Below are positions 1 through 64,000 of a stretch of 64,000 nt of DNA, in pieces. Position numbers and translations under genes: made by a program. The stretch's first letter is position 1, and each line of letters begins with the position of its first letter. The notes beneath the pieces were generated by a model, which worked only from the letters and a program-made list of their open reading frames with translations, did no database searches and was not told the origin of the DNA. Source of the DNA: Gemmatimonadota bacterium (GTDB lineage: Bacteria > Gemmatimonadota > Gemmatimonadetes > Gemmatimonadales > Gemmatimonadaceae). Location of the stretch: assembly GCA_020161135.1 (NCBI GenBank), contig JAIUOB010000002.1, forward strand, positions 620,001-684,000, given 5' to 3'.

Positions 1-1
1 G

Positions 2-2089
2 ACGCGTGACGTCGTGCGCCACTCGAGCTGGCGCGACTTCGTGGTGGAGCATCTGAGTCACACCTGCGGCGCGTGGTTCGGCGAGGGACAGGCGACTTGG
101 CCGGCGGCGCGCGAGGCGGGATTGTACGGCCTCTGGCGCGAGATGTCGCGACAGGACGCGGGCGTGCGGCTGCTCATGGGACTCCGCGGCTTCCGTGCGT
201 CGGTGGAAGCGCTCCCGGACGACCCCGAAGCGACGATCGCGCTGGTCTTCGACGAACTCGGTGTGCCGGCCGCGTTGCAGCCCGCCTATGCGACGGCGCT
301 CCTGCTGAGCGTGTCGGGGTGGGCCGCCGCCTGCGCCTTCCAGCGGTGGGAGGCGCGCCTCGCGGGGCGTGACGACGATCAGCTCGTGCATCAGCTTGCC
401 ATGCGAGCTGCGTGGGAGCTCGTGCTGTACCGGACGAGCGGCGCACCGGGGCTGACCGCCGGGTGGGCGACCGCGCGCCGTCGGTGGTCAGGGCTGGCCG
501 CGGCGGTGCGCGACGCCCAGGAAATCGATTGGGTGCTGCAGTGCGCGATCGAGCTGGCGTATCAGGAACCCGTCGCGCGACAGTTGCGCGGGGTGCGGCC
601 CCGTCCCACGACGCCGCGCGTGCAGGCGGTGTTCTGCATCGATGTGCGCAGTGAAGTCATGCGGCGCGCACTCGAGGCCGTGTCACCCGACGTGGGCACG
701 CTCGGCTTTGCCGGCTTCTTCGGCGTGCCGATCGCTTATGCGGCGGCGGACGGCGTCACGCGTCCGCAGCTCCCGGGGCTGCTCGCCCCGTCGCTGCTCG
801 TGGCCGACACGGGCGCGGACGCAGCGGCGCAGGGAGCGTCGCGCACGGCGGCGGCCACGCTCGCCGACACGTGGAAGCGCTTCACGACCACCGCGGCGTC
901 GGCGTTCACGGCCGTCGAGGCGACCGGCCTGACCGCCGCCGTGTCGCTGGCGCGGCGCACGTTCGGTGGCGGGGCGGCCGATGCCGATCCGCTGCGCGGT
1001 GCACTCGCCACGCCGGCGTCGACGCTCTCTCCTCGTCTGGTGGCGCGCGCCAGCGATGGCGCCGCGCTCGATCTCGCCGCGCGCGCGGGGCTCGCGGCCG
1101 GTGTGCTGCGCGGCATGAGCCTCACGCAGGGGATGGGGCGCCTGGTGGCGCTGATCGGGCATGGGGCGACCACCTGCAACAACCCGCAGGCGGCGGGGCT
1201 GGCGTGTGGTGCATGCGGTGGCCAGAGCGGCGAGGTGAACGCGCGTGCGCTCGCTGCGCTGCTCAACGACACCGAAGTGCGGGCGGCGCTGGTGGCGGAG
1301 GGCGTCACGGTGCCGGCGGCGACGCACTTCGTGCCCGGGCTGCACGACACCGTGACCGACGCGATCACCTTCTTCGATGTGGACGCCGTGCCGGCAGCGC
1401 ACGCCGGCGAGCTGCAGTCGCTGGTGCGGGCCTGCGAGCGCGCGTCGCAGATCGCGCGGCGGGAGCGGGCGCCACGTCTCGGGCTGGGCGCGGTGGCCGA
1501 CGACGCGCGCGCGCTGGCGGCGGCCATGGCGCGGCGCGCGACCGACTGGTCGGAGGTGCGTCCGGAGTGGGCGCTCGCGCGCAACGCGGCGTTCATCATC
1601 GCGCCGCGGGAGCGTACGCGTGGCCTCCACCTCGACGGTCGCGCGTTCCTGCACGAGTATCGCTGGCAGGAGGACACGACACACGGCGTGCTCACGCTCA
1701 TCCTGACCGCGCCCATGGTCGTGACGAACTGGATCAACCTGCAGTACCACGCGTCCACGGTGGACCCGGAGCGCTTCGGCAGCGGCGACAAGGTGCTGCA
1801 CAACGTGGCCGGCGGTCACGTGGGCGTGTTCGAGGGGGCCGGCGGCGACCTGCGCATCGGACTCGCGCGACAGTCGGTGCACGACGGTCGTGACTGGATG
1901 CACGAGCCGCTGCGGCTGTCGGTGTTCGTGGAGGCGCCGGCGGCGATGATCGAGGGGGTCATCGCGCAGCACGCGGTGGTGCGGCACCTGGTGGAGCACG
2001 AGTGGCTGCACCTGTTCCGCATCGATCCGGGTGATGGCGCGGTGTACCGTCGCGGTCGCGCGGGGTGGGCGCCGTTCGGCGGAGGCTGA
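2..2089 (+). CDS. dabA: DabA-type inorganic carbon transporter subunit (DUF2309), 5'-truncated by window edge
   Basis: The reading frame is open to the left edge, so the N-terminus lies outside the window; about 695 residues are visible. DUF2309/DabA is the soluble, beta-carbonic-anhydrase-like subunit of the DAB inorganic-carbon pump and works with the NuoL-like membrane protein DabB. The zinc-site pattern is intact. Counting from the GTG at 14, Cys208 and Asp210 lie in FCIDVRSE, and His383 and Cys398 are 15 residues apart in the segment beginning LIGHGATTC, matching the C-x-D / H-x14-C ligands of characterised DabA. The two genes that follow are not dabB; a dabB would have to lie upstream of the window. 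Alternative: a DUF2309 protein of unproven transport function. The family call is firm and the physiological role is inferred. Confidence 0.9.
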   Translation, partial: TRDVVRHSSWRDFVVEHLSHTCGAWFGEGQATWPAAREAGLYGLWREMSRQDAGVRLLMGLRGFRASVEALPDDPEATIALVFDELGVPAALQPAYATALLLSVSGWAAACAFQRWEARLAGRDDDQLVHQLAMRAAWELVLYRTSGAPGLTAGWATARRRWSGLAAAVRDAQEIDWVLQCAIELAYQEPVARQLRGVRPRPTTPRVQAVFCIDVRSEVMRRALEAVSPDVGTLGFAGFFGVPIAYAAADGVTRPQLPGLLAPSLLVADTGADAAAQGASRTAAATLADTWKRFTTTAASAFTAVEATGLTAAVSLARRTFGGGAADADPLRGALATPASTLSPRLVARASDGAALDLAARAGLAAGVLRGMSLTQGMGRLVALIGHGATTCNNPQAAGLACGACGGQSGEVNARALAALLNDTEVRAALVAEGVTVPAATHFVPGLHDTVTDAITFFDVDAVPAAHAGELQSLVRACERASQIARRERAPRLGLGAVADDARALAAAMARRATDWSEVRPEWALARNAAFIIAPRERTRGLHLDGRAFLHEYRWQEDTTHGVLTLILTAPMVVTNWINLQYHASTVDPERFGSGDKVLHNVAGGHVGVFEGAGGDLRIGLARQSVHDGRDWMHEPLRLSVFVEAPAAMIEGVIAQHAVVRHLVEHEWLHLFRIDPGDGAVYRRGRAGWAPFGGG

Positions 2090-2116
2090 AGAGGCCGAAG
2101 AGGCTGAGGAGGCGGG

Positions 2117-2151
2117 CGGGGCCGCATGCGCGCGATACGCAGGCGGCCCCG
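2117..2151 (+). terminator. hairpin after dabA
   Basis: A 9-bp perfect GC-rich stem (CGGGGCCGC at 2117-2125 with GCGGCCCCG at 2143-2151) and a 17-base loop lie 28 bases after the dabA stop, followed by GTCTT. The short T-run makes this a weak intrinsic terminator; position and stem quality support it. Confidence 0.45.
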
Positions 2152-2202
2152 TCTTGCGTGTGTGGCGGACGCGGGCGACACTGCCGGTGACATGAGGCGG
2201 CG

Positions 2203-2910
2203 TTGACCGAGGATTCGCGTACATCCCACTGGGGCTGGCTGGCGGCCGGGGCGGCCGGCGTCGTGGCACCGGCAGTGGCCGTGCTGCAGTTCGATGCAAT
2301 GACGCTGCCCGCACACAGTGGCGCGATCCTCGCCGCCGGCCTGATGGGCATGGGAATGATCGCCGCCGCGGTCGCGGCGCGTGTCGGGGTAGGCGTCGCG
2401 CTCGCGCTGCTGGCCGGCATGGGGCTCATCGCGCTGGCGCACGCGATGGGGATGGCGCCGATCGCGCATCCGTGGTCCACCGCGCTCGCGCTGGTCATTG
2501 CCAGCGTCAGCTTCGCGGCGCGCGGCACGCTGTTCACGCGCGCCCATCCACGCCATGGCTGGATCATCGCGGTGCTCGTGGTGAGTGGCGAAGCGGCGAC
2601 GCTGCTCACCGCCTCGGTGTTGCCGGCGTGGCTGCTGGTGCTGCTGCCGGCGCAGTGGGCGAGCGCCGCCCTCCAGGCAGCGATTGCCGGCGGTGGCACG
2701 CGCGACGCCGCCGCGGTGCTGGTGGCGCTCGCGGGCACGGCCACCACCACCCTGCTCGTGGCGCGCCTGCTGCCGCGGAGATGGCCTTACGCGCTCATGT
2801 TCACGGTCTGGCTCGCGCTGTCGGCGCTGGTCGCGCGACATCCAGTACCGACGATGGACCGAACGCCATTCCCTCTTCCCTCTTCACGCTCCGATCAAGG
2901 TCTTCCATGA
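2203..2910 (+). CDS. hypothetical multi-pass membrane protein
   Basis: The 235-residue product is almost entirely hydrophobic, with about seven predicted membrane helices separated by short Arg/His-containing turns, and a polar C-terminal tail of about 25 residues. The start is a TTG at 2203 with GAGG at 2194-2197 five bases upstream; an ATG at 2192 is out of frame and stops after four codons. I do not recognise a family. The stop overlaps the next start (ATGA at 2907-2910), so the two genes are probably translationally coupled. Following dabA by about 110 bases and a hairpin, it may or may not belong to the same transcript. No function is proposed. Confidence 0.6.
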   Translation: MTEDSRTSHWGWLAAGAAGVVAPAVAVLQFDAMTLPAHSGAILAAGLMGMGMIAAAVAARVGVGVALALLAGMGLIALAHAMGMAPIAHPWSTALALVIASVSFAARGTLFTRAHPRHGWIIAVLVVSGEAATLLTASVLPAWLLVLLPAQWASAALQAAIAGGGTRDAAAVLVALAGTATTTLLVARLLPRRWPYALMFTVWLALSALVARHPVPTMDRTPFPLPSSRSDQGLP

Positions 2911-3479
2911 AGCTCGACCGCTTTCTGCACGGCACCGCCGACGATGCCTGGACCGCCGTGGCGCGGGAACTCGGTGGCACCATCACCACGTCGCTCAGCG
3001 GTGTGACCGCGATCGAAGTGGCGCACCCGCGCGGCGCCATCCGCATCGAGAAGCACGTGACGCCGATCTTCGTCGGCAAGGTGCTCGTACCCGTCGTGAC
3101 CACCCGGTTCGCAACGACGCGCCCGTCGGTGGCGGCGCAGCGCTTCTCCGTGTCGCGGGCGAGCTTCGCGACGGCGGTGGCGGAGTGGTTCGGCGCGCTG
3201 GACATCCATGTGGACGACGCGACGTTCGACCAGGCGTTCGTGCTCAAGGGCGAGACACCCGACCTGGTGCGGGCGCTGTTCGCTGACGACGCGCTGCGGG
3301 CGCGCTACCTGCGTGACTTCCAGGGGCAGCTGCACCGCCGCGATGATGCGTCGATTTTCGGCGATCCGACGCCCGATGCCGACCCGATCACACTCGACGT
3401 GCCGGGGTTCGTGGACAATGCGGCGCAGTTGCGCGCGCTGTACGACCTGTTCGCGGCGACGTTGGAGCGGCTGGGGTGA
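2907..3479 (+). CDS. hypothetical protein, coupled to the upstream membrane protein
   Basis: This 190-residue soluble protein starts at the ATG overlapping the previous stop (ATGA, 2907-2910). The first half contains beta-rich segments with conserved-looking patterns (VTAIEVAHPRGAIRIEKHV, then VVTTRFATTRPSV). The second half is acidic and helical (DLVRALFADDALRARYLRD, then AQLRALYDLFAATLERLG at the C-terminus). There is no signal peptide or membrane helix. The frame stays open upstream, but that extension runs through the preceding gene in another frame and is not credible. I do not recognise a family; overlap with the membrane protein suggests a shared role. Confidence 0.65.
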   Translation: MKLDRFLHGTADDAWTAVARELGGTITTSLSGVTAIEVAHPRGAIRIEKHVTPIFVGKVLVPVVTTRFATTRPSVAAQRFSVSRASFATAVAEWFGALDIHVDDATFDQAFVLKGETPDLVRALFADDALRARYLRDFQGQLHRRDDASIFGDPTPDADPITLDVPGFVDNAAQLRALYDLFAATLERLG

Positions 3480-3493
3480 CGTGACGGTGCCGC

Positions 3494-3518
3494 GGCGGCC
3501 GGTGCAGGCGGGGCCGCC
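3494..3518. terminator. hairpin between convergent genes
   Basis: A 7-bp stem (GGCGGCC at 3494-3500, GGCCGCC at 3512-3518) lies between the convergent genes ending at 3479 and 3564. It could act in both directions. No clear T-tract follows on either strand. Confidence 0.35.
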
Positions 3519-3563
3519 AGGACCGCGGCAGAACGCCGCTGCCGTCGAGCACCGGCGGGAGGA

Positions 3564-5522
3564 TCAGCCCACGTGCCGGTACTGGAGGTAGCATTGGGTG
3601 ATGCGTGGTAGCGCCCGCTCGAAGGCCACCACGACCTGCGGGTCGAACTGCGTCCCGCTCCCCTCGGCGATCCACGCCACGGCGCGATCCACCGACCAGG
3701 GCTCCTTGTACGGGCGTCGTGAGGTGAGTGCGTCGAAGACGTCGGCAATGGCGACCACCCGCGCTGCGAGCGGGATGGCCTCACCCGCGAGCTGGTTGGG
3801 GTAACCCGTGCCGTCCCATCGCTCATGATGGGCGACAGCGATCTCGATGCCGCGCCGGAACACCGTCCGACCGCGCGCGCTCATCTGCGCCTCGCAACGC
3901 TGCAACACCTCGGCGCCGATGCTCGGATGGCGCTGCATCTCTGCGCGCTCGTCCGCGTCCAGGGCGCCGGCCTTGCGCAGCACGCCGTCGGGCACGCCCA
4001 CCTTGCCGATGTCATGCATGGGCGCGAAGCGGCGGATCTCGTCGACGAAGCGCGCATCCAGCGCGTCCGCGTGGGCGCCCGCGCGCACGAGCTCCTCGGC
4101 CACCAGCGCCGAGTAGGCGCTCATGCGCACGAGGTGATTGCCGGTCTCCGGATCGCGGCTCTCGGCGAGCCGCGCCAGCCCTTCCACGGCGGCCACGATG
4201 AGCGCGTCCGTGGAGAACGTGCGCTCGATCTGCGTCCGCACATGCTCCGCGACGGCGCGCAGCAGGGTCGCGTTCGGTTCGGCGTAGGCGCTCGGCTCGC
4301 GCGCGGCGAAGAGCAGCACGGAACCATCACGGGTGTCGGTGTTGAGCCGGACCGTCATGGAGGAGGCGTAACCCGCGCTGTGCGCCCAGTCGTTCAGGGC
4401 ACCCTCGACCTCGTGTGACGACCATTCGGCGAGCGGCATGCGGCGGTCGGCGAGCGCCTCGGGCAGCTCACCGGCCGCACGCAGCACACGCCAGCCGCCG
4501 CGGTCACCATCGGTGCGCACGGCCACCGCCGTCAGGTCCACCGGTACCTGCGTCGCCAGCTCGCGTTGCAGTGCCGTCAGCAACTCGGACGTGGTCATGC
4601 CGGCGGCCGTCTGCTCCGACAGCGTGAACAGCAGGCGGATGCGTTGCGTGAGCGCGTTCATCGCCTCGCCGATCGCGGCGATCTCTGCGCTGCCGGCCAC
4701 CTGCACCGGCGTCGCGAGGTCGCCCGACATGACGCGCGTCGCCAGCCGCTCCACGTCCACCAGCGGCGCGAGCACATGCCGCCGCACGAGCCCGATCAGC
4801 AGCAGGCCGATGATGCAGGTGGCCAGCACGCTGAGCAGCTGCGTGAGGATGACACGGTCCAGCTTCTGCTGCATCATGGTCTTGAACGCGTAGTTCAACG
4901 ACCGGCTGGATTCGAGCAGGCGCCCGCCGTGCCGGCTGACGATCTCCGCGGCCTCGAGCACCTCCTCGCGCGTGGCGCCTGGCCGGGTCGCCGGGGCGAT
5001 GCCGCGATGGATGATGCGCCATGTCGCCGCGCTGCGCTCGAGCTGACTGAGCGACGGGGAGTCCCAGTTGCAGCTCACCGGGGCATCGAGGCCAGTGAGG
5101 TCCGGGCGCAGTTCACGCGTGACGAAGCTCTGCACGATCCGCTCGTACTGCTCGACGGCGGCCGTGAGCTTGACCCGATAGTACTCGACGGCGTCGGGCG
5201 TCTGGAGCGTGGGCGGGAGCGATTCGAGCTGCCGCGCATCGAGACGCATGCCGTTGGCGAGTTCGCGAAGTTGCCCGGAGAGGGTCAGGATCGCGTAGTC
5301 GTGCACCCGGCGTGTCAGGTGATAGCGCGTGAAGAGCGCCGTCCCGACCGCCATGAACAGAAGGGTGCCGATCGTGAGCGCCAGCGCGCCACGCACGCTG
5401 GTCGCGTTCAGGGCCTCGAGGACGCGCGACCAGACGCTGCCGAACCCACGCGCCGCGTGCGCGGGGACGCGAGGCACCCGGTATGGGGCGACGAGCGGAA
5501 CGTCGACAGAGCGGACGTGCAT
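3564..5522 (-). CDS. membrane-bound HD-GYP domain phosphodiesterase/sensor
   Basis: The 652-residue protein has a transmembrane helix at about 45-64, a periplasmic helical sensor region of about 150 residues, a second helix at about 226-246, a HAMP linker to about 300, a GAF-like region at about 310-435, and a C-terminal HD-GYP domain. The HD-GYP signature is complete: EGLARLAESRDPETGNH, the HD pair in PMHDIGKVG, the HH in AVAHHERWDGTGYP and the later DVFDALTSRRPYK. HD-GYP proteins hydrolyse cyclic di-GMP, or less often cGAMP, so this is probably a signal-degrading receptor facing the periplasm. The start at 5522 gives a long basic N-terminus; a later start before helix 1 is possible. It stands alone, convergent with the gene ending at 3479. 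Confidence 0.88.
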   Translation of the reverse strand: MHVRSVDVPLVAPYRVPRVPAHAARGFGSVWSRVLEALNATSVRGALALTIGTLLFMAVGTALFTRYHLTRRVHDYAILTLSGQLRELANGMRLDARQLESLPPTLQTPDAVEYYRVKLTAAVEQYERIVQSFVTRELRPDLTGLDAPVSCNWDSPSLSQLERSAATWRIIHRGIAPATRPGATREEVLEAAEIVSRHGGRLLESSRSLNYAFKTMMQQKLDRVILTQLLSVLATCIIGLLLIGLVRRHVLAPLVDVERLATRVMSGDLATPVQVAGSAEIAAIGEAMNALTQRIRLLFTLSEQTAAGMTTSELLTALQRELATQVPVDLTAVAVRTDGDRGGWRVLRAAGELPEALADRRMPLAEWSSHEVEGALNDWAHSAGYASSMTVRLNTDTRDGSVLLFAAREPSAYAEPNATLLRAVAEHVRTQIERTFSTDALIVAAVEGLARLAESRDPETGNHLVRMSAYSALVAEELVRAGAHADALDARFVDEIRRFAPMHDIGKVGVPDGVLRKAGALDADERAEMQRHPSIGAEVLQRCEAQMSARGRTVFRRGIEIAVAHHERWDGTGYPNQLAGEAIPLAARVVAIADVFDALTSRRPYKEPWSVDRAVAWIAEGSGTQFDPQVVVAFERALPRITQCYLQYRHVG

Positions 5523-5658
5523 CCGGGGCAGTGTGTGGGAGCGTGGAGCGGAGGCTGGCGCACAGCGTCGGCAGCCCCTCCCAAGAGTGCCCAGCCCCCT
5601 GTGAGGTCACATGCCGACCGGGCGCCGGCCCTTGCCACACGGCCGCGTTCCGTGCCAT

Positions 5659-5681
5659 TGTACCGATCGGTCTACCGGTAC
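5659..5681. promoter_or_regulatory. imperfect palindromic operator upstream of tetR-type gene
   Basis: An imperfect palindrome with 6-bp outer arms (GTACCG at 5660-5665, CGGTAC at 5676-5681) ends 9 bases before the TetR-family start at 5691. Its left half TGTACCGA (5659-5666) is identical to the left half of the perfect 20-bp palindrome at 6295-6314, so both are probably bound by the same TetR-family repressor (autoregulation here). Confidence 0.6.
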
Positions 5682-5690
5682 CCGATCCCC

Positions 5691-6251
5691 ATGCCTGCGC
5701 CACTCCTTTCCCGCGACGACGTCGTGGCCCGTGTCATGGCGGTGCTCCGCCAGCAGGGGTACGACGGCGCGTCCCTGTCCGAGCTATCCAGGGCGACGGG
5801 ACTCGGCAAGTCCAGCCTGTACCATCACTTCCCCGACGGGAAGGACGACATGGTGGGGGCGGTGCTGGCGCATCTCGAGCAGACGCTCGAGGCCGATCTG
5901 TTCGCGCCCCTGCGCGGCGATGGGCCACCCGCGGCGCGGCTGCGGGCGATGAACCGCACGCTCGATGCCTTCTACGACCACGGGCAGGATGCGTGCCTGC
6001 TCGCCAACCTCGGCATCGGCGAATCGTCCCGCCCGTTCCATCCGCGCATCCGGCAGATCTTCGCCCGTTGGATCGAGGCGCTCGCCGCGCCGCTCCGGGC
6101 CGCGGGGCTGTCGCCGTCGGTCGCCCGCACGCGGGCCGAGGACGCGATTGCGCGCATCCAGGGCGCGGTGGTGTTGGCGCGGTCGCTGCAGGACTCGACG
6201 GTGTTTGCGCGCACGCTGCGCGCGCTGCCGACAGAGCTGCTGCGCCGCTGA
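5691..6251 (+). CDS. TetR/AcrR-family transcriptional repressor
   Basis: The 186-residue protein has a classic TetR N-terminal helix-turn-helix: RVMAVLRQQGYDGASLSELS, then ATGLGKSSLYHHFPDGKDDM at residues 30-50. The C-terminal helical ligand-binding domain resembles the YxaF/LmrA type. The ATG at 5691 gives the normal family length; the frame is open far upstream but that sequence is antisense to the HD-GYP gene. Palindromes sharing the half-site TGTACCGA lie just upstream of this gene and upstream of the next gene at 6346, which points to autoregulation and control of the AhpD-like/MOSC pair. The inducer is unknown. Confidence 0.9.
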   Translation: MPAPLLSRDDVVARVMAVLRQQGYDGASLSELSRATGLGKSSLYHHFPDGKDDMVGAVLAHLEQTLEADLFAPLRGDGPPAARLRAMNRTLDAFYDHGQDACLLANLGIGESSRPFHPRIRQIFARWIEALAAPLRAAGLSPSVARTRAEDAIARIQGAVVLARSLQDSTVFARTLRALPTELLRR

Positions 6252-6294
6252 CGGGCGGCGGGCCCCCCTTGCGGCACCGGCTCGGGCGCCGTAG

Positions 6295-6314
6295 TGTACC
6301 GAACGTTCGGTACA
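6295..6314. promoter_or_regulatory. perfect 20-bp palindromic operator
   Basis: TGTACCGAACGTTCGGTACA is a perfect 20-bp palindrome, 31 bases upstream of the ATG at 6346. Size and symmetry fit a TetR-family operator, and its half-site recurs in front of the TetR gene. It probably overlaps the promoter of the AhpD-like gene. Confidence 0.75.
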
Positions 6315-6345
6315 GTGCCGGACGCCCTCTTTCCCGGAGTTCCCC

Positions 6346-6891
6346 ATGTCGCGCATCCGTCCCGTCGACGCCACCACCACGTCGCCCGCTGCTGCCGAGC
6401 AGCTCGCCGTCACCCGGCAGATGTTCGGTTCGGTCCCCAACATGTTCGCCACGGCCGCCCAGTCGGCGCCCACGCTGGCCGCGCTCAACGCCTTCTTCGC
6501 CGCACTCGGCAAGGCCCCGCTCGGTGGCGCGGTCGGCGAGCAGGTCGCCATCGCGGTCGCGCAGGCCAACGGCTGTGGCTACTGCCTGTCGGCACACACG
6601 GCCATCGGCGGCATGCATCGCGTGAGCCCGGCCAACCTCGCGGCGGCCCGTCATGGCCGGAGCGACGACCCGACCGCACAGGCCGCCATCACGCTCGCGC
6701 TCGAGATCGTGCACACTCGTGGTCGCGTGTCGGATGCGGCGCTCGCCCGCGCGCGCGCGGCGGGGCTCGACGACAGCGCCATCGTGGAGGTCGTCGGCCA
6801 CGTCGCGCTCAACCTGTTCACCAACTACCTCAACAACCTCGCCGACACCGCGATCGACTTCCCCGTGGTGCCGCTCGAGCAGGCGGCGTAG
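6346..6891 (+). CDS. AhpD-like carboxymuconolactone decarboxylase-family protein (peroxidase-related)
   Basis: The 181-residue protein carries the CMD/AhpD core motif E-x11-C-x2-C-x3-H, with Cys77, Cys80 and His84 in NGCGYCLSAHTAIGG. AhpD-like proteins use the CxxC pair as a peroxidatic or disulfide-reductase centre, and related peroxidase-like proteins detoxify organic peroxides or alkylating compounds. No signal peptide is present, so it acts in the cytoplasm. A perfect palindrome precedes it and the MOSC gene starts 4 bases after its stop, so the two form an operon probably repressed by the adjacent TetR protein. The exact substrate cannot be read from sequence. Confidence 0.88.
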   Translation: MSRIRPVDATTTSPAAAEQLAVTRQMFGSVPNMFATAAQSAPTLAALNAFFAALGKAPLGGAVGEQVAIAVAQANGCGYCLSAHTAIGGMHRVSPANLAAARHGRSDDPTAQAAITLALEIVHTRGRVSDAALARARAAGLDDSAIVEVVGHVALNLFTNYLNNLADTAIDFPVVPLEQAA

Positions 6892-6895
6892 GACG

Positions 6896-7540
6896 GTGTC
6901 GCTCGTCCTCGGAGGGATCTGGCGCTACCCGGTCAAGTCGATGGCGGGCGAGAGCCTCACGACGACAACGCTCACCTCGGATGGCATTCCGGGTGACCGT
7001 GCCGTGTGGGTGCGTGGTCCCGAAGGGGTGCGCACCGCTCGCCGGCAGTATCGACTGCTCGGCTTGCGCGGCACGCAGTCTCCCGAGGGCGAAGTGCGCG
7101 TGAACGGGCACCCGTGGGACTCGCCGGCGGCCGCGCAGCTCGTGCGCGAGGCTGCCGGCGACGACGCCTGGTTGGAGCAGGCGCCGAGCGGCTATCAGTT
7201 CGACATCCTGCCCCTGCTGGTCGCCACCGACGGGGCCGTCGCGGCCTTCGGCCGAGACATCCGGCGACTGCGGCCCAACCTCCTCATCGCGGGCGTGCCG
7301 GGGATGGACGAGACGACGTGGGAGGGCGCGACCTTGCGACTGGGTACGACCAAGGTCCATCTCGACTCGCTGCGCGCACGGTGTCCGATGACCACGGTCG
7401 ATCCGGATGCGATCACGCGCGACCCGGAGGTGCTGCGCGATATCGGGCGGCGATTCGGCGGGCGACTCGCGTTGAATGCTGCGGTCACGCACGGGGGTGC
7501 CGTGACCGTGGGCCAGTCGGTGGTGCTCGTTCGCGCGTAG
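6896..7540 (+). CDS. MOSC domain protein (molybdenum cofactor carrier/reductase type)
   Basis: The 214-residue protein begins with the MOSC N-terminal beta-barrel motif GIWRYPVKSMAGESL (near residues 7-21) and continues with the MOSC core, including a conserved-position cysteine (Cys163 in LRARCPMTTVDPD) and RPNLLI. Characterised relatives (YcbX, mARC type) bind molybdenum cofactor and reduce N-hydroxylated compounds; others have unknown substrates. The GTG at 6896, preceded by AGGA, sets the start 4 bases after the AhpD-like stop. Co-transcription with an AhpD-like protein behind a TetR operator suggests a detoxification role, which is inference. Confidence 0.85.
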   Translation: MSLVLGGIWRYPVKSMAGESLTTTTLTSDGIPGDRAVWVRGPEGVRTARRQYRLLGLRGTQSPEGEVRVNGHPWDSPAAAQLVREAAGDDAWLEQAPSGYQFDILPLLVATDGAVAAFGRDIRRLRPNLLIAGVPGMDETTWEGATLRLGTTKVHLDSLRARCPMTTVDPDAITRDPEVLRDIGRRFGGRLALNAAVTHGGAVTVGQSVVLVRA

Positions 7541-7546
7541 CGTGCC

Positions 7547-7587
7547 GGCCCCATGCGGTGGTGCGTCGCGCGTGACCGCACGGGGCC
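7547..7587. terminator. strong hairpin between convergent genes
   Basis: A 13-base arm (7547-7559, starting GGCCCC) pairs with 7575-7587 at 12 of 13 positions across a 15-base loop. It lies between the MOSC stop and the convergent cytochrome P460 stop and probably works as a bidirectional terminator. Confidence 0.6.
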
Positions 7588-7630
7588 TGCGAGCGCCGCC
7601 AACCGACCCGTGGTACGCCGAGCGACGCCG

Positions 7631-8143
7631 CTACGGATGGCTGTCGTTCATGCGTGTCTGATCGATGCCGGAGGCATGGCACCCGACACAGGCCGAGCCG
7701 CGCGCGCCGATGCCGATCTGCGGTGACCCGTCGGGCGCGTAGTAGGCCCACAGCCACCCACCGGTCGCGGCGTTCGCCGATCCGCGCAGCTTGTACATCA
7801 CGGCGTAGCGAGTGAGTGTGGAGCCGATGATGAGCTCCTTCACGATGAGTGAGGAGTCCGGGAAGCTCACGCCAGCGCGGACCTTGCCGTTGGCATCGAG
7901 CTGCGTGGCCGCTTTCGCGTTGTAGCGGGTGCGCAGGCGTGCCTCGGCATGCCCCGAGCCCTGCGACCGCAGCAGCGTGTCACCGCGCGCCTTGTAGTAG
8001 GTCCATCCGCTCGCCGCTCGTGCGAGGGCGCTCACCTCCGCGTCCGAGGGCCCGCCGCCGCCCGGGGCGCTGCCGGTGACATCGCTGCCACCGCACGCAG
8101 CGGCCAGCACAAGGAGTGGAATGCACAGCTGACTGCGATGCAT
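7631..8143 (-). CDS. cytochrome P460-like lipoprotein
   Basis: The 170-residue protein has an N-terminal signal with a probable lipidated cysteine (LVLAAACGG, Cys17). The mature part has the cytochrome P460 pattern: FPDSSLIVKE, then WAYYAPDGSPQ, and a C-terminal c-type haem motif Cys152-x-x-Cys155-His156 (ACVGCHASG). Cytochromes P460 are periplasmic haem proteins; some oxidise hydroxylamine with NO, but the broad family has largely unknown roles, and I do not claim hydroxylamine oxidation here. It is transcribed away from the histidine kinase gene at 8368, with which it shares a 224-base divergent promoter region. Confidence 0.88.
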   Translation of the reverse strand: MHRSQLCIPLLVLAAACGGSDVTGSAPGGGGPSDAEVSALARAASGWTYYKARGDTLLRSQGSGHAEARLRTRYNAKAATQLDANGKVRAGVSFPDSSLIVKELIIGSTLTRYAVMYKLRGSANAATGGWLWAYYAPDGSPQIGIGARGSACVGCHASGIDQTRMNDSHP

Positions 8144-8208
8144 GATGCGATCTCCGTCTGCAGGGTCGGTACTGCTACGCTCAACATGCGGACACTACTT
8201 CGGGACGT

Positions 8209-8270
8209 CATGAAACACCGTCACGGAACACGAGGACGGGCCAGTCCGGACGCACGGTGCATGTTTCATG
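8209..8270. promoter_or_regulatory. two inverted CATGAAAC half-sites in divergent promoter region
   Basis: CATGAAAC (8209-8216) and its reverse complement GTTTCATG (8263-8270) lie 58 bases apart between the P460 gene and the kinase gene. The same octamer forms the perfect palindrome at 12695-12710 upstream of a sigma-54-type promoter. They are candidate binding sites for the regulator encoded at 10197. No good -24/-12 element was found here. Confidence 0.4.
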
Positions 8271-8367
8271 GGCGTGTTTCGCCGAGCGGCGCTCCTATAC
8301 TTGAGGGGCGTCGTATCGCGTTCGCCTTCCCGCCCCCGATTCCGCCGACCCTCATGCCGGGCATCTC

Positions 8368-10200
8368 ATGACGCGCCACGCCGGGACGCGACAGGTTCCG
8401 CTGACGCGCGTGCTCGTGGCCGTCATTGCCGGCGCGATGCTCGTCGGCTTCGTGCCCGCCGGCATGGCGCTCGACCGCGAGCTCGCGCGCGGGCTGGTCG
8501 ATCGCGCGCGGGATGACCTGCAGCGGGCGCCGCGCATCCTGGCCGATCGCAACACCGCCATCGCCGACGCGATGATGATGCACGCCAAGGAGCTCGCGCA
8601 TCAGCGTGGACTGATCGACGCGGTGGCGCTGCGCGACGCGGCGGCTGTGGCCGGCGTGCTGGAGCAAGTGCGCGGCTCGCTGGGGGCCAGCCAACCGCTG
8701 GTGTCCGCGGCGGCGTCCGGCATCGCCATCGGGCCGCCGCCCGGCGACTCGCTGCTCGCGGAAACCCGCGCGGGTCGGATGCCGGTGACGACGACGATGG
8801 ACGGCGCGACGATCCGCACCCTGGCGCTGGCGCCCATCGAGCACGAGGGCGGTTGGCTTGGTGCGGCGGGGGTGAGCCGCGCCCTCGATGCCACCGAGGC
8901 AGCCGGTCTCGAGGGACTCACCCGCGCCGAGGTGATCGTGGTGTCGCGCGACGGACGCGTGACGGCGTCCACGATGGACACCGTCACGGCCGACGCACTG
9001 GCGCGGGGCGTGCGCGACCGAATCGACGACGGGATGGAGGTGACCATCGATGGTGAGGCCTTCCTGGCGGTGCGCGCGCCGCTGGGCGACGCGGGCTTCG
9101 TCGTGTTCACCCGCCGCGTTCGCGACGAGCTGGCGGTGCTGCCATCGCTGCGACGCACGGCGGCGCTTGCTGCGGTGGCCGCCGCCCTGATCGTGCTGCT
9201 GCTCGGCACCCTGCTGATGCGTCGCGTCACGAGGCCGGTGCAGCAGCTGGCTGCTGCCGCGACGGCCATGCGGGATGGTGCCTTCGACACGCCCCTGCCG
9301 CTGTCGCGTATCGCCGAAGTCGCACAGGTGGCCCAGCAGTTCTCCGAGATGCGCACGGCGCTGCGTCGCCAGCTCGAGGAGCTGCAGCAGGTGAATGACG
9401 CGCTGCAGGACCGCACGCAGCGCCTGAGCGCGCTGCAGTCGGACCTGATGCAGCGGGAGCGGCTGGCTGTTGCGGGACGTCTCGTAGGCCAGCTCGCCCA
9501 CGAGATCCGCAACCCCATCGCGGCGCTGCGCAACACGCTGGAGGTGGTCCGTCGGCGGGTGACGCACGACCCCGAGGCGCACGAGTTCACCGAGCTGGCG
9601 ATCGATGAGCTGTTGCGCATGCACGAGCTGACCGAGCAGATGCTGGATGTGAGCCGTCCCCGTCGAGGCGGTCCGTCGCACGCGCCAGTCGTACCGGTGG
9701 CACGCGACGTCGCGCGGCTGCTCACGGCCGGCGTACCGCACGACGAGCTGGCGATCCAGGTGCGGGGCGCCGAGGAGATCCGGGCCCGCATCGCGCCGGA
9801 CGCGCTGAAGCAGGTGCTGCTCAACCTGCTGCAGAATGCCCGCGAGGCGGTCCGTGGCATGGACGCGTCGCGTGGTGCGGTGATCCTGGTGTCGGTGGCC
9901 CAGCAGGGCGCCCTCGTGACGATCGATGTGTCGGACAACGGTCCCGGCATTCCCGAGGCGTTGCACGCGCGCATCTTCGATCCGTTCTTCACCACCAAGG
10001 CCGACCTGCATGGTGTCGGCCTCGGACTGTTCGTGGCCGAGGGGCTGGTCCGGTCGGCAGGCGGCGGGCTCACGCTGCAGCCGTCGAGTACAGGCGGCGC
10101 GCACTTCCGCGCTGCGGTGCCGGCGGTGGACGCGCGGTCCGCCGATGCCGACGCGGATGCGGATGCGGCGCACGCGCGCCCACAGGCGGTACGCGCGTGA
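8368..10200 (+). CDS. sensor histidine kinase
   Basis: The 610-residue membrane kinase has helix 1 at about 13-35, a periplasmic sensing domain of about 230 residues (dCACHE-like by position, not confirmed), helix 2 at about 264-285, a HAMP linker, a short coiled coil (about 325-360), a HisKA domain with phospho-acceptor His378 in QLAHEIRNPIAALRN, and an HATPase domain with the N-box Asn490 region (NLLQNAREAV), DNGPGIPE and GVGLGLFVAEGL. It is of the NtrB/AtoS-like class. The C-terminus ends in an Asp-Ala repeat (DADADADADAA) of no obvious function. Its stop overlaps the start of the regulator (GTGA at 10197-10200), so the two are a coupled two-component system. Confidence 0.93.
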   Translation: MTRHAGTRQVPLTRVLVAVIAGAMLVGFVPAGMALDRELARGLVDRARDDLQRAPRILADRNTAIADAMMMHAKELAHQRGLIDAVALRDAAAVAGVLEQVRGSLGASQPLVSAAASGIAIGPPPGDSLLAETRAGRMPVTTTMDGATIRTLALAPIEHEGGWLGAAGVSRALDATEAAGLEGLTRAEVIVVSRDGRVTASTMDTVTADALARGVRDRIDDGMEVTIDGEAFLAVRAPLGDAGFVVFTRRVRDELAVLPSLRRTAALAAVAAALIVLLLGTLLMRRVTRPVQQLAAAATAMRDGAFDTPLPLSRIAEVAQVAQQFSEMRTALRRQLEELQQVNDALQDRTQRLSALQSDLMQRERLAVAGRLVGQLAHEIRNPIAALRNTLEVVRRRVTHDPEAHEFTELAIDELLRMHELTEQMLDVSRPRRGGPSHAPVVPVARDVARLLTAGVPHDELAIQVRGAEEIRARIAPDALKQVLLNLLQNAREAVRGMDASRGAVILVSVAQQGALVTIDVSDNGPGIPEALHARIFDPFFTTKADLHGVGLGLFVAEGLVRSAGGGLTLQPSSTGGAHFRAAVPAVDARSADADADADAAHARPQAVRA

Positions 10201-11534
10201 GCACGCGACGCCTGCTGGTGGTCGACGATGATGCGGTGTTTCGCCGGTCGACCGCCGCGCTGCTGCGCGACGAGGGCTACGTCGTGGACGAGGCGCCCGA
10301 CGGGCATGTCGCTGCCCAGCAACTGAAGGAGCAGCGCTACGATCTCTTGCTGCTCGACCTCAAGATGCCGGGTCTCGACGGCATGCAGCTGGTGGAGGCG
10401 TTGCGGGTGCGCGGCCTGCGCCTGCCGATTCTCATGATCAGCGGCGTCGGCACGGTCGATCTCGCGGTGCGCTCGCTGCACCGTGGCGCCGACGACTTCC
10501 TCACCAAGCCGGTCGAGCCCTCGGTGCTGATTGCGCGCACGGCGGAGCTGCTCGACCGCCGCCCCACGGGCACCGATCCGCAGGTCGTCGCGTCCATCGT
10601 GGGCCGCTCGGACGCGATCCGGGCGGTGCTGGCCGATGTGGCGCGGGTGGCCCCGACGGAAACCACGGTGCTGGTGGCTGGGGAGACGGGTGTCGGCAAG
10701 GAGCTGGTGGCGCGCGCACTGCACGACCTGTCGCCACGCCGCAGCGGCACGTTCCAGGCCGTCAACTGCGCGGCGCTGAGCGAAAGCCTGCTGGAGAGCG
10801 AACTGTTCGGCCACACGCGCGGTGCCTTCACCGGCGCGACGCGCGACCGCGTCGGCGTCATCGAGGCGGCGCACGGCGGCACCATCTTCCTCGATGAAGT
10901 GGGCGAGATGAGCACGGCGCTGCAGCAGCGCCTGCTGCGGGTGTTGCAGGAACGCGAGGTCACGCCGGTGGGAAGCGTGCGGAGCAAGCCGGTGGATGTG
11001 CGCGTGGTCTCGGCCTCCAACCGCGACCTGCGCCTGCTGATGCTGCGTGGGCAGTTCCGCGAGGACCTGTACTATCGCCTGTCGGTGTTCCGGATCGATG
11101 TCCCGCCGTTGCGCGACCGTCGTGACGACATCCCCATGCTGGTGGAGCACGCGCTGCTGCGGCTGCGCCAGCGGGTGCCGCACTGGGCGGAGCTGAGTTG
11201 CTCGCCCTACGCGATGCGCGCATTGCGGGCCTTCGGATGGCCGGGCAATGTGCGGCACCTCATGGGGGCGGTGGAGAGCGCGGCGGTGCAGGCGGGTGGA
11301 CGTCGCATCGAGGTGCAGCACCTGCCGGCTGAGGTGCGCGAGAGCCTGGAGGGATTCGCACACCCGCGGTATCGCGCCGGTGACACGGGTGACGCCGAAC
11401 GGGCCCGCATCGAGTGGGCGCTGAGCACCACCGAGGGGTCCTTCACCCGCGCGGCCGACCTGCTCGGCATGGGGCGCACGACCCTCTGGCGCAAGTTCAA
11501 GCAGTATGGCCTGACGGTGCGCGAGCCGGCGTAG
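10197..11534 (+). CDS. NtrC-family sigma-54-dependent response regulator
   Basis: The 445-residue protein has a receiver domain (VVDDD near the N-terminus, phospho-acceptor Asp54 in LLLLDLKMPG, Lys in DFLTKP), an AAA+ domain with Walker A GETGVGKE, the sigma-54-contacting GAFTGA loop at about 209-214, Walker B GTIFLDEVGEM and the arginine-finger region REDLYYRLSVF, and a Fis-type helix-turn-helix at the C-terminus (TRAADLLGMGRTTLWRKFKQ). The intact GAFTGA means it should activate sigma-54 promoters. It starts with GTG inside the kinase stop. A matching sigma-54-type promoter with an upstream palindrome lies just beyond it, on the convergent lipoprotein gene. Confidence 0.95.
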   Translation: MSTRRLLVVDDDAVFRRSTAALLRDEGYVVDEAPDGHVAAQQLKEQRYDLLLLDLKMPGLDGMQLVEALRVRGLRLPILMISGVGTVDLAVRSLHRGADDFLTKPVEPSVLIARTAELLDRRPTGTDPQVVASIVGRSDAIRAVLADVARVAPTETTVLVAGETGVGKELVARALHDLSPRRSGTFQAVNCAALSESLLESELFGHTRGAFTGATRDRVGVIEAAHGGTIFLDEVGEMSTALQQRLLRVLQEREVTPVGSVRSKPVDVRVVSASNRDLRLLMLRGQFREDLYYRLSVFRIDVPPLRDRRDDIPMLVEHALLRLRQRVPHWAELSCSPYAMRALRAFGWPGNVRHLMGAVESAAVQAGGRRIEVQHLPAEVRESLEGFAHPRYRAGDTGDAERARIEWALSTTEGSFTRAADLLGMGRTTLWRKFKQYGLTVREPA

Positions 11535-11579
11535 CACCGGCGCGCGCACGGCGCCTGACGGGTTGGCGACGGCCGTGAC

Positions 11580-12518
11580 TCAGCGAATCGTGGCGGTGCC
11601 GGTGGGCAGGCTGCCCAGATTCTGGGCCATCGCGTGAGTGACGTGCTGCGCGGCGTCTGCGGTGATCATGGCCAACAGCGGCTTGGGCGCGAACGGCGCG
11701 GGCGAATCATCAGGCTGCGGCTCGATGCTGATGACGGCCATGCCACCACGCAGCGAGGTCGGGAAGGTGAGGCCGGCGGGTGCGTTGGTGATGAAGTCCT
11801 CGCCCGGGAACGGCGGGCCGCCTCCCGGTCCGCTGAAGGGCGCCGCGAGATCGGCGAGCGACACGCTGGTGAACCGTCCGGTGGTGACCGGGCGACCGTT
11901 GATGACCGCCCAGCCCTCGTAGATCCACCCGGTCGGCAACGTGGGCAGCGTGAGACCTGACTGCGGCGCGCCGTTCACGAGCCGCATGAACCAGATGCCG
12001 CTCAGTTCATCGGTGGTGGCGGCGCTGGTGGGCGTGGCCAGCACATAGTTGCCGGCCACGCTGGCAAAGCTGTTGCCGATCGCGCCGCTGAAGGCGACGG
12101 ACATCGCGGCCGACCCACCGGTGACGCTGCCACCCATCAGCTTGGAGTCGGCGGGCAGCGCATCGGTATCGCCGTTGGGCTCCACAGTGAGGACGACGGC
12201 GCTGCTGCCGCGCACGTCGCGTCCGACGACGAACGCGCCGTTGGGAATCGGGGTGCCGCTGAGCGCAACGAGGCCCCCGCTCGCGGTGAGGTTGAACTTG
12301 CCGGTCGAGACGGGCTGTCCGTTGAGGATGACCCAGCCCTCGTAGTGGAAGCCGTTCGCGAGTGGCTCGAGCCCGGCGAAGGAGAAGGCGATGGTGCGCC
12401 CGACGGTCGGTGGTGTGGTGTCGTCGTCGCGGCACGCCGTCAGGCCGGTGGCGAGCAGCGCGATGGCGAGCGTCGTGAGACGGGGCGCGGGGACGTGGTA
12501 CCGTGCTGATGTGAACAA
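11580..12518 (-). CDS. lipoprotein with two internal repeats, putative target of the adjacent two-component system
   Basis: This is a 312-residue predicted lipoprotein (lipobox LTAC, Cys about 27). The mature part has two repeats of about 130 residues, each opening with an F/W-x-YEGW-x-x-x-NG-x-PV-x-TG-K/R-F block (HYEGWVILNGQPVSTGKF and WIYEGWAVINGRPVTTGRF) and ending in a V-L/I-S/T-IEP-type strand. The repeat resembles the beta-sandwich at the C-terminus of RskA-like anti-sigma proteins, but no helix or zinc finger is present, so a regulatory role is not implied. The TTG at 12518 was chosen because GGAGG (complement of 12524-12528) sits 5 bases upstream and the signal peptide follows; longer in-frame starts lack both. 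A near-consensus sigma-54 promoter lies 64-78 bases upstream. Confidence 0.75.
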   Translation of the reverse strand: MFTSARYHVPAPRLTTLAIALLATGLTACRDDDTTPPTVGRTIAFSFAGLEPLANGFHYEGWVILNGQPVSTGKFNLTASGGLVALSGTPIPNGAFVVGRDVRGSSAVVLTVEPNGDTDALPADSKLMGGSVTGGSAAMSVAFSGAIGNSFASVAGNYVLATPTSAATTDELSGIWFMRLVNGAPQSGLTLPTLPTGWIYEGWAVINGRPVTTGRFTSVSLADLAAPFSGPGGGPPFPGEDFITNAPAGLTFPTSLRGGMAVISIEPQPDDSPAPFAPKPLLAMITADAAQHVTHAMAQNLGSLPTGTATIR

Positions 12519-12581
12519 GCGTGCCTCCAGGAGCCGGTGTGCATGGTCGTGCGCGATTCGCCGACCACACTCGGTGTCTGG

Positions 12582-12596
12582 GCAAGGCGGGGGCCA
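12582..12596 (-). promoter_or_regulatory. sigma-54 (-24/-12) promoter of the repeat lipoprotein
   Basis: On the minus strand the sequence reads TGGCCCCCGCCTTGC, matching the sigma-54 consensus TGGCAC-N5-TTGC with exact spacing and one mismatch (A to C) outside the invariant GG and GC. The predicted start of transcription is near 12571, giving a leader of about 53 bases to the TTG at 12518. Confidence 0.72.
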
Positions 12597-12694
12597 CGAG
12601 CCGAACGCCACGCGCGGCGCCGGGCAGGTTGTTGCGTAGCAGCAACTTGCGCGCGCGAGAGGAGCGCTGGCCGCGCGACACTGGGGCGCGTACG

Positions 12695-12740
12695 ACGTTT
12701 CATGAAACGTTCGCTGCAGCACGGAGACGGTCGATGAAAC
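12695..12740. promoter_or_regulatory. enhancer-binding palindrome plus second half-site
   Basis: ACGTTTCATGAAACGT (12695-12710) is a perfect 16-bp palindrome centred about 131 bases upstream of the predicted sigma-54 start site, the usual position for NtrC-type activators. A second copy of the half-site (GATGAAAC, 12733-12740) is centred 32 bases further upstream, three helical turns away, consistent with tandem dimer binding on one DNA face. Confidence 0.68.
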
Positions 12741-12908
12741 GGTACGGAATGGCAGGGAGCGGTGCGGAGGTGGTTGGCAGCTGATGACGCCGGCAGGGTT
12801 GTCCGACTGGCGCGCGGCAGCCGGGCGACCGCACCTTTGCCGCGCGTGATCACGCGGCGCGTCCTTCGCCGCATCCCCGATGTCCCTCAGGACCGAGTCC
12901 GTCTGTCG

Positions 12909-14624
12909 ATGCCAGGCTCCGCCCGCCGTGCGCGCATCGCCGCGCTACTCCTTCTCCCCGCCGCCGCACACGCCCAGCGCGCCACACCCCCCGCCGCGCC
13001 CTTCACCGTCGTCGAAGCCGGCATCCCCGAACTGCAGGCGGCGCTCGCCGCGAAGCGGGTCACGTCGCGGCAGCTCGTCGAGCAGTACCTCGTGCGCATC
13101 GCGACGTACGACCAGCCACTGCGCGCGACGATCACGGTGAACCCGCGCGCGCTGGCCGAGGCGGATGCGCTGGACCGGGAGCGTGCGGCGGGCCGGGTGC
13201 GCGGGCCGCTGCACGGCATCCCGGTGGCGCTCAAGGACAACATCCTCACGAAGGACCTGCGCACGACAGGTGGCGCGCTCGCGTTCGCGTCGCTGGTGCC
13301 GCCGTACGACGCGACGCTCACGGCCAACCTGCGCGCCGCCGGCGCCATCATTCTGGCCAAGGCGCAGCTCACCGAGCTCGCCAACTGGGTCGCGAGCGGA
13401 ATGCCGGGCAACTACAACGCGGTGAACGGCCAGGGGATGAACCCGTGGGACCCGCGCCCCGATCCGCGCCCGGGGTTCGACGATGGGCGCGCGGTGCTCA
13501 CCACCGGCGGCTCGTCGAGCGGCATCGGCACCAACGTGTCGTTCTGGGCCGGCAACGTGGGCACGGAGACGTCGGGATCGATCCTGTCGCCGTCGCACGC
13601 GAACATGCTGGTGGGCATCAAGCCCACGGTGGGGCGCATCAGCCGCCATGGCGTCATCCCCATCACGGCCGATCAGGACACGCCGGGGCCGATGACGCGC
13701 ACGGTGACCGATGCGGCGATCCTGCTGGGCGCGATGGAGGGCGCCACGCCGGATGCGAACGACCCGGCCACGCGCACGTGCACGCCGCCGCCCAACCGCG
13801 ACTACACGAGGTTCCTCGATGCGAACGCCCTCAAGGGCGCGCGCATCGGCGTGCCGCGCGCGTTCTTCTACGACAGCGTGGTGTCGGGCAGCAGCACGCG
13901 CCCGCGTGGTGGCCTCACGCCGGCGCAGCGCACGGCCATGAACGAGGTGCTGGCGGTGCTGCGCGCGCAGGGCGCGACGATTGTGGATCCAGTGGACATT
14001 CCGAGCATCGTGGCGCCCAGGGCCGACGACAACCTGCTGGACTGGAACCCGTGCAGCGGCCTCGAGGGCGCGCGCGGCATGGACGCCGGGTGCTCGATTG
14101 CCTTCAAGTACGGCATGAAGCGTGACTTCAACGCCTTCCTGGCCACGCTCGGCAGCAGCGCCCCGGTCGCGTCGCTCACCGCGCTGCGGCAGTGGAACAT
14201 CGCGCACCAGCGCGCGGGGGCCATCAAGTACGGACAGGCGCAGCTCGACATCTCCGACGAGATGGACCTCGCGCTCGACCGGGCGCGCTACGAGGCCGAC
14301 CGCCGCAAGGACATCCGCCTGTCGGCCACCCAGGGAATCGACGCGGTGATGCGGCAGCACACGCTCGATGCGCTGCTGTTTCCCGGCGTGAGCAGCGCCA
14401 ACATCGGCGCGCGGCCCGGCTATCCGAGCATCACGGTGCCGTTCACGCGACTGCCGGTCACGTCGCCAGCCGGGGCCCCGTATCCCACAGGGTTCGACCC
14501 CAAGTCCGCGCCGTACGGCATCACGTTCACGGCGAGCGCGTGCGCCGAGCCGAAACTGGTGGCGCTGGCGTTCGCGTTCGAACAGGCGACGAAGCGGCGG
14601 CAGGCTCCGCCGGGGTTTCCGTGA
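12909..14624 (+). CDS. secreted amidase (amidase signature family)
   Basis: The 571-residue enzyme has a signal peptide (MPGSARRARIAALLLLPAAA, cleavage near HAQ) and the full amidase-signature core. Lys109 lies in IPVALKDN, the glycine/serine motif TGGSSSGIG covers residues 199-206, and the nucleophile Ser224 sits in ETSGSILSP, completing the Ser-cisSer-Lys triad. Family members hydrolyse linear or cyclic amides; substrate specificity cannot be inferred. The ATG at 12909 was chosen for the signal peptide; the frame is open upstream but into regulatory DNA. Export is unusual for the family as a whole but common in secretion-rich lineages. A repeat cluster follows the stop. Confidence 0.9.
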   Translation: MPGSARRARIAALLLLPAAAHAQRATPPAAPFTVVEAGIPELQAALAAKRVTSRQLVEQYLVRIATYDQPLRATITVNPRALAEADALDRERAAGRVRGPLHGIPVALKDNILTKDLRTTGGALAFASLVPPYDATLTANLRAAGAIILAKAQLTELANWVASGMPGNYNAVNGQGMNPWDPRPDPRPGFDDGRAVLTTGGSSSGIGTNVSFWAGNVGTETSGSILSPSHANMLVGIKPTVGRISRHGVIPITADQDTPGPMTRTVTDAAILLGAMEGATPDANDPATRTCTPPPNRDYTRFLDANALKGARIGVPRAFFYDSVVSGSSTRPRGGLTPAQRTAMNEVLAVLRAQGATIVDPVDIPSIVAPRADDNLLDWNPCSGLEGARGMDAGCSIAFKYGMKRDFNAFLATLGSSAPVASLTALRQWNIAHQRAGAIKYGQAQLDISDEMDLALDRARYEADRRKDIRLSATQGIDAVMRQHTLDALLFPGVSSANIGARPGYPSITVPFTRLPVTSPAGAPYPTGFDPKSAPYGITFTASACAEPKLVALAFAFEQATKRRQAPPGFP

Positions 14625-14645
14625 TGGCGCGGAACCGCGCGGTCG

Positions 14646-14698
14646 TTGGGGTCAGCGTTCAACTCTGACCCCAACTCTGACCCCAACTCTGACCCCAA
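14646..14698. repeat. intergenic repeat cluster, copy A (TTGGGGTCAGAG family)
   Basis: A hairpin pairs 14646-14659 with 14661-14674 (13 of 14), followed by two further tandem 12-base units on the right (CTCTGACCCCAA). It lies between the convergent amidase and methyltransferase-like genes. The same unit recurs at 57.8, 58.9, 60.5 and 61.9 kb. Confidence 0.85.
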
Positions 14699-14723
14699 TG
14701 CTGAGCGCACTACCGGGCGGGCG

Positions 14724-15506
14724 TCAGCCGCAGCGTCCCGCACGCAGGCGCTCGGCGATGTCCTGCGGCGCCGGCGCCGTGGGCGGCGCGCGAAAGACCG
14801 CGAGATACTCGCCCGGCTCCATGTCGATGCGACTCACCGGCTCGTACCCGACGGCACGCAGCTCGCAGTTGAGGAGCGCAATGGGCGTACCGTGCGCATC
14901 CGTGGGCGCGTCGCGATCGAGGATCGCGAGCCGACCGCCGGGGCGCATGGAGGTGGCGAGCCGCGCGAGCAGCGCGAACGGCTGCGCAATCTCGTGGTAC
15001 ATGTGGATCATGAGCGCGACGTCCACCGCGCTGGCGGGAAGCCGCGCGTCATCCTCGGTGCCCAGCACGATGCGCACAGTGCGCCACCCTGCCCTGCGAG
15101 CGCGATCGCGCAGCAGGTCGAGATAGTCATCGCGCACGTCCTGTCCGTAGATGACGCCGCTGTCGCCGAGCAACGGTACCAGCCGCGCGACGTAGTAGCC
15201 GTCGCCAGCGCCGATGTCGGCGACGGCCATGCCCGGCGCGAGTGCGAGATGTGCGAAGACGCGCGCGGCTTCGCCCTGCCGGTCGCGCACACGCTCGTCG
15301 GTCCAGCGTGGCGCGACGATGTCACTCACGGGGCGGCGCGGTGCCGGATAGCCGGCGGTGGTGTCGGCGGTGGTGTCGGCGGTGCGTGTGGCGCGCGGCG
15401 GCGAGGCGGCAGTCCCGCAGGCGGCAGCGCCTCCGGCGAGGGCGGCGAACGCCAGCGCTGCGGCGAGGCGGCGACGAACGGCTGGGGGACACGGTGGACC
15501 GGGCAT
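14724..15506 (-). CDS. exported class I SAM methyltransferase-like protein
   Basis: The 260-residue protein starts with an export signal (residues 1-30, ending AGGAAAC at Cys30, a weak lipobox), a Thr-rich linker and then a Rossmann methyltransferase fold. Motif I is VADIGAGDGYY, the acidic loop after beta-2 is GQDVRDD, and motif IV/post-IV is VDVALMIHMYHEI, followed by MRPGGRLAILD. The motifs look intact, yet S-adenosylmethionine is not normally available in the periplasm. Either the signal is a cytoplasmic membrane anchor, or the fold has been re-used. A cytoplasmic start downstream of the signal is not obvious: the next good start is inside the fold. It is a single gene, divergent from the metalloprotease. 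Confidence 0.78.
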   Translation of the reverse strand: MPGPPCPPAVRRRLAAALAFAALAGGAAACGTAASPPRATRTADTTADTTAGYPAPRRPVSDIVAPRWTDERVRDRQGEAARVFAHLALAPGMAVADIGAGDGYYVARLVPLLGDSGVIYGQDVRDDYLDLLRDRARRAGWRTVRIVLGTEDDARLPASAVDVALMIHMYHEIAQPFALLARLATSMRPGGRLAILDRDAPTDAHGTPIALLNCELRAVGYEPVSRIDMEPGEYLAVFRAPPTAPAPQDIAERLRAGRCG

Positions 15507-15600
15507 GTCGATGTAACGCGATGCGTGGGGGTGAACGTGCCCGCCAGCGAAGGCCCGGTGCGCTCCGTAGCTTGATCCGACCTCTCACCGAGCACCGTCC

Positions 15601-18132
15601 ATGTCCGTTCGTCCTGCGCGCCTCTCTCTCGCCCTGCTGTGGGCGACGTCTGCACTGCCACTCGTGCGCGCAGCGGCGCAGCAGCCGCCAACGGGTGGCG
15701 CGACGCCACCGGCCGCCACCCAACCGCCCGCCGGTGGCGCGCCTGGCGGCGCCGGAGCGGCGCGCGGTCCGCGTCCGTATGCGCAGGTCATCCCGGCGCG
15801 CGCCCGGTCGGAGCGTGGTGGGATCACGGTGCACAAGGTCGATGATCGGTGGTTCTTCGAGGTGCCCGACTCGCTCCTCACGCGCGACTTCCTGATGGTC
15901 ACGCGCGCGGCAGGCGTGCCGGGCGGATCGGGTGGCTTCCAGAGCGCCGGCAGTTCGCTCACGGAGCGGCTCATCCGCTGGGAGCGCGTGGGGGATCGCC
16001 TGTTCCTCAAGAGCATCAACACCGGCGCCGTCGCGGATCCGTCGCTGCCGATCGCGCAGAGCGTGGCGCAGAACAACTATCCGGCCATCATCGGGGCGTT
16101 CGCGGTGGCGGCCTACGGGCGCGACAGCACGTCGTACGTCATCGACGTGACCGACTTCTTCGGCACCGACAACCCGGCCACCTCGGGCATGGACGCGGCC
16201 AGCCGCCGCACCTACGGCGTCCGTCGCTTCGACCCCGCCCGCAGCTACGTCGCCGGCATGCGCGCGTTCCCGATCAACATTGAAGTGCGTCAGGTGCAGA
16301 CGTTCGACGCCGCGACGCCGCCGAGTGACCCGGATGGCGCCTCGGTGACGATGGAGACGCGCCAATCCATCGTGCTGCTGCCGGCAGTGCCCATGCGCCC
16401 GCGTCATGCCGATGCGCGCGTCGGCTATTTCACCGTCGAACGCGTGAACTATGGTCTCGACGTGCAGAAGGCCGGCAGCGAGGAGTTCATCACGCGCTGG
16501 CGCCTCGAGCCCAAGGACCCGGCCGCCTACGCGCGCGGCGAACTGGTGGAGCCGATCAAGCCGATCGTCTACTACCTCGACCCCGCGACGCCGACGCGCT
16601 GGAAGCGCTACGTGAAGGAAGGCGTGGAGAACTGGCAGCGCGTGTTCGAGAAGGCCGGCTTCAAGAACGCCATCATGGCGAAGGAGGCGCCCAGCAAGGC
16701 CGAGAACCCGGACTTCGACATGGATGATGCGCGCTACTCGGTGGTGCGCTGGGCGGCGAGCCTCGTGCGCAACGCCACGGGCCCGCACACGCATGATCCG
16801 CGGTCGGGGGAGATCCTCAACAGCGAGATCACGTGGTACCACAACCACATGCGCTCGTATCGCAACTGGCTCATCATGGAGACGGGCGCGGCCAATCCGT
16901 CGGCGCGCTCGCTCGACATTCCCGATGAGCTGATGGGCGAGACGATGCGCCAGGTCATCACGCACGAGATCGGGCACGCGCTGGGGCTGCAGCACAACAT
17001 GATCGCGTCGGCGAGCTTCCCGGTGGACTCGCTGCGCAAGCCCTCGTTCACGCGCGTGTACGGCGTGAGCGCCACCATCATGGACTACGCTCGGCAGAAC
17101 TACATCGCGCAGCCGGGTGACGGGCTCGAACCGCGGGACTTCATTCGTCGGGTGGGCCCGTTCGACGACTTTGCCATCAATTGGGGCTACCGCGTCATCG
17201 CCGCGCCGTCGCCGGAGGCCGAGCGCAGCACACTGAACCGCTGGCTGACGCAGCAGAGCGGGCCGTTCCCGTATCGCTTCGTGTCGCAGGGGCTCGCGGC
17301 GGGGGACCCGCGCAACCAGACAGAAGACCTGGGCGACGATCCGGTGAAGGCCGGCCGCTACAGCACGATGAACTACAAGCGCATGATCCCGAGCCTGGTC
17401 ACGTGGATCGCGCGCCCGGGCGAGGACTTCAGCGAGCTGCGCGAGGTGTACGAGGAGTCGGTGGGGCGGTGGTTCGGCAACATGCAGCACGTGACCACGG
17501 TGCTGGGCGGCGTGGAGGTGGATCTCAAGAGCGGCGAGCAGTCGGGCGCGGTGTATCGCGTCGTCCCGAAGGCACGACAGAAGGAGGCGCTCGCGTTCCT
17601 GGCCGAGCAGGTGTTCACCACGCCCACGTGGCTCGCGCCGCGCGAGATCGTCACGCGCCTCGGCCCCACCAATGTCGTGGCCCAGCGGCAGGCGGGTGTG
17701 CTGAGCGCGCTGCTGACGCCGGCGCGGCTGGGGCGCCTGGCGGAGTCGGAGTCGTACGACGCGAGCGCGGCGTATCCGCTTGTCGAGTACATGACCGATG
17801 TGCGGCGCGCCCTGTTCACGGCAGGCGCCCCCGATGCCGGGCGGCGACAGTTGCAGCGGGTCTACGTGCAGCGCCTCGAAGCGCTCATCCGGCCGCCCGC
17901 TGCCGCACCGGCCGCACCCGGAGCGGGCGGTGGTGGTGCGCCACCGCGCTACACGCCGTTCGTGACGGCACCCACCGTGCCGCTGAGCGACCTGCCGGCG
18001 CTGGCGCGCGAACAACTGCGTGCCGTGCAGCGCGAGGCGACCGCGAGCGCCCTGACGACGACGGGCACGGTGCAGGCGCACTGGCGCGACCTGGCCGAGC
18101 GGGTGCGCGCGGTGCTGGACCCACGCCCGTAG
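15601..18132 (+). CDS. secreted zinc-dependent metalloprotease (DUF5117/DUF5118/DUF4953 type)
   Basis: The 843-residue protein has a signal peptide (to about residue 26) and a Gly/Pro/Ala-rich linker. The N-terminal region matches the DUF5118/DUF5117 pattern (VHKVDDRWFFEVPDSLLTRDFL), and the metzincin-type site is H455-EIGH459-ALGLQH465 in THEIGHALGLQHN, followed by a Met-turn candidate (ATIMDYARQNY). Such proteins are large outer-membrane or periplasmic metalloproteases common in Bacteroidota and Gemmatimonadota. The C-terminal 350 residues are helical with a Pro/Ala/Gly-rich low-complexity stretch near 765-785. Start: ATG at 15601, followed at once by the signal. Substrate unknown. Confidence 0.9.
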   Translation: MSVRPARLSLALLWATSALPLVRAAAQQPPTGGATPPAATQPPAGGAPGGAGAARGPRPYAQVIPARARSERGGITVHKVDDRWFFEVPDSLLTRDFLMVTRAAGVPGGSGGFQSAGSSLTERLIRWERVGDRLFLKSINTGAVADPSLPIAQSVAQNNYPAIIGAFAVAAYGRDSTSYVIDVTDFFGTDNPATSGMDAASRRTYGVRRFDPARSYVAGMRAFPINIEVRQVQTFDAATPPSDPDGASVTMETRQSIVLLPAVPMRPRHADARVGYFTVERVNYGLDVQKAGSEEFITRWRLEPKDPAAYARGELVEPIKPIVYYLDPATPTRWKRYVKEGVENWQRVFEKAGFKNAIMAKEAPSKAENPDFDMDDARYSVVRWAASLVRNATGPHTHDPRSGEILNSEITWYHNHMRSYRNWLIMETGAANPSARSLDIPDELMGETMRQVITHEIGHALGLQHNMIASASFPVDSLRKPSFTRVYGVSATIMDYARQNYIAQPGDGLEPRDFIRRVGPFDDFAINWGYRVIAAPSPEAERSTLNRWLTQQSGPFPYRFVSQGLAAGDPRNQTEDLGDDPVKAGRYSTMNYKRMIPSLVTWIARPGEDFSELREVYEESVGRWFGNMQHVTTVLGGVEVDLKSGEQSGAVYRVVPKARQKEALAFLAEQVFTTPTWLAPREIVTRLGPTNVVAQRQAGVLSALLTPARLGRLAESESYDASAAYPLVEYMTDVRRALFTAGAPDAGRRQLQRVYVQRLEALIRPPAAAPAAPGAGGGGAPPRYTPFVTAPTVPLSDLPALAREQLRAVQREATASALTTTGTVQAHWRDLAERVRAVLDPRP

Positions 18133-18144
18133 CGGCCGCTCAGC

Positions 18145-18174
18145 ACGTCGCGGCGCGTGCGTGCGTCGCGACGT
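18145..18174. terminator. hairpin between convergent genes
   Basis: An 8-bp perfect stem (ACGTCGCG 18145-18152 with CGCGACGT 18167-18174) lies 13 bases after the metalloprotease stop and abuts the convergent YdcZ-type stop codon. A bidirectional terminator is likely, without a T-tract. Confidence 0.45.
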
Positions 18175-18630
18175 TCACGCCCGTCGCACGATGATCGTGC
18201 CGAGCATCACCAGCGCGACACCCATCAGGCGCGTGAGGGAGACGCTGCGCTGCGGCACATTGAGCGCGCCGAGGTGATCGAGGAGGACGGCCATGAGGAG
18301 CTGGCTGGCGATGCCGATGGTGAGCATGCTGGCCACCCCGATGCGGGGCACGGCGTACGCGGCCCCGGTGACGAAGATGGTGCCGCACACGCCGCCAACC
18401 CACGCCCACCAGGGCAGGGCACGCAGTGCGGCCGTGTCTGCACCCACCCGTTGGACAAGGGCGACGAGCGCCAGCAGGACGGTGCCCACGAGGAAGGACA
18501 CGAGCGCGGCGTTGACCGGCGACCCGATGGCGCGACCGAGGGTCGCGTTGATGGGCCCCTGGACGGCGACCATGGCGCCGGCGAGGAGCATGATGGCGAT
18601 CGAGAGGGACGACGACGTCAGCGAGGGCAT
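18175..18630 (-). CDS. DMT-family transporter of the YdcZ/DUF606 type
   Basis: The 151-residue protein has five predicted membrane helices and the DUF606 pattern: AVQGPINATLGRAIGSPVNAALVSF near residues 22-46, then WWAWVGGVCGTIFV and a C-terminal RLMGVALVMLGTIIV. DUF606 proteins are half-size members of the drug/metabolite transporter superfamily and probably act as dimers; substrates are mostly unknown. Length is normal for the family (about 145). It is a single gene facing the metalloprotease. Confidence 0.88.
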   Translation of the reverse strand: MPSLTSSSLSIAIMLLAGAMVAVQGPINATLGRAIGSPVNAALVSFLVGTVLLALVALVQRVGADTAALRALPWWAWVGGVCGTIFVTGAAYAVPRIGVASMLTIGIASQLLMAVLLDHLGALNVPQRSVSLTRLMGVALVMLGTIIVRRA

Positions 18631-18701
18631 GCGACGGGCGGTGGAGGGGCGCGTGCGTGGCGGTCCCTTGCCGACCGCCGCCCCGCAACGTAGTACCCAG
18701 C

Positions 18702-18974
18702 ATGACTACCGACATGCTCTCCGCCCGGCCGTTGCCGCATCGCCGCCTCCGCCGCAGCCGCCTCCGCCGCAGCGGCCTCCGCTTCGCGCTCGCCGCGCTC
18801 ATCCTGACCCTCGTTCCCACCGCCTCGCAGACACAGGCCAACCGCTCGTGCCCGCGCTTCGCGCGCGTTCCGGGCTATGGCGCCTGCACGAACATCGGGG
18901 GCAGCTCGTGCGGCTTCTGCGCCTACCGCTGCAACGACGACACGGTGGTGCGCTGGAACGTGTGCTCCCTGTAG
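18702..18974 (+). CDS. small secreted six-cysteine protein
   Basis: The 90-residue precursor has a basic N-region encoded by a direct repeat (RRLRRSRLRRSGLR), a hydrophobic core (ALAALILTLVPTAS) and probable cleavage near residue 45. The mature part of about 43 residues contains six cysteines (50, 62, 70, 73, 77, 88), enough for three disulfides, in CPRF, GACTN, SSCGFCAYRC and WNVC. I do not recognise a family. The next gene, a lipoprotein, starts 8 bases after its stop, so the pair is probably an operon. A secreted structural or binding mini-protein is possible; no function is claimed. The ATG at 18702 has no striking ribosome site. Confidence 0.6.
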   Translation: MTTDMLSARPLPHRRLRRSRLRRSGLRFALAALILTLVPTASQTQANRSCPRFARVPGYGACTNIGGSSCGFCAYRCNDDTVVRWNVCSL

Positions 18975-18982
18975 TTCGCGCG

Positions 18983-20137
18983 ATGCGCGGTCCGGTCACG
19001 CTGCTCGGCCTGGCACTCGCCGCCGGGTGTTCCGACCGCGTCGATGCCACGGCCGACGCACCGCTCGCGCTGCAGGCGTCGATCGCGGCCCGCACAGTGT
19101 ATCCGGCCAAGCGCGAGGAGTGGCGCACGGACATCACGCACCACGTGGACAGCACGATGGTGCCGCTGGTGTTCCGCGCGAGCCGCACGACGGTCGCGCT
19201 GCTGCAGGCCTCGCCGACGCGCATCTCGCAGTTCGAGCTGCACAGCCATGGCGGCCTGCTGTCGACACGCCCGGGTCCGGTGGACGCGGTGCTGCATGCG
19301 CAGGTGCCGCGCAGCATCGACGCGCCCACCGACCTCTCGCGCGTCACGGACGACGCCGACGTGGACATCATCGACAGCGCGACGACGACGCTCGTGCGCG
19401 AATCGATCGGCGGCTTCGTGTTCCGCCGCGACCTGCCGATGCTGCGTGGCGGCAGCGGACGCATCTGCACGGTGACGCCGGCCACGCTGCTGCATGTGCG
19501 GCAGGTGGGCACGCGACGCACGCTCGAGTCGTTCACGATCACCGCGCTGGCCAGCGAGGACTCCCTGCTGGGGCGGCATCGCATCCGCGACGACACCACC
19601 GGACGCATGCGCTTCGGCAGCGGCGATTCGCACCGCTGCCTGCTCATCACGCAGCACTCGCTGCACATCGTCCGCGCGCCGGAGCCCACGAGCGGCATCG
19701 CGACACCGCGGGTGGAGCGCGTGCGCCTGGTGGGCGACTCGGTGCCGCGCGCGTTCAACGACACGGGCGTCGTGACCGCACCCACGAGCGCAGGACGTGT
19801 GCCGCAGCCGTTCATCGTCGACGCGGCGATCGTCGACGGCGGCTACGTGGTGCTGGTGGGCATGGAGAACGACCGGCAGGGGCGTCTCATCGACTACTAC
19901 GACAACGACGGCCGCTACCTGCAAAGCGCGATGCTGCCGTTCACCGCGTCAGCGATGGCGGGCTCGGGGCCACGCTTCCTGGTGCTGCACCAGGACCAGA
20001 AGTACAAGTGGTGGCTGTCGTCGTGGCTCACACCGATGGCGGCGCGCGGTGCCGAGGCGTTGCCGGACCCGCCGAGTGTGACGAAGGCGCCGCACCGGCA
20101 ACTGTTCGAGGTGCCGGGGACGCGCAGTCGGCCGTGA
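18983..20137 (+). CDS. lipoprotein of unknown function, probably beta-propeller
   Basis: This 384-residue lipoprotein has a short signal and lipobox (LALAAGCSD, Cys16). The mature sequence consists of repeated four-strand-like blocks with aromatic/Gly ends (GGLLSTRPGP, GGFVFRRDLPM, HSLHIVRAPEP, GGYVVLVGMENDRQGRLIDYYDNDGRYLQ), which resembles a six-bladed beta-propeller of the kind abundant in Gemmatimonadota; this is inferred from pattern only. The ATG at 18983 starts the signal peptide and lies 8 bases after the six-cysteine protein, suggesting co-expression and perhaps a complex. No catalytic motif is recognised. Confidence 0.65.
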   Translation: MRGPVTLLGLALAAGCSDRVDATADAPLALQASIAARTVYPAKREEWRTDITHHVDSTMVPLVFRASRTTVALLQASPTRISQFELHSHGGLLSTRPGPVDAVLHAQVPRSIDAPTDLSRVTDDADVDIIDSATTTLVRESIGGFVFRRDLPMLRGGSGRICTVTPATLLHVRQVGTRRTLESFTITALASEDSLLGRHRIRDDTTGRMRFGSGDSHRCLLITQHSLHIVRAPEPTSGIATPRVERVRLVGDSVPRAFNDTGVVTAPTSAGRVPQPFIVDAAIVDGGYVVLVGMENDRQGRLIDYYDNDGRYLQSAMLPFTASAMAGSGPRFLVLHQDQKYKWWLSSWLTPMAARGAEALPDPPSVTKAPHRQLFEVPGTRSRP

Positions 20138-20155
20138 GGCAGGCCGGCAGCGTGA

Positions 20156-20173
20156 CGGGCACCGCGGTGCCCG
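20156..20173. terminator. perfect 18-bp palindrome between convergent genes
   Basis: CGGGCACCGCGGTGCCCG is a perfect palindrome located 18 bases after the lipoprotein stop and 8 bases before the convergent DUF5916 stop. It is a probable bidirectional terminator hairpin. Confidence 0.5.
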
Positions 20174-20180
20174 CTGAGCG

Positions 20181-22451
20181 CTACCGGCGGAAGAAGTACA
20201 CGTACTTGGCCACCAGCCCTCCACGCTGCGGGCGCGACCACCGCACGCGTGACAGCACGTCGGTGTCCCAGTTGCTGTTCCACACCACGTAGAGATCGCT
20301 GCCCGGCACGACGGTCCAGCGCAGCCGCGCGTTCACGGACGCGCGATCGGATTCGTTGTCCCACTGCGCGAACAGCGTGGTGTTGAGCCGCGGGCCGACC
20401 GCGTAGTCCGCGCGCAGGCGCGCCGTCTGTGCGGCGAACGCCGCATCGCCCAGCCGTACGTCGGAGTGCACGAAGTCGAGCTGCGCGAGCAGGTGTGGCG
20501 TGCGCCGCACCCGCATGCCGACGCTCACTTCGCTGGAGCGGCCATCGTAGAATGCGCCCGTGCTCGCGTTCACGGAGTAGCGCACCGGGCGCGCTTCGTT
20601 GCCGCTGTACTGCACCTCCACCCGGTTCCACCAGTACGGACCGGCGGCGAGCGTGGTGCCGGGGAAGATCTCGAACGCCTCGTCGGGCGCGTCGAACGCC
20701 CGCTGCACGTTGATCTCGAACTGGTCGCCCGACTGGAACTGCAGGCCAAGGGGCTTCACCTCGAACGAGGCGTTGCTCAGGCGTCCGTCGAGATCCCACA
20801 CCACGTTGTACGACAACAGGTCGAACTCGAGGCGCCGAATCGGCCCGCCGCGCGGACGTGGCGTGATGCTGGTGCCACCGCCCAGCCGGGTCACGCCGCG
20901 CTGCTGCACGAAGCCGAGCGACGGGTTGTACGCACGATCGATGCGATCGAGACGCACGACGATGTCCGCGCGGTCGTTGGGATAGTCGACGATGACGCGA
21001 TAGTGCCCGCCAACCGGTCCGCCGACGCTGTCCTGGCTCCACGCGGCGTTGCCAAGCAGCACGAGGTTCTGGTCGTCACCCACGATCCAGGGCAGGTTGA
21101 AGTCCACGCCACCCGCGACACTGGTCGTGCCGTTCACCCGGTCATCGAGGGTCGCCATCGCGCCCACATACCCGCGCCCCAGCACGTCCCGCTTCACGCG
21201 GGCCACCAGGTTGGTGGCGTCGTCGCCTGCGGCCGTGCGTGCGGCCAGCAGGCCAAGCTGGTTGCGACCCGCTCGCCCCTGCATGCGCACGCCGATGGGG
21301 ATGTGCACAGGCGTGCCGCTGCTGCTCAGGCCGATCCGACGCGAGTAGAACATCTGCGTCTGCTGGATCCGGCCGAAGTCGAAGATGCCGGCGCCTTCGG
21401 TGAAGAACAGGCGCTGCTCGGGGAAGAAGAGCGGAAAGCGCGTGAGGTTCACGATCTGCCGGTCGACCTCGGCCTGCGCGAAGTCCGGATTGAGCGTGAT
21501 GTCGCCGGTGAGGGTGCGGGTGATGGGGATCTTCACGTCGAGCCCGACGTGTCCGTAGGCGCCGGCGGTGCGGGTGGCCGAGTCCCCTCCGGTGGGCAGC
21601 AGCACCCGATTGGCGAGGCGACCTTCGCCGAGCGCGTACGGGCGCAGCTCGACGCGCGCACGCGGTGGCAGGCTGTCGAAGCCGGCGACTTCGCCTTCGC
21701 GCTCGAGGAAGCGGATGCCTTCGGTGCGTTTCCACGCCCGCCACAACTGCTCCTCGTTCTTGCGGCGGACGAAGCGTCGGAAGTTCATGCCCCAGACTGC
21801 CCTATCGTCGCGATAGCGCAACGTGGCCCACGGGATGAGCATCTCCACCACGTAGCCGTCGGCCGTCACGCGCGCGCGCGCATCCCACACGCCATCCCAG
21901 TTGTCGTTGCCCGACTCGAACGTGAGGTGTTCGCCATCCCAGAGCGCGCCGTTGGCATTGGTGCGGAAGTAGAAGCCGCTGCGCTGGTCGTGCAGGCCAT
22001 CGATGGCCACGGTCACGTAGTCGTCCGAGCTGAGCGACGCATCGCGACGCAACTGCGAGCGCACGATGAGTTCGGGTTGCCGGTCGTAGCACCACCAGCC
22101 GATGGCGAGGCCGTTCGGCGTGGCCAGCAGACGCACCACCGTGCGTTCGGAGGCCGGCTGCCCCTCCTGCGGATCGCGCTGGAGGAAGTCGGTGATGGAG
22201 TCGGCCTGGAGCCACTCGGGCTCGGTGAGCTCGCCATCGAGTCGGATCAGACGGGACGTTCGCAGGACCCGCGGCACGTCGGGGGGCGAAGCGGCGGCGG
22301 GCTGCGAGCGGGCGACGGCCGCCGTGGTCAGGCTGGCCACGGCGCACAGCAGGACTGCGAGGCGGCTACCGCCTGCCCCGCGCCTCGGGACGGACGCCCG
22401 AAGAGCCAGCGACGCCGGGGCCACCCGGTCACGACACGCGCTGCCGCTCAC
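20181..22451 (-). CDS. DUF5916 protein with N-terminal CBM9-like domain
   Basis: The 756-residue exported protein has a signal-type hydrophobic stretch near 30-48, then a CBM9-like carbohydrate-binding fold (LDGELTEPEWLQADSITDFLQ to MLIPWATLRY, about 62-230). The DUF5916 region contains the hallmark LNPDFAQAEVDRQIVNLTRFPLFFPEQR-like segment (shown here only in part: NPDFAQAEVD, then FPEQRLFFTEG), followed by a C-terminal beta-barrel-like half rich in alternating strands. These proteins are probably outer-membrane or surface associated; no enzymatic role is established. The GTG at 22451 overlaps the upstream stop (GTGA at 22448-22451); a second GTG at 22424 would also retain the signal. The much longer open frame upstream is antisense noise. 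Confidence 0.85.
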   Translation of the reverse strand: MSGSACRDRVAPASLALRASVPRRGAGGSRLAVLLCAVASLTTAAVARSQPAAASPPDVPRVLRTSRLIRLDGELTEPEWLQADSITDFLQRDPQEGQPASERTVVRLLATPNGLAIGWWCYDRQPELIVRSQLRRDASLSSDDYVTVAIDGLHDQRSGFYFRTNANGALWDGEHLTFESGNDNWDGVWDARARVTADGYVVEMLIPWATLRYRDDRAVWGMNFRRFVRRKNEEQLWRAWKRTEGIRFLEREGEVAGFDSLPPRARVELRPYALGEGRLANRVLLPTGGDSATRTAGAYGHVGLDVKIPITRTLTGDITLNPDFAQAEVDRQIVNLTRFPLFFPEQRLFFTEGAGIFDFGRIQQTQMFYSRRIGLSSSGTPVHIPIGVRMQGRAGRNQLGLLAARTAAGDDATNLVARVKRDVLGRGYVGAMATLDDRVNGTTSVAGGVDFNLPWIVGDDQNLVLLGNAAWSQDSVGGPVGGHYRVIVDYPNDRADIVVRLDRIDRAYNPSLGFVQQRGVTRLGGGTSITPRPRGGPIRRLEFDLLSYNVVWDLDGRLSNASFEVKPLGLQFQSGDQFEINVQRAFDAPDEAFEIFPGTTLAAGPYWWNRVEVQYSGNEARPVRYSVNASTGAFYDGRSSEVSVGMRVRRTPHLLAQLDFVHSDVRLGDAAFAAQTARLRADYAVGPRLNTTLFAQWDNESDRASVNARLRWTVVPGSDLYVVWNSNWDTDVLSRVRWSRPQRGGLVAKYVYFFRR

Positions 22452-23242
22452 CGCCCCGCGACCATGTCCGCGTGCTCGGGGAAGTGTGTCACGATGCAGC
22501 GCGGGCAGATCGCGTGCGAGAACTCGGCCTCGGTGTGCGCGCGGACGTACGCCTCGAGCTGCTGCCAGTCGCCGACATCGGTGCGGACCTCCTTGCAGTG
22601 CGCGCAGATGGGGATGACGCCGCGCAGTTGCTTGAGCTCGGAGAGGGTCTGCTCGAGCGATGCGCGGGACAGACGCTCGGCGTTCCACGCCGCGTTGCCG
22701 CGCACCTGCGCCTCGTGCCGGTACCACACGAGCAAGGCACCGATGGCGTTCATGACGACGATGACGAGGATGTCGCCATCGATGGTGCCCGATGCGCCGC
22801 TGTCCACCCAGAACAGACGCAGCAGGATGAGGTTGGCGGAGACGAAGAGCGGCGGGATGAGCTGCAGGCGCGGCCGGTTCACCAGCCCGGCGTAGTACGC
22901 CAGCAGCCACATGAGGGGCGTGCGCAACGGCAGCGTGCTGCCGGCGGGCCGGAGGACGTTGAGCAGGGAGATGCAGGCGGCCGTGACCACGCCCACCACG
23001 AGAATGACCCGCGCGTACTGCGCCCGATCGCGCGCGCGACGCACCTGCACCATGCCGAGCACCAGCACGGCGAGAAAGGTGAGACGGACGAAGAAGCGCC
23101 CGTTCAGCAGCTCGGCGCTGTGCTCGGCCACGGCAAGGTCGGTGCGCGTGAACCAGAGTGTCGGCACCAGCAGCAGCGCGAGTGTGGCCCACGCCACGCG
23201 CTGGTCCTTCTCCAGCTCGAGGGCGTCGAGGTCGGCAATCAC
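22448..23242 (-). CDS. membrane protein with C-terminal cysteine-motif domain usually found on response regulators
   Basis: The 264-residue protein has six hydrophobic helices in residues 15-175, then a short coiled coil (LSRASLEQTLSELKQLRG) leading into a domain with CAHC and CPRC pairs: GVIPICAHCKEVR, DWQQLEAYVRAHTEAEFSH, ICPRC. That C-terminal block is familiar as a tail on receiver-domain and PAS proteins (LxGLLPICAxCKKIRDDxGYW type), where its function is unknown; the two Cys pairs could bind metal. Here it is attached directly to a membrane domain with no receiver. Its stop overlaps the start of the DUF5916 gene, indicating coupling. Confidence 0.75.
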   Translation of the reverse strand: MIADLDALELEKDQRVAWATLALLLVPTLWFTRTDLAVAEHSAELLNGRFFVRLTFLAVLVLGMVQVRRARDRAQYARVILVVGVVTAACISLLNVLRPAGSTLPLRTPLMWLLAYYAGLVNRPRLQLIPPLFVSANLILLRLFWVDSGASGTIDGDILVIVVMNAIGALLVWYRHEAQVRGNAAWNAERLSRASLEQTLSELKQLRGVIPICAHCKEVRTDVGDWQQLEAYVRAHTEAEFSHAICPRCIVTHFPEHADMVAGR

Positions 23243-23273
23243 GGGAGTGTTCGTTGGGCGGGCAGGGGGGGAG

Positions 23274-24041
23274 TCAGCGCCCGTCAGGCGGTGGCTCCGG
23301 CGTGGTCGGCTTGAGCAGCTGCATCATCTCGGGCCAATGGTACACGGCCGACACCGCGGGCGTGTCGCGCGCGGCGGCCACCATCGCGCGCGCGATCTGA
23401 CCGGTGCTGATGGAGCGGAACTTCGCGGGCGTGACCACGGACAGCAACGGCAGGATCCACGCCAGCACCGTGGGTGTGTGCTGCGAGCCCAGGATGAGCG
23501 ATGGACGGAAGATGCTCACGATTGGAATGCCGCTCGCGCGCACCGCCGCCTCGGCTTCGCCCTTCACGCGGTTGTAGCGCGAGGTGCCGGCGGCGCCGGA
23601 GCCACCGGGCGACGCCTGCGGATCGGCGCCGACGGCCGACATGAAGGCCAGGTGCTGCACACGCCCCGACGAGGCGAGTCCGCGCGCGAAAGCCGCGTTG
23701 AGCGCCACATCGACGGCACGATGCTGGTCGATGGTGAGTTTCGCGGTGCCCGCACCAATGCCGAGCACGCTGAAGCCCACCACGGCGGCGGCGGGGTCTT
23801 CGGCCGCCACGGCGTCGCGCGTGGCCGCTTCGAGGCTGGCCGGGTCCATCGTGGGTATCAGCACTTCGTGCACCACCGTCTGCGACCCTGCCGCCACCGC
23901 CGCGACTGCCGGCTGCGTGCGTCGCGCGATGGTGACGACGCGCGAGAACGCGCCGCTCGCGCAGAGCGTGCGCATGAGTGCGCTGCCGACGGAGCCGGAG
24001 GCGCCAAGGACGATGGCCGTGCGTGGGGTGGTGGTGGTCAT
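23274..24041 (-). CDS. NAD(P)-binding atypical SDR (HTATIP2/NAD(P)H-binding type)
   Basis: The 255-residue Rossmann protein has the glycine motif GASGSVGSAL near residues 13-22, a cofactor-specificity region VVTIARRT, and a YNRVKGEAE segment that supplies a Tyr-x3-Lys pair (Y-N-R-V-K). The family consists of NAD(P)-dependent sugar-epimerase-like or regulatory redox proteins; many have no known reaction. The C-terminus ends in a Pro-rich tail. It starts at 24041 and diverges from the pst operon. Confidence 0.8.
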   Translation of the reverse strand: MTTTTPRTAIVLGASGSVGSALMRTLCASGAFSRVVTIARRTQPAVAAVAAGSQTVVHEVLIPTMDPASLEAATRDAVAAEDPAAAVVGFSVLGIGAGTAKLTIDQHRAVDVALNAAFARGLASSGRVQHLAFMSAVGADPQASPGGSGAAGTSRYNRVKGEAEAAVRASGIPIVSIFRPSLILGSQHTPTVLAWILPLLSVVTPAKFRSISTGQIARAMVAAARDTPAVSAVYHWPEMMQLLKPTTPEPPPDGR

Positions 24042-24075
24042 CTCTGATGGCGAACTGCGAATGCCGGATCCGCGC

Positions 24076-24104
24076 CGTCACGGAATCGTCGCCGTTTCGT
24101 GACG
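24076..24104. promoter_or_regulatory. inverted repeat upstream of pst operon
   Basis: CGTCACG (24076-24082) and CGTGACG (24098-24104) form a 7-bp inverted repeat with a 15-base spacer, in the 121-base divergent region between the SDR gene and pstS. It may be an operator for phosphate control. It does not resemble the proteobacterial Pho box. Confidence 0.35.
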
Positions 24105-24162
24105 CGGGGTCAGCAGAGTGCTGATGGCCCCTCTCGGGTGGGACAGGGAAGTTAGAGTCCAT

Positions 24163-25020
24163 ATGCGTCTGTCGCTTCGCGGCCTGCGGTTCGCGCTCCT
24201 GGTCATGCCGGTGGCGGGGTGTCGTGCGACCGACGCGGGCGCTGGCGCCGCCGGTGCGTCGGGCGCGGTGACCGTCACGCTCGCCGGATCGACCTCGCTG
24301 CAGCCGCTGGCCGAGCGGTGGGCGGAGGCGCTCGCGCACGCCGACGCGCGCGCGCCGCAGCCGATGCGGCTGGTGGTGCAGTCGGGCGGCTCGACGGCGG
24401 GCATCCGGGCCGTGCGCGATGGCGCGGTGGACATCGGCATGAGCTCGCGTCCACTCACGGCGGCCGAGGCCGACGGGCTCGAGCAAACCGTGGTGGCGAT
24501 CGATGGGCTGGCGGTCGTGGTGCATCCGGAGAACCCCGTGCAGGCACTGACGCGCGCGCAGGTGCAGGCGCTGTTCAGCGGGGCGGTGCGGTCTTGGCGT
24601 GCGGTCGGCGGCGCCGACGGCCTCGTCGTGGTGCTGTCGCGCGAAGAGGGATCGGGGACCCGTGCGACCTTCGACGAACTGGTGCTCGACACGGCGCGCC
24701 TCGATGATCGCGCCCTCATCACGGCGTTCTCGGGCACCGTGCGGCGCACAGTGGCCGACGATCGTCGCGCCATTGGCTACATGACGCTGTCGCAGGTGGG
24801 CCCGGGGGTGCGTCCGCTGGCGGTGGATGGCGTGCTGCCGGACGACGCCGCGATCGCGACGGGGCGCTATCCACTGCACCGACCGCTCTTCTTCCTCACG
24901 CGGCGCGATGCGTCGCCGGCGGCGCGTGCGTTGCTGACGTGGGTGCGCAGCGCGCCCGGCCTCGCGGTGGTGCGGGCCATGAAGTTCGTGGCACCGCCGC
25001 CGGAACCGCCCGCGTCATGA
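24163..25020 (+). CDS. pstS: phosphate ABC transporter substrate-binding lipoprotein PstS
   Basis: The 285-residue lipoprotein (lipobox VAGC, Cys20) has the PstS phosphate-binding loops: VTLAGSTSLQPLAERW, QSGGSTAGIRAVRDGAVDIGMSSRPL, and SREEGSGTRATFDELVL. It captures phosphate in the periplasm for the PstC/PstA channel. The ATG at 24163 opens the signal; an in-frame upstream start at 24118 would bury it. The stop overlaps the pstC start (ATGA, 25017-25020). At about 265 mature residues it is on the short side for PstS. No phoU or phoB/phoR is seen in the window. Confidence 0.93.
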   Translation: MRLSLRGLRFALLVMPVAGCRATDAGAGAAGASGAVTVTLAGSTSLQPLAERWAEALAHADARAPQPMRLVVQSGGSTAGIRAVRDGAVDIGMSSRPLTAAEADGLEQTVVAIDGLAVVVHPENPVQALTRAQVQALFSGAVRSWRAVGGADGLVVVLSREEGSGTRATFDELVLDTARLDDRALITAFSGTVRRTVADDRRAIGYMTLSQVGPGVRPLAVDGVLPDDAAIATGRYPLHRPLFFLTRRDASPAARALLTWVRSAPGLAVVRAMKFVAPPPEPPAS

Positions 25021-25883
25021 GCACGCCGCGCTGGTCGCTGAGCGATCGCGTCATCGAAGCGCTGCTGCGCTGTGCGGCTTTCGGCGCGTTGGGGGTGCTC
25101 GTGCTCGTCGCGGCGTTCATTGCGCGCGAAGGCATGCCGATCATCGTCGACGAGGGGCCGGTCGCGTTGCTCGCGCGCACGCGCTGGTCGCCGACGCGCG
25201 GCAAGTTCGGCCTGGGGGCGATGCTGGCCGGCAGTGCGATGGTCACGGCAGGCGCGCTGCTGCTCGCGCTGCCGCTGGGGCTCGCCTGCGCGATCACGCT
25301 GGCCGAGCTGGCCAGTGCGCGCATGCGCACCGTGCTCAAGCCGCTGCTGGAGCTGCTGGCCGGCATTCCGAGCGTGGTGTTCGGCTGGCTCGGCCTCTCG
25401 ATGGTCGTGCCCCGCATCCGCGACACGTCATGGCTGGGCGGCACCGGACAATCGGCGCTCGCAGCCAGCGTGGTGCTGGCGATCATGATCCTGCCCACGC
25501 TCGCGTCGGTGAGTGTGGACGCGCTCGAGGCGGTTCCCGCGAGCTATCGCGCCGGCGCACGGGCGCTTGGCGCCACACGGTGGCAGAGCATCCGCGGTGT
25601 GGTGGTGCCGGCGGCGCGCTCGGGGATCGTGGCCGCGATCATCCTGGCGCTGGGGCGCGCAGTGGGCGAGACGATGGCGGTGATCATGGTGGCCGGCAAC
25701 GCGGTGCGTGTACCGCACAGCTGGCTCGATCCGGTACGCACGCTCACCGCGAACGTGGCGCTCGAGATGTCGTACGCCACCGGCCGCCATGCGCAGGCGC
25801 TCTTCGCGACGGCGATCGTGCTGTTCGTGGTCGTGCTCACGCTCAACGCGCTGGCCGGCGTCGTGCGAGGACGGAGCGCATGA
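25017..25883 (+). CDS. pstC: phosphate ABC transporter permease PstC
   Basis: The 288-residue membrane protein has six predicted helices and the permease EAA-loop region (VPASYRAGARALGATRWQSIRGVVVPAARSGIVAA, here as ARALGATRWQSI then VVVPAARSGI). It also has conserved PstC pieces PLGLACAITLAELA, AGIPSVVFGWLGL and LGRAVGETMAVIMVAGN. It forms the inner-membrane phosphate channel with PstA. The start ATG lies in the pstS stop and the stop lies in the pstA start (ATGA, 25880-25883), so the operon is tightly coupled. Confidence 0.93.
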   Translation: MSTPRWSLSDRVIEALLRCAAFGALGVLVLVAAFIAREGMPIIVDEGPVALLARTRWSPTRGKFGLGAMLAGSAMVTAGALLLALPLGLACAITLAELASARMRTVLKPLLELLAGIPSVVFGWLGLSMVVPRIRDTSWLGGTGQSALAASVVLAIMILPTLASVSVDALEAVPASYRAGARALGATRWQSIRGVVVPAARSGIVAAIILALGRAVGETMAVIMVAGNAVRVPHSWLDPVRTLTANVALEMSYATGRHAQALFATAIVLFVVVLTLNALAGVVRGRSA

Positions 25884-26755
25884 CGGGGCGCATGACGGGG
25901 CACATGACGGCGCGCCGTACGCTGCGCATGCGCTGGCGCACCGACTGGCCGCTCTGGTTGCTGTGGGCGGGCACGTGGCTGGCGGTGGCGCTGCTCGTGC
26001 TCATCGTGGGCACCGTGCTGGTGCGCGGTGCGCCGGTGCTGTCCTGGCGATTCCTGGTGGACGCGCCGTCGCAGGCCGGCGCCGCGGGTGGCATCGGCGT
26101 CACCATCCTCGGCACCCTCGCTGTCGCGGTGCTGGGCGTGCTGCTCGCAGCCCCGCTGGGCGTGGGCGCGGCGGTGTACCTGGTCGAGTACACGCGCGAA
26201 GGGCGCACGACACGCCTGATTCGCGCCGCGACGGAGGCGTTGGCCGGCGTGCCGTCCATCGTGCTCGGGCTCTTCGGCTTTGCGCTCTTTGTGCGCTTCC
26301 TCAATCTCGGATGGTCGGTGTTGTCCGGCGCCCTCACGCTGGCGTGCATGATCCTGCCCACGGTGGTGCGTACCAGTGAAGAGGCGTTGCGTGCGGTGCC
26401 GCCGCTGCACCGTGATGTCGCGCTGTCGCTGGGTGCGTCGCGGTGGGAGGCGGTGCGGCACGTGATCATTCCGGCGGCGGCCCCCGGCATCCTCACCGGC
26501 CTCGTGCTGGGCATGGGGCGCGCGGTGAGCGAGACGGCCGCCGTCATCTTCACCGCCGGTGTGGCTCTCGAGGCGCCGCGGTCGCTCTTCGACAGTACGC
26601 GCACCATGGCGGTGCACTTCTACACACTTACCATGGAGAGCATCTCCGACCGCATGGCCGATGGCACGGCGGCGGTGCTGGTGCTCACCGTGCTGTGCAT
26701 CAATGCGGTGGCGTATGTGCTGTTGCACCTTGCCACGCGGCGGTATCGCACATGA
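25880..26755 (+). CDS. pstA: phosphate ABC transporter permease PstA
   Basis: The 291-residue permease has six helices and the conserved EAA loop (HRDVALSLGASRWEAVRHVIIP), plus GVPSIVLGLFGFALF and MGRAVSETAAVIFTAG. Three in-frame ATGs (25880, 25892, 25904) sit in a small tandem repeat of CATGACGGG-like units, so the exact start is uncertain; the first gives the ATGA overlap used throughout this operon. It partners with PstC. The following ATPase gene begins 10 bases after the stop. Confidence 0.92.
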   Translation: MTGRMTGHMTARRTLRMRWRTDWPLWLLWAGTWLAVALLVLIVGTVLVRGAPVLSWRFLVDAPSQAGAAGGIGVTILGTLAVAVLGVLLAAPLGVGAAVYLVEYTREGRTTRLIRAATEALAGVPSIVLGLFGFALFVRFLNLGWSVLSGALTLACMILPTVVRTSEEALRAVPPLHRDVALSLGASRWEAVRHVIIPAAAPGILTGLVLGMGRAVSETAAVIFTAGVALEAPRSLFDSTRTMAVHFYTLTMESISDRMADGTAAVLVLTVLCINAVAYVLLHLATRRYRT

Positions 26756-26765
26756 CCCGCCACAC

Positions 26766-27530
26766 ATGATTCACCTCGACGACTTCTCCGTGCATGTGGG
26801 GCAGCGTGCGAAGGTGCAGCACCTGACGCTGCGCATTCCGCACGCCACGCTGCACGCGATCATCGGGCCCGCCGGCTCGGGGAAGACGACGCTGCTGCGT
26901 GCCCTCGACCTGCTGGGCCCGCACCGCGACGATGCGCGGCTGTCGGGGACGGCGCGGGTGGCCGACACCGACATCGTGGCGCTGTCGGCGGTGCGATGGC
27001 CCGATCCGCGTGTGGTCGCGACGCATCGCCGCCGCGTGGGGATCGTCTTTGCGGTGCCGCATCCGTTGCCGGGCTCGATCTTCGAGAATGTCGCGTTCGG
27101 GGCACGACGCGCCGGCGTGCAGGGCACCACGCTCACGGCGCGCGTCGAGGAGGCGCTGCGGCACGCACGCCTCTGGGAGGAGGTGCACGACCGGCTCGAC
27201 CTGCCAGCGGCGCGCCTGTCGGGCGGACAGCAGCAGCGGCTGTGCCTCGCCCGCGCACTCGCGGTGCAGCCGCAGGTGCTGCTGCTGGACGAGCCGTGCT
27301 CCGGACTCGACCCGATCTCCACCGCCCAGATCGAGGAGACGTTGCGCGTGCTGGCCGGTACGATGACCTGTGTGCTGGTGACCAATTCACTCGCCCAGGC
27401 GCGGCGGGTGTCGGACGACACCACCTTCCTGCTCGGAGGGCGTCTCGTCGAGACGGGCCCTACTGCGCAGCTCTTCACCGATCCGCAGGACGCGCGGACC
27501 CGGGACTACGTCGCAGGACGCTTCGGATGA
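26766..27530 (+). CDS. pstB1: PstB-type ATPase subunit 1, degenerate Q-loop and H-loop
   Basis: The 254-residue ATPase has Walker A GPAGSGKTT (34-42), an intact ABC signature LSGGQQQRL (151-159) and Walker B VLLLDEPCSGLDP, plus the PstB-specific tail DYVAGRFG. Two residues that contact nucleotide in cis are missing. The Q-loop reads VFAVPHPLP, with Ala96 where PstB has Gln (VFQKPNPFP). The switch motif reads VTNSLAQA, with Asn207 where PstB has His (VTHNMQQA). The neighbour at 27527 has both residues but a broken signature. I infer that the two form a heterodimer in place of the usual PstB homodimer. Its stop overlaps that gene's start (ATGA at 27527-27530). Confidence 0.9.
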   Translation: MIHLDDFSVHVGQRAKVQHLTLRIPHATLHAIIGPAGSGKTTLLRALDLLGPHRDDARLSGTARVADTDIVALSAVRWPDPRVVATHRRRVGIVFAVPHPLPGSIFENVAFGARRAGVQGTTLTARVEEALRHARLWEEVHDRLDLPAARLSGGQQQRLCLARALAVQPQVLLLDEPCSGLDPISTAQIEETLRVLAGTMTCVLVTNSLAQARRVSDDTTFLLGGRLVETGPTAQLFTDPQDARTRDYVAGRFG

Positions 27531-28384
27531 GCACCACCGCCCTTCCCCGCCGCACGCCACTGCCGACGCGCTTCACGCCGACGGTGGACACGCCCGCGGT
27601 CGACGCGTCGCCGGTCGCGACCGCCGCCCACGCGCCCGCGGTGGAGGTGCGCGCGCTCGACCTGTGGTACGGTCGCTTCCACGCGCTGCACGGCGTCACC
27701 CTCGAGATTCCGGCGACGGGGATCCTGGCGCTCGTGGGCCCATCGGGGTGCGGCAAGTCGACGTTGCTGCGCTGCCTCAACCGCATGAACGATCTCGTGC
27801 CGGACACGCGCGTCACGGGCGAGGTGCTGGTGGGCGGCACGAACGTGCTCGGCGCCGCGGTCGACGTCGATGCGCTGCGACGCACGGTGGGGATGGTGTT
27901 CCAGAAGCCCAATCCGTTCCCGCTGAGCATCCGCGACAACCTCACCTTCGGCCCGGCCGCCGCGGGTGTGCGCGGGCGGGCCCAACTCGACCAGATCGCG
28001 CGTGACGCGCTGGAGCGCGTGGGGCTCTGGAGCGTGCTGGGCGCACGCTGGCACGAGCGCGCGCTCGCGCTGCCGCCCGAACAGCAGCAGCGGCTCTGCA
28101 TCGCCCGCATGCTCACGACCGCGCCGTCGGTGCTGCTCTTCGACGAGCCCTGCTCGACGCTCGACCCGGCGGGGACGGCCGTGGTCGAGACGCTCATGCT
28201 GGACCTCGCGCGCGAGCATCCGGTGCTCGTGGTCACCCACAACATGCAACAGGCGCTGCGCCTCGGCGGGCGCATGGCGTTCATGCTGCTGGGCGACCTG
28301 GTGGAGACCGGCGACACGGCCGCGCTCTTTGCCGACGCCGCAGACCATCGTACCCGCGACTATCTCAACGGGCGCTTCGGCTGA
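27527..28384 (+). CDS. pstB2: PstB-type ATPase subunit 2, degenerate ABC signature
   Basis: The 285-residue ATPase has an N-terminal extension of about 45 residues (Thr/Pro/Ala-rich), then Walker A GPSGCGKST (71-79), Q-loop VFQKPNPFP with Gln126, Walker B VLLFDEPCSTLDP, and switch His238 in VVTHNMQQA. The tail DYLNGRFG is typical of PstB. The signature motif is LPPEQQQRL (182-190), so the Ser and both Gly of LSGGQ are lost. In ABC dimers each ATP sits between one subunit's Walker motifs and the other's signature. The defects here and in pstB1 therefore fall on the same site, leaving the other site fully consensus. Confidence 0.92.
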   Translation: MSTTALPRRTPLPTRFTPTVDTPAVDASPVATAAHAPAVEVRALDLWYGRFHALHGVTLEIPATGILALVGPSGCGKSTLLRCLNRMNDLVPDTRVTGEVLVGGTNVLGAAVDVDALRRTVGMVFQKPNPFPLSIRDNLTFGPAAAGVRGRAQLDQIARDALERVGLWSVLGARWHERALALPPEQQQRLCIARMLTTAPSVLLFDEPCSTLDPAGTAVVETLMLDLAREHPVLVVTHNMQQALRLGGRMAFMLLGDLVETGDTAALFADAADHRTRDYLNGRFG

Positions 28385-28412
28385 CGCTGCCGGGCTCGCG
28401 TTGCGGCGTCAG
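28381..28412. terminator. hairpin at convergent stops after pst operon
   Basis: CTGACGC (28381-28387) pairs with GCGTCAG (28406-28412) across an 18-base GC-rich loop that spans the stops of pstB2 and the facing hydrolase fragment. Probable terminator, without a T-tract. Confidence 0.35.
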
Positions 28413-28777
28413 CGTTCGCGCGCCGCGTGCAGCATGTCGAGGACAGCCGCGATGACGGCATCGGCGCGCTCCTCGTGCAGCATGGTGCCGGCACGCGCGA
28501 CGGTGTCGACGCGCACCTGGGCCAGGGTGTGCTGCAGCCGCTGCACTTGCTCGTCGGTGGGCGCGTGCGGGGTGCGATGGTCGCCCACGAGCAGGCGTAC
28601 CGGTGCGCGCACGCGCCGGAGGTCGGCATCGATCGTGGTGGGTTCCGTGGCGCCCTGCATGGCGCGCAGCGTGCGGAGGGTGCCGCGCAGGTCGCGCTCC
28701 ATGGGGGCGGTGTCGCGACTCGGTGGCGGAATGGTCACCGCTCGGCGATGACGCGTCGCGCGTGGCTGCCTGGGCAT
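28409..28777 (-). pseudogene. alpha/beta-hydrolase C-terminal remnant
   Basis: The 122-residue frame (or 97 residues from the ATG at 28702) matches only the last third of an alpha/beta hydrolase. It has the strand-turn IDADLRRVRAPVRLLVGDHR that carries the catalytic acid region, and a final helix after a histidine segment (AGTMLHEERADAVIAAVLDML). The nucleophile elbow and the first five strands are missing; only 142 bases remain before the divergent BTAD gene, so they are not nearby in another frame. It is most likely the remnant of a deleted gene. A small expressed protein cannot be excluded. Confidence 0.45.
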
Positions 28778-28919
28778 CGCGCCGGCCCGATCAAGTCGTT
28801 GGTGGGGCAGCGTTTGACAACCGCGGTGCGATGACGGCACTATCGACCAGGCGCGTGTTGCCGACGACCGGACAACCCGTGGCCGCCTGCGGCACCCGGC
28901 ACCCCGCACCCGTTCGCCC

Positions 28920-31760
28920 ATGACCGGACCGTTTCGCCTGCGCGTGTTGGGTGGCATGCAGCTCCTCGCGCCAGCCGACGCCGCCGACGACGAACTGGCA
29001 CGCGCTGCGCTGCTCGAGAATCGGCGGCGGGTGCTGGCCGTGCTCACCGTGCTCGCGGTGTCGGAGCGCCCGCTCACGCGCGACCAGCTCGCCGACTTCT
29101 TCTGGGGCGACAGCGAGCCGGCGCGCGCGCGACACTCGGTGGCCGAGGCGTTGCGCCTGCTGCGGCGCGTGCTCGGCGAGGAGGCGATCGCCGCGCGCGC
29201 CGCCGACCTCGCGCTCGCGCCCGGCGCGCCACTCGAGGTGGACGCCGTGCAATGCCTGGCCGCCCACGCCCGCGGGGATCACGCCGAGGTGGTGACACTC
29301 TACCGCGCCGATTTTCTCGACGGCGTGTACGTGGAGCGCGCCCCGCGGTTCGACGGTTGGGTGGATCGCCAGCGCGACACGCTCCAGCGCGCGTTCCTCG
29401 CCTCGTGCGCCGCCGAGTGCCGTCGCCTGATCGAACACGGTGAACACGCGGCGGCGGTTGCCGTTGCGCGGCGCTGGTTGGACGCGGCGCCGCTGTCGGC
29501 AGAGGCGGCAGCAGCGTGGATGCGCGCGCAGCTCGCGCCCGGCACCGCCGAAGCCGTTCACGTCGCTCGTCAGCGGTTCATGCAGCATGCGTCGCTGTTG
29601 GCGTCGGAGTATGACGTACGCCCCGCTCCGGAGCTGGAGCAGCTGCTCGATGACGCCGAGCGTGATCTCGCGCGTCGCGCGCCCGAAGAGGCGCGCGGTC
29701 GACCGGTGACGAACCCGGTCGCACGGCCGCACCCGGCGCCCGAACCCGAGGCACCCACCGCGTTCGATGGTCCGGTGTCGGCGGCATCGATCGACTCGGC
29801 AACGGCCACCGCGCCCACACCCCGACCGCGACGCAGGATGCCCGGCGCCGCGCTCCTGGTCCTGCTCATGGCGTTGCCGCTGGTGGTGGCGTTGTGGCGC
29901 TCCGGCGCAGTCCCCGGCGTGGGTGGCCTCGGTGGCGGTGCGTCCGCGTCCCAGCGCACGCTCGTGGTCGCCGACGCCGACATCGCCACCGCCGACACGC
30001 TGCTCGGCCATGCCATCACGCTCGCGATGACGACGGCGCTGGCGCAGAGCACGGTGGTGCAACCCCTGCCGCCGAGTCGCGTACGCGAGCTGCGTCGCCT
30101 GACCACCGACGCGACCGACTCCCTGTCGCGTCATGGTCCGTTCACCGAGACGCTCGCGCGCACGGTAGCGGCCCGCGCGGGCGCTGCGGTGGTCGCGGTG
30201 CCGGTCGTGGTGAGCATGGGCGCGCGCTACCGCGTGTCGCTGCGCGTGGTGAACGCCACAGACGGCAGCAACCTCACCATCGCACAGTCGGACGTGGTCG
30301 ACTCGGGGGCCTTGCTCGACGCCGTCGATGAGGTCGTCCGGCGCAGCGACCGGGCGTTGGGTGCCTCGCGCGCGGCGCTCGCGGCGGCGCGCCCGTTGCC
30401 CGATCTCACCACCGCGTCGTTGCCGGCGCTGCGACTCTTTGCCCAAGGGGCGCGCGCCTTTGCGCGGCAGGACTTCCTGACGGCGGCCCGGCACTATCAG
30501 GCCGCGCTCGCCGTCGACTCCACGTTCGCGCTCGCGTGGATGGGGCTCGGCCGCGCGCGCGTGATGCTCAACCTGCCGCAGGCGGCCGACACGGCGCTTG
30601 CCGCCGCGCAGCGGTACGCGGCGAGGCTGTCCGAGCGGGAACGGCTGCTCGTGCGCGTGGCGGTTTTGCGCGCCAACGGGCTCGCCGACAGTGCCATACA
30701 GGTGCGCGGGGCATGGCTGGCGGCCCACCCCGACGACCGGGAGATGCTGGAAGCTCAGCTCTACGACCTGCTCACCCGCGGGCGCCCGGGCGAGGCGGTC
30801 GCGGTGGGCGAGCGTCTGGTCGCGGTGGACTCGGCCAACGAGAACGTGCTAGCCAATCTCGCGCTCGCCTACCCCGGCGAGGACCCGGCAACACGCCAGC
30901 GCGCCGTGGCGCTGTACGCACGCGCCTTGCAGCTCGACCCGTCGCAGGTGCGCAATGTGATGACTCCGCAGCTTTACGGCGGTCTCCTCGTGCGCGCCCA
31001 GTTGTACGACAGTGCCGCACGACTCTTCCAGTCGATCGGGGCGAGCGATCAACGCCTGCACGGACGCGCCATGCGGGCGCTCGGGCAGATGGAGCTGTTG
31101 CGCGGTCGTCCCGGGGCGGCCGTCGCGCCGTTCGAAGCGGCGGTGCGGGCCAGTCGCGCGCAGTCCGATACGTTGTCGTGGGTGCGGTCTCGGCTGTGGC
31201 TGGCCAGCGCGCTCCATATGGTCGGCGACAGCACCCGGGGACGCGTGCACGTCGACTCGCTCGCCAGGGAAGCGGTGCGCCTGCACGAGCCGCCCGTGCA
31301 GTACTGGATCGGCGTGTTTCTCGCGCGGCTCGGGCGGGTGACCGAGGCGCGCGCCGTGCTCGGCGCGCTCGAGCGCAGCATGGTGCCCACCTCCCGGACC
31401 CATGCCGCCGATCGCGCGCTGCTCGCCGCCGAGATCGCCGTTGCCAGCGGGCAGACGCGCCGCGTGGCGCTGCCGGCACTGGCCGAGGCGGCGCGAGGGG
31501 ACAGTTCGACGATCAGTGATGAAACGCTGGCGTGGGTCACCCTGCAGGCGGGTGACACGAGCAGCGCCAGCGGGCTGGGGCGGGCAATCGTCGCCCGGCG
31601 CCACGGCTTTGGGTTCGAGGGATGGCTTGCCGCCGCGCGCGCCCGTGCGTGGCTCGACCGCATCGGCGCGGCGACGCGGCGACGCGGCCGTAAGACTGCA
31701 GCGTTGCGCGGTTTCGGGTGGGTCGCCCCCGATCAACTGGCCCGTTTGACGACGGGATGA
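28920..31760 (+). CDS. membrane-tethered BTAD-type transcriptional regulator with periplasmic TPR region
   Basis: The 946-residue protein begins with a SARP-like winged-helix region (RLRVLGGMQLLAP, then LTRDQLADFFWGDSEPARARHSVAEALRLLRRVLG, given here in part) and a BTAD helical domain to about residue 245. It continues with a Pro/Ala-rich linker, one membrane helix at about 306-324 (GAALLVLLMALPLVVALW), a region typical of these proteins (LRVVNATDGSNLTIAQSDVV), and a TPR-like helical array from about 490 to the end. DNA binding would be cytoplasmic and the TPR region periplasmic, a ToxR-like layout. It precedes the PEP-CTERM gene by 112 bases and may control it. Confidence 0.85.
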   Translation: MTGPFRLRVLGGMQLLAPADAADDELARAALLENRRRVLAVLTVLAVSERPLTRDQLADFFWGDSEPARARHSVAEALRLLRRVLGEEAIAARAADLALAPGAPLEVDAVQCLAAHARGDHAEVVTLYRADFLDGVYVERAPRFDGWVDRQRDTLQRAFLASCAAECRRLIEHGEHAAAVAVARRWLDAAPLSAEAAAAWMRAQLAPGTAEAVHVARQRFMQHASLLASEYDVRPAPELEQLLDDAERDLARRAPEEARGRPVTNPVARPHPAPEPEAPTAFDGPVSAASIDSATATAPTPRPRRRMPGAALLVLLMALPLVVALWRSGAVPGVGGLGGGASASQRTLVVADADIATADTLLGHAITLAMTTALAQSTVVQPLPPSRVRELRRLTTDATDSLSRHGPFTETLARTVAARAGAAVVAVPVVVSMGARYRVSLRVVNATDGSNLTIAQSDVVDSGALLDAVDEVVRRSDRALGASRAALAAARPLPDLTTASLPALRLFAQGARAFARQDFLTAARHYQAALAVDSTFALAWMGLGRARVMLNLPQAADTALAAAQRYAARLSERERLLVRVAVLRANGLADSAIQVRGAWLAAHPDDREMLEAQLYDLLTRGRPGEAVAVGERLVAVDSANENVLANLALAYPGEDPATRQRAVALYARALQLDPSQVRNVMTPQLYGGLLVRAQLYDSAARLFQSIGASDQRLHGRAMRALGQMELLRGRPGAAVAPFEAAVRASRAQSDTLSWVRSRLWLASALHMVGDSTRGRVHVDSLAREAVRLHEPPVQYWIGVFLARLGRVTEARAVLGALERSMVPTSRTHAADRALLAAEIAVASGQTRRVALPALAEAARGDSSTISDETLAWVTLQAGDTSSASGLGRAIVARRHGFGFEGWLAAARARAWLDRIGAATRRRGRKTAALRGFGWVAPDQLARLTTG

Positions 31761-31872
31761 GGATGGCCTGACGTCGTCGGGGAGATTCGGTCGTGTGCTC
31801 CCGCCGCGGTGGCGGAGCCGTTGCGACCCCGTCGGGCCGCCCGACCGATCCCCCCTGCAGGAGAGATCCCCG

Positions 31873-32766
31873 ATGTTGCGCTTGACCCGAAGGCTGTGCG
31901 CCGGCCTCGTCCTCGCGAGCTCCGCCGTGACAGGCGCTGTCGTGACGGCACAGTCCGCTCCCATCCTGTACGCTACGGGAGTCAATGTCGGCCCCGGGGG
32001 ACCCGGCGGGCTGTATGCGATCAACCCGGCCACCGGAAATGCGAGCAAGCTGTTCGTGCTGCCGTTCTGGGTGCATCAGGGGGGCTTGGCGTACGACGCC
32101 GCGACCGACCAGCTGTACGCCACGGGATACGACCAGCACAGCGTGGATGGTCTCTGGCGCATCGACCGCTTCACGGGCGCCACCTCCTATGTGGGACCGA
32201 CCGGCGCGCGGCTCAATGGTGGGGGCCTCGTGATCCACCCCAACACCGGCGCGATGTACGCGACCGGCTCGACACCCGGGTCGGCGTTCTATGCGGTCGA
32301 CCGCACGACGGGCGCGGCGACGCTGGTGGGCAATCATCCGCACCTGACCTACGTGTACGGGCTGGGCTACGGCCCCGGCAACGTGCTGTACGGCAATGGG
32401 TGGGAGTGGACCGGCCTGACATTCACGACGGCGTTGTACACGCTCAGCGACATAACCGGCGTGCCCACGCGCATCGGCTTCACGGGCGCCGGCACCACGT
32501 ACAGTGGCCTCGCCTACGGCGCCAACGGCATCATGTACAGCCTGGGCTCGACGAGTCCAAGCACGAGCGGCCTCTTTTCGATGAACCTCACCAACGGACA
32601 GGCCACACTCATTGGTGGCACGGGTATCGAGTTCGGTGCGTTGGGCGGGCTGGCGTTCGCACCGGGACAGGCCCGCAGCACCGTGCCGGAACCGGGCACG
32701 GTGCTGCTGGTGAGCGTGGGGCTGGCCGGCGTGCTCATCGGCCGGCGGCGGCGCGCGACGCGATGA
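31873..32766 (+). CDS. PEP-CTERM sorted secreted protein with beta-propeller-like repeats
   Basis: The 297-residue protein has a signal peptide (to about residue 27) and repeats containing LYAINPATGNASKL, LWRIDRFTGATSYVG, FYAVDRTTGAATLVG and LFSMNLTNGQATLIG, a DUF4394/PQQ-like propeller pattern. The C-terminus is a textbook PEP-CTERM signal: VPEPGT, a hydrophobic helix (VLLVSVGLAGVLIG) and RRRR. PEP-CTERM proteins are processed by an exosortase (EpsH/XrtA family) and often belong to exopolysaccharide or biofilm systems; no exosortase is in this window. The ATG at 31873 follows AGGAGAG by about 6 bases. Confidence 0.9.
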   Translation: MLRLTRRLCAGLVLASSAVTGAVVTAQSAPILYATGVNVGPGGPGGLYAINPATGNASKLFVLPFWVHQGGLAYDAATDQLYATGYDQHSVDGLWRIDRFTGATSYVGPTGARLNGGGLVIHPNTGAMYATGSTPGSAFYAVDRTTGAATLVGNHPHLTYVYGLGYGPGNVLYGNGWEWTGLTFTTALYTLSDITGVPTRIGFTGAGTTYSGLAYGANGIMYSLGSTSPSTSGLFSMNLTNGQATLIGGTGIEFGALGGLAFAPGQARSTVPEPGTVLLVSVGLAGVLIGRRRRATR

Positions 32767-32776
32767 CGCGATGACG

Positions 32777-32810
32777 CACGGGCGTCGCGCCCTCCGTCGC
32801 GACGCCCGTG
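32777..32810. terminator. 13-bp perfect hairpin between convergent genes
   Basis: CACGGGCGTCGCG (32777-32789) pairs perfectly with CGCGACGCCCGTG (32798-32810) over an 8-base loop. It sits between the PEP-CTERM stop and the convergent large gene, and is the strongest bidirectional terminator candidate in the window. Confidence 0.7.
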
Positions 32811-32815
32811 CCCGC

Positions 32816-35800
32816 CTACAACGGCTGCACCAGCTCGGTGCGCAGCGACGGGCCGAACAGCGCGCCGATCTGCGCGACCTTGAGCTGCTGGCGCGTGAGG
32901 TACGTGGAGGGCACCACCCGCAGCCCGTTGTCGGACGCCACATCGAAGCGTCCCGCGTAGCGCACGCCGCGCCGCACGACCTCGAGCGTGACGCGCGCCT
33001 GGAGCGCGCCGGCGCCCACCACGTCGACGCCACCCAGTCCCGGCTTGACGTTGAGCGCGAGCTCCTGCCCCTGCGCCACCGGCACGCCCTCGAGGTCGAG
33101 ACGCAGTCGGTCGCGGCCGGCACCCCAGCGGGTCTCGATGCGCAGCGTGAGCCGCTGATCGCGACTCGACGTGATGCGCACGGTGCCGGTCTGCGTGCCG
33201 ACATCCGCCAGGCGGATGCGATGCTCGTCGCCCGGCATCGACGCGCCGCCGACGAGCACCTCGGTGAGCCCCATCTTCAGCGCGTAGTGCAGCGTGCCAC
33301 GCCGCACGCCGCGCAGCGTGTGGACCACCGTGTTGCCCGTGGGCAGCGCGGGCGCGGCCGCCCGCAGGGCATCGACACGCACCGCGGCGCCGGCCGCATT
33401 CGAAAGCGTGGCACCGGTACGCGACGCGGCCCCCTGCAGCAGGTGAATCATGAGGCGTTCACCGTTGGCGGACACGAACGCACTGTTGGCCTCGATGGTG
33501 CGGCGGATGCGCGCAGGCGCCCACTGACACAGGTACTCGCGCAACGTGAGCCGCTGCCAGTCGGTGCCCGTGCGTCGATCGGGGCGCGTATGCCGCCCCA
33601 CCACGCGCGGACGCGGTCGCAGGTGCAGCTCCGCCGGCGAGATGCCGCGCGGACGTGGCGGCTTGTCGAAGCGCGGCGGCACCGGCTTCTCCCCCTCGCG
33701 CTCGACGGCGCACCGGTCGGTGTGCCCATCGAACCCGCGGAACGGCACGAACTTGTCGGCCACCGAGCGCCCCGACTGGAGACGCGCCACGGCGTCCGCG
33801 CCGAACGCATCGAGGTCGACGCCGTTGTCATCGGTGAGGCTCACCGTCTCGCCATCGTCGCCGACGATGAGGATGGCACCGGACATGAGCAGCATGAGCG
33901 CCTCGAACACCGGCGTCCGGGGCTGCTCGCACAGCACGCTGTAGGGCATGTAGTGCAGCCGCCCACCTGACCACTCGGCGCCGGTGTACGTGCTGCTGCC
34001 CACGTACCGGAAGGTGTTCGCGTCGGGGTCGACCTCGACGACACGCCGTGCCGGCGTCTGCGGCGAGGGGAAGTTCGGATCGCGGACGAAGATGCGCCAC
34101 GGCTTCGCACTGTCATCCCACCCGACGGGAAGGATGCAGTGCGGGGCGCCGCTGAAGTCCCAGTTCTGCGAGAGGCAGAGCACGGGATCCTCGCCGCGGG
34201 CGTGTGCACGGCGCGTCGCGCGGAAGACATCGACCGGGTCGTGCGTGTTGCCGGAGACGAACTGCCCCGCGAACCACCAGATGGCCGACGCACCCACCTG
34301 GTACTGATGCCGCACGTTGAACTCGCCGCGCACCGCCTCCCACTGGTTGGTGGCGTCGGCGAAGCGGTCGAGGGGGAGGCGCAACAGGCTGCGATGCTTG
34401 TAGCTGTTGATGGCTTCGAGTGACATGCCGAAGCAGTTGCCGCTCTTGGCGAGCCCCTTCACGGCGGCTTCGTAGAAGATGGCCGCCAGCCAGTCGGTGG
34501 GGTCCCACCACTCGGTGTCGCTGTCGACGTCGCGAAACGCCGTGGCGTACTGCGCCCAGGTGAGTTCGGGCGTGCCGCGATTGTCGACCCCCCACCAGCG
34601 CTGGTTGTCGGTGAGCAGCGCCTCGTTCACCCGGGGCGACACCGACCAGGTGATGGTGTTGATGTGACTGAAGCTGCCGCTGCTGAACAGTCCGGTGCGG
34701 TTGCCACGCAGCCCCCACGCGTTGGCCATCTCGAGGCGGTACTCGTAGTAGCCCAGGTGGTCGTCGTCGTCCGGCCAGTCGCTGTCCCACACGTCGAGCG
34801 TGAGCGTGATGACGCGGTCGGCGCGATTGGGCATGATGCCGTTCGGCGCGACGTTGAGGGTGCGATTGACGGTGTAGACGTTGCGGCCATTCGAGTCGCC
34901 GCTGCCGGGGATGCGCTCATGATGGATGACCGTCCCGTTGTCCTCGACACCCGCATGCACGTAGACGTCGTTCGACCCGCGCCCCCATCCTTCGCTCTCC
35001 TTGGTGTCGAAGCGACCGAGCGTGATGTCGAACGGCTGGCAGACGTACGTCTCGCCCAGGCTGCCGAACCAGACCACGCTGCCGCGCTGGAAGGTGTTGT
35101 AGCGCGCTCCCGCCGCGCCGGGCACGTCGCCTTCATCGCTGGTGGGAAAGCCGAGGGGGCCGGCGGGCCCACCGGCGTTGCGCCAGGTCGTGCGGATGTC
35201 GCCGTACACTGCGAACGCGCCGCTGGCGCCGCTCCAGTAGATCGTGCAGCGCTCGAACTCGCTGCTGCGCCCGAGGACGGTCGCGCCGTCGCGCACGTCG
35301 CCTTCGTTGGTGGTGGGGAAGCCCCACGCCTGCACTTCGCCGGTGGCGAGGTAGTGCGCGAGGATCGCACCATGCACCTCGAAGGCACGCGGGGCGCCGG
35401 CCCGATGATACAGGTGCCCACCCTGGAAGCGTTGGCGCAAACCACCAGGCACCGGCTCCTCACCGCCGACGGGCAGGCCGATCCAGGCGCTCTCGCCACC
35501 CGCCTCGTAGTCCACCCACAGTTGGCCGACCACCGCGCGCACGCCCGTGGCGCGCGACCAGTACAGGCCGCTCCGGCTGAAGAGGTTGCGTCGACCGCCA
35601 CCGCGCGCTGTGTCGATCTCGTCACTGATGAGGTGACCGAGCGCCATGCGCTGCGGATACGCCCAGTACGCGTCGCGAATCGCGCCGTGCATCTCGAAGG
35701 CGAGGCCCACGGCGTCCGCGTACATGAGTGTCACGCCGGCGAACTGCTGGATCCACGCGCCACTGGGCGCGTCGTAGACATAGCCGGCGGTCGGGGCCCC

Positions 35801-36502
35801 GGCGTTGAGCGTCCCGCGCAGTTCCTCCTCCTTGTAGGTGAGGTACCACTGCGGATGTGCACGCCGCTCATCGAGCGGGGCCTCGAGCGCGATGGGGAGG
35901 TCGGAGAGGAGCTGCAGCGCCGCGACGGAGCCGACGAGTGCATGACTGCTTCCATCCAGTGCGACGCCAAGCCGCAGCAGGTCGCCGTTGGCCGGCGCGA
36001 GCGTGCCCGCGGGATACGCATGCACCGTGCGCACGACATCGTCGATGCTGACGGCCAGCGTGTCCGTGTCGTACACGATGTCGGCGGCGTACCACGTCCC
36101 GACGGTGAGATCGAAGAGGAAGCGCGTGGAGGCGCCGCCCGCATTGGCCACCGCGAGCCCCGGCACCGCCACCAGGTCGAAGTCGCTCGTGCCGGTACCG
36201 GGTTCGACGTGCACCGACAGCGGCAGCGCTCCACACGCGACCAGCGTCTGGCGCGCGGCGGGCTTGGCATCGAGACGGAACACAACGCGCACCGCGAAGC
36301 GATCACGCTGCAGCGTCGCGACCGGCAGGCTCACCGTGAGGCCGCCACTCCCGGCAAACTGCAGCGCACTGGGGAAGCTGCCGAGCGTCGTGGTGCCGGG
36401 CCCCGCGACGACGGTCGCGTTGGTCACCGTGGCGGCGTGTGTCCCGTCCGCATTGGCCGGAGTGAGCGAATCGAGTGTGTAGTCGAGGACCAGTGTGCTC
36501 AT
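32816..36502 (-). CDS. large lectin-like/LGFP-repeat protein with cysteine-peptidase-like domain
   Basis: The 1228-residue protein has no signal peptide. Residues 1-215 look like a LamG/concanavalin-type beta-sandwich (STLVLDYTLDSLTPANADG, FDLTVGTWYAADIVYD). Residues about 225-510 hold LGFP-like repeats, recognised from FEVHGAI and GDVxG patterns with LGFPTSDEGDV and WGFPTTNEGDV. Next come a beta domain and then a papain-fold-like segment: Cys690 in SGNCFGMSLEAI, His788 in GAPHCILPVGW and Asp808/Asn810 in FVRDPN, the order and spacing expected of a C-H-D/N peptidase. The last 400 residues are beta-rich. The ATG at 36502 follows AGGAG by about 6 bases. Likely a surface-acting or injected enzyme; the export route is not visible. 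Confidence 0.7.
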   Translation of the reverse strand: MSTLVLDYTLDSLTPANADGTHAATVTNATVVAGPGTTTLGSFPSALQFAGSGGLTVSLPVATLQRDRFAVRVVFRLDAKPAARQTLVACGALPLSVHVEPGTGTSDFDLVAVPGLAVANAGGASTRFLFDLTVGTWYAADIVYDTDTLAVSIDDVVRTVHAYPAGTLAPANGDLLRLGVALDGSSHALVGSVAALQLLSDLPIALEAPLDERRAHPQWYLTYKEEELRGTLNAGAPTAGYVYDAPSGAWIQQFAGVTLMYADAVGLAFEMHGAIRDAYWAYPQRMALGHLISDEIDTARGGGRRNLFSRSGLYWSRATGVRAVVGQLWVDYEAGGESAWIGLPVGGEEPVPGGLRQRFQGGHLYHRAGAPRAFEVHGAILAHYLATGEVQAWGFPTTNEGDVRDGATVLGRSSEFERCTIYWSGASGAFAVYGDIRTTWRNAGGPAGPLGFPTSDEGDVPGAAGARYNTFQRGSVVWFGSLGETYVCQPFDITLGRFDTKESEGWGRGSNDVYVHAGVEDNGTVIHHERIPGSGDSNGRNVYTVNRTLNVAPNGIMPNRADRVITLTLDVWDSDWPDDDDHLGYYEYRLEMANAWGLRGNRTGLFSSGSFSHINTITWSVSPRVNEALLTDNQRWWGVDNRGTPELTWAQYATAFRDVDSDTEWWDPTDWLAAIFYEAAVKGLAKSGNCFGMSLEAINSYKHRSLLRLPLDRFADATNQWEAVRGEFNVRHQYQVGASAIWWFAGQFVSGNTHDPVDVFRATRRAHARGEDPVLCLSQNWDFSGAPHCILPVGWDDSAKPWRIFVRDPNFPSPQTPARRVVEVDPDANTFRYVGSSTYTGAEWSGGRLHYMPYSVLCEQPRTPVFEALMLLMSGAILIVGDDGETVSLTDDNGVDLDAFGADAVARLQSGRSVADKFVPFRGFDGHTDRCAVEREGEKPVPPRFDKPPRPRGISPAELHLRPRPRVVGRHTRPDRRTGTDWQRLTLREYLCQWAPARIRRTIEANSAFVSANGERLMIHLLQGAASRTGATLSNAAGAAVRVDALRAAAPALPTGNTVVHTLRGVRRGTLHYALKMGLTEVLVGGASMPGDEHRIRLADVGTQTGTVRITSSRDQRLTLRIETRWGAGRDRLRLDLEGVPVAQGQELALNVKPGLGGVDVVGAGALQARVTLEVVRRGVRYAGRFDVASDNGLRVVPSTYLTRQQLKVAQIGALFGPSLRTELVQPL

Positions 36503-36706
36503 GTCATGCTCCTGCAGCGCGGCGTCGCGAGGGAACCAATGGGGCGCGGTGCGAAGAACATGCGGTGCCCCGATCGCGTTGGCCATCATTCAGCAGGCAC
36601 AGGTGCAGACATTTCGCGGTAATGGGACCGCCACAAACGCGTCACGGTCGAGCACGGTGGATTGCCCACACGTGTCGACCGTGATGTACCGCACAGCGCC
36701 GCGCGA

Positions 36707-37624
36707 CTACTTCACCAGCGTCGCCCGATACGCCTCGATCGCCTTCACCGTCGTCGTCACGCGCAGCTCGGCCACCTTGCGGCCGAGGTCCTGCAGCCAC
36801 GCGAGCGACTGGAACTTGATGCCGTTGATCTCGTCCTGCCCCACCTTCTTGCGCTGCTCGTAGCGGATGCTGGTGGGGTCGGCCAGCGCGAGCGTGGCGT
36901 CGATGGCGAGTTCCTCGTGCAGCCCGCTCGTGCCGGTGCTGGCGCCGATGCGGATCCCCTCGGGAATCTTGAGCTCGTTCTGGATGTACGGCTGCACCAC
37001 ACTCGTGTGGTTGTAGTACTCCGGCACGTGCTTGAAGTACACCTTGTCGGGGCTCTCGGCGTACACCTTGGTGAGCGAATCCGCGGCGGCCTGCATGCCG
37101 CGCCCGTTCCCGCCGCTGTCGCCGAGGTAATAGATCTCCTTGAAGCCCATGCTGCGCAGGTAGTTGCCGATGTCGTACAGCAGCGCGACATATGTGGCCT
37201 GCGAGATCATCGGACCGGCCTTCCCCGGCGTGATGGCCTGCCCCGCATTGCCGGGTTCGAGCGTGACGAGCGGCGCGACGAGCGTCTTGCCCATGCGCCG
37301 CGCGATCAGTTCGCCGTGCAGCCGGTTGTTGATGTTGTGCTTGTTCATGGACAGGTTGCCGTCGTTGTTCTCGACGCCCCCCGTCATGATGAGCACGGTG
37401 GTGTAGCCGTCCTTGAGCAGGTCGCGGAACTCGGGCTGCGTGAGCTCCTCGAGCCACACGGTGTTGATGCCCTCGATGGTCCGCGGGGCGTTGGGGTCAC
37501 GGCGCGGCGGTTGTCCCGCTCCGCCGCGCCCCGCGGCCCCACCCGCCTGCCCCGGCGCACCCTGCGCCGAGGCGTTGACCGCGAGCACCGCGCTTGCCAG
37601 CAGTGCCATGAGCTGTGTCCGCAC
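36707..37624 (-). CDS. creatininase-family protein with altered metal site, exported
   Basis: The 305-residue protein has a signal peptide (VRTQLMALLASAVLAVNASAQ) and a Gly-rich linker before a creatininase-like fold: NTVWLEELTQPEFRDLL, TTVLIMTGGVENNDGN and FKEIYYLGDSGGNGRGMQ. Classical creatininases have EQHGPHLPLGTD at the first metal motif and a NGHGGN loop; here these read ENNDGNLSMNKH and GDSGGNGRG, so several histidine ligands are absent or moved. Catalysis may be lost or changed. The GTG at 37624 was chosen over the ATG at 37609 because GGAGG lies 4 bases upstream of it. It follows the LVIVD gene by 28 bases in the same operon. Confidence 0.8.
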   Translation of the reverse strand: MRTQLMALLASAVLAVNASAQGAPGQAGGAAGRGGAGQPPRRDPNAPRTIEGINTVWLEELTQPEFRDLLKDGYTTVLIMTGGVENNDGNLSMNKHNINNRLHGELIARRMGKTLVAPLVTLEPGNAGQAITPGKAGPMISQATYVALLYDIGNYLRSMGFKEIYYLGDSGGNGRGMQAAADSLTKVYAESPDKVYFKHVPEYYNHTSVVQPYIQNELKIPEGIRIGASTGTSGLHEELAIDATLALADPTSIRYEQRKKVGQDEINGIKFQSLAWLQDLGRKVAELRVTTTVKAIEAYRATLVK

Positions 37625-37652
37625 GATGCCTCCGGTCGGGGTCACGTGGATG

Positions 37653-39497
37653 TTACTTCGACACCGCCGCGAGGCGACGGATCTCGCTGGCCATCGTGCG
37701 CACGCGCGCCGCATCCTTCGCGCCCGCGGCATCCTTGTCCACCTGGAGCGCCAGCGCGCCGAGCGCCAGGCCACGCGCGGCCCCCGTCTTCATTTCAGCC
37801 ACGTCGAGCGCCTGCGCAATCGCGGTGGTGCGCTCGGCCGCGAGGCCGTTGCCACGCACGAGCTGGTCGAGGTACGAGCGCACGACGACGAACGCCGGCG
37901 GCCACACGTACTTCGGCTGGCTCTGCGGGTTGAACTGCTCGAAGCGCACCAGCTTCGCCGCCGCGATCTCGTTGGCCGAGAGCTGCGCGCTGGGCACCAG
38001 CTCGAGGATGTCGAGGCCGCGATCGAGCTCGGAGGAGACGATGAGGCCGTTCCAGTAGTACGCGCCCCACGACCCGCCAATCGTGTTGCCACCGCCACGC
38101 ACGCTCGGATCGGGCGCGGCCGCCGCCGGCACGTCCACCGGACGCGGCGGGTTGATCGAGCCGCGATCGAAGTAGGCGATCTCGAAGGCGTTGTCGGCGT
38201 CGGTGAAGTCCATGATGTTCACGCCGCCCTGGTACCACCCCTGCACGTACAGGTCACGCCCCGGCACCGGGATGATGCCGCCGTTGTGCGCCACGCAGTT
38301 CTCTTCCGCCGCCTGTGCCGACGGCAGCTTGAAGTACGCGCGCTGCTTCTGCCGCTTCTGCGCGTCGAGCGTGATGATCGTGTTGCCGCCGAGCTGCTGC
38401 ATGCTGGACGCCTGGCACATCGGGCCCGTGCCGCCGCCCCACTCCTCGGTCTGGATCAACTTCTTGCCGTCGTTGCTGAACGCGGCCGTGTGACGCCCCT
38501 GGAAGTTGTTCGTGTCCATGATGGCGTTGATGCGGAACGGCTTCTCGGGGTTCCTGATGTCCACGAGAATCGAGTGCGTCGAGCAGGACGCGAGTAGCAT
38601 GTTCATCTCGGGATACGCCGTCACGTCATGGCAGTTGCGCGGCCCGGCTGGCATGTCGGCCGCCGGCTGCGGACGCCCGCCCGCGCGTCCACCGGTGCGC
38701 GCCGGCAGGCAGTACCGCTGGCACTCGCCCGCGCCCTCGAGGTCGGCGAAGATGCGCGCGCCCGGAATGACCATCGACTTCTCCGGCGCGTTGAGGAACA
38801 CCTTCACGATGTCGAGCTGGTAGAGCGAGTTCGTCGGGTCCTTCGGGTCGTTGCCGTTCTTGCACCCGGCGAGCTCGGTGTCCGGACGCGCGCCCTGCTG
38901 CCCCGACACGTACAGGTAGATGATGTTCTTGTCCGTCGGGCTCGGAACGAGCGTGTGCGTGTGCGAGCCTTTGCACGTCTCGACGTTCTTGACCAGCTTG
39001 GGCGCCTTCGGGTTGGACACGTCGAAGATGCGAATGCCGGCCATGTGATCCTTCGGATCCTGCACGCCGCCCGCCCCGCAGTCCTTGCGATTGCCGGCGC
39101 CTTCAGCCGAGAGGAACAGGAGTGTGCCGTAGATGGTCGGGTCGCCCTGCGAGGTGATGCACTTCGTGACCGACGCCATGACCGGCTTGGCGGGATCGGT
39201 GATGTCCCAGATGGTGAAGCCGGCGAAGTTGGCTTGATAGATGTAGTGCGTGGCGAAGGCGACGTCGGAATTGATGAACGTCAACCCGCGCACCGTGTCG
39301 AGCTCCGCCGGCTTGGGCACGAACGACACCTGCTTCATGCCGCTGATCGCGATCCCCGCATCGAAGCGCCCGGGCTTGAGCGTGCTGCGGGGATCCTTGG
39401 CGGACGGATAGGTTTGCGCCGACAGCGCACCGGGCGCACTGAGCGCCGGCACGGCCACCGCCGCGGCAAGCAGGAGCAGACTACGGACTACACGCAT
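37653..39497 (-). CDS. secreted LVIVD-repeat beta-propeller protein
   Basis: The 614-residue protein has a signal peptide (residues 1-27, ALSAQ) and multiple LVIVD-type blades, for example FTIWDITDPAKPVMASV, IRIFDVSNPKAPKLVKNVET, ILVDIRNPEKPFRINAI and VNIMDFTDADNAFEIAYF. LVIVD repeats form surface or periplasmic propellers of unknown ligand. Eight or more cysteines are present in the blades (CITSQG, CKGSHTH, CQRYC, CHDVTAYP), suggesting disulfides or metal sites. The tail from about 545 is helical. The ATG at 39497 has GGAGG 8 bases upstream. It is flanked by the DUF305 gene (99-base gap) and the creatininase-like gene (28-base gap), all on one strand. Confidence 0.85.
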   Translation of the reverse strand: MRVVRSLLLLAAAVAVPALSAPGALSAQTYPSAKDPRSTLKPGRFDAGIAISGMKQVSFVPKPAELDTVRGLTFINSDVAFATHYIYQANFAGFTIWDITDPAKPVMASVTKCITSQGDPTIYGTLLFLSAEGAGNRKDCGAGGVQDPKDHMAGIRIFDVSNPKAPKLVKNVETCKGSHTHTLVPSPTDKNIIYLYVSGQQGARPDTELAGCKNGNDPKDPTNSLYQLDIVKVFLNAPEKSMVIPGARIFADLEGAGECQRYCLPARTGGRAGGRPQPAADMPAGPRNCHDVTAYPEMNMLLASCSTHSILVDIRNPEKPFRINAIMDTNNFQGRHTAAFSNDGKKLIQTEEWGGGTGPMCQASSMQQLGGNTIITLDAQKRQKQRAYFKLPSAQAAEENCVAHNGGIIPVPGRDLYVQGWYQGGVNIMDFTDADNAFEIAYFDRGSINPPRPVDVPAAAAPDPSVRGGGNTIGGSWGAYYWNGLIVSSELDRGLDILELVPSAQLSANEIAAAKLVRFEQFNPQSQPKYVWPPAFVVVRSYLDQLVRGNGLAAERTTAIAQALDVAEMKTGAARGLALGALALQVDKDAAGAKDAARVRTMASEIRRLAAVSK

Positions 39498-39595
39498 CGA
39501 ATCACCCTCCAGAGGTGAGGTGCAGCAGGGGAGGCATCGCCGCGCACCGGGCCTGGCGCGCGGCAACAAGGGTCACGGCGACGAGGGTCGCGTGG

Positions 39596-40240
39596 CTACT
39601 TCTTCGGGAGCTGGGAGAGCAGGCGACGCATGATCATGATCTCCGCCGTCTGCGCCGCGACGACATCGTTGGCGAAGACGTTGGCATCGACCTCCTGACC
39701 AGCGCCGGGTGCCTTGAAGAGATCTTCCACCATCTTGATGGCACCGGCGTGGTGCTTGATCATGCCGTTGAGGAACAGGCGATCGAACTCGGCGCCCTTG
39801 GCCACTTCCATGGCCTTGAGCTCCTCGTCGGTGAGCATGCCGTCCATGCGCATGTTGTGCCACGACGAGGTGTCCGGGGCGAACTGCTTGTAGCGCCGCA
39901 GCCAGTCCTGCATGATCATGATCTCGGGCATCTGCGACTGGTCGATCTTGCGCGAGAGCATGAGCAACTGGGTGTTCGTGCTGTTCTTCTCGGCCATGCG
40001 CGACATGACGATGGCCTGGGCATGGTGGGCGATCATCCCCTGCATGAACTCGACGTCGGCCTTCGTATAGATGGCGCCGGGGGGGATGACGATTTCAGGG
40101 CCCATGTGGTGCCCGGCGTGGCTCATCCCCCCCATGCTCCCCTGGGCGGAGGCGACGGCGGAGGTGGTGGTCAGCAGGGCCAGGGCGGCCAGGAAGATGA
40201 GCGGGCGTCCGGTCATCGGGCCGGTCTTGAGGCCGGTCAT
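39596..40240 (-). CDS. secreted DUF305 protein
   Basis: The 214-residue protein has a signal peptide (cleavage near ASAQG), a Met/His-rich start of the mature chain (SMGGMSHAGHHMG) and the two DUF305 core motifs, MIAHHAQAIVMS and MIKHHAGAIKMV, with EIMIMQDWL and EIMIMRRLL helices. DUF305 proteins form ferritin-like four-helix bundles; CopM-type members bind copper or silver through Met/His, so periplasmic copper handling is plausible. The ATG at 40240 is used; a second in-frame ATG at 40216 would also keep the signal. It is first in a probable three-gene minus-strand operon. Confidence 0.88.
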   Translation of the reverse strand: MTGLKTGPMTGRPLIFLAALALLTTTSAVASAQGSMGGMSHAGHHMGPEIVIPPGAIYTKADVEFMQGMIAHHAQAIVMSRMAEKNSTNTQLLMLSRKIDQSQMPEIMIMQDWLRRYKQFAPDTSSWHNMRMDGMLTDEELKAMEVAKGAEFDRLFLNGMIKHHAGAIKMVEDLFKAPGAGQEVDANVFANDVVAAQTAEIMIMRRLLSQLPKK

Positions 40241-40593
40241 CGTGGGGTACTCCGGTAGGATGGGGACGACGGCGCCCCGGAGACGGGGCACCGCTGCACC
40301 GTGTATACGAGCGCGCGGGGTAGTCTGCTGCAACTGTTTCGGGGTGTGTTCCGGTCACCGCGCGGGCGGGTGACCCGAGGGTCCCTGTCGGCGGGACCGG
40401 CCCCGCGAGTCGTTCTTTCGACGGACCTGCCCTCCGCCACGTGCGCGATGGTTCCCCACGACAGGGGGCGCGATGATCCAGAGGGCCCCGGTACGCCGGC
40501 TCGCCCGGCTGCGTCGCGTGGGATCGCCGACGCTCCCGTGCACCGTGTCCAAGGCGGGTCGGCGCGCCTCGTCCTGCCTCCCTCGAGACTCCC
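40241..40593. other. 353-base divergent intergenic region
   Basis: This region holds the promoters of the DUF305 operon (minus) and the DUF4397 gene (plus). A short hairpin (GCCCCG 40274-40279, CGGGGC 40284-40289) lies 34 bases upstream of the DUF305 start. No convincing small gene, known operator or riboswitch is seen. Confidence 0.5.
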
Positions 40594-41340
40594 ATGCGCG
40601 CTCGCGTTCCTGCAGCACTCGCCCTGTTCACGGTCGTCTCACTGGCGGCCTGCCGCGACACCGCGCAAACGGACGCCGTCGTTGACACGAACACCGCCGC
40701 CGGCACCCTGCCCCCGTCCATGTCGGCCGACTCCGCCGCCTCCCGCGACGTGGCCCTCGTGCGCGTCGTCAATGCGGTCCCCGCGTCGCCGACGCTGCGC
40801 GTCCGCGCCGACGACCAGCGGATGATGCCGGCGGTCGGGTTCCAGAAGGTCAGCGACTATGTGACCATCGATCGCACGTGGACCACCTTCGAGGCGGGCG
40901 ATTCGGCGGGCACCGCGTTCGTGCCCCTCAGCACGGACAACACCCTCCTCATCGACGGCCGCCGGTACACGCTGGTCGTGCTGCGCGCCGAGAATGGCAC
41001 CGGGTACGAGACCCGCGTGCTCACCGATGCCATCCAGAACGTCGCGGGGCGCACGCGCCTGCGGGTGGTGCACGCGGCCCCCGGCGCCGGCGAGATCCAG
41101 CTGCGCACGCGGGGCGGTGAGACGCTCTTCAAGAGCGTGAAGTACGGTGCCGACGAGGACTTCTCCGAGTTCGCGCCCATGTCGGGCATCCTCGACATCC
41201 GGACCGGTGACGGCCGAAGCGTGCTGTACAGCACCGCTCCCCTGATGCTGGACGCGGGCAAGTCGTACACGCTCGTCGTCACGCGCTCGGCAGCGGGCGC
41301 CCTCGGCGCCTTCTGGTTCGAGGACATGCAGGCGCGCTGA
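40594..41340 (+). CDS. DUF4397 lipoprotein
   Basis: The 248-residue lipoprotein (lipobox SLAAC, Cys20) has two DUF4397 beta-sandwich repeats, each beginning with VRVVNAVP / LRVVHAAPGAGEIQL and carrying the Y-T-L-V-V strand (RRYTLVVLRAENG and KSYTLVVTRSAAG). DUF4397 proteins are envelope proteins of unknown function in many Gram-negatives. No operator or terminator stands out. It is followed by a possible mini-gene and then by the DUF892 gene, all on one strand. Confidence 0.85.
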   Translation: MRARVPAALALFTVVSLAACRDTAQTDAVVDTNTAAGTLPPSMSADSAASRDVALVRVVNAVPASPTLRVRADDQRMMPAVGFQKVSDYVTIDRTWTTFEAGDSAGTAFVPLSTDNTLLIDGRRYTLVVLRAENGTGYETRVLTDAIQNVAGRTRLRVVHAAPGAGEIQLRTRGGETLFKSVKYGADEDFSEFAPMSGILDIRTGDGRSVLYSTAPLMLDAGKSYTLVVTRSAAGALGAFWFEDMQAR

Positions 41341-41382
41341 GGCGCCGCGCGCTCGAGCGGCAACACACTGGCCTTTCCCATC

Positions 41383-41469
41383 GTGATCGCGCTGATCGCC
41401 TACGTGATCCTGCACATCGCGCTCACCGCGCTGCTGCGGACGCTGGCCCGGCGTCGGACCACGATCTGA
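41383..41469 (+). CDS. possible 28-residue membrane micro-protein
   Basis: A GTG-started frame encodes 28 residues with one hydrophobic helix (IALIAYVILHIALTALL) and a basic tail (RTLARRRTTI). It ends 2 bases before the ATG of the DUF892 gene, which suggests coupling. The ribosome site is weak and the frame is short, so it may be chance; an upstream CTG at 41368 is the only other start nearby. Confidence 0.3.
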   Translation: MIALIAYVILHIALTALLRTLARRRTTI

Positions 41470-41471
41470 CC

Positions 41472-41981
41472 ATGCACTCGCTGCACGACCTGCTGGTCCA
41501 CGACCTGCAGCACCTCTACTGCGCCGAACAGCAGTTGGTCTCGGCGTTGACGACCATGGCGGCGGCCACGGCCTCGCCGCGACTCGCGACCGCGTTCAAG
41601 GACCACTTCCGGCAGAGCCCGCGCCACCTGTCGCGCCTCGAGGAGTGCTTCGCGCTGCTGGGTACGGCACCCGGTAGCTGCCCGTGCGCCACCGTGGGCG
41701 GGCTGCTCGCGGACGTGCAGGCCATGACGGTGCGGCCGGGCACGGGCGTCGTGCGGGACGCGGGGCTGGTGGGATCGGCGCAACGGGTCGGGCACTACAC
41801 CATGGCCGCGTACCGCACCGGTGTGGCCCTGGCCGACGCCCTCGGTCAGGACGGTGTGGCCGCGCTGCTGCGCGAGACCGTAAGCGAGGAAGAGGCGGTG
41901 AGCCGGCGGTTTGCCACGATCGTCACCGACGATATTCATCCGGCAGCGCTGCAGAGTACGCAGGTCCTCGCGACGGGGTGA
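41472..41981 (+). CDS. DUF892/YciF-like ferritin-fold protein
   Basis: The 169-residue protein matches the YciE/YciF family: HDLLVHDLQHLYCAEQQL at the N-terminus, then CPCATVGGLLADVQAM, and a second helix pair (GHYTMAAYRTGVALADAL and ETVSEEEAVSRRFA). These are di-iron-type four-helix bundles linked to stress and membrane damage, with no proven reaction. Glu/His ligands appear at E20, H62-type and E137/E138 positions, approximately. No signal peptide. It is followed by 320 gene-free bases before pcs. Confidence 0.82.
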   Translation: MHSLHDLLVHDLQHLYCAEQQLVSALTTMAAATASPRLATAFKDHFRQSPRHLSRLEECFALLGTAPGSCPCATVGGLLADVQAMTVRPGTGVVRDAGLVGSAQRVGHYTMAAYRTGVALADALGQDGVAALLRETVSEEEAVSRRFATIVTDDIHPAALQSTQVLATG

Positions 41982-42302
41982 GGCCGGCGACGTCGCGGAC
42001 GATACGCCGCGCCGACATCTTCCGGGCGCCCCGCGCTCAGCGGGCACTTCCCGGTCGCTCCGTGTGTTCATGTAGAAGTCGCCGCTGTCGCTGCCACGGT
42101 CGAGTAGCTGACGCGTCGGTCCGCATTGTGTGCACTCCGCCGGCTCCGCACGGAGCGCGGCCTCGGGTCATCGGAATCTCCCGGCATGCGTCGAACGCCG
42201 GTGCGGTCATTCAGCAGCATGTGACAGCTTCGTGACGTTGCGGCGTGCGCCGCAGGGGCACGGGGCTGTCGTGTGTGTGCAGGCGCCGCGACACACTCCC
42301 CG
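41982..42302. other. 320-base promoter region of the pcs-mcr operon
   Basis: Contains a short GC hairpin after the DUF892 stop (CCCGC 42030-42034, GCGGG 42040-42044), two direct GTGAC copies 11 bases apart (42221 and 42232), and a 7-bp inverted repeat (TGCGGCG 42239-42245, CGCCGCA 42248-42254) 49 bases before the pcs start. These are candidate regulatory sites for pcs-mcr. No gene is seen. Confidence 0.45.
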
Positions 42303-45300
42303 ATGCCGCATGATCAGGCCATGACCGCCACGCCACCCGTCACCGCTGTGCCCCGCGCTGCCGATGCGCGCGCGGCCGCCACCAATCCGATCCGCACCCG
42401 CGACGATTGGCAGGCCATGCGCGAGGCCTGCGAGCGCGATCCGGGCGCCTGGCACGGCGCGATCGCCGCCGAGACGCTGCACTGGTATGTGCAGGCTGCC
42501 AACGCGTGGCTCACTCGCGAGACCGACGGCGCGTGGCGTGGGTTCGATGCCGCCACCGGTGCGCCGGTGACGTGGCGCACACCCGGCGACGCGCCGTTCA
42601 CGCCGTGGGCGACGGCGTTCGACGCGCACGACCCGCCGTTCTACCGCTGGTTCGTCGGGGCGCGCACCAACGCCTGCTTCAATGAAGTGGACCGGCATGT
42701 GCTCGCCGGCCACGGCGCCGAGCCGGCGTTCCTCGTGGAGGGCGACCGCTGGGACCAGAGCCTCGATGGCGGACGCGGCGGTCCGGTGGTCGCGTGGCCC
42801 TACACCCGCCGCGCGCTGCTCATCGACGTGGCACGATGCGCGGTGGCGTTGCAGCAGCTCGGGCTCCGCACCGGTGATCGCATCGCGCTCAACCTGCCCA
42901 ACATCCCCGAGCAGATCGCGTGGACCGAGGCCGCCAAGCGCCTTGGCATCGTGTACACGCCGGTGTTCGGCGGCTTCTCCGACAAGACACTCGCCGATCG
43001 CGTGTGTGATGCCGGCGCTCGTGTGGTGATCACTGCCGACGGGGGCTATCGCAACGCGCAGATCGTGCCGTTCAAGGCGGCGTACACCGATCCGGCGCTC
43101 GACCGCTATGTGCCGGTGCCACGCGCCATCGCGGCCGTGCGCGAGGCGGCCGTGGCCCTCGCGCTCGGCGCCGACACGGTCGAGCGCCTGGTGGCCGAGG
43201 TGACGCGCGCGCTGGCCGGCGAGATCACCGTCGAACGGAGCGACGTGATGCGCGGCGTGGGGCGTGCGCTCGCCGCGCTGGTCGAGGTGGGCGCGCTCGA
43301 TGCCGCGGCCGCGAGTGCCGCGCGCACGGGATGCGCGCGCGCCCTGGTGCAGGTGACGGGCGATGTGGAGCATGTCGTCGTGGTGCGGCACACCGGACAG
43401 GCCGACGTGCCCTGGCGTGCGGGGCGCGACCGCTGGGCACACGAGCTGCTGCGCGACGCCGAGGACGCGCTGCTGGCATCGCTGCGCACCGCGGGGAGCA
43501 CGGTGGACAGCATGGATGCGCTGCGCGGGCTCGACGACGCCACGCTCGTGCGCACGCTCTGGCAGGTCGTGCCGCCGCTGCCGGTGGATGCGGAGTTCCC
43601 GCTGTTCTTCATCTACACGTCGGGCTCCACCGGCAAGCCCAAGGGCGTGGTGCACGTGCACGGCGGCTGGCTGGCCGGCGTGGCGCACACCATGCGCGTG
43701 TCATTCGACGCGCAGCCGGGCGACGTGATGTATGTCGTGGCCGACCCGGGGTGGATCACCGGGCAGTCGTACATGATTGCCGCTGCGCTGGCCACGCGCG
43801 TGACGTCGGTGCTGGCCGAGGGCGCGCCGGTGTTCCCGAGCGCGGGGCGTTTCGCGTCCATCATCGAGCGCTACGGCGTCACGATCTTCAAGGCCGGCGT
43901 GACGTTCCTCAAGTCGGTGATGACCGACCCGCAGAACCTCGAGGATGTGCGGCGCTATCGCGTGGACGGCCTGCGCGTCGCAACCTTCTGCGCCGAACCG
44001 GTGTCGCCAGCGGTGCAGCAGTTCGGCATGGAGCACCTGTGCCCGCAGTACATCAACTCTTACTGGGCCACCGAGCATGGCGGCATCGTGTGGACGCACT
44101 TCTACGGCAACGACGACTTCCCACTGCGTGCCGATGCGCACACCTGGGCGCTGCCGTGGGTGATGGGCGACGTGTGGCTTCCCGACGGCGAGCCGGATGC
44201 CACGGGGCGCGTGGCCGCGCGCCGCGCCGCCGATGGTGAGAAGGGCGAGATCGTCATTCGTGCACCGTATCCGTACCTCGCGCGCACCATCTGGGGGAAC
44301 GCCGAGGGCTTCGTCGTGCGCGACGGCAGCGTGGACGCCGCGTGGCGCGGTGACGGCGATCGCTATCGCCAGACGTACTGGGCGCGGTGGCGCGACACCT
44401 GGGCGTACACGCAGGGCGATGTCGCCATTCGTCACGCCGACGGTAGTGTATCGCTGCACGGCCGCAGCGATGATGTGATCAACGTGAGCGGCCATCGCAT
44501 GGGCACCGAGGAGATCGAGGGGGCGATCCTGCGCGACAAGCAGGTCAACCCCGACTCGCCGGTGGGCAACGTGATCGTCGTGGGTGCACCGCATCGCGAG
44601 AAGGGGCTCACGCCACTGGCATTCGTGGTCCCGGCGCCCGGGCGTCGCCTCACGATGGACGACCGCAGGCGTCTCACCGAGCTCGTGCGGCAGGAGAAGG
44701 GCGCGGTGGCGGTGCCCGAGGAGTTCCTCGAGGTGGCCGCGTTCCCGGAGACACGCAGCGGCAAGTACATGCGGCGCATGGTGCGCGCGCTGGTCGACGG
44801 CGAACCGATCGGCGACACGACGACGCTGCGCAACCCGGAGAGCATCCCGGCGCTTGCACACGTAATCGAGCAGTGGCAGGCGGTGCAGCGCATCAGCGAC
44901 GCGCAGCGGGTGCTGGTGTCGTGGCGCTACTTCCGCGTGCACTACCACCCGGTGCAGCCGGGCGCACGCCTGGCCGTGGTGACCGTCACCAACCCGCCGG
45001 TCAACGCGCTCAACGAGCGCGCGCTCGACGAACTGTGCACCGTGGTGGAACACCTCGCGCGACAGGACGACGTGCGGGCCGTCGTGTTCACCGGCAGCGG
45101 CAGCAGTTCGTTCGTGGCCGGCGCCGATGTGCGGCAGCTGCTGGAAGACGTGCACACGCTCGAGGAGGCGCTGCCTCTGCCGAACGTGGCGCACCTCGCC
45201 TTCCGTCACATCGAGCGCATGCTCGCGCGCCTCGGCAAGCCCTGCATCGCCGCCATCAACGGTGTGGCGCTGGGCGGCGGGCTCGAGTTCGCGCTGGCCT

Positions 45301-47801
45301 GTCATTATCGCATTGCCGAGCCGGTGGCGCTGTTCGGTCAGCCGGAGATCCGCCTGAACCTGCTCCCCGGCTACGGCGGCACGCAGCGCCTCACGCGCCT
45401 GCTCGCCGATCGGGACGGCGCTGAAGGCTTCGTGCAGGCCATGGAGATCATCCTTGGCGGCCGACAGCTCGACGCCGACGACGCACTTTCTGCCGGTGTG
45501 ATCGACGAGGTCGTCTCCGGCAGCGACCACGCGGTCGCGCGCGCGGCGGCGCTGGTGCGCGAATGGCTCGCGCAGGACGGGCGCACCGCGTTCGGCACGC
45601 ACCTCACGGTGGTGGCCGAGCGGCGGAATGCGTGGGAGCGGCCGGGACATCTCGATGTCGACGCACTCCTCACGCTCGCCCCCATTGCCCGCCTGCTCGC
45701 GCAGGCCGAGCGCGTGGGGCGCACGCACGCGACGACGCGCATCCTCGATGCCGTGCGCACCGGGTGGCGTGATGGACTCGAAGCGGGGCTCGCGCGCGAA
45801 GCACGCCTGTTCGCGGAAGCGGTGGTCGATCCCGCGGGCGGCAAGGCTGGCATCCGCGCCTTCTTCGACCGTCGCAGTGCGCCGCTCCCCACACGACGTC
45901 GCACCGTCACCATCGACGACGCGGCCGACCTCATCGAGCGCGGTGAGCTACTGCCCGTCGGCGCCCCGTTCCTGCCGGGCGTCACGCCCATTCCCGCCTG
46001 GCAGTACGGCCAGGGCGTCGAGCGCGACGCCGACACCGGTGCGCCGGTGCATGGCCTGCCCAAGGATGTGGAGCGCGAGCTGCTCGTGCCGGTGGACACC
46101 CCGTCGCCCAACGAGGCGCTCGTGTACGTGCTGGCCTCCGAGGTGAACTTCAACGACATCTGGGCCATCACCGGCATTCCGGTGTCGCCGTTCGACAATC
46201 ACGACCAGGACTGGCAGGTGACCGGCTCCGGTGGCGTGGGCCTCATTGTCGCACTCGGCAGCGAAGCCAAGGCCGAAGGACGGCTGCGCGTCGGCGACCT
46301 CGTCGCGATCTACTCGGGGCAGAGTGAACTGCTGTCGCCGTTCGCGGCGCGCGACCCCATGTCGGCGGACTTCCGCATCCAGGGCTACGAATCGCGCACG
46401 GGGAGTCACCAGCAGTTCCTCGCCGTGCAGGCGCCGCAACTGCACCCGGTGCCACAGGACTGCACGCTCGAGGCGGCGGGTTCGTACATCCTCAACCTCG
46501 GCACCATCGTGCGCGCGCTGTTCACCACGCTGCGCATCGAGCCGGGGCGCACGATGTTCGTCGAAGGGGCCGCCACCGGCACGGGGCTCGAGGCGCTCAA
46601 GGCGGCGTCGCAGCACGGTTGCGCGGTCACGGGGCTCGTCTCGAGCGCCGAACGCGGCGCCGTGGTGACGCAGTACGGTGGACGCGGGTGGATCAACCGC
46701 GCCGAGCCGGCGTGGCGCGACGCGTTCCGCATGGTGCCCGACGGAGCCGATGCGATTGCGGCGTGGGAAGCCGAGGGCGCAGCGCTGTGCGACGCGTTCC
46801 GCGCGCAGCATGGCGGTCGTCTCGCCGACTATGTCGTGTCGCACGCCGGCGAGCGCGCCTTCCCGCGCTCGTTCCAGCTCCTCGCCGAGGGCGGCGCGCT
46901 CACCTTCTACGGCGCCTCGTCGGGCTATCACTTCACCTTTGTCGGCAAGCCCGGCGCCGTGGCCCCCGACGTCATGCTGCGCCGCGCGGCTCTCCGCGCC
47001 GGCGAGGCGGTGCTCGCGTACTACGGCGTGGGGCTTCCCGACAGCGAGTTGGTGGACACCGACGGACTCGTGGCCATCGAGGCCATCGCGGCGGCGGGGG
47101 CGCGCGGCTGCATCGTGGCCCGCACCGATGCGCAGCGCGAGTTCGTGCAGTCGCTCGGCTTCGGCGACCGCATTCGCGGCGTCATCTCCATCGAGGAGTT
47201 GCAGCGCCGGCAGGGCGACGACTTCGACTGGCCGTGCACGATGCCGCCGCTTCCCGACGTGCGCCGCGACTCGGCAGCGTTCCGCGATGCCGTGCGCGCC
47301 TTCCAGGAGCGCACGCTCAAGCCGTTCGGCACGGCGGTGGGGCGTGTCCTGCGCTCGGCCGACAACCCGCGCGGCGCGCCATCGGTCATCGTCGAACGTG
47401 CGGGGCACGATGCACTTGCCGTCTCCACGTCGCTGGTGCAGCCGTTCACCGGGCGCGTCGTGTACTTCGAGGCCATGCAGGGGCGTCGCTACAGCTTCTA
47501 CGCGCCGCAGGTGTGGACCCGGCAGCGTCGCATCCTCATGCCCACCGCGAGCATCCTCGGCACGCATCTCTGCAATGCGTACGAAGTGGTGCGCATGAAT
47601 GAGATGGTCGACGCCGGGCTGCTCGAGGTCACTGCGCCCACCGTGGTGCCGTGGAACGGCCTGGCCGAGGCGCACCAGGCGATGTGGGACAACCGGCACA
47701 CCGGTGCGACGTACGTGGTGAATCACGCGCTCCCCGCCCTCGGGTTGCGCACCATCGATCAACTTTACGAAGCCTGGGCTGCGCAGGAGCCGTCGCGATG
47801 A
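42303..47801 (+). CDS. pcs: propionyl-CoA synthase (trifunctional)
   Basis: The 1832-residue fusion matches Chloroflexus-type propionyl-CoA synthase along its full length. Residues 1 to about 870 are an AMP-forming 3-hydroxypropionyl-CoA ligase: YTSGSTGKPKG at 438-448, GRSDDVINVSGHRMGTEE, and Lys821 in ETRSGKYMRR. About 885-1150 is an enoyl-CoA hydratase-type dehydratase (SFVAGADVRQLL near 940, NGVALGGGLEF near 988). About 1185-1832 is a zinc-type MDR acrylyl-CoA reductase (VNFNDIWAITGIPVSPF, GAATGTGLEALKAA near 1420). It converts 3-hydroxypropionate, CoA, ATP and NADPH to propionyl-CoA, keeping reactive acrylyl-CoA inside. The start could be 42303, 42321 or GTG 42273. The stop overlaps mcr. 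Confidence 0.95.
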   Translation: MPHDQAMTATPPVTAVPRAADARAAATNPIRTRDDWQAMREACERDPGAWHGAIAAETLHWYVQAANAWLTRETDGAWRGFDAATGAPVTWRTPGDAPFTPWATAFDAHDPPFYRWFVGARTNACFNEVDRHVLAGHGAEPAFLVEGDRWDQSLDGGRGGPVVAWPYTRRALLIDVARCAVALQQLGLRTGDRIALNLPNIPEQIAWTEAAKRLGIVYTPVFGGFSDKTLADRVCDAGARVVITADGGYRNAQIVPFKAAYTDPALDRYVPVPRAIAAVREAAVALALGADTVERLVAEVTRALAGEITVERSDVMRGVGRALAALVEVGALDAAAASAARTGCARALVQVTGDVEHVVVVRHTGQADVPWRAGRDRWAHELLRDAEDALLASLRTAGSTVDSMDALRGLDDATLVRTLWQVVPPLPVDAEFPLFFIYTSGSTGKPKGVVHVHGGWLAGVAHTMRVSFDAQPGDVMYVVADPGWITGQSYMIAAALATRVTSVLAEGAPVFPSAGRFASIIERYGVTIFKAGVTFLKSVMTDPQNLEDVRRYRVDGLRVATFCAEPVSPAVQQFGMEHLCPQYINSYWATEHGGIVWTHFYGNDDFPLRADAHTWALPWVMGDVWLPDGEPDATGRVAARRAADGEKGEIVIRAPYPYLARTIWGNAEGFVVRDGSVDAAWRGDGDRYRQTYWARWRDTWAYTQGDVAIRHADGSVSLHGRSDDVINVSGHRMGTEEIEGAILRDKQVNPDSPVGNVIVVGAPHREKGLTPLAFVVPAPGRRLTMDDRRRLTELVRQEKGAVAVPEEFLEVAAFPETRSGKYMRRMVRALVDGEPIGDTTTLRNPESIPALAHVIEQWQAVQRISDAQRVLVSWRYFRVHYHPVQPGARLAVVTVTNPPVNALNERALDELCTVVEHLARQDDVRAVVFTGSGSSSFVAGADVRQLLEDVHTLEEALPLPNVAHLAFRHIERMLARLGKPCIAAINGVALGGGLEFALACHYRIAEPVALFGQPEIRLNLLPGYGGTQRLTRLLADRDGAEGFVQAMEIILGGRQLDADDALSAGVIDEVVSGSDHAVARAAALVREWLAQDGRTAFGTHLTVVAERRNAWERPGHLDVDALLTLAPIARLLAQAERVGRTHATTRILDAVRTGWRDGLEAGLAREARLFAEAVVDPAGGKAGIRAFFDRRSAPLPTRRRTVTIDDAADLIERGELLPVGAPFLPGVTPIPAWQYGQGVERDADTGAPVHGLPKDVERELLVPVDTPSPNEALVYVLASEVNFNDIWAITGIPVSPFDNHDQDWQVTGSGGVGLIVALGSEAKAEGRLRVGDLVAIYSGQSELLSPFAARDPMSADFRIQGYESRTGSHQQFLAVQAPQLHPVPQDCTLEAAGSYILNLGTIVRALFTTLRIEPGRTMFVEGAATGTGLEALKAASQHGCAVTGLVSSAERGAVVTQYGGRGWINRAEPAWRDAFRMVPDGADAIAAWEAEGAALCDAFRAQHGGRLADYVVSHAGERAFPRSFQLLAEGGALTFYGASSGYHFTFVGKPGAVAPDVMLRRAALRAGEAVLAYYGVGLPDSELVDTDGLVAIEAIAAAGARGCIVARTDAQREFVQSLGFGDRIRGVISIEELQRRQGDDFDWPCTMPPLPDVRRDSAAFRDAVRAFQERTLKPFGTAVGRVLRSADNPRGAPSVIVERAGHDALAVSTSLVQPFTGRVVYFEAMQGRRYSFYAPQVWTRQRRILMPTASILGTHLCNAYEVVRMNEMVDAGLLEVTAPTVVPWNGLAEAHQAMWDNRHTGATYVVNHALPALGLRTIDQLYEAWAAQEPSR

Positions 47802-50800
47802 GTGAATCCATGCAGGACCGCAGTAGCGATCGCCGACGCGTACCTCGCGGGCGCCTCGCCGGCAAGGTCGCGCTCATCACGGGTGCGGCGGGGAACATCG
47901 GCACCGAGATCACGCGGCGCTTCCTGCAGGAAGGCGCGACCGTGGTGATGACGGGACGCAACAAGGCCAAGCTCGACGCCGCGCGCACGGCGTTGCGCGA
48001 CGCGATGCATGTGCCGGCGTCACGTCTCGTGGTGCTCGCCATGGATGCCGCCGAGCCGGGGCAGGTGCGGAGTGCCATCGCGCAGTTGCTGGCACAGGTG
48101 GGGCGCATCGATGTGCTGGTGAACAATGCCGGCACCGCGGGCCCCAAGTGTCGGCTGCTCGACCTGCCGCTCGATGCCGACGACCTGGCTGCGCTGGCCG
48201 AGCGCGGGCTCGTGGAGTCGGAAACGGTGAGCGCCGCCGCACGCAACCTGCTCGGGCTGGGGTGGAACCTGGTGCGCGCGCTCGCGCCGCATCTCGAGGC
48301 CGGCGCGTCGGTCATCAACGTGTCCACCATCTTCTCGCGCACGCAGTACTACGGCCGTGCCGCGTACGTGGTGCCCAAGGCGGCGCTCAACACCTTCTCG
48401 CGGCTGCTGGCGGCGCAGTTGGGGCCGCGCGGGATTCGCGTGAATACGGTGTTCCCCGGGCCCATCGAGTCGCCGCGCATCCGTACGGTGTTCGCGGCCA
48501 TGGACGCGCTGCGCAAGGTCGCCGCCGGGCAGACGGCCGACGACTTCCTCGGCATGATGACACTCACGCGCAACCCGGCACTCACGCGCGTCGCCGAGGC
48601 GAGCACCGTGCCGGCGGCGGCGGATGTGGTCGCGCCGGCCAAGGGGTTCCCGACGGTCGCCGACGTGGCCAACACCATCGTGTTCCTGGCCAGCGACGAC
48701 GCCGCCGCCATCAATGGCCACAATCTCGAGGTCACGCACGGCATGACCGTGCGGCAGGAGTCGCGCAGCACCTGGGTGTCGCGCCCCGAGTTGCGCACGG
48801 TCGATGGCACGGGGCTGTGCGTGCTGGTGGCGGCGGGCGACCAGGTGGCCGACGCGCTCGCGGTGGCACGGGTGCAGGCCGGCTGTGGCGCCAACGTGCG
48901 CCTCACGCTCGGCAGTGAGGAAGGCGTGCGCGCCGCCGAGGAGGCGCTGGGGCACGAGCCGCACGACGCGCGCATCCGTGTGGCACTGCTCGACCGCACG
49001 CGCGAGGAAACCGTGCGCGCGTTCTTTGACGCGATGGCGGCGGAGGAGGTGACGCTGCACGGTGCGATCATCATGCCGGCGTACGGGGCATGGCGCTTCC
49101 GCGGCGACTTCGTGTCACTGTCGGACAGCGACGTGGGCGCGTTCCTCGACGGCGAGATTGCCGGCATGATGGCGCTCGCGCGCGCGTTGACGCGCTGCTG
49201 GCAGCAGGCGACGGGCCTCACCAGCGACCCGCGTGTCGTGTTCCTCTCCAATGGCGACGATGGCCAGGGGAACGTGTACGCCGACGTGCTGCGCGGCGCC
49301 GTGGAGCAGCTCTGCCGTGTGTGGCGCGACGAGTCGGAGTCGCAGCAGCTCGCGGGCGAGCGTCCCCATGTCGAGTGGTCGAATCAGATCATCCGGTGGG
49401 GGAACCGCGATCCGGAGGAAGTGCCGTTCGCCGCGGGGCAGGCCGCGCGCCTGCTGTTCACGCGGCGCCGCATCCGGCAGGTGAACCTCTACCTGCCCGC
49501 GTCGATCATCGAAGCGACGGGCTCGCGACGTGCGATCTTCGGTTGGATGGAGTCGCTCATGGGGCTCCATCTGGGTAAGGTGGCGCTCATCACCGGCGGC
49601 TCGGCCGGCATCGGCGGACAGCTCGGGCGGCTACTGGCCATTGCCGGCGCGCGCGTGATGCTCGTGGCGCGCCGTGCCGACCAACTCGAGGAGATGCGCA
49701 GCGGCATCGTGCGCGAGCTCGAGGACATTGGCTACTTCGGCGCGCACGACCGGGTGCACACGCTTCCCGACATCGACGTGGCCGACGAGGCGTCATTGGG
49801 CCGTGCGGTGGCGGCCACCATGGAGGCCTTCGGGCGCATCGACTATCTCGTGAACAACGCCGGTGTGGCCGGCGCCGAGCAGATGGTGGTGGACATGGAC
49901 GTGGATGCGTGGCGCAGCACGCTCAACGCCAACCTCGTGTCCAACTACTCGCTCATCGAGAAGGTCGTGCCCATCATGAAGCGCCAGGGCACGGGGTACA
50001 TCCTCAACGTGTCGTCGTACTTCGGGGGCGAGAAGTACGTGGCCGTGCCCTACCCCAACCGCGCCGACTACGCCGTGTCCAAGGCGGGGCAGCGCGCCAT
50101 CACCGAGAACTTCGCGCGCTTCGTGGGGCCGGAGATCCAGGTGAACGCCATCGCACCGGGCCCGGTCGATGGTGATCGGCTGCGCGGGACCGGCGGCAAG
50201 CCGGGACTGTTCGCGCGGCGCGGGCGGTTGATCCTCGAGAACCGCCGCCTCAACGCGGTGTACGCCGCGATCATCGAGGCGCTGCGCCAGGGTGCGCAGA
50301 TCGACGTCCTGCTCGAGCTCGTCCGCGGCAACGATGCCGCCGTGCTGGCCTCGCTGCCTGACGCCCCCGCCCCGCTGCGCGCGCTGGGCGAGCGCCTCGC
50401 GAAGGACGGCCGAGCCAGTGAGGACGACGCGTCGAGTCACCGCTACCTCATGCATCGCGGCATCGCGCAAAGGCTCATCGCGCGCCTGCGCCTGGGCGGC
50501 AAGCTGCTCGCCGCGCGCGACGCCGGCGCCGCCTACGACGACGCGTGGCTGGCGGCGATGCCCGAGCCGCCGGAGCCGTTCATCAGCACGCAGGACATCC
50601 GCCGCGAGGCGGACAAGATTGCCAAGGGCGTCGTGGGGATGCTGCACCTGCACAACATGCCCACCGAGGTGGAAGTCGCGCTGGCCACGGTGTTCTTCCT
50701 CAGCGACCGCGCCGTGAGCGGCGAGACGTTCCAGCCGTCGGGCGGGCTGCACCAGGAGCGCACCATCACCGAACGCGAGCTGTTCGGCCGCGCGAAGCCC

Positions 50801-51541
50801 GAGCGCGTCGCGCAGATGCGCGGGCAAACCATCTGGCTCATCGGCGAGTACCTCACCTCCCACCTCGCACGCGCGGCGCGCCTCGCGCTCGAGCAGAGCC
50901 ACGTGGGGCGTATCATGCTGCTGACGCGCACGGCGGAGGCGGGGCGTGAGGTGCAGTCGCTGCTGCGCATCGTGCTGGGCGCCGAGCGCATCGAGAACCT
51001 CGTCGTGGGCGATGCCCTCGAGGCGGGGATGGACCGTGCGTTGCAACTCGGCGGTGCGCCGGCGGCCGTGGTGTCCACACCGTTCACACCGCTGCCGTCG
51101 CAGATCTTCGGCGACGATGGCGCCCCGGTGCTCGACGCGGCCGGCTTCGCGGCGTTGGTGGAGGCGCACCTCACGCACCACTTCCGCGTGGCGCGCAAGG
51201 TGTCGCTGCTCGACCACGTGCGGCTCGTGCTGGTGACGCCCGACGTACCCGTGCGCCCCACGCACGCCGAGTTCGCGCTGGCCAACTTCGTGAAGACCAC
51301 GTTGCACGCGCTTACCGCCACGCTGGGCGTGGAGAACGAGCGGCTCGTGCACAACGTGCCGGTGAACCAGATCAACCTCACGCGGCGTGTGCGCTCGGAG
51401 GAGCCGCGTGACGTGGCCGAGCAGGCCGAGGAGCAGGAGCGGTTCGCCCACGCGGTGCTGCTGGCCAGCGCGCCGCTCCCCGAGCCCGAGGACAGCCGCT
51501 ACAAGGCGCGCATCTATAGAGGGTTGGCGATCACGGTGTAG
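47798..51541 (+). CDS. mcr: malonyl-CoA reductase (bifunctional, two SDR halves)
   Basis: The 1247-residue protein matches Chloroflexus Mcr (about 1220) end to end. The N-terminal half (to about 580) is an SDR that reduces malonate semialdehyde to 3-hydroxypropionate: ITGAAGNIGTEI near residue 28, SDR pair Tyr190/Lys194 in YVVPKAAL. The C-terminal half reduces malonyl-CoA to malonate semialdehyde: LITGGSAGIGGQLGRLL at about 597-613, Tyr758/Lys762 in DYAVSKAGQR, and the terminus RGLAITV. Both cofactor loops and both Tyr-x3-Lys pairs are intact, so both steps should work, with NADPH. The ATG lies inside the pcs stop (ATGA at 47798-47801), so the enzymes are made together and pass 3-hydroxypropionate from Mcr to Pcs. 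Confidence 0.95.
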   Translation: MSESMQDRSSDRRRVPRGRLAGKVALITGAAGNIGTEITRRFLQEGATVVMTGRNKAKLDAARTALRDAMHVPASRLVVLAMDAAEPGQVRSAIAQLLAQVGRIDVLVNNAGTAGPKCRLLDLPLDADDLAALAERGLVESETVSAAARNLLGLGWNLVRALAPHLEAGASVINVSTIFSRTQYYGRAAYVVPKAALNTFSRLLAAQLGPRGIRVNTVFPGPIESPRIRTVFAAMDALRKVAAGQTADDFLGMMTLTRNPALTRVAEASTVPAAADVVAPAKGFPTVADVANTIVFLASDDAAAINGHNLEVTHGMTVRQESRSTWVSRPELRTVDGTGLCVLVAAGDQVADALAVARVQAGCGANVRLTLGSEEGVRAAEEALGHEPHDARIRVALLDRTREETVRAFFDAMAAEEVTLHGAIIMPAYGAWRFRGDFVSLSDSDVGAFLDGEIAGMMALARALTRCWQQATGLTSDPRVVFLSNGDDGQGNVYADVLRGAVEQLCRVWRDESESQQLAGERPHVEWSNQIIRWGNRDPEEVPFAAGQAARLLFTRRRIRQVNLYLPASIIEATGSRRAIFGWMESLMGLHLGKVALITGGSAGIGGQLGRLLAIAGARVMLVARRADQLEEMRSGIVRELEDIGYFGAHDRVHTLPDIDVADEASLGRAVAATMEAFGRIDYLVNNAGVAGAEQMVVDMDVDAWRSTLNANLVSNYSLIEKVVPIMKRQGTGYILNVSSYFGGEKYVAVPYPNRADYAVSKAGQRAITENFARFVGPEIQVNAIAPGPVDGDRLRGTGGKPGLFARRGRLILENRRLNAVYAAIIEALRQGAQIDVLLELVRGNDAAVLASLPDAPAPLRALGERLAKDGRASEDDASSHRYLMHRGIAQRLIARLRLGGKLLAARDAGAAYDDAWLAAMPEPPEPFISTQDIRREADKIAKGVVGMLHLHNMPTEVEVALATVFFLSDRAVSGETFQPSGGLHQERTITERELFGRAKPERVAQMRGQTIWLIGEYLTSHLARAARLALEQSHVGRIMLLTRTAEAGREVQSLLRIVLGAERIENLVVGDALEAGMDRALQLGGAPAAVVSTPFTPLPSQIFGDDGAPVLDAAGFAALVEAHLTHHFRVARKVSLLDHVRLVLVTPDVPVRPTHAEFALANFVKTTLHALTATLGVENERLVHNVPVNQINLTRRVRSEEPRDVAEQAEEQERFAHAVLLASAPLPEPEDSRYKARIYRGLAITV

Positions 51542-51548
51542 CGACCGA

Positions 51549-52226
51549 CTACTTCTTCACGTCGCCGCGACGCGACGTCCAGAACGCCACAAGGCCGCAC
51601 TCGCCGCCCTTCATCACCACGAAGCTGTCCGGGATGCGCCACGGCGACTCGTAGATCTCCACCGCCACCACCGAGGCAGCGCCCCACTGCTGGTCGAGCT
51701 GGGTGAGCGACACCGTGCCCGTGGTGCGGCTGATCCAGACGTTGTCGATGAAGATCTCGGGACGGCAGAAGGGGACGCCCTGCGACGACGCCGCGTCTGC
51801 GGCGAGCGTCGTGCTGCTGCGCGCAACCACCGCGCCTCCGCCCGTCGTACTCCGCGCGGACGAGGGGGACGCGGCCTGACGCGAGATCTCACCGGTAGCG
51901 AGGCGCCGCATCATCAGTGTCGGCGCGTTGTCGGCGAGCACCACATCGTTGCGCCCCGCGAAGAGGTCCTGGAACAGCACGGGCCGCAGCTTGTCCAGGT
52001 CGTCGGGACCGAGGAACACCCCCTTGCCCTTGCGCTGGCGTTCCTCGAACGCGCGCAGGTCGGCGGTGAGGCTGCGACTGTCCAGCACCTCGATGCGCGC
52101 ACGCCGCGACAGCGAGGCGAGGTCGACGGTGCGCACCGTGTCGGGTGCCGCTTGCGCACCGGCGGCGGTGGCGGTGGCGAGCAGGGCGAGCGAGAGCGAC
52201 AGCCGTGTGCGACGGGACATGATCAT
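51549..52226 (-). CDS. secreted stand-alone TonB-plug-like protein
   Basis: The 225-residue protein has a signal peptide (cleavage near AGAQA). Its mature part resembles the plug domain of TonB-dependent receptors as it appears in short Gemmatimonadota proteins: FEERQRKGKGVFLGPDDLDK, PVLFQDLF, then a Cys pair region CRPEIFIDNVW and VVAVEIYESPWRIPDSF ending GGECGLVAFWTSR. No beta-barrel follows, so it is not a receptor. Thr/Ser/Ala low complexity separates the halves. The ATG at 52226 has GGAGG 4 bases upstream; ATG at 52220 is an alternative. It is convergent with mcr (7-base gap) and probably unrelated in function. Confidence 0.65.
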   Translation of the reverse strand: MIMSRRTRLSLSLALLATATAAGAQAAPDTVRTVDLASLSRRARIEVLDSRSLTADLRAFEERQRKGKGVFLGPDDLDKLRPVLFQDLFAGRNDVVLADNAPTLMMRRLATGEISRQAASPSSARSTTGGGAVVARSSTTLAADAASSQGVPFCRPEIFIDNVWISRTTGTVSLTQLDQQWGAASVVAVEIYESPWRIPDSFVVMKGGECGLVAFWTSRRGDVKK

Positions 52227-52344
52227 TGGTCCTCCCGGTGGGTCGGGACATCGGGTGAACGGACGTCTTCATGAGCGAACTGATCGCCAATGTGCGGCGA
52301 GCAGAAGGCGGGCGCCAGCGCGCGATCGCGTTCGTCCCGGTCTC

Positions 52345-53133
52345 CTACGACGCCGACGGGCTCGCCACCACCGCACCCGCCGCGCCCCGCCGATAGGCCT
52401 CCTCCGGAATGCGGGCCAGTTCACTCTCGACCGGCACGTCCGACAGGCCATAGAGCCGCTGGAACGACATGATGAGCGGTCGCCACGCGTCGGGTTCGAC
52501 ACGATGCGCGTGCCCGGCCATGCGGATGTGCGGCGCCACGTGTACCGCCACGATCCGCAGCTCGAGCGCCACCAGCCCGCCGCGCCGCAGCGGGTCACGC
52601 ACCGCCATCGGATGCACGGCCTCGAGCTCGGCTTCGAGCTGCACCGGACACTCGGCCACCCGCGGCACATCGACGTGCACCGACGGCACCGCCGTGGCCC
52701 CGGCGCGCGCGAACTTGTCCGCTTCGTGCTCGTACCCCATGGCCAGCTTGTGCGGTGGTACAGGGTCGCTGGCCGTCGTACGCACGAGACGGTTCACCAG
52801 CGACGCCTCGTGCGCCGACGGGAGGTTGAGCACGCACTGCCCGGTGCGCTGGATGTTGGCGGGCGTGGCCGAGCGGGCGCCGAATCCGAGCATGCAGCTA
52901 CGCCCCAGCCACCACGCGGACGACATGGGCGCGAGGTTGGCGCTGCCGTCAGCATTGCGCGAACTCACCAGCACCACCGGGGTGCCGAAGTAGAGGATCG
53001 CTGGGTCGATCTGCACGTGGGGAGCGCTGTCGCGCGCGGCGCTGCTGTGCGTGTCGCTGCTGTACATGTCGTGGCTGTGCGTGTCGCTGTTGTGCGTCGC
53101 GTGCATGTCGGGCGTGAGGAGCATGGACGTCAT
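52345..53133 (-). CDS. flavin reductase-like FMN-binding protein with His-rich N-terminal tail
   Basis: The protein (262 residues from the ATG at 53133) has the flavin reductase/flavoredoxin split-barrel: ILYFGTPVVLVSSRNADGSANLAPMSSAWWLG (given in part as GTPVVLVSSRNADGSANLAP), GQCVLNLPSAHEASLVNRL and the C-terminal VHVAPHIRMAGHAHRVEPDAWRPL. Such proteins bind FMN and act as reductases or oxidoreductases with other partners. The N-terminus before the fold is an unusual Asp/Ser/Thr/His-rich tail (MHATHNSDTHSHDMYSSDTH), encoded by degenerate short DNA repeats; ATGs at 53124 and 53106 would shorten it. A metal-binding tail is possible. Confidence 0.8.
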   Translation of the reverse strand: MTSMLLTPDMHATHNSDTHSHDMYSSDTHSSAARDSAPHVQIDPAILYFGTPVVLVSSRNADGSANLAPMSSAWWLGRSCMLGFGARSATPANIQRTGQCVLNLPSAHEASLVNRLVRTTASDPVPPHKLAMGYEHEADKFARAGATAVPSVHVDVPRVAECPVQLEAELEAVHPMAVRDPLRRGGLVALELRIVAVHVAPHIRMAGHAHRVEPDAWRPLIMSFQRLYGLSDVPVESELARIPEEAYRRGAAGAVVASPSAS

Positions 53134-53231
53134 GGGGCCCCGGCGGTGGGAGAGCGAATCAACCGTGACCTGCAACCTGTGCGCATTGGCCGTGCTGGCG
53201 CCCTCCGATTCTTGCGCGCATCGTTGTCGGC

Positions 53232-54470
53232 ATGCGTTTCGCCCCGATGCCCGCTCGCCGTGCGCTCCTCTGCGCCGCCGCCGTGTGCCTGCTCGCGCCT
53301 TCGTGGCCCGCTCAGCCACCCTCGGCGCCGAGCGACTATCTGTACCTGTGGGCCTCGTCGGCCGACAGCACGGCGCCGGACTTCCTGGCCGTGTACGACG
53401 TGCGCGACCGCCAGGGCGCCGATCGCTACGGCGCGCTGGTGACGACGCTGCCGGTGCCGGGGCGCGGACATCGCACGCACCACACCGAGCACACACTCGC
53501 CGCCGACCGGCAGCTCTTCGCCAATGACTTCGGATCGGGCGAGAGCTTCATCTTCGACCTCACCAACCCGACCGCACCGCGCCTCGTCGCACAGTTCGGC
53601 GACGTGGGCCCGCTCATGCACCCGCACAGCTTCTGGCGGCTGCCGAACGGCAACGTGCTGGCCACCTTCCAGATGCAGCACGATGCGCAGGGGATGGCGC
53701 CGGGCGGGCTCGTCGAGATGACACCCGGCGGTGCCGTCGTGCGGTCGTCGTCGGCGCTGCGCCCCGGGGTCGACCGTCGCGTGCGCCCGTACTCGGCAGC
53801 CATCCTGCCGCAGCTCGATCGTATCGTGGTGACCACCTCCGACATGGACAACCGCGACACCACGCGGACGCTGCAACTCTGGCGCCTCTCCGACCTGACG
53901 CTGCTGCGCACGCTCGATCTGCCCGTCGGTGCCCGCGGCGACGAAGGCTACCGGTCCGCAGAGCCGCGCGTGCTGGCCAACGGCACGTCGGTACTGGTGA
54001 GCACCTTCAATTGCGGGCTCTACCTGCTCGATGACGTCGCGGGACCCGCGCCGCAGCCGCGGCTGGTGGCGAGTTTCCCGCGCAAGCCGGGCACCTCCTG
54101 TGCCGTGCCGGTCGTGGCCGGCTCGTACTACCTCATCACCGTACCGGCGTGGAGCGCAGTGGTGAGTCTCGACGTCTCCGACCCACAGCGCCCCCGCGAG
54201 GTCTCACGCGTCACGCTCGGACCCGACGAGGTACCACACTGGATCGGCCTCGAGCCCAACCAGCAGCGAGTGGTCATCACGGGATATCAGGGCATGAAGA
54301 CGCGGGTGCTGCTCGCGCGCTTCGACATCCGCACGGGCGCCCTTACTCTTGATACACGCTTCCACCCGCCGGGCAGTACGGCACCGGGCTTCCGCATGGA
54401 AGGGGTCGCGTGGCCGCACGGCGGGCGCGGCGCTGCCGTGCCGCACGGCGCGGTGTTCAGCCGGCCGTAG
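53232..54470 (+). CDS. secreted selenium-binding-protein (SBP56)-related beta-propeller
   Basis: The 412-residue protein has a signal peptide (to about residue 28, PAQP) and a repeated beta-propeller. Similarity to SBP56-like proteins (methanethiol-oxidase family) lies in TLQLWRLSDLTLLRTLDLPVG, RVLANGTSVLVSTFNCGLYLL, and a His-rich blade HRTHHTEHTLAADRQLFAND and HPHSFWRLPNGNV where the family has metal-binding histidines. The assignment is distant. The gene is followed 35 bases later by a thioredoxin-like protein. A periplasmic metal or sulfur oxidation role is possible but unproven. Confidence 0.6.
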   Translation: MRFAPMPARRALLCAAAVCLLAPSWPAQPPSAPSDYLYLWASSADSTAPDFLAVYDVRDRQGADRYGALVTTLPVPGRGHRTHHTEHTLAADRQLFANDFGSGESFIFDLTNPTAPRLVAQFGDVGPLMHPHSFWRLPNGNVLATFQMQHDAQGMAPGGLVEMTPGGAVVRSSSALRPGVDRRVRPYSAAILPQLDRIVVTTSDMDNRDTTRTLQLWRLSDLTLLRTLDLPVGARGDEGYRSAEPRVLANGTSVLVSTFNCGLYLLDDVAGPAPQPRLVASFPRKPGTSCAVPVVAGSYYLITVPAWSAVVSLDVSDPQRPREVSRVTLGPDEVPHWIGLEPNQQRVVITGYQGMKTRVLLARFDIRTGALTLDTRFHPPGSTAPGFRMEGVAWPHGGRGAAVPHGAVFSRP

Positions 54471-54505
54471 CACTCCTCGCCCACCCGTCTCTCTCCTCGC
54501 GCCCG

Positions 54506-55144
54506 ATGCCTACGCTCCTGTCGCTGCTGGCCACGCTGCTCGTCCAGACGGTCGCACCCGTCGCGCACGCGCAGACGCCACTCGCCGTGTCCGCCGCCGC
54601 GCGCGACTCCACGCACCGTGCACTCTTCGAGCGCGGCATCCCGTACGCCGAGTTCCTCGCGAATGCGAAGGCACGCCGCGAGATGTGGCAGCGCAACAGC
54701 ACGTGGACCACGCCGCCGGATGCACTCGTTGCACGCGCCCGTGCCACGGGGAGCGGCTGGAAGCTGCTGGCGGTCGCGGTCGACGGCTGCTCGGACAGCG
54801 TGAACACCATTCCCTACATCGCGCAGCTCGTGGCCCTGCTCCCCGGCGTCGAGCTGCGCATCATCGGCAGCGACATCGGGCGCGCCATCATGGATGCACA
54901 CAAGACCCCCGACGGCCGCGGCGCCACGCCCACGGTGCTGCTGCTCGACGCCACCTTCACGGAGCGCGGTGCGTTCATCGAGCGCCCGGCCGAGCTGCAG
55001 ACGTGGATGCTCGCGCAGAAGGGCGTACTGGCCGACAGCGAGGCCAACGCCCGCAAGATGGTCTGGTATGACGAGGACAAGGGCGTGAAGACGCTCACCG
55101 AAGTCGTCGCATTGATGGAGCGGGCGCAGCGCGGCGGCCGGTAA
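54506..55144 (+). CDS. secreted thioredoxin-fold protein
   Basis: The 212-residue protein has a signal peptide (cleavage near AHAQ) and a thioredoxin-family fold: KLLAVAVDGCSDSVNTIPYIAQLVALL, DAHKTPDGRGATPTVLLLD with the cis-Pro loop ATPTV. The active site is CSDS, with only one cysteine, so it is not a classical disulfide exchanger. This monothiol form occurs in the Thioredoxin_9-like family; function is unknown. The ATG at 54506 sits 35 bases after the propeller gene; a longer frame upstream lacks a signal. The kinase gene starts 8 bases after its stop. Confidence 0.8.
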   Translation: MPTLLSLLATLLVQTVAPVAHAQTPLAVSAAARDSTHRALFERGIPYAEFLANAKARREMWQRNSTWTTPPDALVARARATGSGWKLLAVAVDGCSDSVNTIPYIAQLVALLPGVELRIIGSDIGRAIMDAHKTPDGRGATPTVLLLDATFTERGAFIERPAELQTWMLAQKGVLADSEANARKMVWYDEDKGVKTLTEVVALMERAQRGGR

Positions 55145-55152
55145 CACGCCGC

Positions 55153-56811
55153 ATGGAGTTCCTCACGGACGCCGTGCTGCACGGCAAGTACCGCATCGAA
55201 CGGCCGCTGGGCGAAGGCGGCATGGGCGCGGTCTATCTGGCCGAGCACGTCGGCATCGGTCGGCGTGTGGCGCTCAAGGTCATTCGTCCGGAGCTGCTCG
55301 CCGACGCGACGGCCGCCGAACGCTTCACCCGCGAAGCACGCGCGGCCGGGGGCCTCCAGCACCCGCACGTTGTCAACGTCACCGACTTCGGTGTCGATCG
55401 CGTGGCCGGCCATGACGTGGCCTACCTCGTCATGGAGGCGCTGCAGGGGGAGACACTGGAGTCGGTCCTCGAGGCGCGCGGCGCGCTGCGGCTGCCGCAG
55501 GTCGTGGATATCGTCGCCCAGGTGGCAGCCGCGCTCGAGGCCGCGCATGCGCGCGGCGTGGTGCATCGCGACCTCAAGCCGGCCAACATCTGGCTCACCC
55601 CTGACCACCGCGGCGGCTTTCACGTCACGCTGCTCGACTTCGGCATCGCGAAGCTGCGCGACGACACCTTCGTGCCGGCCACGCGCACCGTGGCCCACGA
55701 CGAGACGCCGCCGTCGATCGCCGTGGCGCCTGCCGCGGCCTCACCCATGACCACGCAGGCAGGCGAGTCGCTCGGCACGCCGGCATACATGTCCCCCGAG
55801 CAGTGTGTGGGCGACGCCATCGACGCCCGCAGCGATCTCTACAGCCTCGGCGTCGTGGTGTACCAGATGCTCTCGGGGGCGCTGCCCTTTCGCGGCGACA
55901 CGGTGTCGCTGCTGCGGCAGCACTTCGTGGCCGAGGTGCCACCGCTGCCGGCTACCGCCAACGTGCCGGCACCGGTCGAGGCGGTGGTGCGTCGTGCCCT
56001 CAGCAAGGACCCCGCCGCGCGCTTCCAGTCGGCACCGGCCTTCGCGGCGGCGCTGCGCGCGCATGCGATGGGGTTTGGCGAGAGCATGCGACGAGCCCTC
56101 ACCGTGTTCGCCGAACGCATGCCCGAGTTGAGCGTGCTCGGCCTGTGCTTCGCGCTGCCGGGTGTCGTGGCCACCGTGCTCGGCTTCGCGATCGGACTGG
56201 CGTGGGTGCCCATGCCGTTCAACCTGCTCCCGTGGATGCTGCTGCTCAACGTCGCGCTGTTCTGCAGCACGCCCGTGGCCATGGCCGGCATCGCGACGGT
56301 GTTCCATGCGCTGCGCGAGCAGCCCTTCACGACCATCACCTGGCGCGCGGTCGCGGCGGGTGTCGTGCAGGAACGCGGCGCGGCCGCACCGCACGGGGCC
56401 GTGGCGCTGTACGCGGCGTGGGTGCGTGCGGCACTCGGGCGCTACCTGGAGACGGTGCGGAGCGTCCGAAGCGGCGGCGTCGCCGTCATGCTGCACTTCG
56501 TCGACCGGTATCGACACGGCGGTACCCGCACGGCGCCGGAGCGCCTGGCGCGCATGGGCGCCACGCTGCCGGGCGGCGCGTTCGCGAGCATGATGATCGC
56601 ACAGTTGAGTGCGATCCTGCTGCTCCCCATCCTCGCGTTGCTGTGCGCGTACGGCGTCTCGGCGCTGCTCGGTGTGGGCGGCATGGCGCGTACCGTTGTG
56701 CTCACCCTCGCCGCGTGCTTCGCGTTCACCACGGCGCTGTTCCTGCAGGTGTTCATCGCGCTCGTGGACGTGATGCTGTACGATGTGGCGCGTGACATGA
56801 CCGGAGACTGA
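55153..56811 (+). CDS. serine/threonine protein kinase with C-terminal membrane domain
   Basis: The 552-residue protein has an N-terminal Hanks-type kinase (residues about 12-300): GEGGMGAVYLAE, Lys42 in VALKVI, HRDLKPANI with Asp140, DFGIAK with Asp162, an activation segment with a long Ala/Pro/Thr insert, then GTPAYMSPEQ. The rest (about 330-552) has four hydrophobic helices and no extracellular sensor domain, so it is unlike PASTA kinases. It is likely an inner-membrane kinase with both ends cytoplasmic. The EEP gene follows 3 bases later. Substrates cannot be inferred. Confidence 0.9.
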   Translation: MEFLTDAVLHGKYRIERPLGEGGMGAVYLAEHVGIGRRVALKVIRPELLADATAAERFTREARAAGGLQHPHVVNVTDFGVDRVAGHDVAYLVMEALQGETLESVLEARGALRLPQVVDIVAQVAAALEAAHARGVVHRDLKPANIWLTPDHRGGFHVTLLDFGIAKLRDDTFVPATRTVAHDETPPSIAVAPAAASPMTTQAGESLGTPAYMSPEQCVGDAIDARSDLYSLGVVVYQMLSGALPFRGDTVSLLRQHFVAEVPPLPATANVPAPVEAVVRRALSKDPAARFQSAPAFAAALRAHAMGFGESMRRALTVFAERMPELSVLGLCFALPGVVATVLGFAIGLAWVPMPFNLLPWMLLLNVALFCSTPVAMAGIATVFHALREQPFTTITWRAVAAGVVQERGAAAPHGAVALYAAWVRAALGRYLETVRSVRSGGVAVMLHFVDRYRHGGTRTAPERLARMGATLPGGAFASMMIAQLSAILLLPILALLCAYGVSALLGVGGMARTVVLTLAACFAFTTALFLQVFIALVDVMLYDVARDMTGD

Positions 56812-56814
56812 GCC

Positions 56815-57795
56815 ATGCGGGCCCCTCGACGTGTCGAACGGTGGTGGTACGGTGCGCTGCTGCTCGGTGGACTGGCAGCCTGTCACGCCGGCGGGCGCGG
56901 GCGCGCAACGACCACGGCGGCCGCGGCCGTCGGCGCGCCACTCACCGTCATGTCGTTCAACCTCCGCTACGACAACCCGGCCGACGGCGTGAACGCGTGG
57001 CCCAACCGGCGCGATCGCGTGGCGGGCGTCATCCGCTTTCACGGCGCGCAGGTAGTGGGCGTGCAGGAGGCGCTGGCGGGCATGCTGCGCGATCTCGACA
57101 CGCGGCTGCCCGGGTATGCGCGTGTCGGTGTCGGACGCACCGACGGCGTTGCCCGCGGCGAGTTCAGCGCCATTCTCTACGACAGCACGCGCGTCGAGGC
57201 GCTGGCCAGCGGCACCTTCTGGCTTTCTCCCACCCCGGACGTGGTGGGAAGTCGCGGGTGGGACGCCGCGCTCGAACGCATTGCCACGTGGGCACGCTTC
57301 CGGGATCGCGTCACCGGGTGCACGTGGGTGCACGTCAACACGCACTTCGACCACGTGGGCGACAGTGCGCGCGTCGAGAGTGCGCGTCTCATCCGGCGCC
57401 GCCTTGGCGCGTTGGCCGAGGGCCGGCCGCTCACCATGACCGGCGACTTCAACGCCAATCCCTCGCACCCCGCCTACGCCGCGCTCACGCGCGGCACGTT
57501 GCCCGATGGGTCCCGTCCCCTGCGCGATGCGCTCGACGTGACCGTCACCCCGCACTTCGGCCCACTGTCCACCTGGAACGCCTTCAAGGAGATCGAGCCC
57601 GACCGGCGCATCGATTTCGTCTTCGTGAGCGATGGCGTGCGCGTGCTGCGGCACGGCATCCTGAGTGACCGGTGGGACGGGCGCTTCCTGTCGGATCATT
57701 TGCCGGTGGTCGCCGCGTTGATCCCGTGCGCCGTCGGGCAACCGGGCCGGCGGGGCCCACAGGTCGTCCCTCAGGGGTCAGAACAATTGTTCTGA
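56815..57795 (+). CDS. endonuclease/exonuclease/phosphatase (EEP)-family lipoprotein
   Basis: The 326-residue lipoprotein (lipobox LAAC, Cys23) has the EEP superfamily core: TVMSFNLRYDN, VVGVQEAL with the metal-binding Glu, FSAILYDS, WVHVNTHFDHVG, LTMTGDFNANPSH, IDFVFVSD and FLSDHLPVVA with the catalytic His. The superfamily includes nucleases, sphingomyelinases and phosphodiesterases; an extracytoplasmic phosphodiesterase is the best general call. The final residues (QGSEQLF) and the stop are encoded by the repeat palindrome at 57773-57800, so the native C-terminus may have been altered by repeat insertion. Confidence 0.87.
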   Translation: MRAPRRVERWWYGALLLGGLAACHAGGRGRATTTAAAAVGAPLTVMSFNLRYDNPADGVNAWPNRRDRVAGVIRFHGAQVVGVQEALAGMLRDLDTRLPGYARVGVGRTDGVARGEFSAILYDSTRVEALASGTFWLSPTPDVVGSRGWDAALERIATWARFRDRVTGCTWVHVNTHFDHVGDSARVESARLIRRRLGALAEGRPLTMTGDFNANPSHPAYAALTRGTLPDGSRPLRDALDVTVTPHFGPLSTWNAFKEIEPDRRIDFVFVSDGVRVLRHGILSDRWDGRFLSDHLPVVAALIPCAVGQPGRRGPQVVPQGSEQLF

Positions 57796-57800
57796 CCCCT
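57773..57800. repeat. intergenic repeat, copy B (28-bp perfect palindrome)
   Basis: A 28-bp perfect palindrome with arms AGGGGTCAGAACAA and TTGTTCTGACCCCT overlaps the 3' end of the EEP gene and provides its last seven codons and its TGA stop (57793-57795). The core GGGGTCAGA links it to copies A, C, D and E. Confidence 0.9.
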
Positions 57801-57802
57801 TG

Positions 57803-57839
57803 GGGACGGACCCCCGCGGGACGGACCCCTGCGGGACGG
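57803..57839. repeat. 2.5 copies of a 15-base tandem repeat
   Basis: The unit GGGACGGACCCC(C/T)GC occurs at 57803-57817 and 57818-57832, with a partial third copy to 57839. It lies directly after palindrome B and before the NmrA-type gene. Each unit begins with a GGGAC core. Confidence 0.7.
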
Positions 57840-57888
57840 CTCTCCTCGATCGCTACACCACTTCCCATCCCCATCTCGGAGTTCTTGC

Positions 57889-58839
57889 GTGTCGCAACAG
57901 AAAGTCATTGCCGTGTTCGGTGCCACCGGCGCCCAGGGCGGCGGTCTCGTGCGGGCCATCGCCGCGCACCCCGAACGCGGCTTCACGGCGCGGGCGATCA
58001 CGCGCAACCCGACCTCGGACAAGGCGCAGGCCCTCGCCGCGCTCGGCGTCGAGGTCGTCGCGGCCGACGCCGATCACCCGGAGACACTCGCCCCGGCACT
58101 CGCCGGCGCATACGGCGCCTTCTGCGTCACCAACTTCTGGGAGCACTTCTCGGCCGAGCGCGAGGGCGCGCAGGCGGCGGCCATGGCGCGCGCCACGAAG
58201 GCGGCCGGTGTGCAGCACGTCGTGTGGTCGACGCTCGAGGATACGCGCAAGTGGATCCCGCTCTCCGACACGCGCCTGCCCACGCTGCACGGGCAGTACA
58301 AGTGCCCGCACTTCGATGCCAAGGGCCAGGTGGATGAGATCTTCGCCACCGAGGGCGCGCCCACGACTTACATGATGGTGGCGTTCTACTGGGAGAACTT
58401 CATCCACTTCGGCATGGGCCCGCGCGTCGGTGAGGACGGCAATCTCGTGCTCGCCATGCCGTTGGGCGGCGTGAAGCTCCCCGGCATCGGTGCTGGCGAC
58501 ATCGGCGGCTGCGCGCTCGGCATCTTTGCCGAAGGCACCGGGACGGTGGGCCAGCGCATCGGCATCGCGGGCGAGTCGCTGTTCGGTGCCGACGTGGCGG
58601 CCAAGATGGGGAAGGCGCTCGGTCGGACCGTGCACTTCTACGACGTGCCGTTCGACACCTATCGCGCGTTCGGCTTCCCCGGCGCCGAGGACCTCGGCAA
58701 CATGTTCCAGTTTCAGGTCATCCTGGGCGACGAGTTCCAGCGCTATCGCGACCCAGTGCGCTCGCGGCAGCTGTATCCCGCGCTGCAGGACTTCGACGCG
58801 TGGCTCGCCGCGCACGCGTCGCAGATGGCGATCGGCTGA
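57889..58839 (+). CDS. NmrA/HSCARG-type NAD(P)-binding protein
   Basis: The 316-residue protein has a Rossmann motif at the start (IAVFGATGAQGGGLVRAI), the NmrA-like segments FTARAITRNPTSDKAQALA, VEVVAADADHPETL, FCVTNFWEHFSAE and the distal ENFIHFG, typical of NmrA/HSCARG redox-sensing or NAD(P)H:quinone-type proteins. There is no signal peptide. The GTG at 57889 has GGAG about 8 bases upstream. Functions of the family range from redox sensing to isoflavone-reductase-like catalysis; none can be chosen. Repeat cluster C lies 24 bases after the stop. Confidence 0.85.
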   Translation: MSQQKVIAVFGATGAQGGGLVRAIAAHPERGFTARAITRNPTSDKAQALAALGVEVVAADADHPETLAPALAGAYGAFCVTNFWEHFSAEREGAQAAAMARATKAAGVQHVVWSTLEDTRKWIPLSDTRLPTLHGQYKCPHFDAKGQVDEIFATEGAPTTYMMVAFYWENFIHFGMGPRVGEDGNLVLAMPLGGVKLPGIGAGDIGGCALGIFAEGTGTVGQRIGIAGESLFGADVAAKMGKALGRTVHFYDVPFDTYRAFGFPGAEDLGNMFQFQVILGDEFQRYRDPVRSRQLYPALQDFDAWLAAHASQMAIG

Positions 58840-58863
58840 CGGCGCGGCGACCCGCGGCGACGT

Positions 58864-58971
58864 GGGGTCAGAACAATTGTTCTGACCCCGATACCGCCCC
58901 CAGCGCGTTGGGGTCAGAGTTGGGGTCATAGTTGGGGTCAGAGTTGGGGTCAGAGTTCAACTCTGACCCCA
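58864..58971. repeat. intergenic repeat cluster, copy C
   Basis: A 26-bp perfect palindrome (58864-58889, same core as copy B) is followed by four tandem TTGGGGTCAGAG-type units (58908-58955, one with CATAG) and a terminal hairpin (stem 58945-58957 with 58959-58971, one-base centre). The cluster separates the convergent NmrA-type and flavoprotein genes. Confidence 0.9.
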
Positions 58972-58992
58972 TTGCTTTCCCCCCACCGGGTC

Positions 58993-60399
58993 TCACGCCG
59001 CGTCGGCGAGGAGCGCAGGCAAACGGACGCCGGCCTGCATCATCGTGTCACGCAGCCGCCTCAGCAGCGCCAGCTGCTCGCCGTCGTCCGGGCCCACGGT
59101 GCGCGCCATGATCGCGATCGGATCGAGGCGCGTGGCCCGCAGCCACGCATCCACCGCAGGATGCTGCGCCCATGCGACCCGATTGCGAATGGTGCCGGCC
59201 CACATGCGCAGCCAGTCGATCGGACGATTCGGACTCACCACCGGATGGGCGAGCGCGTTGCGCGCAGCCGTGTCCGACTCGACCGCCGCGATGAGACCGA
59301 TGAGTGCGCCACTGAAGGTGGGCTGGCAGGTACGCACCATGAGGAGGTTGATGCGTCCGTCCTCGAACACCGGCACCGGAGGTGGCGGCACGACGGCGCA
59401 GCTGCTGCAATCCACCACGATCTCGCCCGCGCGCAGCGGCACGACCCCCGCGGTGAGCTGCACCGCCTGCGCGGTCACGGCTCGCACGTGGCCGAGTCGC
59501 ACGACGTCGCGCACGGTGCGCAGTGCGCGGAGCTCCGGCTGCGAAACCGTGCAGCACTTGTACGCCGTCGGTTCGATGGCGGGGTCGAGGCGCACGAGCT
59601 GCCCGGCGGCCTCGAGGCGCGTGAACACATCGCTGGCCGATGTGGCCGTCGCGATCGCCTCGAGCTGCGCGATCATGCCCCCGATCACGATGGGGAACGA
59701 CGCGGGATCCATCTGGAAGTTGGCGCGATCGAGCATCCAGGCATCCCGCGGCATGATCCAACGGATGTGGTCGGCGGGCACCTCGTGCGCGAGCAGCCAC
59801 AGCACGGCGTCGATGCCCGTCTTGCCGGACCCCACGACCGTGTAGAACGCGGCGGGCGCCGCACGCCCGGGCAACGCGTTGAGCGGAATGCACGGGACCT
59901 CGGAGGCCACCGGGTACCGTGGCGGATGGGTCGCCGGCACCTCCGTGCGTGCCAGCGTTCCGTCGACGATCGTTCGTGGCCGCACCTGGGTCACGGCGCC
60001 CGTGACCTGCGAGGTCAGCGCCACAACGCCGTCGGGGTGCACCGCAGCCCAGGTGCGCGGGTGATACGTCACCCGCCCCGTGGGCAGCAGCTGCTGCCGC
60101 ATGACATGATCGAAGTACGCGAGTACTTCGGCACCGGACGACAGCTCCATCATGCCGGCGTTGAGGCCGGCGCGGTCACGCAGACCACGCCCCAGCGGCA
60201 CCGAGTCCACGCCGTAGTACGCGGACGGCTGGTGCAGTCGCACGAACGGATACGCGTCATTCCAGTGTCCGCCCGGCGCGTCATGGCCGTCCACGATCAT
60301 CACCGTCGCCGCGCTATGCGTCGTGAGGCTGTCCACGAACGCAAGCGCCGTGGCGCCGGCGCCGATGACGAGGTAGTCGGGCGCGTGCGGTGCAGTCAT
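58993..60399 (-). CDS. FAD/NAD(P)-dependent oxidoreductase (flavin monooxygenase-like)
   Basis: The 468-residue protein begins with a dinucleotide-binding motif, YLVIGAGATALAFVDSL, followed by GGHWNDAYPFVRLHQPSAYYG, a hallmark of FMO-like flavoproteins. A second nucleotide-binding stretch (FYTVVGSGKTGIDAVLWLL) lies near residues 185-205. It is probably a cytoplasmic FAD enzyme of unknown substrate. The ATG at 60399 precedes the Rossmann strand; a longer frame running to 60762 translates repeat cluster D into GSELGSEL and is rejected. It diverges from the SGNH hydrolase gene across repeat D. Confidence 0.82.
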   Translation of the reverse strand: MTAPHAPDYLVIGAGATALAFVDSLTTHSAATVMIVDGHDAPGGHWNDAYPFVRLHQPSAYYGVDSVPLGRGLRDRAGLNAGMMELSSGAEVLAYFDHVMRQQLLPTGRVTYHPRTWAAVHPDGVVALTSQVTGAVTQVRPRTIVDGTLARTEVPATHPPRYPVASEVPCIPLNALPGRAAPAAFYTVVGSGKTGIDAVLWLLAHEVPADHIRWIMPRDAWMLDRANFQMDPASFPIVIGGMIAQLEAIATATSASDVFTRLEAAGQLVRLDPAIEPTAYKCCTVSQPELRALRTVRDVVRLGHVRAVTAQAVQLTAGVVPLRAGEIVVDCSSCAVVPPPPVPVFEDGRINLLMVRTCQPTFSGALIGLIAAVESDTAARNALAHPVVSPNRPIDWLRMWAGTIRNRVAWAQHPAVDAWLRATRLDPIAIMARTVGPDDGEQLALLRRLRDTMMQAGVRLPALLADAA

Positions 60400-60449
60400 C
60401 TCGGCGGATCTCGGGTGGGGGAGGCGTGATTGTAGCGCGCGCTCGAGCC

Positions 60450-60511
60450 TGGGGTCAAAGTCCAACTCTGACCCCGACTCTGACCCCAACTCTGACCCCA
60501 ACTCTGACCCC
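60450..60511. repeat. intergenic repeat cluster, copy D
   Basis: A degenerate hairpin (GGGGTCAAAGTC at 60451-60462 against AACTCTGACCCC) is followed by three tandem units of the CTCTGACCCCAA orientation. Unlike copies A, C and E, it lies in a divergent region, between the flavoprotein and SGNH hydrolase starts. Confidence 0.85.
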
Positions 60512-60614
60512 CACGACCTCACCCGGCGTGCCTCTCCGTGCTCGCGGTCGGGTCCGGCACGGTGCATCTTCGCGCCACCACCCACTGCGCTCCCCGTCAC
60601 CTCCGAGGCTTCCC

Positions 60615-61892
60615 GTGTCGCATCGTGGCGCATCGATGATCCTTGGCTTGACGATCGCGTTGGCCGGTGGATCCCACACGCTCTTGGCGCAACCGCGCCC
60701 GCCCGCCACGTCACCGCGTTGGCTGGCCACATGGGCGCCCAGTCTGCAACCGTCGGCGCCACGTCCGCCGGCCGATTCGGTCGACCGCGTGTTCACGGTG
60801 GTCGGTCGCACGCTCCGGCAGGTCGCACGCGTCTCCATCGGCGGTACGCGGGTGCGCCTCCGGCTGTCGAATGAGTACGGCGACCGCCCCCTGCGCATCC
60901 TGTCGGCGCGCGTCGCGCTGCGTCGGGGTGGAGCGGCGGCAGAGCCGGCCATCGACCCGGCCACCGATCACGTCCTTACGTTCGACGGGCGCCACACGGT
61001 GGTTGTGCGCCCCGGCAGTGCCCTCGTCAGCGACGGGGTGGACTTCGTGATCCCCGATCGCGCCGACGTGATGATCAGCCTCGCGATCGCCGACTCGGCG
61101 CGCACGAGCACGCGACACAGCCTGTCGGTGCAGCGCAGCTGGGTCTCGCCGCCCGGCGATCACACCGCCGACGCGACCTTCACGCCCGACACCTCCGTCG
61201 TCGCGTGGGCCTTCGTCGCCGGCCTCGATGTGGTGAACCCGCGCGCGACCGGCGTGATCGTCACCCTCGGCAACTCCATCACCGATGGCTTCGCCGCACC
61301 GGTGGACAGCAATGCGCGCTGGCCCGATGTGCTCGCCGCGCGCCTGCTCGCGAGCCGCGAATCGCCCAAGGCCGTCGTGAACGCCGGCATCAGCGGGAAT
61401 CGCGTGCTCTCGAACGTGACCGGCCCGAGCGCGTTGCTCCGCTTCGATCGCGATGTGCTCATGCAGCCGGGCGTGACGCACGTGGTGGTACTCGAGGGGA
61501 TCAACGACATCTCGCGCGGGTCGCGCGCCGCCAATCCGCTCGACGAGATGCCCATCGAGGAGCTGATCGCTGGACACCGCCAGCTCATCGCCCGCGCCCA
61601 TGAGCGCGGGCTGACCATCATCGGCGCCACGCTCACCCCCATCGGCGGCATGAACCGCCCAGCCCAGGTCGAGATGCAGGCCAAGCACGCCGCCTTCAAC
61701 CGCTGGGTCCGCACGAGCGGCGAGTACGACGGCGTGATCGACTTCGAGAAGGCCACCTGGGATCCCGCCGACACCACGCGCTTCCTGCCGGCGTACGACT
61801 CGGGCGATCACCTGCATCCGGGCGGCGCGGGCTACGCGGCCATGGGCAAGGCCATTGCGCTGGAGCTGTTCCGGATGCGGAAACGGCGGTAG
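60615..61892 (+). CDS. secreted SGNH/GDSL-family hydrolase
   Basis: The 425-residue protein has a signal peptide (cleavage near LLAQP), an N-terminal beta domain (about 40-200), and an SGNH core: block I VTLGNSITDGFA with the Ser, block II AGISGNRVL, block III EGINDIS, and block V DHLHPGGAGYAAMG with Asp and His. It is likely a lipase, esterase or carbohydrate deacetylase outside the cytoplasm. The GTG at 60615 has GAGG 6 bases upstream; the ATG at 60636 is the alternative and both keep the signal. The frame extends further upstream only through repeat D. Confidence 0.87.
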   Translation: MSHRGASMILGLTIALAGGSHTLLAQPRPPATSPRWLATWAPSLQPSAPRPPADSVDRVFTVVGRTLRQVARVSIGGTRVRLRLSNEYGDRPLRILSARVALRRGGAAAEPAIDPATDHVLTFDGRHTVVVRPGSALVSDGVDFVIPDRADVMISLAIADSARTSTRHSLSVQRSWVSPPGDHTADATFTPDTSVVAWAFVAGLDVVNPRATGVIVTLGNSITDGFAAPVDSNARWPDVLAARLLASRESPKAVVNAGISGNRVLSNVTGPSALLRFDRDVLMQPGVTHVVVLEGINDISRGSRAANPLDEMPIEELIAGHRQLIARAHERGLTIIGATLTPIGGMNRPAQVEMQAKHAAFNRWVRTSGEYDGVIDFEKATWDPADTTRFLPAYDSGDHLHPGGAGYAAMGKAIALELFRMRKRR

Positions 61893-61932
61893 GTCGCGGG
61901 GCGCGCCGCGACATCACGCGGTCAGAGCCGGG

Positions 61933-61984
61933 TTGGGGTCAGAGTTGGGGTCAGAGTTGGGGTCAGAGTTGGACTCTGACCCCA
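61933..61984. repeat. intergenic repeat cluster, copy E
   Basis: Three tandem TTGGGGTCAGAG units (61933-61968) end in a 12-bp hairpin (61958-61969 with 61973-61984, loop TGG). It lies between the convergent SGNH hydrolase and S41 peptidase genes. Confidence 0.9.
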
Positions 61985-62003
61985 GCGCCCACCCCCTCCC
62001 CAC

Positions 62004-63611
62004 CTAGGCGACGACCTCGTCCCCCGCCCCCGCCCCCGCCCCCGCGTCACCCGACCCGGCCGGCCGCGGCGCGGCCCGCAGCAGCTCCGCCGTCGTGGCC
62101 GACCGCTCGAGCAACTGCACCGCCCGCTGGAGCGGCGCATCCCACACGCTCGTCACGCGAAACGCGAGCGTGTCGCCCTGCGCGAGGGTGGCCACGCGCT
62201 GCGCGAACGACCGATCGATGTCGGCGCGCCCGGCGTCGAACTGCGCCCGCGTGAGCGGCACATTGTCGGCGCGGAGCCGCACGAACAGCGAATCGCCCCA
62301 CGCCGAGTCGACCGCGAACCCCGGACGCAGTGGCGCGGCGCCTCGCGCGCGCCGCTGCTGCACCGCCGACTGCGCGATGCTCGTCATGTGCGAGTACACC
62401 GCACCCGCATGCGGCGCGAGCGCCTCGCGCAGCGCGCGCTCGCCGCTCGTGAGCGTATCGTCGGCCACGGCCACGTCGGGAGAGATCGCGCCGGTGCCAT
62501 CAGGCAGCTTCGAGATGGAACGCCCCGACGGCGTGTACCAGCGCCCGGTCGTGATCTTGAGCGCGTACCCCTCGTCGAGGCCGTACACCGTCTGCACGAG
62601 CCCCTTGCCGTAGGAACGGCTGCCCACGAGCAGCGCGCGCCGATTGTCCTTGAGCGCGCCGGCGACGATTTCCGACGACGACGCCGAGCCGCCGTCGAGC
62701 AGCACGACGAGCGGCACGTCCTGCACCAGAGGGGCCAGCTCCGCACCGAAGCGCTGCGTCCCCTCGCGCGAGCGCACCTCGAGCAGCGGCGCGCCGCGCG
62801 GCAGGAACAGGTTGGCGGTGGCAAGGGCCTCTTCGACCACACCGCCCGGATTGCCGCGCAGGTCGAGCACGACGCCGCGACTGCCCCCTGCACGCAGCGC
62901 CACGAGCGCATCGCGCAGCTCCTGCGCCGTGTGCTCACCGAAGCGCGTGATGGGCACATAGCCCACTCCCTGCGTGAGCTGCAGGTGGAACGGCACCGAC
63001 GACACGTGCACGCGGCGGCGCAGGAAGCGGTGCGTGAGCGGCTCGCTGAATCCGGCACGCTCGAAGTGCACCACGACGGGTGTGCCGTCCTGCCCCACGA
63101 GATGCCGGTGCACGCGCTCCGTGCTCCACCCCACGCTGCTCGAATCATCGATGCGCACGATGCGATCGCCCGGTTGCACCCCGGCTTCGGCGGCCGGCGT
63201 GCCGTCGTACACCTTCTCGATGGTGACCGCGCCGTTCACGGGCGGCGTGAGCAGCACGCCCAGTCCGCTGTAGTTGCCGTTGGTCGTGCGCTCGAAGTCG
63301 GCGAGGTCGGCCGGCGTGAGCAGCTCCGAGTACGGGTCCTGCAACTCCCGCACGACACCGCGCGCCGCGCGCTCGTACAGTGCTTGCGCCGACAGGGTGT
63401 CCGCGTAGCGCAGCATCACCAGCGTCATGACCTGCTCGAGCAGCGCCGCCCCACGCTGCTCGGCGGCACGCTGGAGCGTCCACGCGCCGGTGGCGATGGG
63501 CACCACGACGAGCGCGGCAATGGCGCCCCGACGTCCCGCGTGGGCGGCGCGCGCGGTCGTGAGCAGGCGGCGCCAGGCGCCACGTGACAGGAAAGCAGGC
63601 AGGAGGCGCAT
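62004..63611 (-). CDS. S41-family (C-terminal processing) peptidase
   Basis: The 535-residue protein has a single N-terminal membrane anchor (about residues 28-50), a helical pre-domain (LRYADTLSAQALYERAARGVV), a PDZ domain (about 110-190, GLGVLLTPP to GDRIVRIDD), and the S41 catalytic domain: VLDLRGNPGGVVEEAL, DGGSASSSEIVAGALKDN (nucleophile region near 312) and GSRSYGKGLVQ (Lys near 338). This is the Ctp family; it cleaves C-termini of exported proteins in the periplasm. The C-terminal 60 residues are Ala/Gly-rich. The ATG at 63611 lacks a strong ribosome site. The upstream open frame is rejected because it has no signal. Confidence 0.9.
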   Translation of the reverse strand: MRLLPAFLSRGAWRRLLTTARAAHAGRRGAIAALVVVPIATGAWTLQRAAEQRGAALLEQVMTLVMLRYADTLSAQALYERAARGVVRELQDPYSELLTPADLADFERTTNGNYSGLGVLLTPPVNGAVTIEKVYDGTPAAEAGVQPGDRIVRIDDSSSVGWSTERVHRHLVGQDGTPVVVHFERAGFSEPLTHRFLRRRVHVSSVPFHLQLTQGVGYVPITRFGEHTAQELRDALVALRAGGSRGVVLDLRGNPGGVVEEALATANLFLPRGAPLLEVRSREGTQRFGAELAPLVQDVPLVVLLDGGSASSSEIVAGALKDNRRALLVGSRSYGKGLVQTVYGLDEGYALKITTGRWYTPSGRSISKLPDGTGAISPDVAVADDTLTSGERALREALAPHAGAVYSHMTSIAQSAVQQRRARGAAPLRPGFAVDSAWGDSLFVRLRADNVPLTRAQFDAGRADIDRSFAQRVATLAQGDTLAFRVTSVWDAPLQRAVQLLERSATTAELLRAAPRPAGSGDAGAGAGAGDEVVA

Positions 63612-63929
63612 GCGGAGGCCGGTGAAGGCGAGCGGAAGGGGGCAGGGGCAGGATGCGACCGCGTCGCGGTGAGATGCGAGCTCGGCTGCGACGTCCTTAC
63701 GACACGCGTACGGTGCCGAGGGATGCCAGGTGACGGGGACACGCCGCTGTACCCGCGCAGCCCGCCGGCGCGTCAACGGCGCGGCGACACCGCGCGCACC
63801 GCTCCCCCGCGCCTCCCGCGCAGCCCCTGCGCACGGCCGATGAGCCCGCGGCGTACGTTCTGACGCGTGTCCTGTCGACGCATCCATCAGCACGCCGCAC
63901 CCCGACTCCCAGCCCGCCGTGGAGTAGCC
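63612..63929. other. 318-base divergent intergenic region
   Basis: This region separates the S41 peptidase (minus) and a plus-strand gene entering the right edge. It must hold both promoters. No repeat, strong hairpin or convincing small gene was found. Confidence 0.45.
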
Positions 63930-64000
63930 ATGACACGACCCTCCGTTGCTCGCCCGATGTCCCGCCCCCTGCCCGTGAGTGGGCGTCGCCTGATCACGGC
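63930..64000 (+). CDS. start of a gene running off the right edge
   Basis: An ATG at 63930 preceded by GGAG (spacing 5) opens a frame that is still open at the window end: MTRPSVARPMSRPLPVSGRR followed by LIT. The basic, Pro/Ser-rich beginning could precede a signal peptide or membrane helix just outside the window. Too short to identify. Confidence 0.5.
   Translation, partial: MTRPSVARPMSRPLPVSGRRLIT

Follow-up and report, generated by a model that had tools for sequence, protein, structure and literature searches.

A propionyl-CoA synthase and malonyl-CoA reductase operon in a Gemmatimonas genome without detected photosynthesis genes

The pcs-mcr operon and its products

The 64,000-nucleotide stretch of DNA analyzed here (the window) carries a two-gene operon on the forward strand. 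Its first gene, pcs (42321–47801, +), encodes propionyl-CoA synthase, a ligase–dehydratase–reductase fusion, and its second, mcr (47798–51541, +), a bifunctional malonyl-CoA reductase of 1247 aa whose start codon overlaps the pcs stop in an ATGA. The original prediction, made from the sequence without database searches, had described two intact reading frames, Pcs and Mcr, overlapping in this way, and ORF calls, Pfam domains and matches to PDB structures (6eqo for Pcs, 8hi4 and 8hjw for Mcr) bear this out. Its 1832-residue Pcs starting at ATG 42303 is confirmed as a reading frame, which is open from GTG 42273, but the start is now placed differently: alignment to the N-terminus of the Gemmatimonas groenlandica protein (MSTLPS...) favors ATG 42321 (MTATPP...), giving 1826 aa. 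No clear ribosome-binding site was seen at 42303 or 42321.

At 71% GC, the operon matches the window and other parts of the host genome (68–71%). The upstream neighbor of pcs (41472–41981, +) encodes a DUF892 (ferritin-like) protein; it was not found next to pcs at the related loci examined and probably lies outside the Pcs/Mcr system. Downstream of mcr, a gene without a Pfam family (51549–52226, −) sits on the opposite strand and marks the end of the operon. Elsewhere, the window encodes a BTAD/TPR protein of 946 residues that weakly resembles a putative peptide-modification cyclase (28920–31760) and a 1257-residue protein with LGFP repeats (32816–36589).

Pcs combines acyl-CoA ligase, enoyl-CoA hydratase and enoyl reductase domains in a single chain (Pfam AMP-binding, residues 177–665; ECH_1, 899–1101; ADH_N/ADH_zinc_N, 1279–1551). 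It matches PDB 6eqo, the Erythrobacter propionyl-CoA synthase, over residues 40–1839 (E = 0, 2432 bits), and the alignment is collinear with 6eqo residues 23–1843. Motifs common to both proteins include YTSGSTGKPKG (448–458), the SGK lysine (within 827–835) and, in the hydratase, GGGLEFALAC (1001–1010) and GQPEI..GGTQRL (1022–1040), with both glutamates kept.

Mcr is a full-length four-SDR protein, recognized by Pfam as tandem SDRs, and matches the full-length chains 8hi4 and 8hjw (E = 0, at least 1195 bits over ∼1230 residues). Mutagenesis of the Roseiflexus enzyme has mapped positions at which substitution reduces or eliminates activity (PMC10470521). In the N-terminal half, Thr165-Tyr178-Lys182 together with Tyr172 and Arg175 (Roseiflexus numbering) are matched identically by T177, Y184, R187, Y190 and K194 of the window Mcr. 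Ser731-Tyr749-Lys753 and Arg746, Arg785, Leu795, Arg799 and Arg1164 in the C-terminal half are likewise all identical in the alignment (window numbering for this half includes S740, R755, Y758 and K762).

Identity to the G. groenlandica proteins is 76% for Pcs and 78% for Mcr. The corresponding dN/dS values of 0.16 and 0.15, at a dS of about 1.1, average both lineages. Neither window protein has a longer branch than the phototroph copies (Mcr, 0.12 vs 0.24 in G. groenlandica), and pcs and mcr look maintained under purifying selection. Their domains, catalytic residues, identities of 76% and 78% and dN/dS of ∼0.15 indicate that both proteins are functional enzymes, and chance can be excluded as the source of the full-length matches. 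The prediction's further points also hold: the identities and operon arrangement through the full-length structure matches, the collinearity end to end with 6eqo for Pcs and with 8hi4/8hjw for Mcr, and the intact catalytic motifs through conservation of all the Roseiflexus-mapped Mcr residues and of the SGK and glutamate motifs of Pcs.

Pathway genes in the host genome

Enzymes of the Mcr and Pcs families together convert malonyl-CoA, with 3 NADPH and ATP, into propionyl-CoA. We examined other pathway genes in the host, a Gemmatimonas (Gemmatimonadota) with a genome of 4.55 Mb in 8 contigs (the largest at least 1.08 Mb) that is 93.6% complete and in which the window is C7:620001–684000. A methylmalonyl-CoA mutase with its B12 subunit lies with a carboxyltransferase at C1:391.6–396.1 kb. 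Another carboxyltransferase is at C1:469 kb, and AccA and AccD are also encoded, for four carboxyltransferase genes; the large ones score under the NCBIfam cut-offs, so sequence does not settle which substrate they use. Methylmalonyl-CoA mutase and carboxyltransferases occur in 36 of the 36 panel genomes, Pcs-negative ones included, and are housekeeping functions rather than specific support for a Pcs-Mcr route. Two further Gemmatimonas genomes (G022 and G086) appear to be without the type of mutase gene that adjoins the carboxyltransferase in others and have IcmF-like fusions instead.

Targeted searches of the 93.6% complete assembly did not find smtA, smtB, mct, mcl or mch. Queries with G. 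groenlandica smtB, mct, mcl, mch, pufC and bchL returned as their sole host match a housekeeping CoA transferase with 31% identity; HpcH matches were weak. The type II reaction centre (PF00124), pufC and bchL were not found in the host genome, nor was a rhodopsin as a substitute light system. Such absences in an assembly of 8 contigs at 93.6% completeness are not proof of gene loss. Isocitrate lyase was not found in the host genome either; its absence was rejected as a special sign, being common in the family and without association to Pcs (p = 0.47).

Judged by the genes checked, the first half of the 3-hydroxypropionate bi-cycle (Pcs, Mcr, carboxyltransferases and methylmalonyl-CoA mutase) appears to be encoded, and the second half was not detected. 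The original prediction had held that a full autotrophic cycle could not be claimed from the window, a caution upheld by our targeted genome searches, which detected no second-cycle genes. Of the partners it had wanted sought in the rest of the genome, carboxyltransferases and methylmalonyl-CoA mutase are present; Mct, Mcl and Mch were not detected. The host's identity as a Gemmatimonas, the family-wide tie of the operon to phototrophy and the unusual location of this copy go beyond that prediction.

Link with phototrophy, phylogeny and chromosomal place

Pcs is present in 14 of 148 Gemmatimonadaceae genomes and in 7 of 35 genera, and the type II reaction centre in 30 of the 148 genomes. The two are associated both by genome (reaction centre in 11 of 14 Pcs carriers vs 19 of 134 others; one-sided Fisher p = 1e-6) and by genus (6/7 vs 3/28; p = 3e-4), kinship being ignored in both comparisons. 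The three Pcs carriers without a reaction centre are the window's own genome, G073, which is an 85% complete MAG, and G052, which has bchL and probably represents a phototroph whose assembly lacks a contig. Within a 36-genome panel, a second-cycle cluster (class III CoA transferases plus an HpcH/HpaI lyase) accompanies Pcs in 11 of 14 carriers vs 2 of 22 other genomes (p = 4e-5), one of these two being a 64% complete MAG. The pcs-mcr operon is normally linked to phototrophy in Gemmatimonadaceae.

From its sequence, the cultured aerobic anoxygenic phototroph G. groenlandica TET16 (G098) carries a near-complete bi-cycle gene set (L054:7863–13930 and L057/L058): pcs-mcr and a second-cycle cluster that adds a MaoC-type hydratase (smtA, smtB, mct, mcl, mch).

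The usual pcs-mcr site is bounded by a tRNA-Gly/tRNA-Leu pair on one side and an M20 peptidase-asd-lysC-dapB-dapA run on the other (product names assigned from sequence), and is occupied in G. groenlandica, four g24 genomes and one g19 genome. At C1 ∼482 kb, the host has both tRNAs together with the same small ORF, and the peptidase gene comes next without pcs-mcr in between; the host's operon is instead on C7 among unrelated neighbors, showing no synteny with any related pcs locus compared. Since the usual site is empty and the operon is on C7, it has either moved or been lost and then re-acquired, and relocation or re-acquisition of a two-gene module is the best reading. No mobile-element scars were seen flanking the operon: there is no tRNA, and no repeat stands out convincingly among high-GC noise.

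The Pcs and Mcr trees agree in placing the window and G. groenlandica proteins as sisters, and this pair adjoins g24 and three soda-lake MAGs labeled Gammaproteobacteria. The copies of the g19 genome (G018) instead group with freshwater gammaproteobacterial ones, yet its operon occupies the same tRNA site as in G. groenlandica (L128; G018:C42), explained either by replacement at the site or by outward transfer. For Mcr, the AU test rejects a tree that unites all Gemmatimonadaceae copies in one clade (p = 1e-9). Because Gemmatimonadaceae Mcr proteins do not form one clade and some group with gammaproteobacterial copies, these trees, which have no Chloroflexota outgroup, point to transfer between the two phyla in either direction. 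Two sets of records deserve mention in their own right. In the soda-lake MAGs (L001, L002 and L006), Pcs and Mcr are nested inside the Gemmatimonadaceae clade, through transfer or mislabeled bins. A MAG named Klebsiella pneumoniae (L019, CAMCBU010000008.1) has Pcs and Mcr near-identical to those of freshwater gammaproteobacterial MAGs, and its name is most likely wrong.

A three-gene marker tree, with modest support, places the window species as sister to a Pcs-negative phototroph (G146) and not to G. groenlandica.

Proposed role and comparison with known systems

The explanation we favor, and consider probable as a whole, is that the operon has a common ancestor with those of phototrophic Gemmatimonadaceae and encodes functional Pcs and Mcr serving anaplerosis, co-assimilation or as a redox sink. 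It would not serve autotrophy, because smtA, smtB, mct, mcl, mch and photosynthesis genes were not found. The C-terminal and then the N-terminal half of Mcr would reduce malonyl-CoA to 3-hydroxypropionate with 2 NADPH; the Pcs fusion would activate this product with ATP and CoA, dehydrate it and reduce it with NADPH to propionyl-CoA. With acetyl-/propionyl-CoA carboxylases and methylmalonyl-CoA mutase encoded elsewhere, acetyl-CoA and 2 HCO3− would yield succinyl-CoA. The route could thereby refill the TCA cycle during life on acetyl-CoA-yielding substrates in a host where isocitrate lyase was not found, consuming NADPH and fixing bicarbonate. The sequence itself shows gene content, unbroken frames, catalytic residues, purifying selection and the different genomic location; we infer expression, flux and physiological role.

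A different main use is possible though rather unlikely: NADPH disposal, supply of propionyl-CoA for odd-chain or branched lipids or polyhydroxyalkanoates, or uptake of 3-hydroxypropionate from the environment. Each acetyl-CoA passing through the route costs 3 NADPH, propionyl-CoA serves as a precursor in general, and assimilation roles have been proposed for incomplete bi-cycles in Actinobacteriota (PMC9802188). Against this, the methylmalonyl-CoA mutase and carboxyltransferase genes that would take propionyl-CoA on to succinyl-CoA are present, and 3-hydroxypropionate uptake alone would not need Mcr.

We regard it as unlikely that pcs-mcr is a relic of a lost phototrophic bi-cycle lifestyle, drifting towards loss. 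The nearest sampled relative in the marker tree, G146, has the reaction centre, so that phototrophy was probably lost in the window lineage, and the usual partner genes of pcs-mcr are missing. However, neither frame is broken across 3,089 codons, every catalytic residue that was checked is kept, branches show no lengthening, and the new place of the operon favors gain or movement with retention over passive decay.

A complete autotrophic or mixotrophic bi-cycle whose missing genes were lost only in assembly is very improbable: 11 of the 14 Pcs-positive family genomes, cultured G. groenlandica included, have smtA-smtB-mct-mcl(-mch), and the host assembly stops at 93.6% completeness, but the second-cycle cluster and three photosynthesis markers (reaction centre, pufC and bchL) are all absent from 8 long contigs, and the two clusters lie 0.5 Mb apart in G. 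groenlandica, making a single gap that removed both unlikely.

Beyond the favored role in anaplerosis, co-assimilation or redox balance, we tentatively suggest that pcs-mcr could be a free-standing, transferable acetyl-CoA-to-succinyl-CoA module in a non-phototroph, replacing the glyoxylate bypass and detached from light harvesting and the second cycle, and that G. groenlandica, with its near-complete bi-cycle, may fix CO2. At issue is whether carriers of 3-hydroxypropionate enzymes outside Chloroflexota use them for autotrophy or only for organic-acid co-assimilation. Gemmatimonas offers a matched comparison: one member is a phototroph in culture that has almost the whole bi-cycle gene set, and in its close relative only the step from malonyl-CoA to propionyl-CoA was found.

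The enzymes themselves are ordinary. Window Pcs shares with Erythrobacter Pcs (6eqo) the three-domain fusion, collinearity over the whole length and the ligase and hydratase motifs, but comes from a different phylum, from a two-gene operon with mcr and from a host in which no photosynthesis genes were found. Mcr is a full-length collinear double-SDR protein with the same catalytic residues as the Roseiflexus and Chloroflexus enzymes (8hi4 and 8hjw), although for its C-terminal half 6k8s scores higher (799 bits) than green non-sulfur Mcr (∼763 bits).

Nor is the bi-cycle new for Gemmatimonadota: among 52,515 MAGs surveyed, two from Gemmatimonadales were reported to have all its genes (Garritano et al. 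2022, PMC9802188). They share phylum, order and key enzymes with the window, but for them the full gene set is reported, compared with only the first half found here. A study of freshwater phototrophic Gemmatimonadota found carbon-fixation genes in none of its phototrophic MAGs (PMC8547001), the species description of G. groenlandica mentions neither hydroxypropionate nor fixation (PMC7844134), and hydroxypropionate goes unmentioned in three phylum-level genome studies. Apparently unreported in the open-licence papers searched are the nearly full set of bi-cycle genes in G. groenlandica, the association of that set with phototrophy, and the detached half-pathway described here. The matched comparison within Gemmatimonas also bears on the view that phototrophic Gemmatimonadaceae have no carbon-fixation genes other than RuBisCO. 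The added interest of the locus lies in this detached half-pathway and in the gene set of its cultured relative: G. groenlandica TET16 has the nearest relatives of the window genes in the same operon order, but differs in being a phototroph, in having smtA-smtB-mct-mcl-mch and in keeping its operon at the tRNA-Gly/tRNA-Leu/lysine-gene site.
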